Positions 1 through 64,000 of a stretch of 64,000 bases of DNA are shown here, in pieces. The stretch is from Bacteroidia bacterium (GTDB lineage Bacteria; Bacteroidota; Ignavibacteria; SZUA-365). The stretch is taken from NCBI GenBank assembly GCA_027493955.1, contig JAOSJT010000001.1, positions 821,131 through 885,130 on the forward strand, given 5' to 3'. Both the position numbers and the translations under genes were made by a program. The notes below the pieces were generated by a model, which saw only the letters and a list, made by a program, of their open reading frames with translations, did no database searches and was not told the origin of the DNA. Position 1 is the stretch's first letter. Every line of letters begins with the position of its first letter.

Positions 1-399
1 GCGGTCAGGAGCTACGGACTTACCCCACGAGTAGTCGTACGGGGAATGGCCGTCGCTGGAGTCCCTCCGCGCATCATGGGTATCGGACCCGTACCGGCGA
101 CGAAGTCGCTTCTCGCCAGGCTCGGCATGGCACTCGGGCAGATGGATGTGATCGAGCTCAACGAAGCCTTCGCCGCGCAGGCCCTGGCCTGTCTGCGCGT
201 ACTTGATATACCCGACGACGATGCACGTGTCAATCCCCGAGGCGGCGCTATAGCGTTCGGTCATCCGTTGGGCATGAGCGGTGCGCGGCTGATCGTCACA
301 GCCACGTCGCAATTGGTGCATACCGGTGGCAGAAATGCCCTGTGCACCATGTGCATTGGCGTTGGGCAGGGGATTGCCATGGTGATCGAACGGGTGTAG
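1..399 (+). CDS. 3-oxoadipyl-CoA / acetyl-CoA thiolase, C-terminal part
   Basis: The gene runs in from before the window; the last 132 residues are visible in an open frame from base 1. It is the C-terminal half of a thiolase, which cleaves a 3-oxoacyl-CoA with free CoA. Family signatures are clear: [23 protein letters not shown], then [19 protein letters not shown] with the catalytic His, and near the end CIGVGQG with the second catalytic Cys. The wording [14 protein letters not shown] and [10 protein letters not shown] is closest to the PcaF/PaaJ (beta-ketoadipyl-CoA thiolase) branch of aromatic and phenylacetate catabolism, but a general acetyl-CoA acetyltransferase cannot be excluded without the N-terminus. 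No other gene of that pathway is visible here. Confidence 0.9.
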
Positions 400-865
400 T
401 ACCGCCGGCTCCGTCGCGTTCAGAGAGAGCGTGTCGGGCGCTCAGAACACGATGTCCTGATCGGCTAATTTTCTTTCCGACCCGCCGCGGTTCGTCGTGA
501 TGTCATGTGGGCGCACGATCGGAGGGGATGGGAGACTCGTTTCCCCGATACCCGAAGATTGTTCCGATGGGACTTACCCTTCATCCCCGCGCCCAGGGCA
601 ATGCTAACTGTCGGACTCGGTGCGGACCGTACGGTCCCCAGCGCAGAGTCGTTGTGTCTCTGTCAGGAGTGTCGCACGTGAACCGAGGTCAAAGTCTGAC
701 CACGGACAGACGAAAACTCTACGACCGCGGCATCTCCGTCCGCACCTGCGGAAGGCAGCGGCCCTGCGCACAGAGGTGGTTTCCGACGTGCTGCATTGTG
801 GATTCACCCCCGATTTCGGTATCTTACTGAATTACTCACGGAACTTCTCCGTAACTTTTTCGCGC
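400..865. other. intergenic stretch, no gene seen
   Basis: Between the thiolase and psd. An open frame continues upstream of the chosen psd start back to 620, but its residues are Arg/Ser-rich and match nothing in the Psd family, so it is read as non-coding. No clear promoter or RNA element was recognised. Confidence 0.5.
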
Positions 866-1516
866 ATGATTACGAAATACGGTCTCGACGTTGCCATTCC
901 ACTGATCGTCATCAGTCTCGCACTGATCGGAGGGGCGTTTTTGATTTCCCTCACCCCTCTGCGGGTGTTGATGCTCATTGTAGGCATCGGAACACTGGCC
1001 TTTACGCTCAATTTCTTCCGTGACCCCGACCGCACAACCCCGGACGTCGAAGGCGGCGTGATTTCCCCGGCGGACGGCAAAGTCGTGAGTATCGCTGTCG
1101 TTGATGCTCCGGAGTATCTCGAAGGACGCGCGATGCAGGTGTGCATTTTCATGTCGCCGCTCAATGTGCATGTCAATCGCTTTCCGGTGGACGGGATCGT
1201 GGAGTACGTCCGGCATTACGAAGGAAAATTCATGGCTGCGTGGGAGGATAAATCGAGCGATCTCAACGAGCGCACTCTGATTGGGGTGAATACCGGCACG
1301 TATCGCCTGCTCTTCAAACAGATTGCGGGGTTCGTGGCACGGAGAATCGTCTGTCCGCTCTCGCCCGGCGATACCGCGCGGGTTGGGGAGCGTTTCGGTA
1401 TGATAAAATTTGGAAGCAGGGTGGACGTCCTGATGCCCGAAGATGCGGAAGTACAGGTACGGTTGAATCAGCATGTGACGGCCGGAGAAACCGTCATCGC
1501 TGTTGTCAGGCGCTGA
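866..1516 (+). CDS. psd: phosphatidylserine decarboxylase, short proenzyme form
   Basis: Decarboxylates phosphatidylserine to phosphatidylethanolamine at the inner membrane. The 216-residue length fits the short, archaeal-like PSD class. One or two hydrophobic helices lie at residues 9-50, followed by the conserved FFRDPDR and GGVISPADGKVV blocks, FMSPLNVHVNRFP, and the self-cleavage motif KFGSRVD, whose Ser184 would become the pyruvoyl cofactor. ATG 866 was chosen because family similarity starts there; the same frame is open to 620 but without resemblance to Psd. The gene ends just before pssA, the preceding enzyme of the same pathway, so the two probably form one transcript. Confidence 0.95.
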   Translation: MITKYGLDVAIPLIVISLALIGGAFLISLTPLRVLMLIVGIGTLAFTLNFFRDPDRTTPDVEGGVISPADGKVVSIAVVDAPEYLEGRAMQVCIFMSPLNVHVNRFPVDGIVEYVRHYEGKFMAAWEDKSSDLNERTLIGVNTGTYRLLFKQIAGFVARRIVCPLSPGDTARVGERFGMIKFGSRVDVLMPEDAEVQVRLNQHVTAGETVIAVVRR

Positions 1517-1532
1517 ACACGAGGCATACCGC

Positions 1533-2312
1533 GTGAAAATCCGTCTCAGCAGATCCATTGTTCCGAATCTCTTCACGGTGCTGAATATTTTTTTCGGCTT
1601 CATGTGCATGATTCATGCCTTGCAGGGCAAATATGTGCTGGCGGCCTGGTATGTCATCCTTTCGGCGATATGCGATTCACTCGACGGCTTTATGGCCCGT
1701 CTGACGCATTCGGCAAGTGAGTTCGGTGTGGAACTCGACTCGCTGGCCGACGTGGTGAGTTTCGGTGTCGCGCCCTCGTTTCTGTTGTACTCTCTCGTGC
1801 TTCACGACTACGGAGCGTTCGGCGCCCTCGTTGCGGCGCTTCCGCTGATACTGGGCGCCTTGCGGCTCGCACGCTTCAATGTGCAACTGGTGGGATTTTC
1901 GAAAGAGTACTTTACGGGAATGCCCATACCACTCTCCGCGTTGACCCTGATCTCCTATGTTCTCTTTTTTCATCCTCAGGAGGTCGTTGCCAGCGAGCAA
2001 CTTCGCATCGGTCTTATCGCGCTCACCGTCGCCTGCGGTATTCTCATGGTCAGCACCATACGGTATCCGGTCATACCCCGCATCTCCATCGGGGCATTCC
2101 GCGAAAAACCTTTCGCGATGAGCGCCTTCGCCATCGGTGCTCTCGCCGTACTTGTCTCGCTCGGCAAACTCCTCTTTCCGGTGCTCATGCTCGTTATGAT
2201 CAGCGGACCGTTTTTTGCCACGGGGCGCCTCATCCGGCGCGGCCATGCGCGCTATTATTCCGTTTCCGACGACAACGACGACGAACATCACATCACAGCT
2301 GATTCGAACTGA
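1533..2312 (+). CDS. pssA: CDP-diacylglycerol-serine O-phosphatidyltransferase
   Basis: Makes phosphatidylserine from CDP-diacylglycerol and serine, supplying the substrate of Psd encoded just upstream. The CDP-alcohol phosphotransferase signature D-G-x2-A-R-x8-G-x3-D-x3-D is complete (DGFMAR, then G, D and D ending in ELDSLAD). Several hydrophobic helices follow, as expected for this integral membrane family. A GTG start at 1533 is preferred because GAGG lies eight bases upstream; a TTG at 1503 in the same frame would overlap psd and has no ribosome binding site. The tail is acidic (SDDNDDEHH). Likely cotranscribed with psd. Confidence 0.95.
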   Translation: MKIRLSRSIVPNLFTVLNIFFGFMCMIHALQGKYVLAAWYVILSAICDSLDGFMARLTHSASEFGVELDSLADVVSFGVAPSFLLYSLVLHDYGAFGALVAALPLILGALRLARFNVQLVGFSKEYFTGMPIPLSALTLISYVLFFHPQEVVASEQLRIGLIALTVACGILMVSTIRYPVIPRISIGAFREKPFAMSAFAIGALAVLVSLGKLLFPVLMLVMISGPFFATGRLIRRGHARYYSVSDDNDDEHHITADSN

Positions 2313-2324
2313 TACAGGAACGTC

Positions 2325-2573
2325 ATGTACAAGGCAGTCATTACCGTGAAACTCCGTCCTTCCATCCTCGATCCGGAGGGCAAAGCCATAGAGCACGCGT
2401 TAACTTCGCTGGGCCATACGGCGCTCGGGGGCGTACGCGTGGGGAAACATATCGAACTGAACGTCGCCGCTGCTGATCAGGCGCAGGCCGCGCAACAGGT
2501 GGAGGAAGCCTGTCGCAAACTGCTGGCAAACACGGTGATGGAAGATTATTCATTCACTCTCACCGAAATCTGA
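2325..2573 (+). CDS. purS: phosphoribosylformylglycinamidine synthase subunit PurS
   Basis: Small 82-residue subunit of the three-part FGAM synthase of purine biosynthesis (PurS, PurQ, PurL); it bridges the glutaminase and synthase subunits. It shows the family pattern: YKAVITVKLRPSILDPEG at the N-terminus, then a GVRVGKHIELNV strand and a C-terminal VMEDYSFTL. It lies 12 bases after pssA and nine bases before purQ, so translation is probably coupled. purL is not in the window. Confidence 0.96.
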   Translation: MYKAVITVKLRPSILDPEGKAIEHALTSLGHTALGGVRVGKHIELNVAAADQAQAAQQVEEACRKLLANTVMEDYSFTLTEI

Positions 2574-2582
2574 GGACGCACG

Positions 2583-3299
2583 ATGTCCAGGCTCACTTTT
2601 GGTGTCGTGGTTTTTCCCGGTTCGAACTGTGATCATGACGCATATCACGCGGTGAAACACGTTCTCGGCCAGAACGCCGAATTTCTCTGGCATAAGGAAA
2701 GCGATCTCAAGGGGGCCGATGTCATCGTGCTCCCCGGCGGCTTCTCCTACGGGGATTACCTCCGTTGCGGAGCGATATCCCGCTTTTCTTCCATTATGAA
2801 GGAAGTGGTGCGCCACGCCGAACGTGGCGGACACGTTATCGGCATCTGCAATGGGTTTCAGATACTCACCGAGGCGGGACTGCTGCCCGGAGCGCTGTTG
2901 CGCAATGAATCCCTGCATTTTGTCTGCCGTGATGTGCACCTGCGTGTAGAGAATTCCGATACGGCCTTTACCCGAGCTTTTTCGAGCGGACAGGTCATGA
3001 GAATTCCCGTTGCTCATGGCGAAGGAAATTTCTATACTGATGAGGATACGCTCAAACAGATCGAGGACGCCGGACAGGTGATCTTCCGCTATGTACAGGC
3101 CGACGGCACCGTGCATACCGACGCGAATCCCAACGGCTCACGCAACAATATCGCCGGGATAATCAACCGGCAGGGCAACGTCCTCGGGATGATGCCGCAT
3201 CCCGAACGCGGGATGGAAGACATTCTCGGATCCACCGACGGCATCGGTGTGTTCGCTTCACTGATCACGACGTTGACGGGCGCTGTCCCGGTTCAATAA
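2583..3299 (+). CDS. purQ: phosphoribosylformylglycinamidine synthase subunit PurQ (glutaminase)
   Basis: Class I glutamine amidotransferase subunit that releases ammonia from glutamine for FGAM synthesis. Visible motifs: FPGSNCDHD near the N-terminus, [15 protein letters not shown], the nucleophile Cys89 in GICNGFQIL, and His206/Glu208 in MPHPERG completing the triad. At 238 residues it is the usual length for stand-alone PurQ. It directly follows purS, as in many Gram-positive and Bacteroidota-like genomes where PurL is the short form. Confidence 0.97.
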
Positions 3300-3311
3300 C
3301 AGGAGGTTATC

Positions 3312-3500
3312 ATGTTCGGCAATATCGGTGGATGGGAAATTCTCATCGTCGTTCTTCTCATCCTCATTTTCTTCGGTGCGAAAAAAATTCCCGAGCTCGC
3401 CCAGGGCCTCGGCAAAGGAATCAAGGAATTCCGCAAGGCGGCAAAGGACATCCAGGACGACATCAGTCTCGACGAGAAAAAACTCGACGAGAAGAAATAG
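3312..3500 (+). CDS. tatA: twin-arginine translocase subunit TatA/TatE
   Basis: A 62-residue TatA family protein: short N-terminus, one membrane helix (WEILIVVLLILIFFGAKKIP), then an amphipathic helix starting at LAQGLGKGIKEFRKA and a charged tail ending in repeated DEKK. TatA forms the pore-like assembly for folded Tat substrates. A strong AGGAGG ribosome binding site sits at 3301-3306. tatC and tatB are not in the window. Long overlapping frames in this stretch are shadows. Confidence 0.95.
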   Translation: MFGNIGGWEILIVVLLILIFFGAKKIPELAQGLGKGIKEFRKAAKDIQDDISLDEKKLDEKK

Positions 3501-3690
3501 GCGTCGGCTACGGGCAAGCACCCTTGCGTGCTGTTCAGAGGGTGTCCCGGACCTCGCAGGAGAGGTCAGTGCCGCAAACCGGCGTTCTGTCGGGTGTGTC
3601 TCTGGCAGGGCAGCACACGCGGAGCGAGCGCCCGGACACGAGAGTACGGTAGGCGACGTTGTGCGACGGGGAGAAATTGTATACTTCACG

Positions 3691-5100
3691 ATGAATGAAC
3701 ACCGAGCTACGGAATCTTGCCTGGCGCGTCTCCGGAGCGCTTTGGTCGCGATCGAGCGGCAGCGCGCGCTGAACGCGTTCATCGAGGTATTCGGGAAAGA
3801 TGCTTACGCGCAGGCGGCGGCTGCCGACACGCATCCTCCGGCGGGCACCGCTTCTCCGGTGTCCGGCATGCTGCTCGGCATCAAGGACAACATCAGCATA
3901 CAAGGGAAGGCCTGCACCGCGGCCTCGCGCATACTGCAGGGCTACTGTGCCCCCTTCGACGCCACCGTGATTACGCGGCTGCGTGAGGCGGGTGCCGTGT
4001 TCGTGGGGCGGTGCAATATGGACGAATTCGCCATGGGATCGAGTGGCGAGACTTCGGCGTACGGTGCGACGCGCCATCCCTTCCTCGATACCAGAGTGCC
4101 GGGGGGCAGCAGCAGCGGTTCGGCGGCGGCTGTAGCGGCGGGATTGGTTGATGCCGCTCTCGGCAGTGATACAGGCGGCTCTATTCGCCAACCGGCCGCC
4201 TTCTGCGGTGTCGTCGGGATGAAGCCCTCATGGGGACGGGTCTCGCGCTATGGTCTCATCTCCTTCGCGCCCTCGTTCGAACAGATCGGCCCCATCGCGC
4301 GCAGTGTGCGCGATGCCGCGGCGCTTCTGCTCGTCATGGCCGGTGAAGACGCGAACGACGCCACGACCGCCGCACGTACCGTCCCGGATTATCCCGCGGC
4401 CTGTGATCGCGGTGTCGCCGGCTTGCGTTTTGGCATTCTCGATTACGGGAAAAATGACAGCGATGATCCGTTCACCGGCGCCGCGCTTTCCCGTTCTGCG
4501 CAGGCGCTTCGGCAACAGGGCGCGTCGCTCCATCCCGTTCATGTGCACTATCTCGACGCAGTGCTTCCGGTGTATTACGTCATCGCGAATGTGGAAGCCG
4601 CGGGCAATCTGGCGCGCTATGACGGAATGCGCTTTGGCGCACGCCGTGCGGGCGCGCACTTCGAGGAGGCCATACGGAATGCGCGCACGGAGGGATTCGG
4701 TGCCGAAGTGCGCAGACGCCTGCTGCAGGGTGCGTGGATACAGGGTGATGGCCGCCAGGACGAGCACTATCAGCGAGCGCAACGTGTGCGCACAGTGCTG
4801 CGGGAGGAATGGGAGAGAGTGTTTGATGTGGTGGACGTCGTTCTTACACCAGTCACGAAGGGCCCGCCATTCATGACGGGGGAGCGCAGCAGCGCGATGG
4901 CTATGCGCGCTTCCGACGAGTGTACCGCTGTCGCGAATGTAGCCGGCCTGCCTGCGATGAGTCTGCCGCTGCCGCCGACGCCGGAAGGATTCCCTTGCGC
5001 TGTGCAACTCCTCGCGAGACCTTTCGGTGAAGAAGACTTGTTCGCTGCGGCTGCCGCGATAGAGCGCGCCTGCCCCGCTGCGGAAGGATGGGGAGCATGA
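3691..5100 (+). CDS. gatA: glutamyl-tRNA(Gln) amidotransferase subunit A
   Basis: Amidase subunit of GatCAB, which converts Glu-tRNA(Gln) or Asp-tRNA(Asn) to the amidated form. The 469-residue protein has the amidase signature with the Ser-cisSer-Lys triad at Lys65 (GIKDNIS), Ser140 (GGSSSGSAAA) and Ser164 (DTGGSIRQPA); this spacing matches characterised GatA proteins. The frame is open back to 3328 but overlaps tatA, and family similarity starts at ATG 3691. gatB and gatC are not nearby. The downstream phosphatase overlaps the stop codon. Confidence 0.92.
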   Translation: MNEHRATESCLARLRSALVAIERQRALNAFIEVFGKDAYAQAAAADTHPPAGTASPVSGMLLGIKDNISIQGKACTAASRILQGYCAPFDATVITRLREAGAVFVGRCNMDEFAMGSSGETSAYGATRHPFLDTRVPGGSSSGSAAAVAAGLVDAALGSDTGGSIRQPAAFCGVVGMKPSWGRVSRYGLISFAPSFEQIGPIARSVRDAAALLLVMAGEDANDATTAARTVPDYPAACDRGVAGLRFGILDYGKNDSDDPFTGAALSRSAQALRQQGASLHPVHVHYLDAVLPVYYVIANVEAAGNLARYDGMRFGARRAGAHFEEAIRNARTEGFGAEVRRRLLQGAWIQGDGRQDEHYQRAQRVRTVLREEWERVFDVVDVVLTPVTKGPPFMTGERSSAMAMRASDECTAVANVAGLPAMSLPLPPTPEGFPCAVQLLARPFGEEDLFAAAAAIERACPAAEGWGA

Positions 5101-5840
5101 TGCCCATGTCAGACGGGGGCGCATTGCCGCATCCTACCGTACGGATATACACCGATTTTGACGGGACCATCACCCCGGACGATATCGGCGCGCTGCTGTT
5201 TCGGCGGCTGTGCGGTGATTCGGTGTTCGATGCGATTACCGCACAGTGGTCCGACGGTCAATACACCGGTGTCGAGATGTACACCCGCCTCGCCGCCTCC
5301 GCGACTCCCGCCGGCGAAAGCATTCTCACTGACCTGTTGGTCGATCACGACATCGATCAGAGCTTTCCCGCCTTCGTGCAGTGGTGCGATGCGCACGGCT
5401 ATCCCGTGACTATTCTGAGCGATGGTTTTGATGCGTACATTGAACCCATGCTTGCGCGCCGCGACCTCCGGCTTTCCGTGCGTTGCAATACACTACGCTT
5501 CGAACACCAGCGCGTGATCATGGAATTTCCGTTTGCGGATGAGCGTTGTTACCGGACGGCGAACTGCAAAGCCCATCACGTCGCCTTGCTTTCCCGCGAC
5601 GAGGACCTCGTGGTGTATGTGGGCGACGGACGTTCGGACTTCGAAGCCGCGGCCATGGCGGATCTTGTTTTCGCACGCGGATTGCTCGAAACGCATTGTC
5701 AGATGGAGAATATCACCTTTCGACGGTTTTCGACATTCAACGACGTACGCATCATACTGTCCGGCCTCATCAGCCAGGGCAAACTGCGACGGCGCAAGCG
5801 TGCCGAACTGCTGCGCAGGCAACTATGGACGAGCGGCTGA
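5097..5840 (+). CDS. HAD-superfamily phosphatase, MtnX/SerB-like
   Basis: HAD phosphatase of about 247 residues with motif I DFDGTITPDD, a cap region, motif II in TILSDGFD, and motif IV GDGRSDFEAA. The arrangement resembles MtnX (2-hydroxy-3-keto-5-methylthiopentenyl-1-phosphate phosphatase) of methionine salvage and the SerB-like phosphoserine phosphatases. No other methionine-salvage gene is present, so the substrate is open. Possible starts are 5088, 5097 and 5100; 5097 is preferred because it forms an ATGA overlap with the gatA stop and has GGAAGG at a suitable distance. Confidence 0.8.
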   Translation: MMPMSDGGALPHPTVRIYTDFDGTITPDDIGALLFRRLCGDSVFDAITAQWSDGQYTGVEMYTRLAASATPAGESILTDLLVDHDIDQSFPAFVQWCDAHGYPVTILSDGFDAYIEPMLARRDLRLSVRCNTLRFEHQRVIMEFPFADERCYRTANCKAHHVALLSRDEDLVVYVGDGRSDFEAAAMADLVFARGLLETHCQMENITFRRFSTFNDVRIILSGLISQGKLRRRKRAELLRRQLWTSG

Positions 5841-5864
5841 CGGGCCGATACAATGGAGCGCACC

Positions 5865-6893
5865 ATGAATGAACCACTGCTACACCCCGGCGCGACGGCG
5901 GAACTGTCGCCGAAGCAAATTCTCAAACATGCGGGGCTGTTTCTTCTGACGCTGATCACGACAACGGTGTCGGGCATGCTTTGGCAAAACAAAACAGATT
6001 TGTCGGATATCGCAGTAGGGCTGCCCTATGCCTTCGCGGCGCTGTTCATTCTCACCTGCCACGAGTTCGGACACTATTTCGCCGCACGCAGGCACCGCGT
6101 CCGTACCACGCTTCCGTTCTACATCCCATTGCCGCCGGTTCCGGGCATGATCAATTTCGGCACGCTGGGCGCCGTCATCCGCACACGCGAACCGATACCC
6201 GGCCGCGTTGCGCTTTTCGATATCGGTATAGCGGGTCCCATCGCGGGTTTCATCGCGTCCGTCATCATCCTCGCCCTGGGCTTTATGACGCTTCCGGGAA
6301 ATGACTTTTTACTGGCCATCCATCCGGATTACGATTTCGCGATCGGCGCCTCCGCTTCGGCGGAGCATGGTCTGAGTCTGCGCTTCGGCACCACACTGCT
6401 CTACGATTTCATGCAGGCGGTGTTCGCACGACCCGGAGCCTACGTTCCCCCCATGTCGGAGATGTATCACTATCCGTTGCTCATCACCGGTTGGTTTGGC
6501 CTTCTGGTCACCGCGCTGAATTTGCTTCCCGCTGGACAGCTCGACGGAGGACACATCACCTACGCGATGTTCGGCGACGCGCAGAAATACTTCGGTCGCA
6601 TCATTTTTGCCCTGCTTCTGTTTTTCGGCGGCATGGGCTTTTTTCCTTCACTGCTCGATCTTCTGGGCTTTACGGATGCGGCCCTCGGGCTCATCGCGGC
6701 CATCCCCGGCTACGAGGCGTTGTTCTGGCCCGGCTGGCTGTTCTGGGCTGTACTCATAGCCGTGTTCATCAAGATCGAACATCCCCCTGTACCGATAGAT
6801 GAGGATCTGACCCCGCGCCGGAGAATGCTCGGCTGGTTCTCTTTCCTCATGCTCATCCTCTCACTTTCTCCCGCGCCGATTTACATCGGATAG
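5865..6893 (+). CDS. M50 family site-2-type zinc metalloprotease
   Basis: Polytopic membrane protease of about 342 residues. The zinc-binding HExxH is CHEFGHYF (His66, Glu67, His70) at the end of a membrane helix, and the third ligand region is the LLPAGQLDGGH block in a later helix, the two hallmarks of the S2P family. At least six hydrophobic segments are visible. Members without a PDZ domain often have unknown substrates; regulated intramembrane proteolysis is the family role. ATG 5865 (GGAG six bases before) is preferred over 5853. It follows the phosphatase by about 25 bases. Confidence 0.9.
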   Translation: MNEPLLHPGATAELSPKQILKHAGLFLLTLITTTVSGMLWQNKTDLSDIAVGLPYAFAALFILTCHEFGHYFAARRHRVRTTLPFYIPLPPVPGMINFGTLGAVIRTREPIPGRVALFDIGIAGPIAGFIASVIILALGFMTLPGNDFLLAIHPDYDFAIGASASAEHGLSLRFGTTLLYDFMQAVFARPGAYVPPMSEMYHYPLLITGWFGLLVTALNLLPAGQLDGGHITYAMFGDAQKYFGRIIFALLLFFGGMGFFPSLLDLLGFTDAALGLIAAIPGYEALFWPGWLFWAVLIAVFIKIEHPPVPIDEDLTPRRRMLGWFSFLMLILSLSPAPIYIG

Positions 6894-7050
6894 GGGGAAA
6901 ATCCGTCCGGGATCGCAGCGGTCATTGTTTTTCGGCGGTACCCTCCGTATGTTGAAAGAGCTTCCCGTGATTGTTGCGTACAAGCCGGGGCATGCTCCGT
7001 CGAGTTGCTCCGGCTTCATCATTCCGGAGATCCATCATATTTCACAGACT

Positions 7051-7869
7051 ATGAAACACATGCGCATCACCTGTTTGACAGCCCTGGCGGCGCTGCTGCT
7101 GATTTCCTGCAGCAGCGACGACGCGACCGTCGATCCACCGATCACCTCGCCCTCGGTCGTTCTGCGGGATCTGAAACTTTCCGATCTCATCATCGATACG
7201 GACACGGTCAATGTCATTCCCGGGCAGGATAAATCGCCGACGGACCCGGTCACACTGCCGCTGAATGTCCGTGTGCGCGTGCTCGGCGCCGCCGCGCTGA
7301 ACGAAGTGACATGCAGAGTGACTCTCGACGGCAAATCGCAGGTGCTTGCGGAGCTTCCGCTTCAGGCCGCCGGCGGCGAGATCTGGTCCGCGAACCTGCC
7401 CCTCGCCATACGCAGGGGAGATGTGGGGGATTACCGCGTGGAAGTGCACGCGATGGACCGCAACGGCTTGAACAGCAATATCGCAGTCTCCAAGGTGCGC
7501 GTGGTGTACGGGTCACAACCCCCCGTGATTCACGAGGTGTTCGCGCCGGACACGCTGGAAATTCAATCCACGGCTTTCACCGTCGTGGTCGCCGCACGTG
7601 TCTCCGATCCTTCGGGCCTGGCAGACATTAAGGGGGTGTTTTTCAATTCCTTCCTCCCCAACGGGCAACCCTCACAAGGGAATCCCTTCATTCTGCAGGA
7701 CGATGGTCACGCCGGTTCCGGAGACGACGTCGCGGGCGACGGCATTTACTCGCTCCGCATCACCGTACCGCCCACGGCGATGCGCGGTGTCTATCGCTTT
7801 GAGTTCCGTGCGCTGGACTACAGCAACCTCTCCAGTAATTTGTTTATTCACACAATATTGATGAACTGA
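7051..7869 (+). CDS. predicted lipoprotein with Ig-like modules
   Basis: A 272-residue exported lipoprotein: the signal peptide MKHMRITCLTALAALLLISC ends in a lipobox with the modified Cys followed by SSDD. The remainder is beta-rich with an Ig-like module (QPPVIHEVFAPDTLEI onward) and an acidic loop HAGSGDDVAGDGIYS that resembles the GDGxYS signature of secreted choice-of-anchor-type modules. No enzyme motif is seen. The stop overlaps the start of the next gene by one base, so it belongs to the 7.05-12.5 kb operon and probably acts in the envelope together with the PorV-like proteins. Upstream in-frame ATG 6925 lacks a signal peptide and is rejected. Confidence 0.8.
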   Translation: MKHMRITCLTALAALLLISCSSDDATVDPPITSPSVVLRDLKLSDLIIDTDTVNVIPGQDKSPTDPVTLPLNVRVRVLGAAALNEVTCRVTLDGKSQVLAELPLQAAGGEIWSANLPLAIRRGDVGDYRVEVHAMDRNGLNSNIAVSKVRVVYGSQPPVIHEVFAPDTLEIQSTAFTVVVAARVSDPSGLADIKGVFFNSFLPNGQPSQGNPFILQDDGHAGSGDDVAGDGIYSLRITVPPTAMRGVYRFEFRALDYSNLSSNLFIHTILMN

Positions 7870-9437
7870 TGATAAGGAACGTCTCTGTCGCGGGATGGCT
7901 CATGTTGGGTGCCGTCCTGCTCACAGGCCGAATGTACGCCCAACAGAGCCCTTTCTCCTATACTCTCGGTAAAACGCCGCAGCTCTCCGAGGATCGTCCC
8001 TCAAGCAACAGCGCGGTGGATTTCCTTCTCGACGGAAACCGCCTGTGGGTCGCCGGCGGGAAAGGCCTCGAATATACGAGCGATGGCGGAGCCAATTGGG
8101 TGCCGTTCGGATCGAAGGCACCGTTTGATCAGGAATCCATCGCAGCAATCGCAGGCAGCGGTGCTACGTTGTGGACCTCCCTCGCCGGATCCGAGAAAAC
8201 CGATCAGGGTTCGATACCCAAAGGACTCGGACTCGCCGTGTCCACCGATGCCGGCGCTACGTGGAAGCGTATTGACCAGCCGATGGAGGCCAGGGAACTC
8301 TCCACCTACGACATCGCCTACGGTGGCAACACCATTAAAGCGCTAGCGGTGACTACGGATTTCAACAACATCACCTATGACATCGCCATGTCGGGACAAA
8401 CGGTATGGATCGCGAGCTTCGCGGGAGGATTGCGGAAATCCACGGACGGCGGTGTCAGCTTTCAGCCCGTCGTACTTCCGCCTGATTTTCTGGACAGGAT
8501 AGCGCCCACAGACACGCTCAATTTCGAGTTGTCGCCCGTCAACCGTCCGGATCTCGGCTTACGCGAAAGTCTCAATCATCGGGTGTTTTCCGTACACGCG
8601 ATCGGGAACGACACGATCTGGGCGGGCACCGCGGGCGGAGTCAATCTTTCGACGGACGGCGGATCGTCCTGGCGGAAATTCTCCTTCAACAATCAGACAA
8701 GTCCGATTTCCGGAAACTTCGTCGTTGCCATCGATCACAATTACATCGGTGGAGTGCTGCATGTGTGGGCCGCGACGGTGAATGCGCTCAATCCCACCGA
8801 GTTTCGCGCCGTGAGTGTGACGAGCGATATGGGTGAAACCTGGCAAACCTCGCTTCGCGGTGAGTTCACCAATAATTTCGGTTTCAAAGGCGAGGTCGTG
8901 TATGCCGCCACGAATTCCGGCATCTACCGATCGGACGACGGCGGTAAAAGCTGGCTGGGATTTTCACGCTTCGTGGATCAGGTGAGCAGACAGGTTTCTG
9001 CGGCCCCCAATTGCTACGCCGTCACTTCGCAGGGCGACGAGGTCTGGGTGGCGAACGCCGATGGACTCATGAAAACCCGCGACGACGCGCAGCAGTTTTT
9101 TGGCACCACCTGGACCATTCTGCGCGCGGCCGATCCCGTCACCACGGCCGGAACTGTCTATGCCTACCCGAATCCTTTCGCACCCGACGACGAAGTGTGC
9201 CGCATACGGTATCGCAGCGGCAGCCGGGGCACGGTTTCGATGAAGGTCTACGATTTCGCGATGTTTCCCGTGCGCACCATACTCAATAACGCCTCACGTA
9301 CGCCCGACAGCGAACACGACGAGGTGTGGGACGGGACGAACGACGCCGGCGGAAGAGCCGCAAATGGCGTGTATTACATTCAGGTCACGCTTGACGATCT
9401 CGATCCTTCGTGGACGAAAATCGTGGTGCTGCAATGA
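7869..9437 (+). CDS. secreted BNR-repeat protein with FlgD-like/T9SS-type C-terminal domain
   Basis: A 522-residue exported protein. After a signal peptide (ends near MYAQ) come Asp-box/BNR motifs: TSDGGANW, STDAGATW, STDGGVSF, STDGGSSW and SDDGGKSW, a pattern of beta-propellers of the sialidase/YCF48-like type. The C-terminal ~90 residues start with YAYPNPF, continue with KVYDF and GTNDAGG, and end in GVYYIQV, matching FlgD-Ig/T9SS sorting-type domains. Probably delivered to the cell surface by the type IX system. The start overlaps the stop of the lipoprotein gene. Function unknown; propeller proteins of this sort often bind polysaccharide or serve as assembly factors. Confidence 0.8.
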   Translation: MIRNVSVAGWLMLGAVLLTGRMYAQQSPFSYTLGKTPQLSEDRPSSNSAVDFLLDGNRLWVAGGKGLEYTSDGGANWVPFGSKAPFDQESIAAIAGSGATLWTSLAGSEKTDQGSIPKGLGLAVSTDAGATWKRIDQPMEARELSTYDIAYGGNTIKALAVTTDFNNITYDIAMSGQTVWIASFAGGLRKSTDGGVSFQPVVLPPDFLDRIAPTDTLNFELSPVNRPDLGLRESLNHRVFSVHAIGNDTIWAGTAGGVNLSTDGGSSWRKFSFNNQTSPISGNFVVAIDHNYIGGVLHVWAATVNALNPTEFRAVSVTSDMGETWQTSLRGEFTNNFGFKGEVVYAATNSGIYRSDDGGKSWLGFSRFVDQVSRQVSAAPNCYAVTSQGDEVWVANADGLMKTRDDAQQFFGTTWTILRAADPVTTAGTVYAYPNPFAPDDEVCRIRYRSGSRGTVSMKVYDFAMFPVRTILNNASRTPDSEHDEVWDGTNDAGGRAANGVYYIQVTLDDLDPSWTKIVVLQ

Positions 9438-9451
9438 GGGAGGCAGGCTTG

Positions 9452-10453
9452 ATGAACACCCGCACAGCAGTAATTGCTCTCATCACATTGTGTCTGACAA
9501 CCGTCGCCGTGCATGCACAGGAAGGCACGGCCGGTGTGTTCACCCGCATGGGCTTCGGCGCCCGCGGGCAGGGAATGGGCAATGCGCTCTCCACCGTTAT
9601 GGACGGAACGATTTCCACCTACTACAATCCCGCCCTCAGTGCTTTTCAGGAGGGATATGTCCTGCATGGCAGCTATGCCTTCCTCTCCCTGGACCGCAAA
9701 TTCAATCAGGTCAGCTATACGCAGACTCTGCGCATTTACGACAAGGAAGCCGCGGTCTATGAAGCGGAACCGGGCGTACAGTCCATTTCCGGTATCTCCG
9801 TCGGCTGGATCAACGCCGGAGACGGCACGATTCAGGGCTACGACAGCGACGGCAGACCGACGGAAGAGTTGAGCGTTTTCGAGAATCAGTTCTACGTGAA
9901 CTTCGGGACCCGTTTCTCCGATCGCCTCGCCGTCGGCTTCAATGCAAAATTCTACTATTCCGGCTTATACGAGGGCGTCACCTCCTCCGGCTTCGGTGTG
10001 GACGTCGGTATTCTCTATCAGCTCTCCCCGACGCTCCGCGTCGCTCTCATCGCGCAGGAACTGCTGAGCAAGTACAAATGGGATACGAGCGATTTGTACG
10101 GACCGCAGCGCGGTAACTCGACGGAGGATCCCTTTGCCCGCATCTACCGCGCCGGAATAGGGTATACACTGCCGCGCGAGTACGGTATCGTATCCGCGGA
10201 AGTGGAGATGATTGACGGAGATTCGTATCTTGGACGCGTGGGCGTCGAAGTTCCCGTCGTGAAACAGATCACTCTTCGCGGCGGTGTCGAGCGGCTGGAT
10301 TTCTCCGACAAGGGTATCGATCCGCGTCCGACGTTCGGATTTTCCGTAACGCAGCCGGTTGCACAAATGGAGCCGGTCATTCATTACGCGTTTATTCTGG
10401 AACCGATCGCGCCGTCACCCACGCACGTACTGTCCTTCGCTGTGTCATTCTGA
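9452..10453 (+). CDS. PorV/PorQ-family outer-membrane protein (first copy)
   Basis: 333-residue outer-membrane barrel of the FadL-like PorV/PorQ family. A signal peptide is followed by the family N-terminal pattern GFGARGQGMGNALSTV and YYNPAL, then alternating beta strands, with a terminal aromatic residue (FAVSF). PorV carries T9SS cargo to the attachment machinery in Bacteroidota. Here it lies directly after a putative T9SS cargo gene and before a second, diverged family member. The start at 9452 is preceded by GAGGGAGG; an upstream in-frame ATG at 9410 overlaps the previous gene and is rejected. Confidence 0.85.
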   Translation: MNTRTAVIALITLCLTTVAVHAQEGTAGVFTRMGFGARGQGMGNALSTVMDGTISTYYNPALSAFQEGYVLHGSYAFLSLDRKFNQVSYTQTLRIYDKEAAVYEAEPGVQSISGISVGWINAGDGTIQGYDSDGRPTEELSVFENQFYVNFGTRFSDRLAVGFNAKFYYSGLYEGVTSSGFGVDVGILYQLSPTLRVALIAQELLSKYKWDTSDLYGPQRGNSTEDPFARIYRAGIGYTLPREYGIVSAEVEMIDGDSYLGRVGVEVPVVKQITLRGGVERLDFSDKGIDPRPTFGFSVTQPVAQMEPVIHYAFILEPIAPSPTHVLSFAVSF

Positions 10454-10465
10454 TCCGGAGACCCG

Positions 10466-11389
10466 ATGTTGCATCGCTCTGTCGTCGTCGTTTTTCTTCT
10501 CACCACACTGGCCCTTCCGTCGCAGCTCGTTGCGCAGGCCGGGGGATCCGGTTTGTCGTTTCTGAAAATCGGTGCTGATGCGCGCGCCATGGCCATGGGG
10601 GATGTGGGCGTCGTTACCTCCGACCTGGGGGCGGCCGTGTACTACAATCCCGCACTGCTGTCGGACGATGAGAACGCCTCGATCACCATCACGCATAACG
10701 AGTGGGTTCAGGATCTGAGTACGGAATATCTCGGCGTCGTGGTGCCGTTTTCGTCGTGGACGCTCGGCATACACATGGGCCTGACCAGTGTGGAGGGAAT
10801 TGAAATCCGCGACCGCCCGGGAGAGGCGCAGGGGACCTTTGATTCACGAAATTTCGCCGGTGGTCTGAGCATGGCGTTCGCTCTGACAGACGGACTGGAC
10901 GTAGGCATCACCGCGAAGTACGTGATGGAGAAAATTTACACGGACGCGGCGGACGGCTACGCCTTCGATTTCGGCGCGAGCATCGATCCGTTCGAAGGCG
11001 GGGATTTGCACGGCTTGCGTTTTGGCCTCGCAGTGGCGAATCTGGGAAGCATGTCCGAGTTGCGCTACGCCTCCACGACCTTACCGACGCTGCTGCGCGC
11101 GGGAGCGTCCTACGACATTCCGGTGCCCTCGCTCAGGAGCACACTGGTTGTCACCGGCGGAGTGATGTCGGTGTTCGAAGATGAAGCGACGCATGCGGCG
11201 CTGGGCGCGGAGTTCAATTATGTGAATTCCGTGTATTTCCGTGCGGGGTATCAGAGCGGCTACGAGATCAAGAACGTCTCCTTCGGCGCGGGCTTCGCCT
11301 ACACGTCGCTGCGCTTCGATTACGCCTTCACGCCGTTTACCGAGAGCTTCGGCGCCGCGCACACCATCGCGCTTTCCATAAGACTCTGA
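10466..11389 (+). CDS. PorV/PorQ-family outer-membrane protein (second copy)
   Basis: 307-residue barrel protein with signal peptide (cleavage near LVAQ), the N-terminal pattern FLKIGADARAMAMGDVG and YYNPALL, and a C-terminal strand ending in IALSIRL. It is clearly of the same family as the preceding gene but diverged well beyond a recent duplication. Twelve bases separate the two genes. It is closer than its neighbour to typical PorV in the GADARAMAMG motif. Confidence 0.87.
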   Translation: MLHRSVVVVFLLTTLALPSQLVAQAGGSGLSFLKIGADARAMAMGDVGVVTSDLGAAVYYNPALLSDDENASITITHNEWVQDLSTEYLGVVVPFSSWTLGIHMGLTSVEGIEIRDRPGEAQGTFDSRNFAGGLSMAFALTDGLDVGITAKYVMEKIYTDAADGYAFDFGASIDPFEGGDLHGLRFGLAVANLGSMSELRYASTTLPTLLRAGASYDIPVPSLRSTLVVTGGVMSVFEDEATHAALGAEFNYVNSVYFRAGYQSGYEIKNVSFGAGFAYTSLRFDYAFTPFTESFGAAHTIALSIRL

Positions 11390-11397
11390 CGCGCGGC

Positions 11398-12519
11398 ATG
11401 GACGCGCGGAAGCATATTTGCTTCACCTTCGCGGGCGATATTTCCCGTGATTCCCGTCTCCGCCGTTTCGCGAGCACGCTTGCAGACGCCTACCGCGTCT
11501 CCGTCATCGCCCTGTCCGACGCTCCGTCTCCACATTTGCAGGATATAGACGTCCGGAATATCCCTCCCGGTCATTCCTCATTGCGGCGCGCGCTTCCCGC
11601 GTTCTGGTTTCATGCCGCGCGGATGGCCGAGGCGCTCCGCGCAGATCTCTATGTCGCTTCCGATCTCTATACGTTGCCCGCTGCGGCACGGGCGGCCAAG
11701 GCCGCGACGGCGCCGCTGATCTACGACTCTCGTGAGCTGTACACCTCCATCGCGGCACTGCGGGGGAGAGCCCTGACACAGCGCTTTTGGTCCTTGATCG
11801 AGCGTGTGTACGCGCCGCGCGCCGACACGCTGCTCACCGTCAATACCTCCATCGCGGACATCCTTCGCGGCAGAGGGTATGGACACGTCGCCGTCGTCAG
11901 AAATGTCGCGGACTGGAAGGCGGCCGGACGCGAGAATCTTCTTCGATCCTTGCTCGACATACCGGAAAATGTTGTCGTTTTGCTGTCGCAGGGCGGCCTG
12001 CAGAAGGGGAGAGGCGCGCTGCCCATGCTCCGTGCCGTCGCGCAAGTATCAGATTGCGCCCTCGTGTTTCTTGGTGACGGACCGCTGGCGTCCGACGTGT
12101 TGCAGCATGCACGGGACAAGGGGATGGCGGAGAGGGTGTTCGTGCTGCCCGCGGTGCCGTCCGTCGAGCTGCAACGCTATACCGTTTCCGCAGATGTTGG
12201 AATCTGTCTCATCGAAGCGCTGGGAGAAAGTTACCGGCTCAGTCTTCCGAACAAGCTGTTTGAATATCTGGCAGCGGGATTACCGGTATTGGCCAGTGAC
12301 GGACCGGAAATCTCCGCCGTGATCAGGGAGGCGGGAGCGGGAATCTCCGTCAATCCCGCAAACGGGCAGGCCGTGACGCAGGCCCTGCAACTCCTCGTAC
12401 ATGATCGGCAGCTGCGCGGTCGCTGCGCGGAGAATGCGTCCATTGCCGCGGAGCACTACACCTGGGAGAATGAAAAGGCGGTCCTTCTCGATGCCATTCG
12501 GATGCTTATCCGCCCCTGA
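11398..12519 (+). CDS. GT4-family glycosyltransferase
   Basis: 373-residue GT-B glycosyltransferase. The N-terminal half includes DLYVASDLYTLPAAA and IYDSRELY; the C-terminal half has the nucleotide-sugar binding region with FLGDGPL, then EALGESYRLSLPNKLFEYLA carrying the E-x7-type motif, and AGLPVLASDGPEI. No signal peptide or membrane helix, so it is probably cytoplasmic at the inner face. It follows the second PorV-like gene by eight bases and closes the operon, which suggests a role in a surface glycan or in the A-LPS-type anchor to which T9SS cargo is attached; that link is inference. Confidence 0.85.
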   Translation: MDARKHICFTFAGDISRDSRLRRFASTLADAYRVSVIALSDAPSPHLQDIDVRNIPPGHSSLRRALPAFWFHAARMAEALRADLYVASDLYTLPAAARAAKAATAPLIYDSRELYTSIAALRGRALTQRFWSLIERVYAPRADTLLTVNTSIADILRGRGYGHVAVVRNVADWKAAGRENLLRSLLDIPENVVVLLSQGGLQKGRGALPMLRAVAQVSDCALVFLGDGPLASDVLQHARDKGMAERVFVLPAVPSVELQRYTVSADVGICLIEALGESYRLSLPNKLFEYLAAGLPVLASDGPEISAVIREAGAGISVNPANGQAVTQALQLLVHDRQLRGRCAENASIAAEHYTWENEKAVLLDAIRMLIRP

Positions 12520-12589
12520 ACGAAGTGACACGCCACCGTCCGGACCCTGGGAAGCTTTGGAGTATTGTCCCTTCCTAGGAAAAACAGAA

Positions 12590-12620
12590 AAAGGCTTGAG
12601 CACGATGTACTCAAGCCTTT
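12590..12620 (-). terminator. intrinsic terminator of tRNA-Ser
   Basis: Perfect 11-bp inverted repeat AAAGGCTTGAG / CTCAAGCCTTT around a nine-base loop, directly downstream of the tRNA on the minus strand, followed there by a T-rich run (TTTTTCTGTTTTT). It also faces the end of the glycosyltransferase gene and may end both transcripts. Confidence 0.85.
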
Positions 12621-12625
12621 CGGTG

Positions 12626-12712
12626 CGGAGAGACTGGGATTCGAACCCAGGGTACCCATAAGGGCACAACGGTTTTCGAGACCGCCCCATTCAACCGCTC
12701 TGGCATCTCTCC
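12626..12712 (-). tRNA. tRNA-Ser(CGA)
   Basis: Read on the minus strand, an 87-base cloverleaf with acceptor stem GGAGAGA/TCTCTCC and discriminator G, anticodon loop CTCGAAA giving anticodon CGA (reads UCG), a long class II variable arm of six base pairs (GTGCCC/GGGTAC), and a T arm CTGGG-TTCGAAT-CCCAG. The long variable arm and D-arm sequence GCGGTTGAA are typical of tRNA-Ser. The 3' CCA is not encoded. Confidence 0.96.
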
Positions 12713-12745
12713 TTTTGGGGCATCGCCTAAAAAAGACGATTTTTA

Positions 12746-12774
12746 AAGATACGCTAACCGCTTCAAAAACACAA
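12746..12774 (-). promoter_or_regulatory. promoter of tRNA-Ser
   Basis: On the minus strand TTGTGT, 17 bases, TATCTT, about 33 bases upstream of the mature tRNA 5' end, in an AT-rich stretch. The spacing is ideal for a housekeeping sigma factor. Confidence 0.55.
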
Positions 12775-12870
12775 AAAACTCGAAACAATCCGACGACAAC
12801 AGGAAGTCACCACGAATCTGGTAGTTGATTCGGGGCAGGATCTGAGGAATTGATAGGAGACATCAAATCA

Positions 12871-13284
12871 ATGAAAATGAAGCGTGCGGCAGCTCTAATG
12901 TACGCAATCATCACCACTGGCGTCATAGTTTTTCAAGTTGCTTTGGCTGCCGGTGCGCATTGGGGGGAGTTCGCCATGGGCGGAGCCTTACCCGGCCAGT
13001 TCCCACCCGCGTTGCGTATAGCAGCACACGTCCAGGCGGTACTGCTCGCGGGCACTGCGGTCGTCGTGCTGGCTAGGGCGGGCCTGATTCTGCCCAATTG
13101 GTCTCGAGTTTCTCGACGACTCGTGTGCTTCGTCGTTGCATTCGCGGTACTGAGCTTCGTTCTCAATCTGATCACACCAAGCGCGGGTGAACGGGCCCTC
13201 TGGGTACCGATTGCATTTCTTCTACTGATGAGCAGCGGCATCGTGGCGTTCAGAACATCATCGGACCGCCCTTCCGGTGATTGA
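12871..13284 (+). CDS. small four-helix membrane protein of unknown function
   Basis: 137-residue integral membrane protein with four hydrophobic helices: AALMYAIITTGVIVFQVALA, a helix around AAHVQAVLLAGTAVVVLARA, one around LVCFVVAFAVLSFVLNLI, and VPIAFLLLMSSGIVAF. An aromatic AHWGEFAMGGALPGQFP loop follows the first helix. I do not recognise a named family. AGGAGA ten bases before ATG 12871 supports this start over the in-frame TTG at 12850. It stands alone between the tRNA and a toxin-antitoxin pair. Confidence 0.7.
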   Translation: MKMKRAAALMYAIITTGVIVFQVALAAGAHWGEFAMGGALPGQFPPALRIAAHVQAVLLAGTAVVVLARAGLILPNWSRVSRRLVCFVVAFAVLSFVLNLITPSAGERALWVPIAFLLLMSSGIVAFRTSSDRPSGD

Positions 13285-13304
13285 CCCTTCGCCGTAGTTG
13301 AGCG

Positions 13305-13329
13305 TCCCTTCGACTTCGCTCAGGGACCG
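13305..13329. repeat. dispersed short repeat, TTCGACTTCGCTCAGG type
   Basis: Contains CCCTTCGACTTCGCTCAGG followed by GACCG; the CTCGCTCAGGGACCGCCGA part is repeated once immediately downstream. Related copies occur at 36770 and 36852 (opposite strand) and, with CTCC for CTTC, inside the long repeats at 47874 and 49339. Confidence 0.6.
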
Positions 13330-13362
13330 CCGACACTCGCTCAGGGACCGCCGAAACCCCGC

Positions 13363-13394
13363 TTGACAGTGAAGCTGTTTACGGACTATATTTG
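13363..13394 (+). promoter_or_regulatory. promoter of the Phd/RelE-type module
   Basis: TTGACA at 13363-13368, 18 bases, then TATATTTG at 13387-13394. It reads both as a classic -35/-10 pair and as a Bacteroidetes TAnnTTTG -7 element. The antitoxin ATG follows 20 bases later behind AAGGAG. Confidence 0.75.
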
Positions 13395-13414
13395 GTCTTA
13401 CAAGGAGTGCCGAT

Positions 13415-13690
13415 ATGAAACTCTCTCGACAGATCAAACCCATAAGCTACCTGAAAGCGCATGCTGCGGAAATCGTACGCACCATGTCCGTGCAAGAGGG
13501 ACCCCTGATCATCACCCAGAACGGCCAAGCCAAGGTTGTGTTGCAGGATATCGAAAGCTATGAGCAAATTCAGGAGACAATGGCGCTGCTGAAGATTCTT
13601 GCTCTCGGCACGCGTCAGGTTGAGGAGGGCAGGGTGCAGCCCGCTGGAGAAGTCGTCCAGCGCCTCCGGAGCCGGAGCAAGAATCGCTGA
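13415..13690 (+). CDS. type II antitoxin, Phd/YefM family
   Basis: 91-residue antitoxin. The N-terminal half (IKPISYLKAHAAEIVRTM, then PLIITQNGQAKVVLQDIESYE) is the Phd/YefM DNA-binding fold, and the C-terminal tail is the toxin-neutralising part. In this family the antitoxin binds its own promoter, and the promoter lies just upstream. The stop overlaps the toxin start, ATG-A style, so toxin translation is coupled. Confidence 0.92.
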   Translation: MKLSRQIKPISYLKAHAAEIVRTMSVQEGPLIITQNGQAKVVLQDIESYEQIQETMALLKILALGTRQVEEGRVQPAGEVVQRLRSRSKNR

Positions 13691-14016
13691 TGTCCCTCCG
13701 GGTGTTTCTGACCGACGATGCGTCTCGCGACCTGGAGCGCTTGTACGATTACATTGACTCCCACGACGCGCCGGGAAAAGCGGATTACGTGCTTGATCAA
13801 ATAGAAAAGTGTTTTTCCAAGCTCGCTGAAAACCCGGAGCGTGGTGCCTATCCTAAAGAATTGCTGGCCACAGGGCTTCGCGAGTACCGGGAGATTTATT
13901 TCAAACCATATCGGATTATTTATCGAATCATATCCGACGAGGTTTTCGTTATGGTGATTGGCGATGGCCGCCGTGATATGCAGGCGGTGCTACAGCGGCG
14001 ATTACTCCAAGCCTGA
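13690..14016 (+). CDS. type II toxin, RelE/ParE family
   Basis: 108-residue RelE/ParE-fold toxin. The N-terminal FLTDDASRDLERLYDYI and the central LREYREIYFKPYRIIYRI followed by VFVMVIGDGRRDMQAVL are typical; ParE members poison gyrase and RelE members cut ribosome-bound mRNA. The DGRRD ending is common in ParE-like toxins, so gyrase poisoning is somewhat likelier. It overlaps its antitoxin gene by one base. Confidence 0.9.
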   Translation: MSLRVFLTDDASRDLERLYDYIDSHDAPGKADYVLDQIEKCFSKLAENPERGAYPKELLATGLREYREIYFKPYRIIYRIISDEVFVMVIGDGRRDMQAVLQRRLLQA

Positions 14017-14156
14017 ATCCTGTAGGCATGCGGGAATCCTCCCACATTCACGATAGTTGACCCTTCGTCTCTTCATTCGAACGTGAGAAGGGAGTTCAGC
14101 CGCAAGGCCGGATGCAGAATATGCCGGACCGTATTGAAGTCAACCCCGGTAATTTC

Positions 14157-14294
14157 TCACCCCACCCACCTCTCCACATCCGTCATCAGGAATTCCTCCA
14201 CTGGTATTCCGTCGCCGTCGACGAGCAGCATGCGGTCGGGATGGAAGGCGGCGTTGAAGCGCTCCATGCCGGGGAGTGTGTCGCGAACGCGTCC
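14157..14294 (-). pseudogene. 3'-end relic of a DUF4143 ATPase gene
   Basis: About 138 bases almost identical to the 3' end of the ATPase gene at 20239-21429 (copy at 20236-20376), in the same orientation and including the stop codon. It would encode the last ~45 residues (LPGMERFNAAFHPDRMLLV, then EEFLMTDVERWVG) with a few substitutions. There is no upstream coding part. The two copies bracket the giant gene at 14534-20101. Confidence 0.9.
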
Positions 14295-14402
14295 GCTTCT
14301 GAACGGCCACAGCGCTGAAAACACAGAAATTTCGATAACATGAATCTTGAAGCTACTTGGCAGATGAACATACGATCAAGTGTCGGCGGCAGCGCACCCC
14401 TA

Positions 14403-14432
14403 CACGTGTAACTTTTCACGTGTAACTTTTCA
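14403..14432. repeat. tandem 14-bp repeat CACGTGTAACTTTT
   Basis: Two perfect, adjacent copies of a 14-bp unit that contains the palindrome CACGTG, about 100 bases before the start of the giant T9SS gene. Could be a regulator site or simple slippage product. Confidence 0.6.
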
Positions 14433-14533
14433 TGGTGTCAGGGGTTATTTCTTCCTATCTTCAGGTGAAGATTCGCGATTACCTGCTCCCTTACCGTTAT
14501 GCGGGAAGCTGATCCACTGTGTGAGGAACGAAG

Positions 14534-17500
14534 ATGAGCAAGAGGCAAGGAATTCCGAAGCGTTCATTGTGCTCGATCCTGATGGTTGCGGTATTCGTCG
14601 CTCTGTCGAATGGCGCACAGTCACAATCACCGAGCCGCATGGCAGACGAATCGTGGGGAAGCTATTTCGGGGGTGGTCTTTTCGATATCATCACCGCAGT
14701 TGCATGCGATGCGGGAGGGAATATCTACGTCGCCGGGGAGTCGACGAGTACGGATTTTCCAGTATTGAATGCCGTTCAACCAACGCATGCCGGTGGATAC
14801 AAGGACGGTATCGTCGCGAAGTTCGATGCGGGGGGACAACTGCTCTGGTCGACCTATTTCGGCGGCAGCGACCTGGATCGCATCGCGGCTATTACCGTCG
14901 ATGCCTTCGGAAATCTGATTCTGCTCGGATCGACGCGAAGCGCTGATTTTCCCGTTGTCCAGCCCTGGCAACCACAGATTGCCGGCGAAGCGGATATGTT
15001 TCTTGCGAAGTTCCGTCCCGACGGGGTGCCGATCTGGGCGACCTTTTTCGGAGGAAGCGGGATGGAAGGTACGAATACCACGGAAGGGTACGGGGGAGGG
15101 TTGACGACGGATGCTTCGGGAGCGATATACGCGGGATTTTTTTCCTCAAGCACGGATATTCCGGTCGCGCATGCACAGCAGGCACAGTATTCAGGTACGA
15201 CCGATGGTTTTCTGCTCAAGTTCTCTTCGGGTGGAGCACTCGGCTGGTCGACGTATCTCGGAGGAAGCGAGGCAGACGAAATTCTCGGTTGTGCCGCGAC
15301 GCCGCAGGGAACCGTCGCGGTCTGCGGATATACGCGAAGTGGTGATTTCCCCCTTCTGCATCCCCTCCAGTCTTCGTTTATCCCGAACCAGTTTGACGGA
15401 TTCGTTGCCGAGTATGATTCCACGGGCGGTTTGCTCTGGTCGACATACGTTGGGGGGAACGGTTTGGATGAAGCGAATCGCATCGTCAGTGACGCGCAGG
15501 GGGCGCTCTATGCGGTGCTCACGAGCAGGAGCACGGACCTGCCGGTTTTGAATCCTATTCAGGCGGCAAATGCCGGTCTCCAGGATATCTATATCAGCAA
15601 ATATGCCGCGACAGGTACACCCGCGAACGGACGGATTCGGGAATGGGCTACCTACCTCGGCGGCTCCGACAATGATCGCGCCTATCATGGTGGGCTGGAC
15701 GTAGACGCAGGGGGGAGACTGTTGCTCTCGGGCAGCACGCAGAGTGTGGATTTCCCTCTTCGGAGCGCGTTTCAGAAGCAGAGGAATACGCCATACGAGA
15801 TGTTCGTCAGCGTACTGAATCCGGACCGATCAATGTTGTTCTCTTCCTACTTCGGCGGTTCCTCCAACGACCTGGCATACCAATCCGAGTTCGACGGTAA
15901 AGGCAACATTGTCGTTGCCGGGCGTACGGACAGTCCGGATTTCCCTATCATCAACGGATGGCAGCAGACACATGCGTCCACCGACGGCGTCATTCTGCGC
16001 ATTCCGGCGGTCGGTCCCTCTTTCGGTATCCCAACCGCTCCCGTTTTCCTGCGCGTTATTGAGGCGTACGCCACCCGTTTGCTCCTGGAATGGACAGACC
16101 TCTCCGATCATGAAAGCGCCTTCGTCCTCGAACAACAGATGCCGGACACGTCGTGGTTTCCGATCAATACCATCCCGGCTAATACCGAGCGCTTTATGGT
16201 GGAACATCTCAGGCCGGAAACCGAATATCGTTTCCGCATGAAGGCCATCAATCCAATGTATGAGTCCGATTACTCCAACGTCGCAATCGACACGACGCTG
16301 CGTTTTGCTCCACCGTCGAATCTACGGGCGGTGCGCTCTACCGAGGTGACTGTTACCCTCCGGTGGGATGATCAGTCCGACAGCGAATCGGGTTTCGTAG
16401 TCGAGAGCAGTATGTCGGGCTTCGGATGGCGTATCGTCGATACAGTTGATGCTGATCTCACGGAATGCTCGGTATGGGTGGGAGCGCCATCGACGGTTTC
16501 GGAATTTCGTGTCCGGGCTGTGGAAGGAAGCTACGCGTCGGCCTACTCGAACATCGAAACCGCAGCCACGCTTCCGTTCACACCGCCAGGGCAGCTTACC
16601 GCGCAGCCGTTTTCATGCGAAGAAATCACACTGAACTGGACCAACGAATCGCTATCGGAGACTGCCTTCATCGTGGACATCCGAAACGGGCTGTCGTGGA
16701 TCCCGGTCGATACCCTGGCACCCGAATCCACGACAAGCTCGATACGGGGACTGGCTGCATCGACGCCATACACTTTCGGCGTTCGTGCGATGATACACGC
16801 AATCAATTCGGGATACGGTGATACGGTTTCGACAACGACGCTTGGGTTTCTTCAAATGCCGACGAATCTTCAGGGCTTGGTGCTGTCCTCAACAGAAGTG
16901 AGGTTGGATTGGGAAGACAATGCGGCAAGCGAAACGGGATACGAAATCTGGCAACGCATCGAAGCGGGTATCTGGCAACTCGCTTCTACTGTTAACGCGA
17001 ATGTCACGGGCCACCTCCTCGCCGCCCTTCCGCCCGATACGAACCTTGCATTCTTTGTCCGTGCCGTTTCTGCGGGAGCGGTGTCGGGGCGTTCGAACGA
17101 GGTCGCGCTCACAACACGTGCGGCACCCTCCACACCGAGGAAGTTGACCGCTGTACCAGTGAATCATCATTCGATCCTTTTATCTTGGGAGAGCGGATCG
17201 GGGAACGAGACCGGTTATGAATTAAGCCGGAAAATGGAAGGAGGGGATTGGGTAACAATTCGGGTGACCGGTGCCGACACCACCTTCGTCACCGATGATA
17301 ATCTGCAGCAGGCAACATCGTACCATTATCGCGTACGTGCCTTCAATGCGCGCGGATACTCGGTCTGGTCTCCGGAAGAGATAGCCGTGACGCCGGCGGT
17401 TCCTATCCCATCGGCTCCGTTCGGTCTGCGGGTTCGCGCAATCGATGCGCGCAGCGTGGAACTGCAGTGGATCCTTCCACCGCCACACTATGAGGATGGG

Positions 17501-20101
17501 GTACAGATCGAGGAATCGCTTACGGGAGATGCAGCAGACTTCACACTCCTTTATCCTTTTGCTCAAAAGGGAGCTGAGCGATATATACGCAGCGGTCTCA
17601 CGCCCGAGACACTCTATTACTATCGTATCCGTTCGTACAATAGCTCCGGATTTTCACCCTTCACGGACACAGTCAGCGTCACCACACCGGAAGCGAATTT
17701 TCCAGCTATTCCCCAGGATATCATCGTGCACGCAAGCGCCCCGTCGGTCATCGAGCTCGCATGGACGATGCCTTCGGATTCGAAGCCGGAAGATGGATTT
17801 GAGCTACAGCGTTCGCTCACTGCCGCACCGTCCGGATTCTCCGATGTAACACCGGCTCCGGGCCAGCATGCGCGCACGTATACGGATTCGGGTTTGACTG
17901 CAGAGACGCGCTATTACTATCGTCTGCGGGCGTTCAACAGTTTCGGAACGTCCGATTGGTCCGAAACTGTGAGCGCCATCACGCCAAAAATACGGATAAC
18001 GCCGGCCTTGCTCGCGGCAGTGGATGAGAAACGACTTCTTGCCAAACGCCTCGAAGCGCTGATCCCCGAAGGCCCCGTGGAAATGCAGACTCTCCGTTAT
18101 CTCCTCGGCGATTACACGCGCGGTTATGACGAATCGGCCGCCTTGGGATTGCTCGACCGATGGTCGAATGTCGGCGCAGAACAGCCTGACAGCGCTGTCG
18201 AGGCGCTGAAGCGCTACATGTTGTTCGAGGAGGCGCTGGAAATGAGTTGGGGCGATCCATCCGCGATTCCTCCTCTCGTGGGAGTCGGAGATGTCGCTCG
18301 CCAGGCCGGACGCGCACCTGCGGTGCTGAGCAAGAATCTGATCGCTCTTATGCTCGCGTGGAAACAGCAGCGAGGACTTGCCGGCAGACGGCCGGATCTC
18401 GAGAACGCGGCGATGGAGGATATGGTGCTTGCCGTCGCCGATAACCTGCAGCAACTGCTCGTGCGCATGGGTGCGAACACGGGTACAACCTTGAACCGAT
18501 TCGTCGAGAGCGCAGTGCTCCTCCGTGGCGACGTGCCGGAATGCAGCGCTTCCTTGATGCTTTCCCTGTCTGATTTCTGGTGTGAGCGCATGCTCGGTCG
18601 ATATTACTTACCGTCGACGCAGCCGCTCATCCCCAGGTACGCCCTGAAAACCGAGGAGATGCTGTTTAGCGGTACCCATTCGGCTGCTGTGGGGAGACGT
18701 GACGCGTTTCTCTCCAACCTGCGTCTCGATATCGATACCCTGAGCTCAGGGTTTCAGGATTTCATAGATCTCTGTTATGAGTTGGATGCCGCAGCAGACA
18801 TCGGAAAGTTGCCTGCGACCGAGTCCAAACAGTTTCTCGGACGGCTGACGGCGCTGCGTACGAAGTTGATGGAGGCGATGCATACCGTGCTGACGCAGGC
18901 TGCCATCCCGGTGGAGAACCTCTTGTTCCTGTCTGCGGTCGATTCCGCTGTCGCTGCCATTCCATCGGCGCTGATGCATGCGGGTGAATCCATATTCAAT
19001 CCATCATTGTCCGGCATCTCAAGCAGTGCCGGCGACTCATTCTTCCACAGACGCACAGTCCCTTCAATCCAGGTCGTTCAGGACATCGCTGACGATGCTG
19101 CACTTCTACTCGCACTGAGGGAGCATGTCATTGCGGGCGACACGGCATATGTATCCGCAAACGCAGGGGCCCTGCGTCGCAGCGGGACGGAAATGGTCTC
19201 CGCATTAGAACGCATGCAGCGACCACTGGCGGGCATCCCTCCGCAGAAGATGTTCGAGAACGAGTCTGTGCGTAAGGAAGTCTATGGTACACTCGCGGAT
19301 CTGCAGCGGGTGAAGACGCGGCGTCTGCTACTTTCGGCCGGACTCTTCGACTATCTGATTTCTCCGGAAGACGGCAAACAGGCGAACCTTATCACGGACA
19401 TCGATTCCATTGCGGCGTTGGTACCGCTTGCCATCGACGCGCTCACCACGTTGCGGAGCCGAATCGAGGTAATGATCACACAGCCCGCACTCCTCTTCGA
19501 TCGGGCAACTGTACGGCGAATCGGTGGCTCCAATCCCGCGAGCTGCCGGCTCCGATTCGCCGTCAGGAATGTTGGAATGAATATGACGGTGCCAGGATCC
19601 GTTCACATCGCTTGCCTCACGTCTGGTGTGGGTGCCGGCATCGAGTGGATCGACATCGGAGTACTCTCCGCGTCGGAGGAGATTGAAGATAGCCTCGACA
19701 TCGAGATTGATGCGGATATCGACGCCATCCTTCTGCAAGCGCTCATGGTTGACGGAAATGATCGCAGCCATGTCGACCGCCGCGCAGTTGCGATAGAACA
19801 ATCGACGACCAACATACGACAGAGCAGGCCGTTTCCCGCCGCCGCGGTGCTGCAGCAGAACTACCCGAATCCCGCAGGACGTGAGACGATTCTTCCGTTT
19901 ACGCTCCAACGCACGTGTCGAGCGAGGATCCGCGTGTTCAATCTCCTGGGCGAAAAGATCGCGGACATATATGACGGATATCTTCCGGCAGGGGAGTACC
20001 GTTTCCCCTTTGACTGTAGCCGACTGCCTGCCGGTGTGTACCGCTATCAGCTTGACGTCGGAGGAAGCATTAGCACGAGGCTGATGTTGCTCGTTCCGTA
20101 G
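14534..20101 (+). CDS. giant T9SS-secreted SBBP/fibronectin type III protein
   Basis: 1855 residues with a signal peptide ending near GAQSQS. Residues ~38-490 hold seven SBBP beta-propeller repeats (WSTYFGG ... GNIYVAG-S-STDFPV type), consistent with one seven-bladed propeller. Seven fibronectin type III domains follow (~500-1165), each with the ETEYRFRM/TTYYRLRAFN pattern. A long, largely helical region (~1170-1650) has no family I recognise. A CARDB-like beta domain (RLRFAVRNVGMNM) comes next, then a T9SS type A sorting domain from NYPNPAGRETILPF to RLMLLVP. It is probably a cell-surface adhesin or filament. The gene stands alone, bracketed by the DUF4143 3'-end repeat. Confidence 0.88.
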   Translation: MSKRQGIPKRSLCSILMVAVFVALSNGAQSQSPSRMADESWGSYFGGGLFDIITAVACDAGGNIYVAGESTSTDFPVLNAVQPTHAGGYKDGIVAKFDAGGQLLWSTYFGGSDLDRIAAITVDAFGNLILLGSTRSADFPVVQPWQPQIAGEADMFLAKFRPDGVPIWATFFGGSGMEGTNTTEGYGGGLTTDASGAIYAGFFSSSTDIPVAHAQQAQYSGTTDGFLLKFSSGGALGWSTYLGGSEADEILGCAATPQGTVAVCGYTRSGDFPLLHPLQSSFIPNQFDGFVAEYDSTGGLLWSTYVGGNGLDEANRIVSDAQGALYAVLTSRSTDLPVLNPIQAANAGLQDIYISKYAATGTPANGRIREWATYLGGSDNDRAYHGGLDVDAGGRLLLSGSTQSVDFPLRSAFQKQRNTPYEMFVSVLNPDRSMLFSSYFGGSSNDLAYQSEFDGKGNIVVAGRTDSPDFPIINGWQQTHASTDGVILRIPAVGPSFGIPTAPVFLRVIEAYATRLLLEWTDLSDHESAFVLEQQMPDTSWFPINTIPANTERFMVEHLRPETEYRFRMKAINPMYESDYSNVAIDTTLRFAPPSNLRAVRSTEVTVTLRWDDQSDSESGFVVESSMSGFGWRIVDTVDADLTECSVWVGAPSTVSEFRVRAVEGSYASAYSNIETAATLPFTPPGQLTAQPFSCEEITLNWTNESLSETAFIVDIRNGLSWIPVDTLAPESTTSSIRGLAASTPYTFGVRAMIHAINSGYGDTVSTTTLGFLQMPTNLQGLVLSSTEVRLDWEDNAASETGYEIWQRIEAGIWQLASTVNANVTGHLLAALPPDTNLAFFVRAVSAGAVSGRSNEVALTTRAAPSTPRKLTAVPVNHHSILLSWESGSGNETGYELSRKMEGGDWVTIRVTGADTTFVTDDNLQQATSYHYRVRAFNARGYSVWSPEEIAVTPAVPIPSAPFGLRVRAIDARSVELQWILPPPHYEDGVQIEESLTGDAADFTLLYPFAQKGAERYIRSGLTPETLYYYRIRSYNSSGFSPFTDTVSVTTPEANFPAIPQDIIVHASAPSVIELAWTMPSDSKPEDGFELQRSLTAAPSGFSDVTPAPGQHARTYTDSGLTAETRYYYRLRAFNSFGTSDWSETVSAITPKIRITPALLAAVDEKRLLAKRLEALIPEGPVEMQTLRYLLGDYTRGYDESAALGLLDRWSNVGAEQPDSAVEALKRYMLFEEALEMSWGDPSAIPPLVGVGDVARQAGRAPAVLSKNLIALMLAWKQQRGLAGRRPDLENAAMEDMVLAVADNLQQLLVRMGANTGTTLNRFVESAVLLRGDVPECSASLMLSLSDFWCERMLGRYYLPSTQPLIPRYALKTEEMLFSGTHSAAVGRRDAFLSNLRLDIDTLSSGFQDFIDLCYELDAAADIGKLPATESKQFLGRLTALRTKLMEAMHTVLTQAAIPVENLLFLSAVDSAVAAIPSALMHAGESIFNPSLSGISSSAGDSFFHRRTVPSIQVVQDIADDAALLLALREHVIAGDTAYVSANAGALRRSGTEMVSALERMQRPLAGIPPQKMFENESVRKEVYGTLADLQRVKTRRLLLSAGLFDYLISPEDGKQANLITDIDSIAALVPLAIDALTTLRSRIEVMITQPALLFDRATVRRIGGSNPASCRLRFAVRNVGMNMTVPGSVHIACLTSGVGAGIEWIDIGVLSASEEIEDSLDIEIDADIDAILLQALMVDGNDRSHVDRRAVAIEQSTTNIRQSRPFPAAAVLQQNYPNPAGRETILPFTLQRTCRARIRVFNLLGEKIADIYDGYLPAGEYRFPFDCSRLPAGVYRYQLDVGGSISTRLMLLVP

Positions 20102-20238
20102 GGAAATATAATCTGGAGATAGTGCTCCGATAAGCGCACATTACCCGGCATTATAGCAGGAAAATTGTTGCTTCGGATTTCACCGGTATCGCCGTTGCAC
20201 GCGCTATTAGCACGTTGAAGCACCTGTCAGTGCAGCTC

Positions 20239-21429
20239 TCACCCCACCCACCTCTCCACATCCGTCATCAGGAATTCCTCCACCGCTATGCCGTCGGCGC
20301 CGACGAGCAGCATGCGGTCGGGATGGAAGGCGGCGTTGAAGCGCTCCATGCCGGGGAGTGTGTCGCGAACGCGTCCACTCTTGACTTCTATGGCCGTCAG
20401 GCCGCGCTTGCTTTGAATGACGAAATCCACTTCGCGGTCGCCATCGCGCCAGTAGTACAGCTCGAAATTTTTGTTCGACGCCGCATTCAGCAAATGGGCA
20501 CCGACGGCGGACTCAACCAAATGGCCCCAGAATACGGGATCGCGCCGGGCTTCCTCGTAAGTGTAGCCGGACTGCGCGGAGATCAGCGCGTTGTTGTACA
20601 CCTGGAATTTGGGACTGGAGCCTCGCTTGCGGACGGCTTCGCCGGCGAATTTCTGTAAGCCTCCAAGCAGACCGGAAGCCGAAAGCAGGTCGAGATAATG
20701 TGCCAGGGTGGTTGTGTTGCCGGCATCCTGCAACTGCCCGAGCAATTTCGTATACGACAGTATCCGCGATGAGTATTGGCAACCAAGCTCGAACATCCTC
20801 CGAAGCAAGACAGGCTTGTCGATACGTGTGAGCATGAAGACATCGCGCGAGATGGAGGTTTCAATAAGCGCATCGCGTATGTAGCTGCTCCACCGCGACG
20901 CATCGTCGATCAATGACGCGGATCCCGGATAGCCTCCGTGGTAGATGTACTGCTCGATGGTCCAGCCAAATGCTTGCGACATCTCCGCAGCCGACCAGTG
21001 GGGGAGGTGGAGGGTCTCGAAGCGCCCGGCAAGGCTCTCCGTCATTCCGCGATGCATCAGCAACGGTGCGGAACCGAGCAGTATTACGCGAATATCCCGT
21101 TGTGTCCGCGTATCCTCGTCCCAAAGCCGCTTCACCGTCTCGGACCATCCCGGAAGCTTCTGGATTTCGTCGAGTATGAGCAATGAGGATGCATCTTTCG
21201 AGCGGAGGCGGGCGATTTCCCACTGCTGTGCTATCCACACATCGCCGAGGGAACCCGGCTCGTCCGCGCTGGCGTAGTGCGCCGACATTCCCGCAACCTC
21301 GATGAGTTGGCGCACCAGTGTGGTTTTCCCGACCTGCCTCGCACCGGTCAGGATCTGAATGAATCTCCGCGGCTCCGCAATGCGCCCAGCCAGTACCTCG
21401 AATTCTGATCTGCGAAACGCTTGAAGCAT
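20239..21429 (-). CDS. AAA-type ATPase with DUF4143 domain (first)
   Basis: 396 residues. Walker A is GARQVGKTT (residues 29-37), Walker B LLILDEIQK (83-91, Asp87/Glu88), and a sensor-like VILLGSAPLL follows. The C-terminal DUF4143 part has a PD-(D/E)xK-like core: Asp335 in REVDFVIQ and Glu348-x-Lys350 in AIEVKSG. The COG1373 family is very common, often in many copies, with no established function. It is monocistronic and preceded by two palindromes that overlap the probable promoter, pointing to tight repression. Its 3' end is duplicated at 14157-14294. Confidence 0.9.
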   Translation of the reverse strand: MLQAFRRSEFEVLAGRIAEPRRFIQILTGARQVGKTTLVRQLIEVAGMSAHYASADEPGSLGDVWIAQQWEIARLRSKDASSLLILDEIQKLPGWSETVKRLWDEDTRTQRDIRVILLGSAPLLMHRGMTESLAGRFETLHLPHWSAAEMSQAFGWTIEQYIYHGGYPGSASLIDDASRWSSYIRDALIETSISRDVFMLTRIDKPVLLRRMFELGCQYSSRILSYTKLLGQLQDAGNTTTLAHYLDLLSASGLLGGLQKFAGEAVRKRGSSPKFQVYNNALISAQSGYTYEEARRDPVFWGHLVESAVGAHLLNAASNKNFELYYWRDGDREVDFVIQSKRGLTAIEVKSGRVRDTLPGMERFNAAFHPDRMLLVGADGIAVEEFLMTDVERWVG

Positions 21430-21490
21430 CAGTATCTCCGTTGCCTGCTTTCCTTAACCTGGCCCCTGAGCGACGTTGATGGGGCGAATA

Positions 21491-21532
21491 TTACTCAATA
21501 TGCTGAGTAAAAATACTCAATACCTTGAGTAT
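21491..21532. promoter_or_regulatory. twin operator palindromes upstream of the DUF4143 ATPase
   Basis: Two 20-bp perfect-arm palindromes: TTACTCA-N6-TGAGTAA (21491-21510) and ATACTCAA-N4-TTGAGTAT (21513-21532). Their centres are 22 bp apart, two helical turns. Both lie 62-103 bases upstream of the ATPase start on the minus strand, where TTGATT-N17-TATTTT could be the promoter, so they would overlap it. Confidence 0.75.
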
Positions 21533-21775
21533 AATCAAGTTCTGATTAGAATCCACAGTTGAAGGAATCGAATAGATAAGAAGTGCTTAATGCATTGCAA
21601 TAAAAGGTATTACGTCGATCGGATAGACCAAAACATAAGATATTACAGCCGTATCTTCGGCTGTCCGGAATCAGCAAGGCGAACGCTGTATCCGCGTTCA
21701 TCCGCTCCAACCATGGCCACCGACGACAAGCCGCGTATCCCAACTGATCCATATAGCGCAGAGTTGTGCATTTAC

Positions 21776-21817
21776 ATGCTCAATACATTGAGTAAAAATA
21801 CTCATCGTATTGAGTAA
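21776..21817. promoter_or_regulatory. second pair of the same palindromes
   Basis: ATGCTCAA-N4-TTGAGTAA (21776-21795, one arm mismatch beyond the CTCAA core) and ATACTCA-N6-TGAGTAA (21798-21817). Centre spacing is again 22 bp and the layout is the same as at 21491-21532. No intact gene adjoins. A single half-decayed copy (CTCAATACCTTGA) recurs near 25698, upstream of the T9SS gene at 22401-25649. Confidence 0.7.
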
Positions 21818-21882
21818 ATGTGACGTCCAGTGTGGCCAAGTACTTTGACTGTACATCAGAAGAGCATGCGGGTGATCAAATA

Positions 21883-21911
21883 AAACACCCCGCGAAATGT
21901 GCGAGGTGTTT
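21883..21911 (-). terminator. terminator-like hairpin
   Basis: AAACACC ... GGTGTTT arms extended by CGC/GCG with one bulge on each side; on the minus strand it is followed by TATTTGATC. It lies ~50 bases past the stop codon of the sorting-domain relic and was probably that gene's terminator. Confidence 0.6.
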
Positions 21912-21963
21912 GCCAAGTTCGCAGCAGGGGCCGTCCGTTTGTCGTCCGGTATCGCTTTCCTCG

Positions 21964-22125
21964 CTAACGCAGCAGTGTCATCGCACGATGCAGGACAACG
22001 CCGCCGGCTTCGATGCGGCAGAAGTAGACGCCGCCCGGGAGGGCCGAAGCGTCGAAATCGATGACGTGGCTGCCGGCTTCGCGCAGCTCGCCGTCGACGG
22101 AATGCGCCACTTCGCGGCCGAGCAC
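21964..22125 (-). pseudogene. relic of a T9SS type A sorting domain
   Basis: On the minus strand an open stretch translates to VLGREVAHSVDGELREAG, then SHVIDFDASALPGGVYFCRI and a final HRAMTLLR-stop: the second half of a T9SS sorting domain. Upstream of it the frame loses all similarity and the NYPNPF half is missing, so a large T9SS cargo gene has been deleted here. The rest of 21430-22400 shows no other coding sequence. Confidence 0.8.
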
Positions 22126-22400
22126 TGGACCTGTTTCTCTCCCGGATTGAACATTGAATCAGTCAGCGCAATTATACAAAAAACAACGATAAAGACAATC
22201 AAACATGATAAGCATCGCTAATATGCAGGTGCGAAAAAACGAGCTTAACAGCCGCGCTCGGCTATTACAACCGGACACGACTTCGCCACCGCTCCACGTT
22301 GAGGAAACGATGTGAATGACACCTCCGGAACCTGAGTACCGATGTCACAACAGACGCCGCCGGGTCATGCTTGAGATCAGATCGCAGCACAACGGAATGC

Positions 22401-25400
22401 TTATCTCAAGACCAGCACTGTTCTGCTCTCGCGCCTGCCATCCGCATCAAGACAGAGCAGGTAGGTACCGTTTCGCAGCGATGCGGCATCGAAGCGCACT
22501 CTGTGCGTGCCGGCGGACATCGCACGATCGAGCACCATTGCTACCCGTCTGCCGAGCAGATCGAACACCGTCACGCGTGCATGCATCTCCCGCGGCAAAT
22601 CGAAGCTGATGGTCGTGCTATTCCCACCGCTCGCGCTGCCGGGTCCAAAGGGATTGGGATAATTCTGATGCAGAGCGATCGCCGACGGTCGTGTCGCTTC
22701 GCTGCGGATGTCGAGCAGGCGCGGCTTCGCGAGTATGTACACGTCGCGATTGCTCACCGGTACCGGCGCGATGATATGGTATTCATCGCCGTCTTCGAAC
22801 ATGGGCATGTTCGCTTCGCGAAACCCGTGGAGTACGTACAGCAAATCCAGATTTACGGCATCCGCATACGCCTGGCCCTGAAATTTCTTGTCCGGAGTCT
22901 CTGCGTAATCATCCGCGTAAATGAGGAGGAATTCGCGGTCATCGGGGCGATCCGTCGGCCACCAGGTGCTGTCGGCACTGGGTCTGTTGACTTGCTCGCT
23001 GAAACCCAGCATGATCTGCCGCGGATTGCTGGTATCGCTCATATCGTAGGCGCGCAACGGCACATCGAAGTAACCCTGAAAGCGATAGTTCGGGACGGTT
23101 CCGCGCATGTATCCGAGAGCTTTTTGACCGTTGTTCCTGTCGAACACCAATTTCACCGGAAGCACATCGTAGAGATTCAGCTTCGAATTCCAGAATTCCT
23201 TGCCTATCATGAGCTGCTCGGCATCGGCTCGGAACCATGCGCGGGAGGGCTCGGTGAATGCGCCGACAACTGTTTTGCGGAAGCTGTCCAACTTCTGTCC
23301 CTGACTGTCGAACACAAGCTCATCGAACGCGGTACCCATGCTCAGACGCCACCCGTCGATGGTGGGGGAGTCATGTACCCATTTATCCGGGAGAGGGAGT
23401 CCGCGATGCAGCGTTGTGCCCAGCGTGACATTTTCCACCCATAAGGTCTTTGTGCCGAAATCCTCGCCTTCAACGCTCACGCGGTAATCATGCAGCGTGA
23501 GGGCGGCAGGATCCATGACGGAGTAACCGAGCGAACCAACGGCGTGACCCTCGACATGCGCAAGCAGCCCGTGAAGATCCGGGACGTCGTAATCCACCAC
23601 CTCGATACGCAGCACATCGGTCCAGTGCTGATAGTTGTCGGAAATCAGCGTGACGGGGAAGAGCAGTTCCGTGCCCCCCACTGCGTCCGCGGGAATAGTG
23701 ATGGAGAGGTAGGAATTGCGATCGGCTGCGTCGTACGTGGTTTCGCTGAATTCTCCGGGCGGGATGTGTTCGTCGTGTCGCAGCACCGTCCACTCCGCAT
23801 ACATAGATGTGGAGTCGCGGAGGAAGAGATGCCATCCGCCGAGCGTGTCGGCGGAGAGATTATCGAAACGCAGTCGTAACCGCAGATTCTCGCCCGGATT
23901 TGCCTGGCCGTCGAAATTTCTGCTGTCTGAGACGATTTCGGCGATACGTACGCGGACCTCGCCGCTGGTGGGGATTTCGCTTTCCACGAACCACTGCTTC
24001 TCACCCTCCGCGTCTTTGCTGAGCACGAACAGGTCCGCTCCGCTCGCCACCGGGCTGACACCGTTGAAGCTGCCTCCGTATATCCCGTCGCCGGCTGTTT
24101 GATCGCCGTCCACACCGTTATCGTTTAATGGAGTGCGCGCAACGTCCGCACCATCCGGAGCGCGAAGTAAAGCGGCCACCTCCAGCGTACCCGAGTGAAA
24201 GGGACCTCCGGAAACATTCACCTCATAGTCACCGGGTGTTGCTGTAAAGGAAATGGAACTCGAGAACACCGGCGGCATCACACCGCGCGGCAAATTCCGG
24301 TTGATATCGTGAAGTTGCCGAGTGAGGTTACGCAGCGCGCGGACGCTGAGCAGGCTATTCCCGCCCTGCGCCGCGATATGCGCAAACAGTACCTTCTGTG
24401 TGTCGCCAACGGCGAATTCAAATGGTCCGCTGCTCGAGATGGCGCGCCTGTCGCCCGGCGCGTGAACGATACCATCCACCCAACCATGCCGCAATACCGG
24501 ATCTCCGCTGAGCGCAAGCGGGGTCGCCCGCTGACGCACGGGATCGATCATGCTCTGGCCGTTCCACAGTTTGCCGCTGAGATTATGATACATTTGATCC
24601 CTGCCTGCGGGCTCTTTGAGCGCCGCGTCGCGGTAAACACTGCTCCCGCCGATGTAAAATGTGTAGCCTGACAGCGGGAGATTTGCATAGCCGTTACGGA
24701 GTTCGTTTCCATACCGTGCAGTGTGTCCGGCGGCGGGCTTTACAGGTGTTTGCAGCCATACGGTTCCGCTTTGCGGAGGGAGGCCGAGTTCTCCGTCGCG
24801 CGATCTGCCGTTATAGGTGAACATGAGCCCGAGCGAAGTGTCCACTCCGACAAAGTCGTCGAAGGCGTCCCCGAGGTCGGGATCCTCCCAGGCGCCGAGG
24901 TACATGTCGGGGAACGAATCAGTGCTTTTCTGAAAATAGGTGTGTTCCCGGAAGATTACATTTTCAAGAACCGGATGTCCGCTTGAAGCCCATATATGGG
25001 TATGCATTTCCAGTCCGAGAGGCATATCGCCATACAGGTTGATCGTTCGTCTGGAATCGAGATCGTTACCGGCGAACCAGAACGCTTCGTCTCCGTTCAG
25101 AAGCGGTCCGTCGCTGTTGCCTCCCAGTTGCCAGGCCGTGGTGTCGGGATCGTATATACCATTCCCGTTGGCATCCACCCATGGCGCCCCGAACTGCACC
25201 GGCCATTCGGCCAGATCGCGAAGCAGGTAGGTACGAGTGGCGAGGGATTGCGCATTCCACCAGACAGGATCAAAGCGGCGGGCGCGGAAAATCCTGTGCA
25301 GAGGATGCTGCGGATCATCTGCGATACCGTCCGCCCTGATGACACCCGCCTGCCAGCCATGATTGTAGGTGGAGCCGCCCACGTGCGGGGTGTCGAAGAG

Positions 25401-25649
25401 GCGCGCACCATGCACGACCCCGCTCATGAACACGAGTTTGTTGCCGCTTCCGACCGGCCACTCCAAGCCGCTCCCGGAGCTGGTCGGATTATGCGCTAAC
25501 GCTCCGTTGTTGCTGAACCACAGCAGCATGCGGTTGGCGCTGATGAAGTCCCAGTGATCGTTTTTCAACGTCCGGTCGGGAGTATTACCTTGTGCAAGAC
25601 AAACAGACGAAAAACTCGCTAACAGCAGTACGGTACACAACGCGCGCAT
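22401..25649 (-). CDS. large T9SS-secreted protein
   Basis: 1082 residues. The signal peptide MRALCTVLLLASFSSVCLA is followed by a long mature region of unknown function that mentions no enzyme motif. It includes a choice-of-anchor-type module with PLNDNGVDGDQTAGDGIYGG, and ends in a full T9SS type A sorting domain (NYPNPFGPGSASGG to TVLVLR). ATG 25649 follows GGAGG by four bases; the frame extends upstream to 25751 but without export signal. It is probably an extracellular surface protein. Convergent with the relic region downstream, divergent from the next gene. Confidence 0.85.
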   Translation of the reverse strand: MRALCTVLLLASFSSVCLAQGNTPDRTLKNDHWDFISANRMLLWFSNNGALAHNPTSSGSGLEWPVGSGNKLVFMSGVVHGARLFDTPHVGGSTYNHGWQAGVIRADGIADDPQHPLHRIFRARRFDPVWWNAQSLATRTYLLRDLAEWPVQFGAPWVDANGNGIYDPDTTAWQLGGNSDGPLLNGDEAFWFAGNDLDSRRTINLYGDMPLGLEMHTHIWASSGHPVLENVIFREHTYFQKSTDSFPDMYLGAWEDPDLGDAFDDFVGVDTSLGLMFTYNGRSRDGELGLPPQSGTVWLQTPVKPAAGHTARYGNELRNGYANLPLSGYTFYIGGSSVYRDAALKEPAGRDQMYHNLSGKLWNGQSMIDPVRQRATPLALSGDPVLRHGWVDGIVHAPGDRRAISSSGPFEFAVGDTQKVLFAHIAAQGGNSLLSVRALRNLTRQLHDINRNLPRGVMPPVFSSSISFTATPGDYEVNVSGGPFHSGTLEVAALLRAPDGADVARTPLNDNGVDGDQTAGDGIYGGSFNGVSPVASGADLFVLSKDAEGEKQWFVESEIPTSGEVRVRIAEIVSDSRNFDGQANPGENLRLRLRFDNLSADTLGGWHLFLRDSTSMYAEWTVLRHDEHIPPGEFSETTYDAADRNSYLSITIPADAVGGTELLFPVTLISDNYQHWTDVLRIEVVDYDVPDLHGLLAHVEGHAVGSLGYSVMDPAALTLHDYRVSVEGEDFGTKTLWVENVTLGTTLHRGLPLPDKWVHDSPTIDGWRLSMGTAFDELVFDSQGQKLDSFRKTVVGAFTEPSRAWFRADAEQLMIGKEFWNSKLNLYDVLPVKLVFDRNNGQKALGYMRGTVPNYRFQGYFDVPLRAYDMSDTSNPRQIMLGFSEQVNRPSADSTWWPTDRPDDREFLLIYADDYAETPDKKFQGQAYADAVNLDLLYVLHGFREANMPMFEDGDEYHIIAPVPVSNRDVYILAKPRLLDIRSEATRPSAIALHQNYPNPFGPGSASGGNSTTISFDLPREMHARVTVFDLLGRRVAMVLDRAMSAGTHRVRFDAASLRNGTYLLCLDADGRRESRTVLVLR

Positions 25650-25934
25650 GCTACCTCCAGTCCTTTTCGTGAAATGCGGCAATACCGCAAAAGAATGCTC
25701 AATACCTTGAACTTGTGTACATATTGTGACAAAGTCAAGGCAAAACGGCATTCACTCGATAGGAAGACGGTTGCCGGGCCCTGCATACGGAATATCCGGG
25801 CGGTGGGCTGCTGAAATACGGTTGTGCCGACGAGCGTGAGGCCACAAAAAAAATATTTCGAAGAGGGGAACGAATCGTCCGCTCAAGTGTCATCCCTATG
25901 GTGAATCGTAGTTTCGTGTTTCAAGGAGGTGGAA

Positions 25935-28769
25935 ATGTACGTTGATTTGTCGAAGTTGAAACTATCCTGCACCAGACGATTCGGAGTAACCGTGAAATCA
26001 CCTTGGTACTGCGCCGTTTTTCTTCTGGTATGTGCGTCGCTTGCTCTGTATCCGGTAAATGCGGTTCAGGCGCAGGGACAACGAGGGCTGGAGCTACGTT
26101 TCGCGTCTCCGGATACGGTGAAAGTCGCGGCGGATTCAACCGTCAGCTTTCAGCTCATCGCGAGAATGCCCGACGGCAGTGTGGATACGAACTGGGACCA
26201 GAGCGGAGTGTACGCCACACTGCGCGTCTTGAACTGCACTGCCGAGACGGATACGAGCGTCAGATCGTGGAACAGCCGCCTGGATGCCTATACCTGGCTG
26301 ATCATCGATCACATGGGCGTGGCGCTGCCGGGATCACCCCGGACGGAGTACACCGTCACGCCGCTCATTTTCGCCAAGGGTGTGGCCTCGTTCCGCTTTC
26401 GCTCCACCAAAGCGGAGTCCGGTGTGCGTTTGCTGATCTCGCCGGCGCATGATTCGATCAGCGCCCTGTCGCCGCCGATATCCGTCCTTCCCGGAGCGCT
26501 CGACAACATTCTGGTGGATTTGACCAGGGCTACCGATTCAGAGCCGCCGCTGTTCTATCTGCATCGTCCGGTGGAAGTCGTGGTTACGGCGCGCGATACC
26601 TGGTCGAATATGGTACAGGACAGCATACCGTTGCGCCTCCTGCGGGCCTCCACGTTCGAGCTTGAGGGCATTCCGGGCCTGCCGAATCCTTTTCTCGATA
26701 ATCTCTCTCTCAAGGGTGTCGGGCGGTTTTATTTCCGCCCTGTCCTGCCCAGGCCTGTGTCGGGAGGCGTTGGGTGCAGACTCACCGCCTCTGTACCGAA
26801 GCGCTGGAATGTGACCGGCGCGAGCGACGAATTTTTCTACGACATTCATCCGCCACATCCCTTTGCTCTCACGACCCCGGTGGATATGTTTCATCAGAAG
26901 CTGGTGCGACACAATAGTCTCGAGATGTTTATTTGGCAAAGGCCTTCACCACCTGATCCATACACCGGTATTCGCGTGTTTTCGGCTTCACAGGAACTCG
27001 TTTCAGACACGGTCCGCTATACGATACATTTTCTTGATGCGGCGACGCGCAGCAGGGAATACGTCCTTCCATCGGACGATAATGGATTATATCCCGCTTT
27101 TTCCGTTACACAATCCGTCCTTGCGAACATCATCGACTCACTTTCCGGAATCCCGGACGTAGCGACCTTCGATGTGATCTGGTACGTCGAAGCGACGGAT
27201 GGCGACTGGGTCACACGCTCGACTTCCGCGGGGGCGGACAGCAGCGGGCGAAGGATGAGGATAACAAACGAGATGTATGCCGACAAAGCCGTCGCGCTGT
27301 ATATTCCCGCGCCTGGTCCGTTCACACTCGAAGCCGGAGAAGAATTTTATTTCGAGCTGCAAGCCCAAACCCTCGGCGGCTTCGTGCGCGACTGGGACGT
27401 GATCGGCAAGGATGCGACGCTGCTGATTCGCGGCACAACCGTGGATTCCGATTCCTCCACGCGGGCATGGGGTGCAGACTCGCTGGGATATTCGTGGTCG
27501 AGGCTGACCGTCGGTGGGACGGTACTTCAACCCGTGAGGCCCGGAGAATACCGGATACCGCCCGCATTGTTCAACAACGGCCGCGCCCCGGCGCGATACA
27601 TCTCGAGTAAAGCGGAAAGAAACATCCGTTTGGAAATATCGCCGCTAAAAACAGGATGGATGCAACAATCGCCGGATATCAGCTGGAAGTCCGGACAGCT
27701 CGACAATGTTTTTGCCGACATCACCTGGCCGCATGCGGGAGAAAACGGAGTCTATGTACAGCGGGAGTATGAGGTCGTTTTGCATGCACGCGATCGTTTT
27801 CTGAATCCGGTTGCGGAGGCAGTGCCCGTGCGACTGAGCTTCCGCTATCCCGACGAGATCGATGTCGTCGACAGCACGCTGAATCTGGATTCGGTCATTA
27901 CGATCAACGGCTCGCTCCCGCTGCGACTGCTATCGACAGTGGCACGCGGCGCGGATAGCGTGCTGACTGCGATGCAGGAAATTGTGCTGGAGCACGAAGG
28001 TCCCACTGCCATACTTTCAGCTAAGCAGACATACACTGTATTGGATCATGCACCCTCGCCGTTTTCACTTCGCGAGCCTCCCGACCACGCTCAGTTCACC
28101 CTTGTAAGATACGCGAACACGGAACATTTCAAATGGAACAGGCCGGAGCCACCGGATCCCTTCACGGATATGCGTGTTTCGCGATACTCCGATTCGCTCG
28201 CAAGCGACGACCTCCGCTACCGTGTGTACATAATGGATGCGGCGACCTTGACCAGTGGGCTGGCCATTACTTCCAACGAAGACGGCCGGCAGCCGCAGCT
28301 GACAATGACGCATGGCGCGCTGGCTGCGGTGCTCGAACGCATCGCCGGTTCGCCTCTCGCGCGTACCATCGATGTGCTCTGGTATGTCGAAGCGACGGAT
28401 GGTTTGTTCACCACCTTTTCCGACTCACCCTCATCGGGACTAGCGGGTTACCGGCTCCGGCTTGAGAAGTATGGACCACCGACCGGGACGGATGTGTTCC
28501 TCCCTGTCGGAGTTTCGCTCTCGCCGAACTACCCCAACCCCTTCAACCCTTCGACACGCATTGAATTCAGCACGACGCAGCGCGGGCCCGTTGTACTGAG
28601 AGTGTACAATCTGCTCGGCGAAGCGATAACGACATTGCACGACGGCCCGCTCGATGCAGGCAGGCATGTTCGGGATTTCGACGCAAAGGATTTCCCATCG
28701 GGCGTGTATATCTGTCGCCTCGAAGCTGAAGGTTTGTCGTTGTCGACACGCATGGTGCTGTTGAGGTAA
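25935..28769 (+). CDS. T9SS-secreted protein built from two repeated modules
   Basis: 944 residues. After an N-terminal export signal (hydrophobic around YCAVFLLVCASLALYPV) two homologous modules of ~420 residues follow. Each holds an Ig-like half (SFRFRSTKAESGVRLLISP in the first, ARYISSKAERNIRLEISP in the second) and a second half containing a W-Y-V-E-A-T-D-G motif. The C-terminus is a T9SS type A sorting domain from NYPNPFNPSTRIEF to MVLLR. AGGAGG precedes ATG 25935 by five bases; a GTG at 25929 lies inside that ribosome binding site. Function unknown, probably a surface protein. Confidence 0.87.
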   Translation: MYVDLSKLKLSCTRRFGVTVKSPWYCAVFLLVCASLALYPVNAVQAQGQRGLELRFASPDTVKVAADSTVSFQLIARMPDGSVDTNWDQSGVYATLRVLNCTAETDTSVRSWNSRLDAYTWLIIDHMGVALPGSPRTEYTVTPLIFAKGVASFRFRSTKAESGVRLLISPAHDSISALSPPISVLPGALDNILVDLTRATDSEPPLFYLHRPVEVVVTARDTWSNMVQDSIPLRLLRASTFELEGIPGLPNPFLDNLSLKGVGRFYFRPVLPRPVSGGVGCRLTASVPKRWNVTGASDEFFYDIHPPHPFALTTPVDMFHQKLVRHNSLEMFIWQRPSPPDPYTGIRVFSASQELVSDTVRYTIHFLDAATRSREYVLPSDDNGLYPAFSVTQSVLANIIDSLSGIPDVATFDVIWYVEATDGDWVTRSTSAGADSSGRRMRITNEMYADKAVALYIPAPGPFTLEAGEEFYFELQAQTLGGFVRDWDVIGKDATLLIRGTTVDSDSSTRAWGADSLGYSWSRLTVGGTVLQPVRPGEYRIPPALFNNGRAPARYISSKAERNIRLEISPLKTGWMQQSPDISWKSGQLDNVFADITWPHAGENGVYVQREYEVVLHARDRFLNPVAEAVPVRLSFRYPDEIDVVDSTLNLDSVITINGSLPLRLLSTVARGADSVLTAMQEIVLEHEGPTAILSAKQTYTVLDHAPSPFSLREPPDHAQFTLVRYANTEHFKWNRPEPPDPFTDMRVSRYSDSLASDDLRYRVYIMDAATLTSGLAITSNEDGRQPQLTMTHGALAAVLERIAGSPLARTIDVLWYVEATDGLFTTFSDSPSSGLAGYRLRLEKYGPPTGTDVFLPVGVSLSPNYPNPFNPSTRIEFSTTQRGPVVLRVYNLLGEAITTLHDGPLDAGRHVRDFDAKDFPSGVYICRLEAEGLSLSTRMVLLR

Positions 28770-28830
28770 CCCGAATCGACTTCATGAAAAACGTTGTATG
28801 TTGCATTTTCGAACGCAATAGGTAATGCAG

Positions 28831-30237
28831 ATGAATAAGCTCAGGATATGGTGTATGCTGACCGGCCTGCTCCTGCTGCTTTCCGCATGTTCGAAAGAGC
28901 AGGGCACCGAGCCGGATGTCCCTCCTCCTCCGCCGGTGACCTCGAAGCAGCCGTTCAGGATTACCTCGCCGACGGATACCGCATTGGTTAGCGCCCGTCA
29001 GACGATAACGCTTCGATGGGTACTTCTCGATACGGCGCTCTCTGCGTTGACTGTTCATTACCGGTACACGAGTGAAATTCAATGGAGGCAATTGGTCTTT
29101 ACATCGGCGCAGACGGGGGAGATCTCTTTCGATGTAAAACGCTTCAAATACCCAACCTTCAAGCTCGCTATCAGCACAACCGATGAGAAGCACTGGGATT
29201 CCTCCGGTGTTATCACCCTCGACGACAGGCCGGTACGACTTATTACCCCGACGGATGGAGCGATATTTGTTGGTCAGCCCGAGGTAACCTTCACGTGGGA
29301 GGCACGCGAGCCGGGAATCGAGATGGTTCAGATTCAATGGTCCATTCACGGGGGCCCGTGGCAATTCGGATATCTCAGACTGACCTCGGACTCGTCGTTT
29401 CATCCGGTCGATGCACCTTTCACCACAGGGCAATGTGTTGATTTCCGGATACGCGCTTTCGATTGGTCTGGTTGGAGTTACACGAGAAGTGTCGCTTTTG
29501 CGGAGTTCGAGCTTCGATCACCGGCTGAAGGAGGAGTGTTGTATCGTTGGCTGCCACTCGAGATTTCTGCAACGGTGAATATTCCATGCGACAAGAACCG
29601 CGGTGAAGTACAGTACGAACTATCGCTCGACGAGGGGCGAACATGGCTCCAGGTCGAACAGGGCAGACGGATCACCGAAGATGCACGAAGTGGTGTTATG
29701 CTGCGCATGACTCATACCGGTACTGGTTGGGTCCGGACGCACAGCGCTATACGCATCGAAGACCGAAGCAGCGAGTATTTCAGCCTCAGTCCGGGAAAAA
29801 CCTTCAGGTATTATGTGTTCGGAACAGATGCGACCCCCAGCTTCACAGACACGACCAGCAGATCCTGGCACACAATCACCGTGTTGCGGGAGCGCTCGGG
29901 TATCGGGCGTACGGAGTACGAATGCAGCATTGTCATCGAAACCCCCGATGGCAGCAGATCCACATCCACAGGCCTGCTCTGGCGGCAGCACGATGGGCAG
30001 CAAATGATCGGAGGATCTTTCGAACCATTCAAAAATGTCAATTTGCCCGGAATACATGACATTTCCGTCGACATTCTCAATACGAGCATCGTTCACGGCA
30101 CACCTGGTGAAATCCCCATCTCCTCGACGAGCTACGAGACGAGGAGGGGCAAGGGCATCGTTTCGAAAACCTTCGCGACAGCGGTAAGCCGCATACCTCC
30201 AAGAGGTTACGGGACGCACTACAGGTTGCTCGAGTGA
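28831..30237 (+). CDS. mosaic lipoprotein, first of a tandem pair
   Basis: 468 residues with lipoprotein signal MNKLRIWCMLTGLLLLLSAC and a Pro-rich linker (PDVPPPPPVT). The middle (~50-305) has Ig/FN3-like segments (TLRWVLLDT, VTFTWEA). The last ~155 residues (from SSEYFSLSPGK to the end) are nearly identical to the next gene, as are the first ~40, while the middle differs. The start at the second ATG is chosen from the distance to the ribosome binding site seen better in the second copy (AAGGAAGG). Function unknown; anchored at the membrane. Confidence 0.82.
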   Translation: MNKLRIWCMLTGLLLLLSACSKEQGTEPDVPPPPPVTSKQPFRITSPTDTALVSARQTITLRWVLLDTALSALTVHYRYTSEIQWRQLVFTSAQTGEISFDVKRFKYPTFKLAISTTDEKHWDSSGVITLDDRPVRLITPTDGAIFVGQPEVTFTWEAREPGIEMVQIQWSIHGGPWQFGYLRLTSDSSFHPVDAPFTTGQCVDFRIRAFDWSGWSYTRSVAFAEFELRSPAEGGVLYRWLPLEISATVNIPCDKNRGEVQYELSLDEGRTWLQVEQGRRITEDARSGVMLRMTHTGTGWVRTHSAIRIEDRSSEYFSLSPGKTFRYYVFGTDATPSFTDTTSRSWHTITVLRERSGIGRTEYECSIVIETPDGSRSTSTGLLWRQHDGQQMIGGSFEPFKNVNLPGIHDISVDILNTSIVHGTPGEIPISSTSYETRRGKGIVSKTFATAVSRIPPRGYGTHYRLLE

Positions 30238-30412
30238 GCTGTGAACGGTGTTCGAGAGTTATTGCCCTGGATGCGATTCTGTTTTCTGGAAATGCCGTAA
30301 CGCGTTATTTGTGCCCTTACCTTTCCGTACGATCTGGTATAGCCTGCGTCCCTGTACGCCCTCGGATTGTCGCTGCTACGGTGTTCCGGAATGATCTCTG
30401 TCCCGACAGGAG

Positions 30413-30441
30413 TTGACTTCCTGATCCGACGGCCCTATAAT
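30413..30441 (+). promoter_or_regulatory. strong sigma70-like promoter before the relic antitoxin
   Basis: TTGACT, 17 bases, TATAAT: the best housekeeping promoter in the window. The corresponding position upstream of the intact antitoxin at 32301 has TTGATT-N17-TATACT, so this was probably the promoter of a lost toxin-antitoxin copy. It may now drive the second lipoprotein. Confidence 0.7.
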
Positions 30442-30515
30442 ACGATCAGAAATCGGGCACCGCTTTAAGGTCGTAATTCATGCGCCAATGATGCATTCGG
30501 ATTTCACAATATCCA
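30436..30515 (+). pseudogene. relic of the leader and start of a MazEF-type antitoxin
   Basis: This stretch aligns with 32249-32329, the leader and first codons of the intact antitoxin: both contain TTAAGGTCGTAA, GCCAATGAT and TTCACAATATCC. The relic start reads MMHSDFTIS against MIQSKFTIS. After that the similarity ends and the second lipoprotein gene begins. Confidence 0.75.
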
Positions 30516-30586
30516 GCGCTCAGCCATAATGGTCAACATACCAGGCTGATGACAAATGCTGCCACGGAGAAAGGAAGGTAATGCAG

Positions 30587-32017
30587 ATGAATAAGCTCAG
30601 GATATGGTGTATGCTGACCGGCCTGCTCCTGCTGCTTTCCGCATGTTCGAAAGAGCAGGGCACCGAGCCGGATGTCCCTCCTCCTCCGCCGGTGACCTGG
30701 AAGCAGCCGTTCGAAATCACTTTTCCAAAAGACACTGTGACATACTTTCGAAGCCATCCGGTTACTATCCGATGGGTATTGTATGACAGCACGCTCGCGA
30801 CGCTGGATCTGTACTATCGTTCATTGGACGAAGACTTCTGGACAAAGGAAAGTCGTATCTCCGCTGCCACTCGAAGCTTCACTTTCCAGCCCAACCGGTT
30901 TTCCGCAAAGAAGTACCGCTTCGCTCTCTCGACAACCGATGGAAGCTATTGGGATTCGACGTCGGTTGTTTCTCTTGATCGCGTTCCCTTGATGCTTGTC
31001 GAACCGGAAGCCGGCCAACTCCGACTGAAAACGGATACGAACCGTTTCACCTGGATCATTATGGATGACGCGATAGCGTTTATCGAGTTGCGATGGTCTC
31101 CTGCGGGTACTGGTGCGTGGACGAACGGTTGGACAAAGCAGGCCTCGGTGTCCACATTTGTCTGGGAAAATCCTCCGTTCTCCACAGGAAGCATGGATTT
31201 CGAAATACGAGGACATTACGACGCGAGCAGCGGCGGCGGAGTGACAGAGTGGACATCCGTGCGGGGTGTGGGATACGGCGAATTCTCCCTTACCGCTCCT
31301 CCTGCGGGAAGCGTTTTCCGGCGGTTTCTCAAAGCACAGATTTCCAGTACCGTTATCGTTCCGCCGGGATTTGGAACGGCTGCGGAAACTGTGTATGAGG
31401 TGTCGACAGACGGTGGGACGACTTGGTCGGCTACATCCTCGGATTGGACAATCCTGCAGCCGGCGTCGACGAATGCCTCTGTCCGGATGCGGCACGAGAT
31501 AATGGGACGCGTCACTGCTTCGGGTCCATACATCATCGAGGACAAAAGCAGCGAGTACTTCAGCCTCAGTCCGGGTAAAGTATTCAGATATTACGTGTAT
31601 CGAGTAGACGAAACTCGGTACAGCCGCGACACGACCAGCAAAGCATGGCACACGATCACCGTGTTGCGCGAACGCGCGGGTATCGGGCGTACGGAGTACG
31701 AATGCAGCATTGCCATCGAAACCCCCGATGGCAGCCGGTCCACATCCCCAGGTCTGCTCTGGCGGCAGCACGATGGGCAGCAAATGATCGGAGGATATTT
31801 CGAACCGTTCAAAAATGTCAATTTGCCCGGAATACATGACATTTCCGTCGACGTCCTCACGACGCGTATCCTCCACGGCACACCCGGTGAAATCCCCATC
31901 TCCTCGACGAGCTACGAGACGCACCGGGGCAAGGGAATTGTTTCAAAAACCAACACGACCGCAGTAAGCCGTATGCCACCACAAGGATACGGGACGCACT
32001 ACATTTTGCTCGAGTGA
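30587..32017 (+). CDS. mosaic lipoprotein, second of a tandem pair
   Basis: 476 residues with the same signal peptide and linker as the preceding paralogue; the DNA is identical over the first ~120 bases apart from the edge. The middle (~50-320) is a different sequence of similar Ig-like style (VTIRWVLYDST, NRFTWIIMDD). The last ~150 residues return to near identity (SSEYFSLSPGK, WHTITVLRERAGIGRTEYEC, GTPGEIPISSTSYET). Such conserved ends around a swapped centre suggest gene conversion or cassette exchange. Followed by an intact MazEF-type pair. Confidence 0.82.
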   Translation: MNKLRIWCMLTGLLLLLSACSKEQGTEPDVPPPPPVTWKQPFEITFPKDTVTYFRSHPVTIRWVLYDSTLATLDLYYRSLDEDFWTKESRISAATRSFTFQPNRFSAKKYRFALSTTDGSYWDSTSVVSLDRVPLMLVEPEAGQLRLKTDTNRFTWIIMDDAIAFIELRWSPAGTGAWTNGWTKQASVSTFVWENPPFSTGSMDFEIRGHYDASSGGGVTEWTSVRGVGYGEFSLTAPPAGSVFRRFLKAQISSTVIVPPGFGTAAETVYEVSTDGGTTWSATSSDWTILQPASTNASVRMRHEIMGRVTASGPYIIEDKSSEYFSLSPGKVFRYYVYRVDETRYSRDTTSKAWHTITVLRERAGIGRTEYECSIAIETPDGSRSTSPGLLWRQHDGQQMIGGYFEPFKNVNLPGIHDISVDVLTTRILHGTPGEIPISSTSYETHRGKGIVSKTNTTAVSRMPPQGYGTHYILLE

Positions 32018-32225
32018 GCTGTGAGAGGTTGACGAGAGCGATTGCTCGGGATTCGCCCTTATTTCATGGAAATGCCTCGACGCGCTATCGTGTCTTTGCG
32101 TCTCCGCCTTGATCTCTTCCCTCAAAGCCTCCAAATATGCATCACGAATTACCGGGGGCATCTCCATTCACGCCATTGAGTTGACGCTGCTTCTGCGCGT
32201 TCGTGTGATCTTCGCAGCGGCAGAC

Positions 32226-32254
32226 TTGATTCGCGAATTTGACGCGCCTATACT
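32226..32254 (+). promoter_or_regulatory. promoter of the MazEF-type module
   Basis: TTGATT-N17-TATACT, in the same position as the promoter of the relic copy at 30413-30441. The antitoxin ATG follows at 32301 behind GAGG. Confidence 0.55.
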
Positions 32255-32300
32255 GGGACTAGAATATGAGCCCTGAATTAAGGTCGTAAATGAGGTGCCA

Positions 32301-32534
32301 ATGATACAGTCGAAATTCACAATATCCGAAGAAAACATGCATTTTCTTGACCAACACAGTCGATTTGGCTTCAAGGATAAAAGCGAAGCCGTTCGTGCCG
32401 CACTGGACAAGTTGAGCGCTCACCTGCTTCTGGAGCAACTCCGAGCCTCGGCACAAGCATATTCCGAGATCTACGAGAACGATGAAGAAACACGGGAATG
32501 GCTTGACAATGCGGCTGAGGAATGGCCCGGATGA
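32301..32534 (+). CDS. ribbon-helix-helix antitoxin of a MazF-type toxin
   Basis: 77 residues. The N-terminus MIQSKFTISEENMHFLDQ with GFKDKSEAVRAALDKL is a short ribbon-helix-helix DNA-binding fold; the acidic tail (ENDEETREWLDNAAEEWP) would wrap the toxin. ATG 32301 is preceded by GAGG at five bases; the in-frame GTG 32295 overlaps that site. It overlaps the toxin start by four bases. Confidence 0.87.
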   Translation: MIQSKFTISEENMHFLDQHSRFGFKDKSEAVRAALDKLSAHLLLEQLRASAQAYSEIYENDEETREWLDNAAEEWPG

Positions 32535-32887
32535 GAGAACTTAGGCGTGGGATGGTGGTGACAGTGAAGTTCAATCCTGTGAAGGGATCTGAAACGGGGA
32601 AAGAGCGGCCCTGGGTGATCGTAACGAATGATGTCTACAACGCGCGTGTTCCCGTGATTCAGGTAGTACCTATCACTGAGTGGTCTGCTAAGAAAGCCGC
32701 AATCCTCACGAATGTCGCGATTGAAGCGTCACCGGAGAACGGTCTTCGGAGAACATCCGTGGCTGACTGCCTTCAAACGCGGCCCATAGACAGACGTCAC
32801 AAGTTGAGCGGCATTCTGGGAACGTTGGACTCGGAGACCATGAAGAGTATTGATAAGGCGTTGCGCCTGGTTTTCGAGCTGTCCTGA
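32531..32887 (+). CDS. type II toxin, MazF/PemK family endoribonuclease
   Basis: 118 residues with the MazF/PemK fold: RRGMVVTVKFNPVKGSETGKERPWVIV, the conserved R-P-x-x-x-x-N-D stretch, then RTSVADCLQTRP and a final LSGILGTLD. MazF toxins cut RNA at short specific sequences. ATG 32531 overlaps the antitoxin stop (ATGA) and has GAGGA upstream; an in-frame ATG at 32522 is possible. Confidence 0.92.
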   Translation: MRELRRGMVVTVKFNPVKGSETGKERPWVIVTNDVYNARVPVIQVVPITEWSAKKAAILTNVAIEASPENGLRRTSVADCLQTRPIDRRHKLSGILGTLDSETMKSIDKALRLVFELS

Positions 32888-32986
32888 ATAGCTGGCCAAG
32901 GTGCACGAGCAGTGCATTGCGGGACTTACTGCCTGCGCGCTCCCATTCGCTCCCATTCGTGATTCTGCACAACAAACATTGAACAC

Positions 32987-33337
32987 TTACTGTGCCGCCG
33001 GCGTCCTCACAAAATGCGGCATCTCCTCCGGCAGCTCGAGGGAGAATTCGACAATGCCGGCGAAAGCGCCGTGCTCGTCATGCCACGGGGACTGGTAAAT
33101 CAGCTTTTTCTTGCCGGCCTTTTCAATGGTGTAGGCGTTCAGTTCACCGCTCGCGAGCATGCCGACGAGCCGTGTGCGCGATGGCTCGGGATGGCAGTCC
33201 AGCACGTTGCTGCCGATAAGCTTCCTGCCGCCATCGGCAGCGAAGATTTCGGCAGCCTTGTCGTTCATGTAGGTGATGATGCCGTCGCGATCGCAGACGG
33301 TGATACCGGCGGGAAGATGGGCGAAATAGTCTGTCAT
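32987..33337 (-). CDS. small stand-alone PAS-domain protein
   Basis: 116 residues, essentially one PAS domain: LPAGITVCDRDGIITYMNDKAAEIF, then GSNVLDCHPEPSR and a terminal IVEFSLELPEE strand. Such single PAS proteins act as small ligand or redox sensors; CHP at mid-domain could bind haem, but this is a guess. It is downstream of the 599-residue gene on the same strand and separated from it by a terminator hairpin. The upstream frame extension is low-complexity and rejected. Confidence 0.75.
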   Translation of the reverse strand: MTDYFAHLPAGITVCDRDGIITYMNDKAAEIFAADGGRKLIGSNVLDCHPEPSRTRLVGMLASGELNAYTIEKAGKKKLIYQSPWHDEHGAFAGIVEFSLELPEEMPHFVRTPAAQ

Positions 33338-33349
33338 TGTGCGGGAGCT

Positions 33350-33406
33350 TGAGTGAAGGGAGGAGAGAGTGGTGAGTGAAGAGTAAAGAGGAAAGAGTGA
33401 AAAGTG
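33350..33406. repeat. purine-rich low-complexity repeat
   Basis: Imperfect tandem GAGTGAAGAGTAAAG-type units. It merges into the hairpin at 33407-33437. Confidence 0.6.
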
Positions 33407-33437
33407 AAGAGTGAAGAGCTTCGGAGTCTTCACTCTT
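33407..33437 (-). terminator. terminator of the 599-residue gene
   Basis: Perfect 11-bp stem AAGAGTGAAGA / TCTTCACTCTT around nine bases, 20 bases past the stop codon of the minus-strand gene, followed on that strand by CACTTTTCAC. Confidence 0.6.
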
Positions 33438-33457
33438 TGTTTCGGATACTCTGTGGG

Positions 33458-35257
33458 TCAACTGACGCTTGCGGGCACGAGCGCGCAGAGTCTCTGTTCG
33501 AGCAGTTCGAGTTCGTCGGCGATGCGTTTGCGCATTGCGGCGCTTTCTTCCTGCAGTTCGTGCAGCATGCCCCGGTAGTACTCTATGCCTTTGAACAAAT
33601 TGTCGGCAAAGGCCTGAAGGTACTCTTCGGTTTTTGCGGGCACGGTGGCAATGCCGTCGGTCAGCAGGCGCTGGAAATAATCAATATACAGTTGAAGCTC
33701 TTTTACGAACATATGCGGCCGGTTGGGATCCGTCATGATATTGATGCGGCCGTAAATGTGATCCACCATCTGCTTCAACGTAGAAATGCGCGAGAAGTAT
33801 GCGAGATTGGGTCCCGGGCAGACCGACACCGCCTTGCTGAGCTTGGGGATGTCGATGAGATTCACGTTCAGTGCCGAAACGGTGAGGCCCTCGCAGAGGC
33901 ATGCTTTCTCGATGGCTTCGTTGCGCGCCTCGTCGAAATCCCCCTGCTCGCCATGCTGCTCGCGCAGATCCCGGATTTTATGTTTCAGGAAGGTGATGGA
34001 TGCCGTGCACAGCGGCTTCTGTCCGTAGTCGGTGTTGAAGGAGAGAAATTTCTTGATGCACGGAGAGCCCGGTTTCCCGGCCGCGGCGAGCTGATACTTC
34101 TCGGTGTCCTTTTCGTTTCCGCGGAGATTGTTGAAGGGCACGCCGAGAGGGGAGACCTCGCTGAGGTACAGATCCTCCGAGCGTGCGGCACGCAGACGCT
34201 CCAACGTTTCATCGGGGACGTTCATGACTTCCGGTACGAGCAGGAAGGGGCTTCCCCAGCCGATGGATTGCAGACCGTAATGCCGGAGCAGAAATTCGTG
34301 TTCGCTGGACGTACCGACACCGCCTTGCGCCGTTACGGCGAATTGCATCGCCGACTCATGAAAATCAATGTTGCGTGCGACCAATGCGCCGCGGTACACC
34401 GCCATGATCTCCTCGTGCAGTTCGTCCCGCCGGGAACGGAATTCCTCCAGTATGGGTCCCATCAAAAGACCGTCGGTGGCGAAGGCATGTCCGCCGCAAT
34501 TGAGTCCCGACTCGATGCGGAATTCCGAAACCCACAATCCCTTTTTCGCGAGAAACTTCCCCTGTATCAGCGCGCTGCGGAAATCGCTGACCTTCACGAT
34601 GATGCGCTTGCGTAACCGTCCTTCCGCATCCGGATAGAAATCGCTGAAGTTGCTGATATAGTTGTACAGGCGCGGATTAAATCCGGCGGAGAATACAATA
34701 CCGCTTTCGAGCTCACTGAGGGCGAAGCCGCGGAGGGAGGCGTGCGCGTCGTTAAACTCCACCGGGAGATCCGTGTGGTCCGCGGCCTGGTTCGGCTTGT
34801 CGACCTTGGTCATGATATTGACCTCGATCTCGCCGGGAGTGATGCGCTCGCGCAGCCAGTGCTGCAATCGTTGCAACACCGTGCTGTCCGTGCTGGCCAT
34901 CATTTCGTGATATTTCTTCTTCAGTTCCGAATAATCGGGAAGCAGTTCGAAATAGCGATGCAATTCACTGTCGGGACCGAAAGCGGAGTTCTTCAGCGCG
35001 TCGAATTGCTCGCGGACCATGCGGTGCACCATGTTCAGGTACGCCGTGATGCGGCGTGCGCGCGAGTCTTCCTCGCGCTCTTCGATGGGATCGTAGTGCA
35101 GGCCGTCTTTTTCCAGATAATGCTTTCGCAGATGCTCCATCAGACCGTCGTCCACGAGCGACAGCACGGAAGATATGCCGTATCGCGCGACTTTGAGCGG
35201 CGCATCGATGGAAAAACCGATGCCGAGAACAGGGATGTGAAATGTATGTTCAGCCAT
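33458..35257 (-). CDS. large conserved-type protein of unknown function, possible TIM-barrel flavoprotein
   Basis: 599 residues, no signal peptide and no membrane helix. I do not recognise a named family. The middle has features of nitronate-monooxygenase/PfaD-like TIM barrels: FRIESGLNCGGHAFATDG (251-263) and AVTAQGGVGTSSEHEFLL (307-324) followed by GWGSPFLLVPE. Six Cys are spaced as C254, C400, C417, C453/C455 and C480 (KPLCTAS, KACLCEGL, SVCPGPNL), compatible with metal or Fe-S binding. The last 60 residues look coiled-coil. No clear ribosome binding site precedes ATG 35257. Neighbours are a PAS protein and an HTH protein on the same strand. Confidence 0.7.
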   Translation of the reverse strand: MAEHTFHIPVLGIGFSIDAPLKVARYGISSVLSLVDDGLMEHLRKHYLEKDGLHYDPIEEREEDSRARRITAYLNMVHRMVREQFDALKNSAFGPDSELHRYFELLPDYSELKKKYHEMMASTDSTVLQRLQHWLRERITPGEIEVNIMTKVDKPNQAADHTDLPVEFNDAHASLRGFALSELESGIVFSAGFNPRLYNYISNFSDFYPDAEGRLRKRIIVKVSDFRSALIQGKFLAKKGLWVSEFRIESGLNCGGHAFATDGLLMGPILEEFRSRRDELHEEIMAVYRGALVARNIDFHESAMQFAVTAQGGVGTSSEHEFLLRHYGLQSIGWGSPFLLVPEVMNVPDETLERLRAARSEDLYLSEVSPLGVPFNNLRGNEKDTEKYQLAAAGKPGSPCIKKFLSFNTDYGQKPLCTASITFLKHKIRDLREQHGEQGDFDEARNEAIEKACLCEGLTVSALNVNLIDIPKLSKAVSVCPGPNLAYFSRISTLKQMVDHIYGRINIMTDPNRPHMFVKELQLYIDYFQRLLTDGIATVPAKTEEYLQAFADNLFKGIEYYRGMLHELQEESAAMRKRIADELELLEQRLCALVPASVS

Positions 35258-35530
35258 GGATGTGACCGTGTGTACAAAAAATGCTGCGTACAGGAAATCC
35301 GCGCCGTGAGGTTGGCGAGGTCATTGATGCGACAAGCGTGTGTATGGGCATGTCGAGCGCGGCGAAATTCGTGCGAACTTCACAACAAATCAATATATCG
35401 CCTTTGGGGCCCAGGAACAATGGAATTCCACGGCCCCATCGGTCGCGGCGTGTGGAGGATCGGTAGGAGACCCAGAACCTGCACGGCTCTCTCTTTCCGC
35501 ATCGCGGACGGGGACACGCGGAATCGGCGC

Positions 35531-36391
35531 TCAGCGTGTGAGCATCGAGCGAATGGACTGCAACTCCGCGATGGCATCCGAAAAATTTTCTATCAATCGG
35601 TCAACGACGCTCTGCAACTGGGTGATGTCCACGGATACATAATTCGGGTTGATCAGCGAAGAAACCGTTGCGGGAGCCGCGGCTGCGCTCTTCACCGGCG
35701 CAGGAGCTGCGGTGCGCGTTGCGCGGGGTGCGCTGCTTTTCTTCGGTCCGGAGGAGGCTTTTCCACGAGAAGGCGTTTCCAGTTCGCCGGAAATCGCGCG
35801 TGTATGCACATCTTCGAGGAGACCGAACACTCTGTCCGACACGCGCCCGGCTTTCCTGTTTTTGATATTGCCAAGTGTGATTTGATTGATACCTGTTTCG
35901 CGGGAAATTGCGGCCACGTTCCAACCGCCGGCCAGCAGAGCGTTGAGCATTGTTACCGCGTTCTCGATGGTGTTTTCTGCCATGGGACGTACCCTTTCTG
36001 TGCTGTGGGGATTTCGAGTAATGTCAATGAAAGTAAATGCGTATTGATCGGGATGACGCTCGGCCAGGGCGCTTTGCGACACTTCATGCAGCTGACTGGT
36101 CTCCGGGTTCAGGAAGAGCACGAAATCCATACTGTCATAGACCGCGTCGAGAAAGGTTTCCCATTCCATTCCGACCGCGTTGAAGCGGAACAACGGCGTC
36201 GTGAACAGCTCGTCCGGCACACCGCGCGGAGGACGCGAACGGAGGGGCGGCTCGGTGAAATGCCAAGTTGCATGTCCGTAAAAATGGTCGCCCAGTTCAG
36301 GCGCCTTGAATAGAATACCCGGCGGGGATATCACCAGGATTTTAATATCATCCCCGTACATCGGTTCTCCCGAGAAAAGAATGCCTTTCAT
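35531..36391 (-). CDS. HTH protein with unknown N-terminal domain and Ala/Pro linker
   Basis: 286 residues. The N-terminal ~165 residues (MKGILFSGEPMYGDDIKILV onward, with HFYGHATWHF and DSMDFVLFLNPETSQ) match no family I know. A helix-turn-helix lies near 180-210 (NVAAISRETGINQITLGNIK). A low-complexity Ser/Ala/Pro/Lys linker and a short C-terminal coiled coil (ITQLQSVVDRLIENFSDAI) follow. ATG 36391 has GGAGAG upstream; longer in-frame starts lack one. Likely a DNA-binding regulator. Confidence 0.65.
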   Translation of the reverse strand: MKGILFSGEPMYGDDIKILVISPPGILFKAPELGDHFYGHATWHFTEPPLRSRPPRGVPDELFTTPLFRFNAVGMEWETFLDAVYDSMDFVLFLNPETSQLHEVSQSALAERHPDQYAFTFIDITRNPHSTERVRPMAENTIENAVTMLNALLAGGWNVAAISRETGINQITLGNIKNRKAGRVSDRVFGLLEDVHTRAISGELETPSRGKASSGPKKSSAPRATRTAAPAPVKSAAAAPATVSSLINPNYVSVDITQLQSVVDRLIENFSDAIAELQSIRSMLTR

Positions 36392-37147
36392 GTGCTCTCC
36401 GGTTTCTGTCGTTTCAATTGCGTGCGCACGCTGACGGAGTTTCGGCGGCAGGAGATTCCCGGCATAGTTTCGCTGCAATCCCTCTGTTGCGGGAGGGGTG
36501 AGGAATTCCCCGCAGCACCTTTCTGACAGGCGCGCTGCCATTCCCTGTGCATCCGGGGGTAAAACGAGGAACACCGCTGCGGCGCCTGTGCAAAATACCG
36601 ATTGCGCTGCTCAGAGAGAAATGGGCTTTCACACGCGCGCGTGGTACGGTTGTGCCCTGGCTCCCGGAGCAATTTTGTACCCGTATCATGCTGCGTGCGC
36701 TCACCGGTCCGCCTGGGCGGATACACTGGTCCATTTCGGGGATGACATAGGGTTTCGGTGGTTTCGGCTCGGTCCCTGAGCGAAGTCGAAGTGCCGCTCA
36801 GCCACCGCCGAAAGGCAACCACCGGGAAAGGATCCATGATTACCGAAGTTCCGGTCCTTGAGCAGAGTCGAAGGGAGCGGCGACCGACTTTCACAGAGAT
36901 TATCGGTCCTTATCCATCGATGCCATTAACAACCGGATAAGCGCGGTGTTCGGATTTCCCGATGTTCGTAGGGAGGGATATCCTAATGGAATTATCAGGG
37001 CATTCCGGATTCTCCGCTCTCAGCTGCGATGTCGGTCCGGCGAATTCGTAGCTTGTTGTGAAATTCCAACCGAATGCGTAGAATGTTCAGGCAATCGCTT
37101 TTTTTGATTGATAGTGTTCCGTTCCGGGCAATTCTCTTTCGCATTCC
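36392..37147. other. intergenic region with short dispersed repeats
   Basis: No convincing gene. It carries two inverted-orientation copies of the TTCGACTTCGCTCAGG-type repeat, at 36770-36791 and 36852-36879. The remaining frames are shadow-like. Confidence 0.55.
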
Positions 37148-39607
37148 ATGACAACGAAGGCAGGAATGTTCGTCAAATCCGAAATCCGCATCCCTCTCAT
37201 TTTTTTACTCTCCGCTGCGGCGTGGATACTGCTTTCCGATACGGTTGTCCATTGGTTTTTGACTGACACCATATTGCAGCACAGGATGCAGACCTTTAAA
37301 GGTCTGTTCTTCATCGTGATGCTCACTGTGCTGCTCTTTTTCCTGATCCGCAGCGCCGCTCGTCGTGACGCTCAACGCCTGAACGAGATCGAGGCGTTGC
37401 ACGCAATTCAGCGATCGATCTTCAATGCAATGAAACGCGCATTCATTTCCGTTGATCGGGAGTGGAATGTCACATCCTGCAATGCAGCGGGTTTGGAATT
37501 GCTCGGTCGCTCCACCGAGGTTGAGGTGCTGGGACTGAAGCTGTGGGGACTGCTGCCCGTCCATCTCCTCAGTGCGCTGCGCACGCATGCACATGACCTT
37601 GAACGGGAGGGGAGCGAGAGCGAGCATGAGATCGAATGCAGCGACGGTGAGTGGTGGTCCGTCCAGTATTTATCGTTTCCCGAGGGAAGAGGCCTGTTCT
37701 TCGAGGACGTCAGTGAAAGGAAAGCGGCCGCTCTGCGTGAGGTCGAATCAACCAGGGAACGTGCGGAACTCACGCGACGCCTTCAACTGCATATCGAGCG
37801 CCTGCCGATAGGGTACATCATCACGGACAGGAATTTCGAGTTTCAGTACCTGAATCCCGCCGCCGAGGAGATATTCGGATATAGCAGAGAAGAACTTCTC
37901 GGTAAAACCCCGTATGGTCGCATTATCCCTGAAGAGGTGCGGGACTTCGTCGAAAGCAAGCGCCAGGAGTGGGTGAAAGGGGGTCTCACCGCGCATGGAA
38001 CGAATCAGAATATTTCGCGCGATCGCGGCGTAATCTATTGCGACTGGTTCAATACGCCGATCATGTCGGATGACGGCGAGTTTCAATACCTCATCTCCAT
38101 GGTCCGTGATGTGACGGATCGCGTGCTTGCCGACGAGGAGTTGCGCCGCAGCGAATTGCGCTACCGCGCCGTGGTCGAGGATCAAAACGAATTCATCGTT
38201 CGCTGGCTGCCGGATGGGACCCGAACGTTCGTGAATCACAGCTACTGCCGATTCTATGGTATGGACAGCGCCGGGATGCTGGCAATCAACCAGTTCGCTG
38301 TCCTGAATGAGAAAGATGCGGCCGAATTGCGCGTCGCGCTCACGGGACTTCTTCCGGACGCACCATCGCTCGCCGTGCTGCATACGGAAATCCGAAACGA
38401 TGGTCGGGGGCGCAAGTTGCGCTGGTCTCACCGCGCCCTGTTCGGTGCGGACGGTGTGCTGCGCGAATTGCAGTCCGTGGCGCGTGATATCACAGAGCAG
38501 GTGGAGGCCGAACAACGGTTACGGCAGAGCGAAGAACGGCTGCGCGTGCTCATTGACTTCGCGAGTGAGGGCATTCTGACGCTCGAGAATCGGGTGTTTA
38601 CCTCCTGTAACAGAGTCGCCGCGAATATGCTGGGGCTCCGCCCGGAAGATGTCGTCGGACGCACACCCGAGGATCTCTCTCCGGAATTTCAGCAGGGTGG
38701 GGAGAGTTCTGCCGCCCTGGTGACCCGAAATACTGCCGTTGCGCTCGGAGGGGTGCCTTTGGTTTTCGAATGGCAGCATCTCAGGGCGGACGGCTCTGTC
38801 GCGGACATCGAAGTGAGTCTCGGACGTATTGAAGATGCCGACGGGGCAAAGCTGCTCTGCTTCTGGCGAGACGTCACGGAACGGAAGATTGCGCAGGAAC
38901 ACCTGAAAGAATCCCGCGAGCAACTCCGCGCCCTCACCGCCCGTCTTGATCAGGTGCGCGAGGAGGAACGCCGTCAACTCTCACGCGAATTGCATGATGG
39001 GCTCGGCCAGGCGCTCACCGCACTGAAAATTGACATCTCTCTCATGAAACGATTTCTCACCGCAGCGGCCGCTCCATCGGAGCAGATCGAAACCGTCGAT
39101 TCCATGACACGGCTTGTGGACGACACACTGCACATGACCAGAAATCTCGCTTCTTCGTTGCGACCGGCTCTCCTGGAAGAAGTCGGGCTCGAACGCGCAC
39201 TCAAATCCCTGTTGACCGATGTCGCCGCGCGCGCCGGACTGGGCTGCTCTATCGAAGCGCCGCCCCTCGTACGAAATATGAAGCCCGACATTTCGCTGGC
39301 GCTGTACCGCATCGCGCAGGAAGCGCTGACCAATGTCCTCCGCCATGCCCGGGCCGATACCGTGCATATCAGTTTCCTCACGGAAGAAGAGGGTGTCGCC
39401 ATGCACATAGACGACAATGGTATCGGTATTGACTCGGATCATGGCTGGCGTCAGGGAGCGCTCGGCATCGTCGGTATGCGCGAACGCGCCGAACAGGCGG
39501 GCTGCACGCTTGCCGTACAGCGCCTGCAGCAACGTGGCACACGCGTTCGTGTCACCATCCCGGCCGAAGCGTTTAGCAGCGACACAGTGCAGGAAGAATA
39601 CGCATGA
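37148..39607 (+). CDS. multi-PAS sensor histidine kinase, NarX/DegS-like (HisKA_3)
   Basis: 819 residues. Two membrane helices (IPLIFLLSAAAWILL and GLFFIVMLTVLLFFLI) are followed by four PAS domains at about 85-185, 205-325, 335-455 and 465-585. The dimerisation domain is of HisKA_3 type with the phospho-acceptor His616 in SRELHDGLGQALT. The ATPase domain has ALTNVLRHA, DDNGIGI and GIVGMRERA. It phosphorylates the NarL-type regulator whose gene overlaps its stop by four bases. ATG 37166 (AAGG just upstream) is an alternative start. Confidence 0.92.
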   Translation: MTTKAGMFVKSEIRIPLIFLLSAAAWILLSDTVVHWFLTDTILQHRMQTFKGLFFIVMLTVLLFFLIRSAARRDAQRLNEIEALHAIQRSIFNAMKRAFISVDREWNVTSCNAAGLELLGRSTEVEVLGLKLWGLLPVHLLSALRTHAHDLEREGSESEHEIECSDGEWWSVQYLSFPEGRGLFFEDVSERKAAALREVESTRERAELTRRLQLHIERLPIGYIITDRNFEFQYLNPAAEEIFGYSREELLGKTPYGRIIPEEVRDFVESKRQEWVKGGLTAHGTNQNISRDRGVIYCDWFNTPIMSDDGEFQYLISMVRDVTDRVLADEELRRSELRYRAVVEDQNEFIVRWLPDGTRTFVNHSYCRFYGMDSAGMLAINQFAVLNEKDAAELRVALTGLLPDAPSLAVLHTEIRNDGRGRKLRWSHRALFGADGVLRELQSVARDITEQVEAEQRLRQSEERLRVLIDFASEGILTLENRVFTSCNRVAANMLGLRPEDVVGRTPEDLSPEFQQGGESSAALVTRNTAVALGGVPLVFEWQHLRADGSVADIEVSLGRIEDADGAKLLCFWRDVTERKIAQEHLKESREQLRALTARLDQVREEERRQLSRELHDGLGQALTALKIDISLMKRFLTAAAAPSEQIETVDSMTRLVDDTLHMTRNLASSLRPALLEEVGLERALKSLLTDVAARAGLGCSIEAPPLVRNMKPDISLALYRIAQEALTNVLRHARADTVHISFLTEEEGVAMHIDDNGIGIDSDHGWRQGALGIVGMRERAEQAGCTLAVQRLQQRGTRVRVTIPAEAFSSDTVQEEYA

Positions 39608-40236
39608 TTCGTGTAGTCATCATTGACGATCACAATCTCGTCCGTGAAGGGTTGAAGAAATTGCTCGCTGCGGAGACCGACATCACCGTGGCAGGCGAAG
39701 CGGGGGAGGCGCTTGCCGGACTTACGGTGATCGAGAGTGTCGCACCGGACATCGTGCTGCTCGACGTTTCGCTTCCCGGACGCAGTGGTCTGGATATCCT
39801 GCTGGACATCCGGCAGCGATTTCCCTCCGTACGTGTGCTGATGCTCAGCATGCACCCCGAGGAATCCTACGGTGTTCGCGCACTGACGGCAGGCGCGTCA
39901 GGATATCTCGGGAAAGATACGGTACCGGAAGAGCTTGCGGCCGCGATCAGGCGTATTCACGGAGGGCGCAAGTACATCACACCAGAGCTGGCCGAACGCC
40001 TCGCCGAGGATCTCGGCAAGCAGGAGGTGTCGGAAGCGCATGAGCGACTGTCGCAACGGGAGTTTGAAGTCATGCTCCATATCGCCTCCGGAAAGCAACC
40101 GCGGGATATTGCCGGCATCCTCTGCATCGGTGAGCGGACGGTAGGGACCTATCGCCGGCGCATACTCGAGAAACTCCATCTCACCTCCACAGCCGATATC
40201 ATTCACTACGTACTCGACCACCGGCTCCTGACCTGA
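39604..40236 (+). CDS. NarL/LuxR-family response regulator
   Basis: 210 residues: receiver domain (IIDDHNLVREGL, phospho-acceptor Asp54 in LLDVSLPG, Lys104 in GYLGKD) and a C-terminal LuxR-type HTH (LSQREFEVMLHIASGKQPRD, then GERTVGTYRRRILEKL). It is the evident partner of the kinase just upstream, with a four-base ATGA overlap. Confidence 0.95.
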   Translation: MIRVVIIDDHNLVREGLKKLLAAETDITVAGEAGEALAGLTVIESVAPDIVLLDVSLPGRSGLDILLDIRQRFPSVRVLMLSMHPEESYGVRALTAGASGYLGKDTVPEELAAAIRRIHGGRKYITPELAERLAEDLGKQEVSEAHERLSQREFEVMLHIASGKQPRDIAGILCIGERTVGTYRRRILEKLHLTSTADIIHYVLDHRLLT

Positions 40237-40400
40237 ATCGCGTACGCATTCTGCGTACAGACAGGGGCGTCTTTAACGCACACGGCGCACTGCCGATTGC
40301 GCGGCGGAAGACGTGTCATCCACGTACAGCCGCTCTCGGCCGCTTGTGGCACTTTGTATACATGATACTGACCGCATCCAATTCCACCGGGATTACACGC

Positions 40401-40790
40401 ATGCGAATTCTCATCGCAGATGATTCAAAGGAAATTGCCAGCCGCCTGCAGAGGTTGCTGAGCGACCTGCCGGAAGTTGCCGTCGCTGTGGTTGCCACAA
40501 CCATCGAATCTTCGATCGCCGCTCTGCAGACCATGCGGCCGGATCTTCTTATTCTCGATTTACACTTTCCTGAAGGCAGCGGTCTGGAGATACTTTCGGC
40601 GATTTCTGCCGGAAAGTCCGAGACGCAAGTCATTCTGTTCTCGGCCTTTGCCGGCATGCTCGATCACGCGGAGTACACACGGGCACCTGTGCTCGCCATA
40701 CTCGATAAATCCATTGACCTCGAACCCCTCATCGAGCATATCGAAAAACTGTATCAACTCAAACAGCGACGGATCGGGAGTAATGGATAG
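40401..40790 (+). CDS. stand-alone receiver-domain protein
   Basis: About 129 residues with a receiver domain only: RILIADDSKEIASRL, Asp53 in LLILDLHFPEG, SAFAG as the switch Ser/Thr region, and LDKS as the Lys loop. No output domain, so it is probably a phosphate relay or a regulator by protein contact. The true start may be upstream in frame (40344 or 40362). Its stop overlaps the start of the next kinase gene by eight bases, which suggests they work as a pair. Confidence 0.85.
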   Translation: MRILIADDSKEIASRLQRLLSDLPEVAVAVVATTIESSIAALQTMRPDLLILDLHFPEGSGLEILSAISAGKSETQVILFSAFAGMLDHAEYTRAPVLAILDKSIDLEPLIEHIEKLYQLKQRRIGSNG

Positions 40791-42633
40791 GGGAACGGAT
40801 ACTATGAGCCGCCTGCCGGACCTCGCAGCGCTTCCGAGCCGTGATACCACGGCGGCCGAAGACGCGTACCTGCGTGACGACGCCATGATGGGGTATGCGC
40901 ATCACCGGCGCGATGGAGCGAAACATGCAACGGATCGCACGGCGAGCAGCGAAGCGCCAGACGCATTGCGCGAAAACGGCGGCGTCCACCGGCTGCGCCT
41001 GCGCATACAGGATGCTTTCGGAGAATATCGGCTTGTGACCTGCGACGCCTGGCCGCTGCCGGGCATGCGAGAGTTCTGTCTTATCGCTCGTGAATCGCCC
41101 ACAGCCCTTGAAGAGGATTCGAAAGCACTGAGGTTGAGACGTCTGCTCGAACTGACGACTGCAGAGGTTATCATACTGCAGCGCGACGGCACCATACATT
41201 CCGTGACGGCTGCGGCAGCCAATGCCGTCGGCTGCAGCGCGTGTGATCTTGAGGGGACGTCTATACAGGCGCTCAGCCCCGATTTCGTATGCGGCGAAGG
41301 TTCAGAACTCCTGCACAGCGTGGACACGGTCGGTGCGTATCGGGAACGGATGCTGTTCAGACATCGCGATGGTGGCTCCATACGCCGGGATATGGTCGTG
41401 ACCTCTCTCGAACCGGATTATACGGAATTCTTGTGTGTCACCGTGCTCCCGGAGAGCGAGTCGATCCCGAATGAGCCGAGCACGCACAGCAGCGTTGATC
41501 GCTTCCGCGAACTGGCGGAGCATGCGGAGGACTTGATTTATAGCTATCGCTTGTATCCGGAGAGAGGATTCGAGTACGTCAATCAGGCAGCAACCGCCAT
41601 TACCGGCTACACACCCGGGGAGCATTACGCGGATCCGGACCTCGGATTGAAGCTCATTCATCCCGACGATGCGGCCAAGCTTGCAATGCTCATGCAGGAC
41701 AGGGACAGCGATGAACCTATGCAATTACGATGGATGAAGAAAGACGGAACGATGATCTGGACCGAGCAAATAAACAGAATAGTACGAGACGAGTCAGGAA
41801 GGCCTGTGAGAATAGATGGAATAGCGAGAGATATGACGCGACACAAGGAAACGGAAGAGGAGATCCGGAAAACGAACGCGACACTCGAAATGCTGGTTGA
41901 CGCACGGACACGCGAACTGCACAATTCCAACCGCGATCTGGAAACCGTACTGTATTCGGTTGCCCATGATCTCCGGGCACCGCTGCGGCATATCGAGGGC
42001 TATCTCGGCTTGCTGCGATCGGAACTGACCGATACCGCTGACGGACATATCGCAGCCGGCTATCTCGATACACTGGAGCGTACGGCAGCGCGCATGAGTG
42101 GTCAGTTCGACGCACTGCTGTCGTTTTCCCGCATCGGGCATCAGGAGATGCGCCACACAACCATTCCGATGGAAGCGCTTGTTGATGAGGTGAAGCATCA
42201 ACTCGATTCAGCCCTGGCGCCTCAAAACGTCGAATGGCGAATTGGTGATCTCCCGCCCGCGTGCGGTGATCCGGATATGGTGCTGAGCGTGGTCTCGAAT
42301 CTCCTCGGCAATGCCGTGAAATTTACCCGTCAATGCGCACACGCGCGGATCAGCATCGAAGGTGTTATGGAAAACGGCATGAACCGCTATCGCATCAGTG
42401 ACAACGGTGAGGGCTTCGATATGCGTCATGCCCACAAGTTGTTTCAGTTGTTCCAGCGCTTACATACACGAGAGGAATACGAGGGGCATGGTATCGGCCT
42501 GGCTCTCGTGCGTCGTATCGTGCATCTGCACGGCGGTTCGATTTCCGCCGACGGAAGACCCGGCCACGGAGCGACCTTCACCTTTACCTTGCCATCCGCC
42601 GCAGCCTGTGGCTGTGCGCCGCATGCCTCCTAG
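40783..42633 (+). CDS. cytoplasmic PAS sensor histidine kinase
   Basis: 616 residues, no membrane helix. A variable N-terminus is followed by PAS-like domains near 125-215 and 235-355 (with GFEYVNQAATAITGYTPGEH), a short coiled coil, HisKA with His395 in SVAHDLRAPLRHIEGYL, and an ATPase domain with NLLGNAVKF, DNGEGF and GHGIGLALVRRIV. It resembles bacteriophytochrome-type light-sensor kinases in its catalytic half, but no chromophore domain is visible. Translationally coupled to the lone receiver. Confidence 0.9.
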   Translation: MDRGTDTMSRLPDLAALPSRDTTAAEDAYLRDDAMMGYAHHRRDGAKHATDRTASSEAPDALRENGGVHRLRLRIQDAFGEYRLVTCDAWPLPGMREFCLIARESPTALEEDSKALRLRRLLELTTAEVIILQRDGTIHSVTAAAANAVGCSACDLEGTSIQALSPDFVCGEGSELLHSVDTVGAYRERMLFRHRDGGSIRRDMVVTSLEPDYTEFLCVTVLPESESIPNEPSTHSSVDRFRELAEHAEDLIYSYRLYPERGFEYVNQAATAITGYTPGEHYADPDLGLKLIHPDDAAKLAMLMQDRDSDEPMQLRWMKKDGTMIWTEQINRIVRDESGRPVRIDGIARDMTRHKETEEEIRKTNATLEMLVDARTRELHNSNRDLETVLYSVAHDLRAPLRHIEGYLGLLRSELTDTADGHIAAGYLDTLERTAARMSGQFDALLSFSRIGHQEMRHTTIPMEALVDEVKHQLDSALAPQNVEWRIGDLPPACGDPDMVLSVVSNLLGNAVKFTRQCAHARISIEGVMENGMNRYRISDNGEGFDMRHAHKLFQLFQRLHTREEYEGHGIGLALVRRIVHLHGGSISADGRPGHGATFTFTLPSAAACGCAPHAS

Positions 42634-42665
42634 CAGGTTTCAGGAAACATACGCGACCTACGCCC

Positions 42666-45155
42666 ATGCATCACGCAAATATTGAATACGGAATCGCGCA
42701 ATCGCAGCTCGCTGCAAGCGCAGCGCGTACGGCGAGCGAAACACCGCCGGTCGCGGACGCGACGCCGATTCGCATTCTGCATCTCGAAGACGATGCCGAC
42801 GACGCGGCACTCACTGCGGCGTTGCTTCGCAAAGGCGGGGTGCTGTGCAGCATTCAACGGGTGGTGGATAAAGATGAATTTACCGAGGCCCTCGATAGTG
42901 GCGCTGTGGACATTATTCTCTCGGATATGTCCTTGCCCCGTTTCAACGGTATGGATGCGCTCGCAATCGCCCGTGAGCGACATCCACTCGTCCCGTTCAT
43001 TTTTCTCTCCGGCAACATGGGGGAGGAGACCGCAATTGATACGCTGCTGGAAGGCGCCAGCGATTATGTCCTGAAGCATCGCATGAAACGGCTTGTCCCC
43101 GCCGTGCGCCGCGTCCTGAAGGAAGCGGAAGAATTACGGAAACGGGAGGAGGCCGAAGCGGAGATCCGCCGCATGCAGGACTGGGCGAATAGAATATCGA
43201 GCATCATATCTCACAGTCCGATCGTCGCGTTCTCCTGGACTCCCATGCCGGGATGGCCGGTGTCTTTCGTGTCGGACAATGTCCGCCAATTCGGCTACAT
43301 ACCGGAGGACTTCCTGACGTATGGCCTGCTGTACGCTTCCATTATTCATCCCGATGATCTGCCCGTGCTGGAGGAAGCCGTCCGCGAATTTATCTCCACC
43401 ACCCAGACCGAGATGACGACGGAGTATAGGATACTGCACAAAGACGGCAGCGTGCGCTGGGTGGAAGATCACACGACCGTGAGCAGAAACGCCGATAACT
43501 CGCTCGCCACCATTGACGGTCTCGTCGTTGATATTACCGAGCGGAAGGGGCATCAGATCGAGCAAGAGCTCAACACGGCACGCATGCAGATGCTGTATGA
43601 ACTGGCGTCCAAGGAAGACGATGATGAGGCGGCGCTTCTGGATCATGTGCTCAACAAGGCAGTGTCCCTGACCGGGAGCGCCATCGGATACTTCCATTTC
43701 CTGGATCCTGTAAGCGGCCGTATCGCCGAATCACGATGGACCGAAAATGTACCTGCGAAATGCAGACACATAGAGCATCCCTGCGTTTGCTTCGACAGAG
43801 TGGAGTTATGGACGACCTGTGTTCAGACGCGGCAACCACAGATCCGTTCCGGCAACGGGATTCCGGAAGACGCGTGTCTCGTTCACTCGAAACAGTCTGC
43901 ACGATTTATGCGTCACGCGGTCGTACCCGTCATGGACGGAGGTACGGTGGTGATGCTGGCGGGCGTGGGGGAGAAGGCCGAAGCATACAATGAGAGCGAC
44001 CTTCGCCTGCTGCAGTTGATCATGCTGGAGATGTGGCGTATGCGCAAGCGCATTCGCGCGACGATGGAATTGAAAAAATTGTCCCGCGCGGTAGAGTACA
44101 GTCCCGCGTCCATCGTGATCACCGATGTGCATGGCAACATCGAGTATGTGAATCCCCGGCTGGAGAGCATGAGCGGGTATTCAAGCGAAGAACTTCTCGG
44201 CAAGCATGTCCGGATATTCCGCTCCGGTGAGCAGAATGAGGATTATTACAACGATCTTTGGAGCAGAATTCTCGCCGGTCAGGTTTGGCGCGGGACGCTG
44301 CGGAACCGGAAGAAAGACGGCAGTCTGTATTGGGAGTCGTTGTTCATTGCACCGATTGCCGATCACAAAGGCGACATCGTGAATTTCGTGGCCGTGAAAG
44401 AGGACGTCTCCGAACGCATCGAAGCGGAGCAGTCACTCATCAACGCGCGCGCGGAGGCCGAGCGCGCTGCCAGGATAAAGGATCAGTTCATCGCCTTGAT
44501 CTCCCACGAAATTCGCACGCCCCTGAACGTCATCTTCGGGTATTCCGGACTGATCCGTGAAGTGTATACCGAACTGATTCAGCCTCTCGATCATTACATG
44601 TTCGAAGCCATCGAGGATGCGGGGAAACGCCTCATGCGTACGGTGGACCTCCTGCTGGCTGCGTCGTCGCTCGGAGCGGGATCCTACACCCCCGTATTCG
44701 AAGAATTTGAAGCCATGTCCACCCTGGAGCGTCTTCTCCAGCAGTACTATTACACGGCGCATCAGAAAGATCTGTATCTGGAATGTCACGTACACACCGA
44801 TCGGGTACCTCTCCGTCTTGACCGTCTGGGTTTCGAGCAGTCCATACAGAATCTTGTGGACAATGCCCTCAAATTCACGACCACCGGCGGCGTATTCATT
44901 ACCACAGCGGAAGAGGAGAAGCAACTCCGCATAGATATTCGCGATACCGGTCCCGGTATGTCGCAGGAATTCATCACCAGAGCGTTTCATCCCTTCACCC
45001 AGGAAAGCGAGGGCTACTCGCGACCCTTTGAAGGCCTCGGGCTTGGACTGGCCCTGGTCAAGCAATACATCGAAATCAACGGCGGCCGAATCTCGGTACA
45101 GTCCGAGCCAGGCAAAGGGAGCGTGTTCTCGGTGTATTTCCCCCTACCCACGTAA
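42666..45155 (+). CDS. receiver-PAS-GAF-PAS hybrid histidine kinase
   Basis: 829 residues. N-terminal receiver (~35-150; HLEDDADDA and phospho-acceptor Asp87 in LSDMSLPRF), PAS (~180-300), a GAF-type domain (~320-470, with SAIGYFHFLDP and CVCFDRVELW), a second PAS (~475-595), HisKA with His614 in ISHEIRTPLNVIFGYS, and an ATPase domain (NLVDNALKF, DTGPGM, GLGLGLALVKQYIE). An N-terminal receiver implies it takes input from another kinase, plausibly one of the two encoded upstream. A strong hairpin follows the gene. Confidence 0.92.
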   Translation: MHHANIEYGIAQSQLAASAARTASETPPVADATPIRILHLEDDADDAALTAALLRKGGVLCSIQRVVDKDEFTEALDSGAVDIILSDMSLPRFNGMDALAIARERHPLVPFIFLSGNMGEETAIDTLLEGASDYVLKHRMKRLVPAVRRVLKEAEELRKREEAEAEIRRMQDWANRISSIISHSPIVAFSWTPMPGWPVSFVSDNVRQFGYIPEDFLTYGLLYASIIHPDDLPVLEEAVREFISTTQTEMTTEYRILHKDGSVRWVEDHTTVSRNADNSLATIDGLVVDITERKGHQIEQELNTARMQMLYELASKEDDDEAALLDHVLNKAVSLTGSAIGYFHFLDPVSGRIAESRWTENVPAKCRHIEHPCVCFDRVELWTTCVQTRQPQIRSGNGIPEDACLVHSKQSARFMRHAVVPVMDGGTVVMLAGVGEKAEAYNESDLRLLQLIMLEMWRMRKRIRATMELKKLSRAVEYSPASIVITDVHGNIEYVNPRLESMSGYSSEELLGKHVRIFRSGEQNEDYYNDLWSRILAGQVWRGTLRNRKKDGSLYWESLFIAPIADHKGDIVNFVAVKEDVSERIEAEQSLINARAEAERAARIKDQFIALISHEIRTPLNVIFGYSGLIREVYTELIQPLDHYMFEAIEDAGKRLMRTVDLLLAASSLGAGSYTPVFEEFEAMSTLERLLQQYYYTAHQKDLYLECHVHTDRVPLRLDRLGFEQSIQNLVDNALKFTTTGGVFITTAEEEKQLRIDIRDTGPGMSQEFITRAFHPFTQESEGYSRPFEGLGLGLALVKQYIEINGGRISVQSEPGKGSVFSVYFPLPT

Positions 45156-45185
45156 GTATTTCCTCTCTCACTCATCCTACCTCGT

Positions 45186-45213
45186 CCCCTCGCACTGGAT
45201 CCGGTGCGAGGGG
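45186..45213 (+). terminator. hairpin after the two-component cluster
   Basis: Perfect 10-bp stem CCCCTCGCAC / GTGCGAGGGG around eight bases, 30 bases after the hybrid kinase stop. The U-tract is weak (AATTCCTTCCG). Confidence 0.6.
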
Positions 45214-45643
45214 AATTCCTTCCGTCTCAGGCATCCTTACCTTCCGGACGACGCCTCCTTCGCGCACGATACAAGACATCGCCGGACCTCTTGCATCTGA
45301 CCGACGGGAAATGTATGTTCAATTGCGACATTTAATAAGATAACAGCTCGTACGATATCCGGATTGAAGCGCGCAGTACGCGCACGAAGGAAGGTGATCG
45401 GTGTTGTGCTGCCGTGAGGCATCATCGCTCACCCGGCACCTCCAATCATCGTGGACAGGAGCGTATGAACGAGCGCATTGCGTTGAAAAATCGAAGAAGC
45501 ACGTAGCGCGGACGAGGGAATACCGCATCCTCCGAAGCGTCTGCACCAATGCGTCCTCGACAGCGGTTCGCCGCACGTTGCGGCAATACCAGGATTGTGC
45601 ACCTTGCCGAGAAAAAATCCAACACCACAATGGAGACCCCGCG
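45214..45643. other. intergenic stretch, no gene seen
   Basis: Frames here do not resemble proteins; the frame of the next gene is open back to 45401 but without similarity before ATG 45644. Confidence 0.45.
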
Positions 45644-46297
45644 ATGAGTGATACCGGACCGGAACGCTGGCAACGGAAGATGCTTCCCGTCATGAACGGG
45701 ATGCTCATCGGATTGACCGTCTTTTTTTTCGCCGCAAGTTTGTTCCAACTGTATCGTCTGCAGGATCGCATCGAGGCGGCTCCGACACTCGACCTTTCCG
45801 GAACCCTGGGCGAAGCTCCCGTCGAAACCGACGAGGAGATCACCATACAGACCTTGCGCTGGCGCACGCTTGCCATGCTCGAAAGCAACACACTCGCGCG
45901 TCGCTATCATCAGGCGAATGTATCGCTCATGTCACGGATATGGACGCGCTATCTCGGCTTTGTCACCGGAATGATCATGGTGCTTGTCGGTTGCGCCTTC
46001 GTACTCGGGAAACTTCAGGGTCCGGAAACAAATATTGCCGTCGAGGCAAAGGAGAGCGTGAAGTTGTCCGTGATTTCGGCCTCACCCGGCATGCTGCTGG
46101 CGGTTCTCGGCACGGTACTGATGATGATCACCATCATCGTGCACACGGAAATCAGCGTCAACGATGGCTCGGTGTATACGCCTGAATGGCACATGCTGCG
46201 GGACGCGGAGCTTGATCCTCCTCCCGGAGATGCAGCAGGAGAGGGCGGCGACACCATATCTCCCGAATTGTTACAACGGCTCAAGGAGCAGCAATGA
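45644..46297 (+). CDS. membrane protein of unknown function with three helices
   Basis: 217 residues. Three hydrophobic helices: MLIGLTVFFFAASLFQLY, YLGFVTGMIMVLVGCAFVL and MLLAVLGTVLMMITIIV. Between the first and second lies a soluble segment with QTLRWRTLAMLESNTLARRYHQANV; the C-terminus is acidic and Gly-rich. No family recognised. Its stop overlaps the start of the protease-like gene downstream (ATGA), so the two products probably act together at the membrane. Confidence 0.75.
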   Translation: MSDTGPERWQRKMLPVMNGMLIGLTVFFFAASLFQLYRLQDRIEAAPTLDLSGTLGEAPVETDEEITIQTLRWRTLAMLESNTLARRYHQANVSLMSRIWTRYLGFVTGMIMVLVGCAFVLGKLQGPETNIAVEAKESVKLSVISASPGMLLAVLGTVLMMITIIVHTEISVNDGSVYTPEWHMLRDAELDPPPGDAAGEGGDTISPELLQRLKEQQ

Positions 46298-47643
46298 AAA
46301 CGGTATACAGCATTCTGCTTTTGGCATTGGGAAAGCACCGGAACTATGCTCGTCTGGTGTGTATCTCGCTTATTCTTCTCGTCTGCGTTGTGCTGCCGTC
46401 GAGGGCGCAAAGTGACCTGAGCACCTTCATGAAACTGTATGATGAAAAACGCTATGCGGAACTCCTTGAGCGTCTGGTCGAGTATCGCGACCGGGTGCCG
46501 AACGCGAGAAATCCGAACACGGATCTTCTGCTGGCGGCGACGCTGTGCAACATGCCACAGCTGAGCGGGCAGGGGATCTATTGGTACAAGCGTGTGTTGT
46601 CACGCTACGATCTGGCGGCGGAAACGCGCAGCCTGATACGGGATGCGGAAAGGTCCTGTGGCAGTGGTACCACGGTCGCTCTCCGTACGAGTGTTGCCAT
46701 TCGATCGAGTGGCAGTGGTGTGGGGGTCCGATCGAAGGAGTTTTACTGGATGGACAGGGAGGACGCACCCTTACTGAGCGAGACGGCGAAGACCATCACG
46801 GTACTCGCAGAAGAGGAAATCGGTAGGCGGCTCTTCGAGCCCGAAGAGGGCGACAAGGGTGTCCGGTTTATAAAAGAACTTGTTGGATCCGGGTTTACCG
46901 TGCTGCAGCGGGGAAATTTCATTATCGCATCCCAACGGTCATTTACCACGCAACAGCTGCGTACCATTCAATCCGAACTTCAGACCGTGCTTTCCTTCTA
47001 CGTGCGGCACTATACCATGCCTGAGCCCCGGCATCTGATCTGCGTGTACATTGTTCCCTCCGTCGGAGACTTGCGGCGCTTGTCGGAACGGATTCACGGG
47101 TTGGATATCTCGGATAACTGCATCGGCTATACGTTTCACGATGACAACAGTATTGCGGCGACCATGTCGGGTCCGGGCACAGGCACCCTGCGCCACGAAT
47201 TGTTTCACTTGCTCGTGCGTCAGAACTTCGGTGACATACCCGTGTGGTTCGAGGAAGGAATCGCGGCGCTGTACGAGGTTTCGAACATTCAGGACAGCCT
47301 CGTGCAGGGACTGCCGAATTGGCGGGGAAAGGTACTGAAGCACACGGCGCGAAAGCGACCCACCGTGGAAAAACTGATCGCGATGGATCAACTGTCCTTC
47401 GACGAGGTTGAGTCCAGGAGTATCGAGAAACGGGCAGCCAATCATGCCATGGCGCGATACTTCGCTCTTTATCTTCAGGAGAAAGGAAAACTCGCCGCGC
47501 TGTATTCAGCGTTGCGGAATATTGATGTGTTGCAGATGCCTCAGGATGATGAAACGAAATCCATCGTCGAACGCGTGCTGGCTGCCGACGTCGGAGCCAT
47601 CGATGCGGATTTCCTGAACTGGTTCGGGACGCTTTCCCACTGA
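46294..47643 (+). CDS. exported gluzincin-like zinc metalloprotease (peptidase MA-like)
   Basis: 449 residues with a signal-anchor (LVCISLILLVCVVLPSRAQ). An N-terminal helical, TPR-like part is followed by a catalytic domain with HExxH as RHELFHLLV (His301, Glu302, His305) and a downstream WFEEGIAALYE (Glu320/Glu321) that supplies the third ligand, as in peptidase MA family proteins. Probably periplasmic or outer-face. Coupled with the membrane protein gene upstream. Confidence 0.85.
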   Translation: MKTVYSILLLALGKHRNYARLVCISLILLVCVVLPSRAQSDLSTFMKLYDEKRYAELLERLVEYRDRVPNARNPNTDLLLAATLCNMPQLSGQGIYWYKRVLSRYDLAAETRSLIRDAERSCGSGTTVALRTSVAIRSSGSGVGVRSKEFYWMDREDAPLLSETAKTITVLAEEEIGRRLFEPEEGDKGVRFIKELVGSGFTVLQRGNFIIASQRSFTTQQLRTIQSELQTVLSFYVRHYTMPEPRHLICVYIVPSVGDLRRLSERIHGLDISDNCIGYTFHDDNSIAATMSGPGTGTLRHELFHLLVRQNFGDIPVWFEEGIAALYEVSNIQDSLVQGLPNWRGKVLKHTARKRPTVEKLIAMDQLSFDEVESRSIEKRAANHAMARYFALYLQEKGKLAALYSALRNIDVLQMPQDDETKSIVERVLAADVGAIDADFLNWFGTLSH

Positions 47644-47773
47644 TTCCGGACCGACGTCGAAGTACGTCAGCGGTGATGAAAACCCCGGGAGGACCCAAAC
47701 TTCGGTAATGGAAATTTCTCCATGCTTTTTCTCCGCGAGCATGCGTAGCACTTCATGCGAAACCGCTCGCAAT

Positions 47774-47930
47774 GTCATCAACGGCTTCCATAATTCCCGA
47801 CATCCCTCTCAGGAAGGCGATGCGTCTTTGCGTCCCGTCTCTCCTCGTCAGAGGGGAATGGAACGCAAAGACGCCCCTTCGACTCCGCTCAGGAGGTGCA
47901 GAGACGCGGTGATGCTCCATAGTACAGGCG
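47774..47930. repeat. ~157-bp direct repeat, left copy
   Basis: About 85-90 percent identical by eye to 49240-49395, same orientation; the two copies frame the second DUF4143 ATPase gene. In this copy GCGTCTTTGCGT and ACGCAAAGACGC form a 12-bp inverted repeat around an inner CCTC/GAGG stem, so the unit could fold as a long hairpin. It includes a TTCGACTCCGCTCAGG dispersed repeat. Confidence 0.85.
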
Positions 47931-48008
47931 GTTGACGTCACCAGTTACGTGTTCGTTACCTTTCCTTGCATCGAATACAATCGAATATTCGTATGAACAT
48001 ACGAGTAG

Positions 48009-48050
48009 ATCCTTGCAAAACAGGAATACACTTCCTATATTTGCAAGGAT
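48009..48050 (+). promoter_or_regulatory. 42-bp palindrome, promoter and start site of the second DUF4143 ATPase
   Basis: Perfect outer arms ATCCTTGCAAA / TTTGCAAGGAT and inner arms AGGAA / TTCCT. TTGCAA (48013) and TATATT (48036) are 17 bases apart, and TATATTTG also fits the Bacteroidetes -7 element. The last two bases of the palindrome are the first two of ATG 48049, so transcripts would start at or next to the start codon (leaderless). Confidence 0.75.
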
Positions 48051-49215
48051 GATACAGCGATGTATGAAAGAAACGCTTATCCAGGCGCTTCAAGAGGTGC
48101 CTGCGGTCTGTTTGCTGGGACCACGGCAGGCAGGGAAGACCACTCTGGCTTTGACGGTGGCGGAGCACTTCGACGCGCTGTACATCGATCTCGAATCGGA
48201 AACGGATCGCGCGCGTCTCGCGGATGCGGAGAGCTATCTGTCCATGCATAGCGGGAGATTGGTAATTCTCGACGAGGTGCAGCGCTTGCCGGGATTGTTC
48301 CCTTCGCTCCGCGGATTGATTGACACATCCCGGCGCGCAGGAAAAAAGCACGGCAGCTATCTGCTGCTTGGGTCGGCCTCTCCTGATCTGCTCCGGCAAT
48401 CCGGCGAAACTCTCGCGGGACGCATACGCTATCTTGAGCTGTCGCCATTCACGATTTCTGAAGTTGTTGAGCTGCATACTGATCGGCTCTGGCTTCTGGG
48501 AGGCTTTCCTGACAGCCTTCTCGCGGATGACGAAAGTACGAGCATGCGCTGGCGTATGGATTTCATACGCAGCTATCTCGAGCGCGATATACCGCTGCTG
48601 GGACCCCGCATTCCGGCGGAAACCCTGCGACGCTTCTGGACCATGCTCGGGCACTTGCAGGGGGGAATGCTCAATACCGCCGGACTCGCGCGCGGATTGG
48701 GCGTTGACGCAAAAACCGCCGGACGCTATCTGGACCTACTCGTAGACCTGTTTCTCGTTCGCAGGTTGCCGCCCTGGTTCGCCAACGTCGGCAAGCGTCT
48801 CATGAAATCGCCGAAGGTGTACATACGCGATTCCGGTATTCTCCATGCGTTACTGTCCATTCGCAGCATGGATACGCTCCTGTCGCATCCCGTGATCGGC
48901 GGGAGCTGGGAGGGATTCGTCGTCGAGAACCTGCTGGTAAACGCACCGGAAAATGCAACCGGGTATTTTTATCGCAGCAGCGGCGGAGCGGAAATTGATT
49001 TGCTCATCGTTTTCGGGGACGGGGATCGCTGGGCGATAGAAATCAAGAGAAGCCACAAACCGAACGTGGATCGCGGCTTTCACGAAGCCTGCTCGGACAC
49101 GCACCCCTCACGACGCTTCCTCGTCTATCCCGGCCAACATCGCTATCCGCTCGGTTCCGGCATCGAAGCCGTACCCCTCGGCGACCTCGTCCATGAACTC
49201 CGCACACTTCAGTAA
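48049..49215 (+). CDS. AAA-type ATPase with DUF4143 domain (second)
   Basis: 388 residues. Walker A GPRQAGKTT (24-32), Walker B LVILDEVQR (Asp75/Glu76), sensor YLLLGSASPDLL, a central winged-helix-like part (LNTAGLARGLGVDAKTAGRYL), and DUF4143 with a PD-(D/E)xK-like core (GGAEIDLLIVF ... AIEIKRS). It is only distantly similar to the copy at 20239-21429. ATG 48049 is preferred because it is joined to the promoter palindrome; ATG 48064 is possible. Confidence 0.9.
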   Translation: MIQRCMKETLIQALQEVPAVCLLGPRQAGKTTLALTVAEHFDALYIDLESETDRARLADAESYLSMHSGRLVILDEVQRLPGLFPSLRGLIDTSRRAGKKHGSYLLLGSASPDLLRQSGETLAGRIRYLELSPFTISEVVELHTDRLWLLGGFPDSLLADDESTSMRWRMDFIRSYLERDIPLLGPRIPAETLRRFWTMLGHLQGGMLNTAGLARGLGVDAKTAGRYLDLLVDLFLVRRLPPWFANVGKRLMKSPKVYIRDSGILHALLSIRSMDTLLSHPVIGGSWEGFVVENLLVNAPENATGYFYRSSGGAEIDLLIVFGDGDRWAIEIKRSHKPNVDRGFHEACSDTHPSRRFLVYPGQHRYPLGSGIEAVPLGDLVHELRTLQ

Positions 49216-49239
49216 TCCGTGCAAATCCGCACGCTTTTT

Positions 49240-49395
49240 CGTCAACGGCTTCCATGATTCCCGACATCCTTCTCAGGAAGGCGTTCCGTCCATGCGTCCC
49301 GTTTTCTCCTCGCCAGAAGGGAATGGAACGCAAAGACGCCCCTTCGACTCCGCTCAGGAGGTGCAGAGACGCGGTGATGCTCCATAGCACAGGCG
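49240..49395. repeat. ~157-bp direct repeat, right copy
   Basis: Right partner of 47774-47930. The left arm of the internal inverted repeat is decayed here (GTCCATGCGTCCCG), so this copy folds less well. It starts ~25 bases after the ATPase stop. Confidence 0.85.
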
Positions 49396-49509
49396 ACGGA
49401 CATCATGCGATACGTCCCGCAAAACCGTTCTTCCGCGAGCATACGTCGCAATCCGTGTCATAAACGCAGCGGTTCGCGTCGCCAGCGTACCGCTTGGAGC
49501 ACGAATTCG

Positions 49510-50121
49510 TCACCACAGCACGCCAAGCAGAAATTCAACGGATTGTGCACGATGCGAGGATGAAACGCGGTGGCCATACGACAGTTCGACGCTGAGACGT
49601 GTACTCGGCCATACCGGGTAAGCATAGCCCAGGCCCAGCAGAATCCCGAAGCCGGAATTGTCGGCAATCTCGTAACGGACGCGCTCCTTGCCGTCGCTGA
49701 TATCCACCTGATTCCACTGCATCACCAGACCCGGATCCAGACGCACATAGACACCTTCGCCTGCAATGCCGGTAAAGGTGTACTGCATGCTCGGTCCGAA
49801 TTGCGCGAAATTCAGTGAGGCATTCCATCCCGGTCCCTCGTAGGTGTCGAAGAACCCCGTCACCGCCATGCCCAACAGGGCGCGATGATTCAGAATTGGC
49901 CAGTACAGTCCGATATCCATTGCCGCGAGCAGGCTGCGGTGACCACTCTCCGAGCGAAGAAACTCTGTGTACTCCCGCATACCATCGCTGTACCGGACAA
50001 ATGGATAGCCGACTCCCGCGCGGAAATAGTAGGTCTCCCGTTCGTGCTCCTGTGCCATGGTTACGACGGAAAGTAACTGCATAGCCACGGCGCATAGCGC
50101 CATTCCGATCAGGTGTTTCAT
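49510..50121 (-). CDS. predicted outer-membrane beta-barrel protein
   Basis: 203 residues, signal peptide ending near VVTMAQ, then alternating amphipathic strands rich in aromatic and Gly residues (YYFRAGVGYPF, FGPSMQYTFTGIAG, FGILLGLGYAYPV, LSVELSYGH) and a terminal strand ending in LLGVLW with a final aromatic residue, as barrel assembly signals require. Eight to ten strands are likely. No name can be given. Confidence 0.75.
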   Translation of the reverse strand: MKHLIGMALCAVAMQLLSVVTMAQEHERETYYFRAGVGYPFVRYSDGMREYTEFLRSESGHRSLLAAMDIGLYWPILNHRALLGMAVTGFFDTYEGPGWNASLNFAQFGPSMQYTFTGIAGEGVYVRLDPGLVMQWNQVDISDGKERVRYEIADNSGFGILLGLGYAYPVWPSTRLSVELSYGHRVSSSHRAQSVEFLLGVLW

Positions 50122-50370
50122 GCTGTACCCGCAAACACGTGAATGATTTGTGAAATGAATCTACGGAGCAAAGGACTAAGAGTAAAGTGTCCGATGATTA
50201 CAGTAAGCTCACCCAACATCCAAGTCACACAAAATGGTATATGCGAGGACTAGGCTCAAATGCGCTTCCATTCATCCTTGCACATCTGCTCTTGAATTTC
50301 GGAAACACAGCAACTTTCAGGCGTCGCGTCTTCTCCAACCACCTCAACCGGAAACACGGATCTTTGTGAC

Positions 50371-50530
50371 ACTGATTCTCGCGGATTAAGCGACGCGGAT
50401 TTCCGCGGATTATGGCGGATCAACGCGGATCTAAGATCTAATCCGTGTTAATCCGCCCTTATCAGCGCAGATCCGCGTCACGTGAATCCGCGTCCCCCAA
50501 TCAGCGTGAATCCGTGTCACGAAAATCTGC
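50371..50530. repeat. inverted array of GCGGATT / AATCCGC units
   Basis: The left half consists of GCGGAT(T) units and the right half of AATCCGCG/AATCCGTG units, meeting near CGGATCTAAGATCTAATCCG. More copies of the unit lie at 50690-50715 and 51848-51950, so the units surround the GxxExxY relic and the HTH/PIN pair. Confidence 0.75.
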
Positions 50531-50602
50531 CTTGTGCATAAAGCAGCGCAGTGCCAGATTACAGTTTACTTTTCCAGGTAACCAGCACGACAGGGAGTCA
50601 TC

Positions 50603-50690
50603 ATGCTGATCCATGAAAACATCACCGACAAGATCCTGAGAGCCTTCTGCGCCATGTACAACGGACTGGGCTCGAGCCATAAGGGTAGAT
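50603..50690 (+). pseudogene. relic of a GxxExxY family gene
   Basis: With its own GGGAG ribosome binding site, the frame reads MLIHENITDKILRAF then CAMYNGLGSSH, the typical N-terminus of GxxExxY proteins (LIHEDITxKIIxAFYxVYNxLG). It breaks off where the GxxExxY motif itself should come and runs into AATCCGCG units. Confidence 0.75.
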
Positions 50691-50718
50691 GTGACATAAA
50701 AATCCGCGTAAATCCGCA

Positions 50719-51300
50719 TCAGTACTTTTCGACAAGTCTGCGAAACGCATCAGCAGCTCGGATCAGGGACAGTGATCCGAAGCAATGCAGTAGCGCCTCG
50801 AAGGTCATAGGCGGATTTTTCAGTGCACCTAGCTGCATACCAAGTGCCTTATAGCATAGTAGCGGCTTGTCTGCAATGCATGCAACCAAAAAGGCATCAG
50901 GATGCATAGCCTCGATACCATATTTGCCAAGTTCTTCCTGAGGGAAATCCTGAAGATTGTATGTAACGATAATCTCCGCGTGGCAGTGTTGTGCCAATGC
51001 CACGACGTGGCGATCGTCGGGATCGGGGAGATGAATCGTCGGAATGAGATGCTCAAAACCTCCGACCATACCTTCCAGTACATGCGCATTCATCAGATCA
51101 CGCGTTCGTTCAATTCGTGCGCGTGTGAGGTCCGGACGCTTTTCCTGCAGACTCCGCATCCATTCTTCGTGAATCGTATTCGACCAGCGAGCCCGGAATA
51201 CGTCAAGCAAGGCCAAACGCATCAACAGATCGCGAAGCGGAGCCTGAAAGAGAACGCAGGAATCCAGGACGACACACGATTCTCGAATGTCAGTAGCCAA
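50719..51300 (-). CDS. PIN-domain toxin, VapC-like RNase
   Basis: 193 residues with PIN acidic residues: Asp13 in VVLDSCVLFQ, Glu44/45, Asp92-Asp95 in PDPDDRHVVALA, and Asp117 in TYNLQDFP. PIN toxins are Mg-dependent endoribonucleases acting on tRNA or rRNA. A TTG start at 51300 overlaps the end of the HTH gene (stop 51290) and has CAGGA upstream; the frame is open back to 51411 inside the partner gene. Operon order is HTH first, toxin second. Confidence 0.82.
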   Translation of the reverse strand: MATDIRESCVVLDSCVLFQAPLRDLLMRLALLDVFRARWSNTIHEEWMRSLQEKRPDLTRARIERTRDLMNAHVLEGMVGGFEHLIPTIHLPDPDDRHVVALAQHCHAEIIVTYNLQDFPQEELGKYGIEAMHPDAFLVACIADKPLLCYKALGMQLGALKNPPMTFEALLHCFGSLSLIRAADAFRRLVEKY

Positions 51301-51751
51301 GACCCATGTCCTGAGCTTCGCGCGTGAGTTCGTCGAGTATCCGTGATCGTTCTGTGTCGATCTGCCGCTTGTACTGCGCAACGTCTTCAAAGCGTATCCG
51401 TCTGTGTGCACCGACCTTGCGATATGGAATTTTTGCTTCCGTGAGAAGTTTCACAAGGAATGGCCGCGAAACATTGAGATAATCCGCTGCCTGCTGTGTT
51501 GTCAGTTCAGTCTTAAGCGGCATCAATGCAACATCTTTGCCCTGGGCCATGTGTTCAAGAATCTCAACAAGGAGAGCGTACGCAGCCGCAGGAATGCGAA
51601 TCGCTTCCTTCCCGCCAAGGCTCACCCGATACCCTTCGATCTGCGGTTCCGCAACTGCTTTGGATATTTTCTCGATCGCAGCTCTGGCCATTTCTACATC
51701 ACCCGACTCAGGCGACTGCCCACCGTTGTATGAAACTGTTTCGATACTCAT
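51290..51751 (-). CDS. HTH/excisionase-type antitoxin partner of the PIN protein
   Basis: 153 residues. The C-terminal half holds an excisionase-type (MerR-like) winged HTH: LTTQQAADYLNVSRPFLVKL, then IPYRKVGAHRRIRFEDVAQY. The N-terminal half has a beta-hairpin with EAIRIPAAAYALLVEIL, as in other HTH partners of PIN toxins. AAGGA lies six bases upstream of ATG 51751. A row of three ACGAAA units just upstream may be its operator. Confidence 0.85.
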   Translation of the reverse strand: MSIETVSYNGGQSPESGDVEMARAAIEKISKAVAEPQIEGYRVSLGGKEAIRIPAAAYALLVEILEHMAQGKDVALMPLKTELTTQQAADYLNVSRPFLVKLLTEAKIPYRKVGAHRRIRFEDVAQYKRQIDTERSRILDELTREAQDMGLGY

Positions 51752-51780
51752 TTCTGTCCTTTTATTCTAGTATTTAGTAA

Positions 51781-51807
51781 ACGAAACAAACGAAATATAC
51801 GAAATAA
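51781..51807. promoter_or_regulatory. three 9-bp iterons ACGAAA(Y/T)A(A/T)
   Basis: ACGAAACAA, ACGAAATAT, ACGAAATAA head to tail, 30 bases upstream of the HTH antitoxin start. Regular 9-bp spacing near a TA promoter suggests an operator. Confidence 0.5.
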
Positions 51808-51847
51808 TAGAAACAATCACAGATGTCCATCCCGATCCTCTCCCAAC

Positions 51848-51950
51848 TCCGCGAAAATCCGTGTCAGTGACACAGATCAACGCGAATCTTCGAGATGAGC
51901 GTTCTTATATCCGCGAAAATCCGTCTTAATCCGCGTCAATCCGTGTCACA
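51848..51950. repeat. AATCCGCG-type repeat cluster, right side
   Basis: Several AATCCGTGTCA, AATCCGTCTTAATCCGCG and TCAATCCGTGTCAC units. The rest of 51951-52293 shows no gene. Confidence 0.65.
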
Positions 51951-52293
51951 AAAAATATTTTCACGCAACCTTCATTTTTTTCACCACAGTCCCTCATTGG
52001 TCCTATATATACATAAGGAAACTTCCGCGTCACGCCGCGCCGCAGCTCCGGAAGTGAACGAGTGAAACGGTTGCACATATCCGGAAATGTGAGTAAGTTC
52101 CCGATGTTGAGTCTTTTCATCGCCTGCTCCCGATCCGTCACCACCCGTGGGTTCCGCATGCGTTTTGACCGCGTAAAAGTGCTTTTCTTCTCCGTCAACG
52201 CCGTAATTGCGGGGGATGGGCGTAGGGGCGAAACACACCCGGACACACGACTTCGGACCTTTCACAACAATCCAAAATCCTCATCATGACATT

Positions 52294-54099
52294 ATGACAG
52301 CCCAACGCTACACCGTCACGCAATACGGCATCAGCACACTTCTCACCTGGGTTCAGACCGGAGCGATTGCCATTCCCGAGATCCAGCGACCATTCGTGTG
52401 GAGTTCAACAAAGGTCAGGAATTTTCTGGATTCCCTCTATCAGGGCTTCCCGGTCGGCTATCTCATCGCCTGGAAGAATCACGATGTGAAGCTCAAAGAC
52501 GGTTCGTTTTCCGATGGAAAACGCATCCTTATCGACGGACAGCAACGAGTCACGGCTCTCATGGCCGCGTTGCTCGGCTGGGAAGTGATGACCAAGGATT
52601 ACGAACATGTACGCATCCGTATCGCCTTCCATCCGCAGCGTGAAGTGTTCGAGGTGCACAATCCCGCCATTGCCAAGGACGTCACCTGGATTCAGGATGT
52701 TTCCGTGCTGTTCGCCAACGGCGCAGATCTCTTCTCCGTGGTGATGGGCTATTGCGCACAAAATCCCGGGATGGAGCAGAAGGATGTCTTCCAGGTGTTG
52801 TCCCGCCTCGCAGGGATAGTGAACAATCAGGTCGGTGTCATAGATTTGGATGCGGCGCTTGACATCGAGACCGTCACGGAGATTTTTATCCGGGTCAACT
52901 CCGAGGGAGTACCGCTCAGCCAGGCGGATTTCGCCATGTCCAAAATCGCCAGCAACGAGGAGTATGGCGGCAGCGATCTTCGCAAGGCCATCGATTATTT
53001 CTGTCACCTGGCCGTAGCACCGGATTTTTACAAGAAAATCCAGGAAGGGGACAAAAAATTCGCCGACACCGACTACTTCGGGAAAATGTCCTGGCTGCAG
53101 AATGAAAACGACGATATTTACGATCCGTCATACACAGACATGCTGCGTGTGGCCTTCACTTCGGAATTCCGACGCGGCAAACTAGAGGATCTCGTCGCTT
53201 TGCTCTCCGGACGCAATTTCGAGACCAAGCAATACGAGGCGGATATCGCGGAAAAGAGCTTCGCGCTGCTTCGTAAAGGCGTGATGAATTTCATGAATGA
53301 AAACAAATTCAAGCAATTCGTCATGATCGTCACCTCCGCGGGCTTTGTGGACAGCGCGCTGCTCGGTTCGCAGAACGTGCTTAACTTCGGCTATATACTC
53401 TATCTCTCGTTGCGCGATAGTGGGGCAGAGCAAAACCAGATACAGAAATTCGTGCGGCGCTGGTTGGTCATGTCCATGCTCACGGGCAGATACTCGGGTT
53501 CTGCGGAAACGCGCATCGACAACGACATCAAGCAGATTCAGGAACTCGGTTTCGAGCGCTATGCGCAACTCACCTACGACGGTGAGCTCTCCGACGCATA
53601 TTGGGATACAATGCTGCCACAGCAGTTGGTCACCATCTCTACAGCCAGTCCAGCCTTCAACGTGTTTCGCGCTGCACAGGTGTACATGCTCGACAAGGGC
53701 TTTCTCTCGGATGCCGTCACCGTACACAGTCTGCTCACGGTGAAATCCGATCTCCACCATTTCTTCCCGAAGGATTTCCTGAAAAAGAACGGCGCAACGA
53801 AAGGCCGTTACAACCAGGTCGCAAATCTCGTGGTGACGGACACTCCGATCAATCTCTGCATCGGCAGCACGCCGCCAGAGGTGTATATGGCTGCGGAATG
53901 GGAGGCGTGTCTGCAACCCGATGCGAAGAAAAAGCGCTGCGGCCATATCGAGCTTCCCGAGCAACTCATGCAAAATCTCAATTCCCATTGCATCCCGCTG
54001 GACAGCGAACTGTACAGCTACGAGCGCTACGACGACTTCCTAGAAGAGCGTCGAAAGCTCATGGCGGGGAAGATGCGGGAGTACTTCAAAGCACTGTAA
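52294..54099 (+). CDS. DUF262/GmrSD-type nuclease
   Basis: 601 residues. The N-terminal DUF262 domain has [10 protein letters not shown] (28-36) and the ParB/sulfiredoxin-like [11 protein letters not shown] (79-89), which in GmrS/GmrD relatives binds and hydrolyses nucleotide. The C-terminus has an HNH-like core: [11 protein letters not shown] (from 486) and [14 protein letters not shown] (from 507), the nuclease half as in the fused GmrSD enzymes that cut DNA carrying glucosylated hydroxymethylcytosine. Upstream frame extension to 52207 is not coding-like. The downstream UDG-fold gene starts 38 bases later, so an operon is likely. Confidence 0.88.
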
Positions 54100-54136
54100 T
54101 CAACGCTCATAAAAACTCATCCACGTGGAGAAACAC

Positions 54137-54904
54137 ATGCCACAGGCCAGCACCTATCGCTTTCCCTTCGGCCAACCGGTGAAGGATGTCGTTCAAAAGG
54201 ACCGCAGCCCCAAGAAGGTATTCGTCCTCGGAGTGTACGCCAGCGCTGTGCATGCGGAGTGGCGCGATGCGAAGGGCAAAATGCTCGTGCGCGCCCTCGC
54301 AGTGGCCAGCGAGCCGGAGATATTCTGGAGAGGGGACGGTGCGGAGAAAATTATCAGGAAAATCAAATTGCCGGAAGGCGTGGGGACGCTGCAACCGGCT
54401 GCCGAGCAATACAACGGACCATCAGGCAAGGTGCTGGATGCAATGATCTTGAATCCGCTGGGTTTGAAGCGAGAGGATGTGTGGTTATGCGATCTGGTAC
54501 CCCAAAGCCGCATGAATCCCGGCCAAGCGAAAGCAATCGAAACTCATTACAGTAAACTCGTGGAGAAGGGCATCGTTGAACCCGCAAACCTTCCCGAACT
54601 CGAAGACATCGACGACAAACGCCGCGCCGCCATACTCCGCGAGCTGGAGCGCTCCGGAGCCGACACAATCATCCTTCTCGGCGACGTTCCCATAAAACAG
54701 TGGCTGAAGCCTTATGCTCAGGGTTGGAGCACGCTGAGCAATTTTGTGAACAAGCACGGATACGGAAACAGTGTTCCCGTGACAATCAACGGTAAGACCT
54801 ACGAAGTGCTGCCGCTTGTGCATCCGAGGCAGGCGGGGAAGTTGGGGATGAGCAGTTCCGATTGGGCAAAAATCCATAGAAAATGGCTGGGTAATCGGGT
54901 ATAG
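54137..54904 (+). CDS. uracil-DNA-glycosylase-fold protein
   Basis: 255 residues of the UDG superfamily type: motif 1 region VFVLGVYASAVH (28-39), CDLVPQSRMN (118-127), the strand DTIILLGDVPIKQWL (176-190), and the C-terminal HP motif LVHPRQAGKLG (227-237) that corresponds to the HPS loop of glycosylases. Base excision is the family activity; the target base is unknown. ATG 54137 has GGAG six bases before. Placed between a DUF262 nuclease and an HNH nuclease. Confidence 0.75.
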   Translation: MPQASTYRFPFGQPVKDVVQKDRSPKKVFVLGVYASAVHAEWRDAKGKMLVRALAVASEPEIFWRGDGAEKIIRKIKLPEGVGTLQPAAEQYNGPSGKVLDAMILNPLGLKREDVWLCDLVPQSRMNPGQAKAIETHYSKLVEKGIVEPANLPELEDIDDKRRAAILRELERSGADTIILLGDVPIKQWLKPYAQGWSTLSNFVNKHGYGNSVPVTINGKTYEVLPLVHPRQAGKLGMSSSDWAKIHRKWLGNRV

Positions 54905-54980
54905 ATTTTTCGTGGAACGAACTGCATTCAGTGGAATCGAACACCATAGCGAAACTAACGGAAAAAACGAGGTGTGAACG

Positions 54981-55883
54981 ATGTCGGATATGTATGTCGG
55001 TGTGACTGACAATGATTGGTTCAAATTTCTTCGTGACCGTCAGCCTGATGAGGTCAATTTCTGGAAACCGAAGGGTACACCGTTTAAGGCGTTGCAGCCA
55101 GGTGGATTGTTCTTTTTCAAACTGCATGCACCGCTGCGAAAAATTGCCGGTTACGGAATCTTTGTCGAAGCCCCAATACTCCCCCTGAAACTAGCCTGGG
55201 ATGCTTTTGGCGAGAAAAATGGTGTCTCCAGTCTGAATGACCTGCAGAGACGAATAGCGCGATACAGAAGAGACCACGACCCGAATCCCTACATCACATG
55301 CATAATGCTCGCGCAGCCGGTGTTCAGACCGGATGAGGGATGGATGCAACAGCCCTCTGCTTGGGGCGACAGCATTGTGTCGGGAAAGGGATACGAAGCA
55401 GATTCTTCAGATGGTAAACGCATGTACAAATTCGCTGAGGAGCTACTCAGTGTTGTGGACAATGGAATTGTAGCCGACAACCGTCAGCGCTATCAGCATC
55501 GGTTACAGAAGGTACGATATGGGCAGGGCACTTTCCGTATTCTCGTTACCGAGTCCTACCAGCGTCGCTGTGCGATCACCGGGGAACGAACGTTGCCGGT
55601 TCTCGAAGCAGCACATATCAAACCATACGCTCTTGACGGACAACATAATGTGCAGAACGGACTCTTGCTTCGCTCGGATGTGCATACCCTTTTTGATGAC
55701 GGGTACATTACAGTTACAACGGATCATCGTGTCGAAGTGAGCAGACGGATAAAAGAGCAGTACGAGAATGGCAGGGATTATTACAAGCATCATGGAAACA
55801 AGCTGATAGTACTGCCATCAGTCGAGGAGCAACCGGATAGAGACTTACTGTTGTGGCATAATGAGCACGTCTACCAGGGTTGA
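54981..55883 (+). CDS. HNH endonuclease, predicted restriction enzyme
   Basis: 300 residues. The N-terminal domain (YVGVTDNDWFKFLRD, PGGLFFFKLHAPLRKIAGYG) looks like a PUA/EVE-type module that could read modified bases. The C-terminus is an HNH nuclease: Cys197 in CAITGERTLP, the AAHIKPYA motif with His212, Asn226 in NGLLLRSDVH and His235. It resembles COG3440 predicted restriction endonucleases. It follows the UDG-like gene by 76 bases on the same strand. Confidence 0.87.
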   Translation: MSDMYVGVTDNDWFKFLRDRQPDEVNFWKPKGTPFKALQPGGLFFFKLHAPLRKIAGYGIFVEAPILPLKLAWDAFGEKNGVSSLNDLQRRIARYRRDHDPNPYITCIMLAQPVFRPDEGWMQQPSAWGDSIVSGKGYEADSSDGKRMYKFAEELLSVVDNGIVADNRQRYQHRLQKVRYGQGTFRILVTESYQRRCAITGERTLPVLEAAHIKPYALDGQHNVQNGLLLRSDVHTLFDDGYITVTTDHRVEVSRRIKEQYENGRDYYKHHGNKLIVLPSVEEQPDRDLLLWHNEHVYQG

Positions 55884-55902
55884 GTTAACAATAAATCTGA
55901 AA

Positions 55903-56256
55903 ATGAGCGTCAAGCAAGCCGACGGCAACATCCGCGTCAAGGTCAACGGTGTAGACGTTTTCGATCCCGGCACCGGCGAAGTCCGCAGCGACAACGCCGA
56001 CGGCATCGCTTGCTGGTTCATCGATACCGACTACAACGGTGAGAGCTTCTACGTCCGCCACGCCTACTTCCTCGGCCAGAACGATCCCTACAAAGCCCTC
56101 AAGACCACCCTCCGCGCCGAAATCAACCCCGACGCCTGGGACACCCTGCACAGCGACACCTCCCGACCCTTCCCCATCCCCGCCTCCCGCCGCATCGCCG
56201 TCAAGGTGATCAACCATCTCGGCGATGAGGTGATGAAGGTATGGAAGGTGGGGTGA
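55903..56256 (+). pseudogene. C-terminal relic of an adenine-specific DNA methyltransferase
   Basis: About 117 residues that match the last part of site-specific (type III-like) DNA methyltransferases: DGIACWFIDTDYNGESFYVR, DPYKALKTTLRAEI and a final INHLGDEVMKVWKV. The catalytic motifs (DPPY, SAM binding) are absent, and the frame begins inside the HNH gene end. It is GC-richer than its neighbours. Either a stand-alone domain or, more likely, the remains of a restriction-modification operon. Confidence 0.7.
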
Positions 56257-56351
56257 GGGGGGGGCGAATCCACTCAATTCAATGAAAGAAAGCGGCTCAT
56301 TGGTAAATTTTTAAGTAATAAGTTGATCAAATAAACAGGCAGGAATTTCAA

Positions 56352-57143
56352 ATGGGCGATTTTTGGGAAATGTTAACAGAAATGGAGCGGAACCCTGACT
56401 TATCAGATTTTCAGACCGACATGGAAAGAGCCGAATATTTGCAACGGTTGCTAATCAATCAATCAACGAATGACGGCCCAGCAAATAATGATCACTATGT
56501 CCAACTGCGAAAATATTTTCTTGAAAAGCCTGAACATAGAGTTTTAGTGCCCACATGGGTCAGAACAAATCGCGATCTAAGCCAATTCTGGCAGTTTATT
56601 AAATTCAAGTTTAGCACCTATGCTGAAAGACGTGAGTTCGTTTGGAGTGAATTTTCGCCATTACTTGAAGCGATTGAGTCATCTACCGATGTGCCGCACG
56701 AAATTGCGTTCACTGAAGCACTCAAGGAATTCAATTCCGAGCAACTAATCGATTTATGGAATAAGAACATGGATCGGAAAAATACTGATCCAGACGGGGC
56801 CATCACAGCGGCAAAGAGCCTCCTGGAATCAGTATTCAAACATATTCTAGATGATCTCGCCATAGATTATAGCAGTAATTCAGATCTGCACGATCTGTAT
56901 AAAAAGGTTGCAGAAAACCTTAATTTATCAGCATCACAGCATGAGGAACATATTTTCAAACAAATTCTTGGGTCATGCAGTGGTGTCGTATCGGGAATGA
57001 GCAGATTAAGGAATGCCATGGGTGATGCTCATGGGCAAGGGAGAAAAAACTATAGAGCTACACCGAGACATGCCCAACTGGCAGTGAATCTCGCGGGTAG
57101 CGTCGCTTTGTTCGTACTCGAGACATACAAGGATCGTAAATAA
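56352..57143 (+). CDS. abortive-infection family protein (Abi_C)
   Basis: 263 residues. The C-terminal ~120 residues have the Abi_C pattern: DPDGAITAAKSLLESVFKHI (147-166) and SRLRNAMGDAHGQG (217-230) followed by PRHAQLAVNLAG. The R-x6-H in RNAMGDAH (Arg220, His227) resembles the HEPN RNase motif. The N-terminal part is helical and unknown. Base composition is AT-richer than the core genes. AGGA precedes the start. The next gene begins four to sixteen bases later, so the two are coupled. Confidence 0.85.
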   Translation: MGDFWEMLTEMERNPDLSDFQTDMERAEYLQRLLINQSTNDGPANNDHYVQLRKYFLEKPEHRVLVPTWVRTNRDLSQFWQFIKFKFSTYAERREFVWSEFSPLLEAIESSTDVPHEIAFTEALKEFNSEQLIDLWNKNMDRKNTDPDGAITAAKSLLESVFKHILDDLAIDYSSNSDLHDLYKKVAENLNLSASQHEEHIFKQILGSCSGVVSGMSRLRNAMGDAHGQGRKNYRATPRHAQLAVNLAGSVALFVLETYKDRK

Positions 57144-57159
57144 AATATTGGAGCACGGT

Positions 57160-57816
57160 ATGGTATCATTTGGAAGGCAAGCTGAAGCACTTAAGAGAAA
57201 AGAAGCGTTGCTATTCCAGAGATGGGGTGGTGAACGCCCTACCGACGGCCTTGTTTCACCAGAGTATTATGTTCGTTCGAAACCACGAGTCGTGTTCCTG
57301 ATGAAGGAGACTAACGGTAAAGTAGATCTTACAGATTTTCTCAGAAATGGTGGCCGATGGCAGACATGGAACAACGTCGTACGTTGGAGTAGACTCCTAC
57401 GCAATGGATTTGCAGTTCCTTTGAGGAAAATTACTGATGAGGACCGCCGTAACGAATTGCTTCACTTAGCCATAGTAAATATCAAGAAGACTCCCGGAGG
57501 CGCACGTGCTTCAAAGTCGGAGCTTAGGCACGCAGTAATGCATGATTATGGGTTGCTACGGGATCAGTTAGAACTGTATCAACCAGATGTGATCGTGTGC
57601 TGCGGCCAGGATGTGACAGATCTGTTGCCCGAGATCATAGATGTCAGACCTGCCAATGATGCTCAAAAGATACTGCACCTCTCTTGGAGCGACACATCGT
57701 CTAAGGGTGTAGCCATACCCTTTTATCACCCTGCATGCAGACGCAATAAGGTAGCGCTGCTTAACGAATTAAAGCATCTTGTCGAAACGAACAAGTTGAT
57801 CAAACTCTGGAGATGA
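57160..57816 (+). CDS. second UDG-fold protein
   Basis: 218 residues. FLMKETNG (46-53), AIVNIKKTPGG (104-114), DVIVCCGQDV (143-152) and FYHPACR (188-194) follow the order of UDG-superfamily motifs, including the His-Pro near the C-terminus. The catalytic role cannot be judged; similar proteins are often listed as hypothetical. GGAG lies six bases before ATG 57160. It directly follows the Abi_C gene, so it is probably the second half of a two-gene defence unit. Confidence 0.65.
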   Translation: MVSFGRQAEALKRKEALLFQRWGGERPTDGLVSPEYYVRSKPRVVFLMKETNGKVDLTDFLRNGGRWQTWNNVVRWSRLLRNGFAVPLRKITDEDRRNELLHLAIVNIKKTPGGARASKSELRHAVMHDYGLLRDQLELYQPDVIVCCGQDVTDLLPEIIDVRPANDAQKILHLSWSDTSSKGVAIPFYHPACRRNKVALLNELKHLVETNKLIKLWR

Positions 57817-57886
57817 AGACGGACTTCATCAAGAATGAACTCCGCTATGTCGAGGATGAAAATGGATTTTGAAGGAGAATGCCACC

Positions 57887-58108
57887 ATGCCAAAAGAACT
57901 CTACCCATCCTCCTTTCTCTGCGCATGCGGTTACCAAGCGGACTTCTACGAGAGCACAGTCAGAGAGATGCAAAAAGCGAGTATCAGCCGTCAACAACGC
58001 CTCGGTGCTGATGACGATGAGCACGTTATTGTCTTCGAGCGTGGAGAATTCACGGCCATGTGGTGTCCGAAGGCAGGCAAGGAGGTTCCAGCCGACGGCG
58101 ACGCGTAA
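57887..58108 (+). CDS. small protein with two Cys pairs, unknown
   Basis: 73 residues: CACGYQADFYESTVREMQKA near the start and MWCPKAG near the end. C-x-C plus a later Cys suggests a small zinc ribbon. AAGGAG at 57872-57877 supports ATG 57887. I recognise the general type as a conserved hypothetical protein but can give no function. Confidence 0.6.
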   Translation: MPKELYPSSFLCACGYQADFYESTVREMQKASISRQQRLGADDDEHVIVFERGEFTAMWCPKAGKEVPADGDA

Positions 58109-58246
58109 CGCATTGCCACGCACACGCCGGCATCCCGGATTCGAGAAGGTCGTCCTTCCACGAAACGAAGTTTCGAAGCTGTAGAAAGCGCGGTTGCCGT
58201 ACATGACGCAAGCCTTGAAAATGTAGACGATCTCATGATAAAGTAC

Positions 58247-58277
58247 TTGACAGCAGTTTACCTTTAGGTTAACTTTG
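58247..58277 (+). promoter_or_regulatory. promoter and operator of the HigBA pair
   Basis: TTGACA at 58247, 17 bases, TAACTTTG at 58270, again fitting both a -35/-10 pair and TAnnTTTG. TTTACC-TTTA-GGTTAA between the elements is a near-palindrome and a likely operator for the XRE antitoxin. Confidence 0.7.
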
Positions 58278-58286
58278 GAGTGGACG

Positions 58287-58655
58287 ATGAGGACACGGAA
58301 AATCTGGACCGGAGAACAAGCGGACATCAACGCTATCACGGATGCCGACGGTCATTGCCCTGTTCTGGATTTTCTCAATCGACTTGATGCGCGTGCTCAG
58401 AAGAGGTTACTCATGCTTTTCGACCTCTTCGGCAAGTGCGGACGCAGCAGGAACTCGGAGATGTTCGAAGAGATCGGCGTCGGTATCTGGGCTATCAAGA
58501 ATGCCGCGTTTCGCATCTTCTGTTTCTTCACGCCACACGCAGCAAAAACGACATTGGTCCTCACCCACGCAATCGATGGCAAAGACAACACATCAGACAG
58601 CAACGAAGTACTGAAGGCCGAACAATATCTCAGGCGCTTCATCAGGAAAGGTTAG
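58287..58655 (+). CDS. HigB-like toxin (RelE/ParE, Gp49 family)
   Basis: 122 residues. CPVLDFLNRLDARAQKRLLML, then NSEMFEEIGVGIWAIKNAAFRIF and FTPHAAKTTLVLTHAI are the Gp49/HigB pattern: ribosome-dependent mRNA cleavage in characterised HigB. ATG 58287 has GGAG six bases upstream. Toxin precedes antitoxin, as in higBA operons. Confidence 0.88.
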   Translation: MRTRKIWTGEQADINAITDADGHCPVLDFLNRLDARAQKRLLMLFDLFGKCGRSRNSEMFEEIGVGIWAIKNAAFRIFCFFTPHAAKTTLVLTHAIDGKDNTSDSNEVLKAEQYLRRFIRKG

Positions 58656-58659
58656 AGCA

Positions 58660-59040
58660 ATGCAGCAGAGCAATTGGTTTGCGCAGCAATTCGCGAAATT
58701 TGAGAAGGATCCCGAGTTCCATGCAGGAGTGCTCCGACTGAGTTTCTACGAAGACGTGCTACGCATCATGGAAGAAAAGGGCATCAACAGAAGCGAACTT
58801 GCGGCGCGACTCGGCTGCAGCAAGGCCTACATCACCAAGCTCTTCAGCGACTCCACCAACGTAACCATACAGACCATGGCAAAAATATCCTTTGCGCTTG
58901 ATTGCGAATTGAGCATCACCATGAACTCAAAGGAGAAAAAATCCGGGTGTACCACAAACGCACAATCGGGCAGATCTACAGAACGAAGTAATAGAGCCAG
59001 AAAAGGACGAAGACAATACTTAGATGTGAGGGCGTGGTGA
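58660..59040 (+). CDS. HigA-like XRE-family antitoxin
   Basis: 126 residues with an XRE HTH: VLRIMEEKGINRSELAARLG, then CSKAYITKLFSDSTNVTIQT. The basic, low-complexity tail (RSTERSNRARKGRRQY) is unlike typical HigA and may come from a frame extension at the 3' end. Starts four bases after the toxin stop. Confidence 0.87.
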   Translation: MQQSNWFAQQFAKFEKDPEFHAGVLRLSFYEDVLRIMEEKGINRSELAARLGCSKAYITKLFSDSTNVTIQTMAKISFALDCELSITMNSKEKKSGCTTNAQSGRSTERSNRARKGRRQYLDVRAW

Positions 59041-59070
59041 AACGGCGGGAAAGATTTCGGGAGCTGGGTA

Positions 59071-59099
59071 TTGACAATGACTTTAATTATTTGTAAATA
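59071..59099 (+). promoter_or_regulatory. promoter of the FISUMP gene
   Basis: TTGACA, 17 bases, TAAATA in an AT-rich leader about 70 bases upstream of ATG 59168. Confidence 0.6.
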
Positions 59100-59167
59100 G
59101 CAGATAAGATTAGATGAAAATACTCTCTGGTTAATTCGTTGAACGTCATAAAAATAGGAATGTGTCA

Positions 59168-62100
59168 ATGAAAAGGACATGTACGACAGTATTAGTTGCA
59201 TTTTTCGTGACTTCTTTGGCGGTTTATTCGCAATCTGTAGAGGTCTCTTTCTCAGGAAAGGAAATCTACAGTGGGAAAGCAGTTCAGCTGGATTCGGTTC
59301 GGATAGAAAATCTCATGACTGGTCAGATTGTTGTTCTCCATTCAGACTTTGTATTTGATCTCGGGAATCTGACAGGTATCCATGATGGTGATGTTGAAGT
59401 CCTTCCATCTTCATTTAACCTCAGCGGAAATTTCGCTAATCCCTTCGTCGACGAAACAAGGTTCAGGATTGGAATTAATAGTCCAGGGGAGACTACAATC
59501 GGGCTTTATTCCCTCACTGGAGAGATTCTGGTATTGATAAAGAAGCCTCTCGAGTCGGGAGAGAGTGAATTTATAATACAAGGTAATGGTCTTGCGCCAG
59601 GGATTTATCTACTTGTTGCCAAACACCGCGAGAATTCACAGTCGGTAAAAATTCTCAAAACAGGACCTGTCGTATCTGGGTCTCCAGCTATTTTCCAGAG
59701 TGGAAGCACTAGTGCAAGCGCTTATAGTTTCGGAAAGACAAAAATCACTGATGTTTTCCGTTTCACTGGTTACGCAAAGGACCATATATCGGCAGTCATC
59801 GATACGTCCTTGACAACAAAAACCAGACTTGAGTTTGTTTTTACAAAAATACTGTATAAAGCGCCGCAGCTGCTCTCGTTCGAGACGGATCGAACAAAAC
59901 GCGCAATTAAACTACCAATCTATTTAACTGTAAAAACGAGTGATTCAGATAAGATTCTTGAACTTATCAGAATAGATTTCGAAGGCGACGGTATTATCGA
60001 TGATTCAATATCAATTCAGGGCAACACCTCGGATCAAGATTCTGTTCAGTTTGTTGTGCGCTACCAATCAGAAGGTGCATATACACCAACTATTGAAATA
60101 CAAGATAAAAGAGGATACGCCACAGCACATGTTCTCGATTCAGCAATCAGCATAGTCGAGATGATATTAAACCCCGAAACGAAGTTAATACGTAAGGAAG
60201 AAATCGCGAGCTCGGGTATCACATATGACTCGAGTTGGACTTTTACATTGTCTGATGAAGTACTTCATCGAATGAATATTCAGATAGGAAGTATCCTTGT
60301 CAGTGACACTGGGGAAGGATTTATAAGAAAAGTTATAAAAATAGAAGAAGTACAAAATCAGAACTTCGTTCAAACAGAGCAAGGTTCGCTAAACGAGGTG
60401 TATGAAGAGGCGTTTCTTTCATTTGATAATAAGTTGAAATTCGATTCACTGACAAGTTCAAGAAACGAGGAATTATTAAGTAAATCACCGAGCGGTTTCT
60501 CAAGGGTGAAAAAAAGCTTCGAAGTAAAATGGAGTGATCCCTCAAAACTATTGCAGGTGAATCTTGCTGGGTGGTTATCGGCGAGCGAACCAAGAATATC
60601 CTTATACAAAGAACTTGATAAGGGGAAGTTGGTTAGAGCCAGTTTCCTCTTTGAAGTGAGTTTAGAGGCTAAATTGTCAGCTTCTGGTTCCGGTAGAGGG
60701 GAAATGAGGAAGGATGTTGGTGGTCCGATTTCATTGGGCACCTTTCTTATCCCTGGAACCTTCATCCCCGTCACTTCTAGTCTTCAGTTTTCGATTGGAG
60801 TTAGTGGAAAATTGGAAACTGGTGTTGAGGCAGAAGCAACCATCACGCGATCCATCTTTGTACGTGCTACGTTTGAAGATGGAGTTTGGGATGTAGTTGA
60901 GGATGGAGATACTGATTTTGAATTTGTGCCTCCACGTATTGCTCTGGGTGCGAATGTTAAATTTTTCGGGTCCGCAAGAGTTACGACGAAGATTGCTGGT
61001 TTACTTGGTCCATACGTTGAAGTGAGCGCATATCCAATTCTTTTGGACGTTGAGGCTGATCGCTCCCCCGTGGCGGAGTTGTATTGGGGAATCGAGGGTA
61101 AAATTGGTTTTATGATGAAAATGTTTGTACTTGAGGATATAGACTTTCATGCCAAATTAGATGGTGTTCAATACAAATACTGGGATAGTGGTAAGGCAAT
61201 AGGGCCATTGTCGAGTATTGCTCCCTTAAGCATTGCACCGGGAATGGTTGTGACGCTTCGTGGAGAAAACTTTGGTAACTCCAGAGATGATCAACAAGTG
61301 TTTTTTGTAAGATACAATGATTTTAATCAGTTTTATGCTTCAGACTATATTGAATGGTCGAACACTGAAATAAGGGTTCGAGTACCCGAGGGCGTGGATG
61401 CTCACGGAACTGTTTGTGTAAAGGATGCATTTTGTAGCAGCAATCTTATCCCATATCTGCTAAGTGGACTTCCGGTTCTTACTACAGCTGAAGTAAGCGA
61501 TATTGAAGTTAATATGGGATCAATTTCTGCCACTTGTGGCGGACAGATTTCATACGATGGCGGATTCTTGGTAACATCAAGAGGTGTTTGCTGGAGTGAA
61601 TCGGAGTTTCCGACTACTGCCCACGCAAAAACAGATAATGGTTCTGGAATTGGGGATTTCACTAGTCAACTTACTGGCTTGAAAGTTAATACATCCTATC
61701 TTGTTAGGGCGTATGCAACAAACGGTGTAGGAACAAGTTATGGTGAAGTCAAAATTTTTAATACACCTGAAGAACCAGTACCTTTGGCTCTTACAACAAC
61801 AGCTGTAAGTAATATTACGATTTCAACGGCTAACACCGGTGGGAATATTATCTCTGATGGCGGTATCCATATAGTAAAACGCGGCGTGTGCTGGAGTACT
61901 ACTCCAAATCCTACAGTGTTAGATAATAAAACAACAGATGGGTTTGGTATAGGAGTGTATTCCAGCTTATTATCTGGTCTCACAGCTGCTACGACCTATT
62001 ACGTACGAGCTTATGCTACGAATGCGACTGGAACGGGGTACGGTAACGAAGTTTCATTTACCACGCAATCAGTAAGCAGTGGTGGTGAGATTACTATTGG

Positions 62101-62674
62101 TACACAGGTGTGGATGCTGAGAAACCTGGACGTATCAACATACCGTAATGGCGATACAATATCACAGGTTACAGATCCTACAGCATGGAATGGTCTAACC
62201 ACCGGTGCTTGGTGCTATTACAACAACGACCCTGCGATGGGAGCGATCTATGGCAAGCTATATAATTGGTACGCGATAAGCGATCCGCGGGGTTTGGCAC
62301 CTACTGGCTGGCACGTACCAAGCGACGAGGAATGGAAAACTCTGGAAAAAACACTCGGTATGTCGCAATCTGAGGTAGATGCTACAGATTGGCGCGGTAC
62401 CGATGAAGGAGGCAAGATGAAAGAGATCGGCACAGCACATTGGATGAGTCCGAATACGGGAGCGACGAACAGCAGCGGTTTCACAGCTCTTCCGGGAGGC
62501 TTCCGCTCCGGCGGAAAGGACTACTCTGTGGGCAGCAATGGCTACTGGTGGTCGTCGTCTGAGTCCGGCGCGACAAAAGCATGGTATCGCGAGCTGGGCC
62601 ACAGCCGCGCGAGAGTGAGCCGCGGCGCTGCCAAGGGCAACGGGTTCTCCGTACGCTGTATTAAAGACGACTGA
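59168..62674 (+). CDS. large secreted protein with C-terminal FISUMP domain
   Basis: 1168 residues. A signal peptide (to near AVYSQS) is followed by an unusual N-terminal placement of a T9SS sorting-like domain (NFANPFVDETRFRI to LVAKHRENSQSVKI). A long unknown region (~200-680) leads to an IPT/TIG domain (~685-760, APGMVVTLRGENFG), two FN3-like repeats (~775-965, each with VRAYATN) and the Fibrobacter succinogenes major paralogous (FISUMP) domain (~975-1168: IGTQVWMLRNLDV, GWHVPSDEEWK, GYWWSSSE, GFSVRCIKDD). The gene is clearly AT-richer than its surroundings except for the last ~500 bases, which return to high GC. Probably surface-exposed and horizontally acquired. Confidence 0.85.
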   Translation: MKRTCTTVLVAFFVTSLAVYSQSVEVSFSGKEIYSGKAVQLDSVRIENLMTGQIVVLHSDFVFDLGNLTGIHDGDVEVLPSSFNLSGNFANPFVDETRFRIGINSPGETTIGLYSLTGEILVLIKKPLESGESEFIIQGNGLAPGIYLLVAKHRENSQSVKILKTGPVVSGSPAIFQSGSTSASAYSFGKTKITDVFRFTGYAKDHISAVIDTSLTTKTRLEFVFTKILYKAPQLLSFETDRTKRAIKLPIYLTVKTSDSDKILELIRIDFEGDGIIDDSISIQGNTSDQDSVQFVVRYQSEGAYTPTIEIQDKRGYATAHVLDSAISIVEMILNPETKLIRKEEIASSGITYDSSWTFTLSDEVLHRMNIQIGSILVSDTGEGFIRKVIKIEEVQNQNFVQTEQGSLNEVYEEAFLSFDNKLKFDSLTSSRNEELLSKSPSGFSRVKKSFEVKWSDPSKLLQVNLAGWLSASEPRISLYKELDKGKLVRASFLFEVSLEAKLSASGSGRGEMRKDVGGPISLGTFLIPGTFIPVTSSLQFSIGVSGKLETGVEAEATITRSIFVRATFEDGVWDVVEDGDTDFEFVPPRIALGANVKFFGSARVTTKIAGLLGPYVEVSAYPILLDVEADRSPVAELYWGIEGKIGFMMKMFVLEDIDFHAKLDGVQYKYWDSGKAIGPLSSIAPLSIAPGMVVTLRGENFGNSRDDQQVFFVRYNDFNQFYASDYIEWSNTEIRVRVPEGVDAHGTVCVKDAFCSSNLIPYLLSGLPVLTTAEVSDIEVNMGSISATCGGQISYDGGFLVTSRGVCWSESEFPTTAHAKTDNGSGIGDFTSQLTGLKVNTSYLVRAYATNGVGTSYGEVKIFNTPEEPVPLALTTTAVSNITISTANTGGNIISDGGIHIVKRGVCWSTTPNPTVLDNKTTDGFGIGVYSSLLSGLTAATTYYVRAYATNATGTGYGNEVSFTTQSVSSGGEITIGTQVWMLRNLDVSTYRNGDTISQVTDPTAWNGLTTGAWCYYNNDPAMGAIYGKLYNWYAISDPRGLAPTGWHVPSDEEWKTLEKTLGMSQSEVDATDWRGTDEGGKMKEIGTAHWMSPNTGATNSSGFTALPGGFRSGGKDYSVGSNGYWWSSSESGATKAWYRELGHSRARVSRGAAKGNGFSVRCIKDD

Positions 62675-62769
62675 TTGTTAGAGTACACTGTCTTACATGA
62701 AGATGAGGCGATGGATAATCACAGAGTAAGAAACAGGATGAATCAACTTATTGTCGATATCATAGTTCT

Positions 62770-63666
62770 CATCTCATCCGTCGCGGTTATGATCGCGGCT
62801 ATACAACCTTCGACGAGGATACGCAGGCACTGCGCGGCCGTCTGCTCTCGACTGAAACCATGCGCCGCAATCTCCTGCGCTCGGCGCGCGTGCGCTGCTC
62901 CCGCGACGAACTGAGTCACGACATTCTGCACAACCGCATACTCAAGACCACGGTGGTGCAGCTTTTACGGACGTACGGTATCGATGAGAGCATAGCCGCG
63001 AATCTTGTCGATCACCGACATCGCATGCACACCGTGAGTGAAATTCCTCTGTCCGACAGCGTGTTTTCGCGTGTGGTCTTGCACAGAAACAACCTCTTCT
63101 ATGATTTCCTGCTCAAAATCTCGCAATTGATCTTCCATAACCTGCTCCCGGCGGAAGAGCAGGGGCATTACTATTTCCTGGATTTTATCAACGATCAGGT
63201 AAAGATGCGGCTGCTCTTTGAGGAATTCATCCGCAATTTCTACCGTCTCGAACAAAACGACTGGAAGGTGGATCGTGATACCAATGATTGGCAGCTCGAC
63301 GCAGTGACGGAGGATTCCGCCCGCTTTCTGCCCGCAATGCAGACGGACGTGTCCCTCGTGAATCGTCACCGCCGCATCGTCATAGAATGCAAATTCACAG
63401 CCAGCCATTTCCAGCAGCGCTTTGCGCAGTCCAAGGAGACCTTCCGTTCATCGCATATGTATCAGCTCAACGCATATCTTCAGAATCTGCACGACCGTTA
63501 CCCGGAGCAGGAAATCGAAGGAATTCTTCTTTATCCTACCGTGCGCGAATCCCTCCGCCACGAATTCCTGAACAAGCGCGGCCAGCGCGTACGGATATGG
63601 TCGATAGATCTGAATGCTCCGTGGAGGCAGATACATGAGGAGCTGCTGGGGTTGGTTGCACGATGA
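62770..63666 (+). pseudogene. N-terminally truncated McrC
   Basis: From RRGYDRGYTTFDED and ALRGRLL onward this is McrC of the McrBC modified-DNA restriction system, with the PD-(D/E)xK nuclease core (MQTDVSLVNRHRRIVIECKF). The first ~100 residues of a normal McrC are missing, no start codon fits the point where similarity begins (62770), and mcrB is absent. An ATG at 62860 could still yield 268 residues that keep the nuclease half. The break lies ~95 bases after the FISUMP gene. Confidence 0.8.
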
Positions 63667-63720
63667 AGCGAACGGGTACGAACAGAATCGAAATGTTCTC
63701 AACATTTGTAAAGGTACGCC

Positions 63721-64000
63721 ATGAGTGATGTAAGTAATCTCCTCGTCGGCCTTTCCTCACTGATTTGGCCGGTCATCATATTTTATCTGATCATCTGATT
63801 CAGTGGTCCAATCAAGGACATCATCAATACCGCAAAGACCCGGGGCTTCGCAATTAAAGTAGGTGGTACCGAATTGTCTTTCGAAGAAGCGGCGAAGCAA
63901 CAACTCATTCAAATCAACGATCTTCAGAAACAGCCCGTCCGGATTTCGCATGAAGTTGAGGAGTTAAATGAAAATCGGGATGGCGTTCTCCCTCGGAAAG
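63721..64000 (+). pseudogene. membrane-anchored protein with in-frame TGA, cut by window end
   Basis: ATG 63721 (AAAGG upstream) opens MSDVSNLLVGLSSLIWPVII, one membrane helix, then TGA at 63796-63798. The same frame continues without stop to the window end as FSGPIKDIINTAKTRGFAIK, GGTELSFEEAAKQQLIQIND and so on. The arrangement (short membrane anchor, K-x-G-G-x-E-L-(S/T) strand, coiled coil) is that of small anchors that precede receiver- or TIR-type domains in other bacteria. Either a nonsense mutation (TGG to TGA), a sequencing error or readthrough. Confidence 0.6.

Follow-up and report, generated by a model that had tools for sequence, protein, structure and literature searches.

A candidate stand-alone glycosylase of the UDG superfamily from a mosaic defence island in partial decay

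Base excision has recently emerged as a strategy of phage defence, with Brig1 reported in 2024 (PMC11078745) and Brig3 in a 2026 preprint (PMC13160076), both from soil-library genes. Both proteins have a UDG-type fold and can lie in defence islands, and in both an acidic residue is required: E147 of Brig1, which is needed for defence and was placed at N82 of the S. tokodaii UDG (PMC11078745), and D127 of Brig3, which is essential for 5hmC excision and lies 27 residues after the stacking residue W100 (PMC13160076). In the family 4 enzyme UDGa of T. thermophilus, three residues have described roles: N80 binds uracil at N3 and O4, H155 stabilises the base as it leaves, and N89 has been proposed to place the water (PMC5387724). 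An exchange of Asn for Asp in human UNG (N204D) yields an enzyme that excises cytosine (PMC11289083). Two further groups linked to modified DNA are relevant here, namely the DUF262-containing GmrSD and BrxU type IV restriction enzymes, of which GmrSD enzymes cut glucosylated-hydroxymethylcytosine DNA, and modification-dependent EVE-HNH endonucleases such as VcaM4I.

Here, we analysed a window (the whole stretch of 64,000 nucleotides) from a host genome that consists of one contig of 5.24 Mb. Three genes, designated A, B and C, follow each other on the same strand (Table 1). Their Pfam assignments are all far above chance (A: GmrSD_N, PF03235, 2.6e-27; B: UDG, PF03167, 8.5e-7; C: HNH_2, PF13391, 2.5e-14). 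A previous sequence-only reading had described the genes with gaps of 38 and 76 bases; the open reading frames, their positions, the strand and the gap of 76 bases between B and C were confirmed, and the gap between A and B was corrected to 37 bases. Antisense ORF clusters opposite B were rejected as codon mirrors rather than genes.

Table 1. Coordinates of features in the window and at related loci elsewhere.
Feature	Sequence	Position	Strand	Length	Description
Repeat cluster	window	50359-50721			short repeats, AATCCGCGTCAATCCGTGTCA and its reverse complement
PIN/HTH pair	window	50719-51751	-		HTH_17 protein, then RSP_2648-like PIN protein; probable toxin-antitoxin pair
Repeat cluster	window	51846-51950			same short repeats
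Gene A	window	52294-54099	+	601 aa	fused protein of GmrSD type, with an N-terminal DUF262 domain (DGQQR) and, towards the C-terminus, an H-H...N-N region like GmrD HNH
Gene B	window	54137-54904 (ATG at 54137)	+	255 aa	UDG-superfamily protein, invariant D119
Gene C	window	54981-55883	+	300 aa	probable PUA/EVE-like N-domain and HNH nuclease, VcaM4I-like
D	window	55861-56256	+	about 112 aa	C-terminal remnant of type III Mod methyltransferase
E	window	56352-57143	+		Abi_C / AbiJ-like (PF14355, 3.7e-22; PADLOC AbiJ, 4.2e-24)
F	window	57148-57816	+		second, different UDG-fold protein (PF03167, 4.6e-4, under the curated cut-off)
HigB/HigA-type toxin-antitoxin pair	window	58275-59040	+		PF05973 (1.8e-7) and HTH_3/HTH_26
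McrC, N-terminally truncated	window	62860-63666	+		PF10117, 1.4e-20, profile positions 105-318 of 318
B paralogue	host contig C1	1125338-1126105			46%
F-family copy near B	L015	7199-7855
F-family copy near B	L052	4717-5439
UDG-like gene before B	L020	1052-1666
Small HNH gene	L018	3469-4071
Type III RM locus with B nearby	L282	4899-5951, 5964-6764
Type III RM locus with B nearby	L116	1832-6758
Prophage copies of B	L151-L156	8001-8760 of each
Truncated McrC with following HNH endonuclease gene (see McrC above)	L290	2575-3471

The third-position GC content of the genes differs widely (A 0.70, B 0.66, C 0.53, D 0.85, E 0.41, F 0.46) and therefore points to a mosaic locus. Fragment D matches only the final eighth of type III Mod methyltransferase profiles, namely positions 872-983 of 983 in PADLOC MTase_III (1.1e-59) and 630-742 of 743 in PHROG 67 (DNA methyltransferase). 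Since the same sequence terminates long Mod ORFs in two other genomes (G121 and G301; loci L116 and L283), we regard D as a C-terminal remnant of a type III Mod, and for this reason it was ruled out as a gene of a system. No McrB gene was found upstream of or beside the truncated McrC. A second HNH endonuclease gene starts about 0.4 kb beyond the window end, after the truncated McrC, and on the other side, just before gene A, clusters of short repeats flank the PIN/HTH pair. Overall, these features describe a defence island of mosaic make-up that has partly decayed.

Gene A had been read as DUF262/GmrSD-like, which agrees with the match to PF03235 and with a DGQQR motif that is invariant in an alignment of 16 A sequences. 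Its best solved relative is the DUF262 protein of PDB entry 7p9k (2.2e-7), which we take to be BrxU. The C-terminal region (DLHHFFP ... NQVANL) is conserved as well and resembles published HNH motifs of GmrD (PMC4619093), and relatives of A often lie beside type I restriction genes at the loci read by eye. A thus shares with GmrSD and BrxU the DUF262 domain with DGQQR and the frequent proximity to RM genes, and has a C-terminal H-H...N-N region that resembles theirs, but only its N-domain passes Pfam, with no Pfam match to DUF1524 (PF07510), and among catalogued systems it comes closest to the candidate HEC-05, which provides the best PADLOC models (1.3e-32). Taken together, A looks like a self-contained GmrSD/BrxU-like fusion with putative activity.

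A comparable picture was obtained for gene C. Its HNH domain is homologous to that of VcaM4I (PDB 6yex; 8.6e-10 as a single sequence, 2e-15 as a profile), while its N-domain differs in having no sequence match, including to EVE. For this domain only, we used a structure model built from six sequences, which is of low confidence (pLDDT 52.8): nearly all listed fold matches of residues 1-168 in this model are EVE, ASCH or YTH folds with Z-scores of 6-8, and the comparison of this low-confidence model with VcaM4I gave Z 7.0. Of the earlier description of C, the HNH nuclease is hence well founded, and the PUA/EVE-like N-terminus is probable based on these fold matches. C, too, looks self-contained, as an enzyme of the PUA/EVE-HNH type built like VcaM4I, in which a reader domain is likely.

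The sequence-only reading had combined the three genes into one system that senses a modified base, excises it and cuts the DNA, and had tied this proposal to conserved linkage of the genes in other genomes. The search for B covered a phylum sample of 295 other genomes, all GTDB species contigs, phages, plasmids, IMG/VR and the genome's own family. A and C were sought in the same phylum sample, and we inspected the flanks of 15 loci with A and 12 with C. Relatives of A or C were beside B at none of approximately 45 B loci (phylum, family, all-GTDB contigs, plasmids and prophages), and the other two genes adjoined full-length relatives of A or C at 0/15 and 0/12 loci, respectively. Conserved A-B-C linkage was thereby ruled out at the level of the phylum and of the family as well as across all GTDB contigs. 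Regarding co-occurrence of full-length relatives in the phylum sample, neither A nor C was present in any of the eight genomes with B, but with only 0.4 and 0.3 genomes expected it is adjacency rather than co-occurrence that carries the argument.

In a joint system, A or C would sense the modified base, B would remove it and the nucleases would cut the DNA at the abasic site or close to it. Such a division of labour fits the shared strand, the short gaps and the plausibility of modified DNA as a substrate for each of the three families. However, the absence of adjacency, the weaker signal from co-occurrence, the nuclease domains that A and C each appear to have of their own, and the third-position GC of C (0.53 against 0.70 and 0.66 in A and B) make it very improbable, and the proposed system is not supported. 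Full-length relatives of A and C do occur together in three genomes of the phylum (G167, G172 and G239; 0.6 expected, P ~0.02), where they lie on different contigs. Locus L018, from an Ignavibacteria bin, also has a small HNH gene at B, sharing 4 bases with the start of the B frame, but this HNH gene is a different one from C.

In our estimate, the odds are slightly better than even that the locus is instead a mosaic defence island in which three independent single-gene effectors directed at modified DNA lie side by side, with B as a stand-alone enzyme of the UDG superfamily. Each of A, B and C is a plausible solo effector of this kind, and B would need no partner from the locus. The locus also illustrates that genes can lie side by side in a defence island without forming a system.

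The assignment of B to the UDG fold, already made in the sequence-only reading, holds at the level of sequence and structure. With 29.6 bits, the match to PF03167 exceeds the cut-off of 24.3 and places B in the UDG superfamily, and the AF2 model (pLDDT 92.6, pTM 0.88) has its nearest solved fold in the family 4 UDG 4zbx (Z 13.6 over 164 residues, rmsd 3.1). UdgX follows with Z ~12, and TDG/MUG, with Z ~9, score well below both. PDB sequence searches with B alone and as a profile returned no relative, the fold searches brought up no Brig3 entry, and no description of the B family was found in the literature, where absence from open-access papers counts for little. In the alignment of 30 relatives from many phyla, the mean column identity is 46% and over 50 columns are invariant, among them the blocks LGVYASAVHA, AVASEPEIFW, NGPSG, WLCD and HPRQ. 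B apparently represents an undescribed clade of the UDG superfamily with almost invariant motifs. As a side observation, residues 34-202 of PDB 9qhs chain A (phiLo family-A DNA polymerase) match the B model with Z 10.4; this phage polymerase apparently carries a fused UDG-like domain.

Compared with family 4 UDGs (S. tokodaii 4ZBY, T. thermophilus UDGa), B shares the fold, the His of motif 2 (H229), the Asn of motif 3 (N127, offset by one) and the position of the stacking residue 27 before the base-reading residue. It differs in that the base-reading Asn is Asp in all B members, in motif 1 (GVYASAVH instead of GEAPGxxE), in an extra conserved segment (AVASEPEIFWRG) and in the absence of the four Fe-S cysteines, C118 being the single Cys of the protein. 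The replacement of Asn by Asp and the missing Fe-S cysteines rule out that B is an ordinary family 4 UDG; the host genome has a canonical family 4 UDG of its own.

The residue correspondence is based on an hhalign comparison of the B profile with 31 family 4 UDGs, which reached a probability of only 50% (E 1.6e-4) and in which the blocks agree. In this alignment, Y92 of B falls on the stacking Phe and D119 on the uracil-reading Asn, a position occupied by Asn in 27/28 family 4 sequences. D119, N93 and H39 are conserved in 48/48 B members, N127 in 47/48 and H229 in 47/47, with N127 being one residue nearer than its family 4 counterpart. Judged from these alignments, B keeps the positions that match the catalytic His and Asn of family 4 and changes the predicted base-reading residue.

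An acidic residue at the base-reading position links B with the Brig proteins by position. D119 aligns with the Asn that has been equated with E147 of Brig1 (PMC11078745). Since 27 residues also separate Y92 and D119, D119 may correspond to D127 of Brig3, an equivalence drawn from the spacing behind the stacking residue and not from an alignment. Based on the register of motif 1, H39 probably sits where E47 of the T. thermophilus enzyme, Y66 of UNG and E55 of Brig3 face C5 of the base; in the same register, N50-P51-S52 of Brig3 would correspond to Y34-A35-S36 and E55 to H39. As for B, the nearest solved structure is a family 4 UDG for Brig1, reported as 4ZBY. Bacteroidota, in which B is common, are not among the five phyla from which the Brig1 family has been reported.

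In motif 1, B lacks both the Glu that is typical of family 4 and the Asp/Asn found in other families, and it could therefore be non-catalytic or follow a quite different chemistry. B might accordingly be a binder of bases or nucleotides with a UDG fold, for example a sensor, rather than a glycosylase. The absence of the family 4 Fe-S cysteines would suit a binder too, but almost all members retain H229 and N127, whose positions are proposed to be catalytic in family 4, and the surroundings of the pocket are strongly invariant, which renders a purely binding role improbable.

The best reading of these residues is that B may be a glycosylase that works on its own and removes a modified base, probably one derived from cytosine. 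In such a mechanism, B would flip the base into its pocket, where D119 would read the Watson-Crick edge at the position at which uracil glycosylases use Asn, favouring a cytosine-type edge. H39 would face the C5 side and recognise the C5 group, H229 would stabilise the leaving base and N127 would position the water. The resulting abasic site would then block replication or become a target for the ordinary AP endonucleases of the host. Since excision of plain cytosine would harm the host, we expect the substrate to be a modified cytosine.

Next, we considered where B occurs. In the phylum sample, B is present in 8/295 other genomes, corresponding to 6/140 genera, and is thus patchily distributed; across the GTDB species contigs it was found at 39 loci. 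No B was detected in the phage search. The plasmid search revealed B on four Variovorax megaplasmids, and IMG/VR contained it on six Bacteroides-type prophage contigs. In the latter (L151-L156), the B relatives occupy one conserved place among phage genes and look like prophage cargo; in several of them, UmuD/UmuC genes lie within a few kb of B. Well-supported groups in the B tree mix phyla, for instance Thiothrix with Chlorobiaceae and Lentisphaerae, which would fit horizontal movement, though bins can be contaminated.

The genes next to B vary between loci, and no constant partner was identified: F occurs at three loci and RM genes at several. Type I or type III RM genes or DISARM/BREX-like genes are beside B at a minority of loci, and housekeeping genes such as SbcCD and GuaA adjoin it at several other chromosomal loci. 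A type III RM locus is close to B in two other genomes (L282 and L116); at L282, B directly precedes an apparent fusion of a Res N-terminus with a Mod C-terminus, a degraded system reminiscent of the Mod remnant that follows B and C in the window. Among the intact genes around B in the window, F alone is seen again near B relatives, within 3 kb at L015 (genome G011) and L052. The F family is present in 5/292 genomes. With P = 0.1 for its presence by genome together with B, we treat the F-B pairing as a lead and not as a proven pair. At locus L020, yet another UDG-like gene precedes B.

These genomic contexts bear on whether B serves defence at all. Alternatively, B could be a horizontally travelling glycosylase that serves DNA repair by removing a deaminated or an oxidised base, in line with the UmuDC genes near the prophage copies, the housekeeping neighbours of several chromosomal copies and the second B paralogue of the host, which likewise has a housekeeping context near GuaA. 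A repair role sits less well with the patchy distribution among genera, with a host that already owns a canonical family 4 UDG and with the RM and DISARM-like genes that recur near B, and the change from Asn to Asp argues against uracil as the substrate. We therefore consider repair rather unlikely, yet clearly less so than a mere binding function.

A more far-reaching reading, to which we assign a probability of roughly 40%, is that B founds a widespread and so far undescribed class of the UDG superfamily: a natural glycosylase for a cytosine-type modified base that would protect against phages as a single gene, carried by chromosomes, prophages and megaplasmids in many phyla. The fold, the conservation, the replacement of Asn by Asp, the solitary and patchy distribution and the carriage on prophages and a megaplasmid are observed, and from them we infer catalysis by B, its modified-cytosine substrate and its anti-phage function. 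If this is true, the proposal comes with a clear and cheap substrate test, and B could possibly serve as a tool for modified cytosine. The pocket of B would then be a natural version of the change engineered in UNG N204D. If B is indeed a base-excision defence enzyme, this strategy would be far more widespread than known, Bacteroides prophages included.
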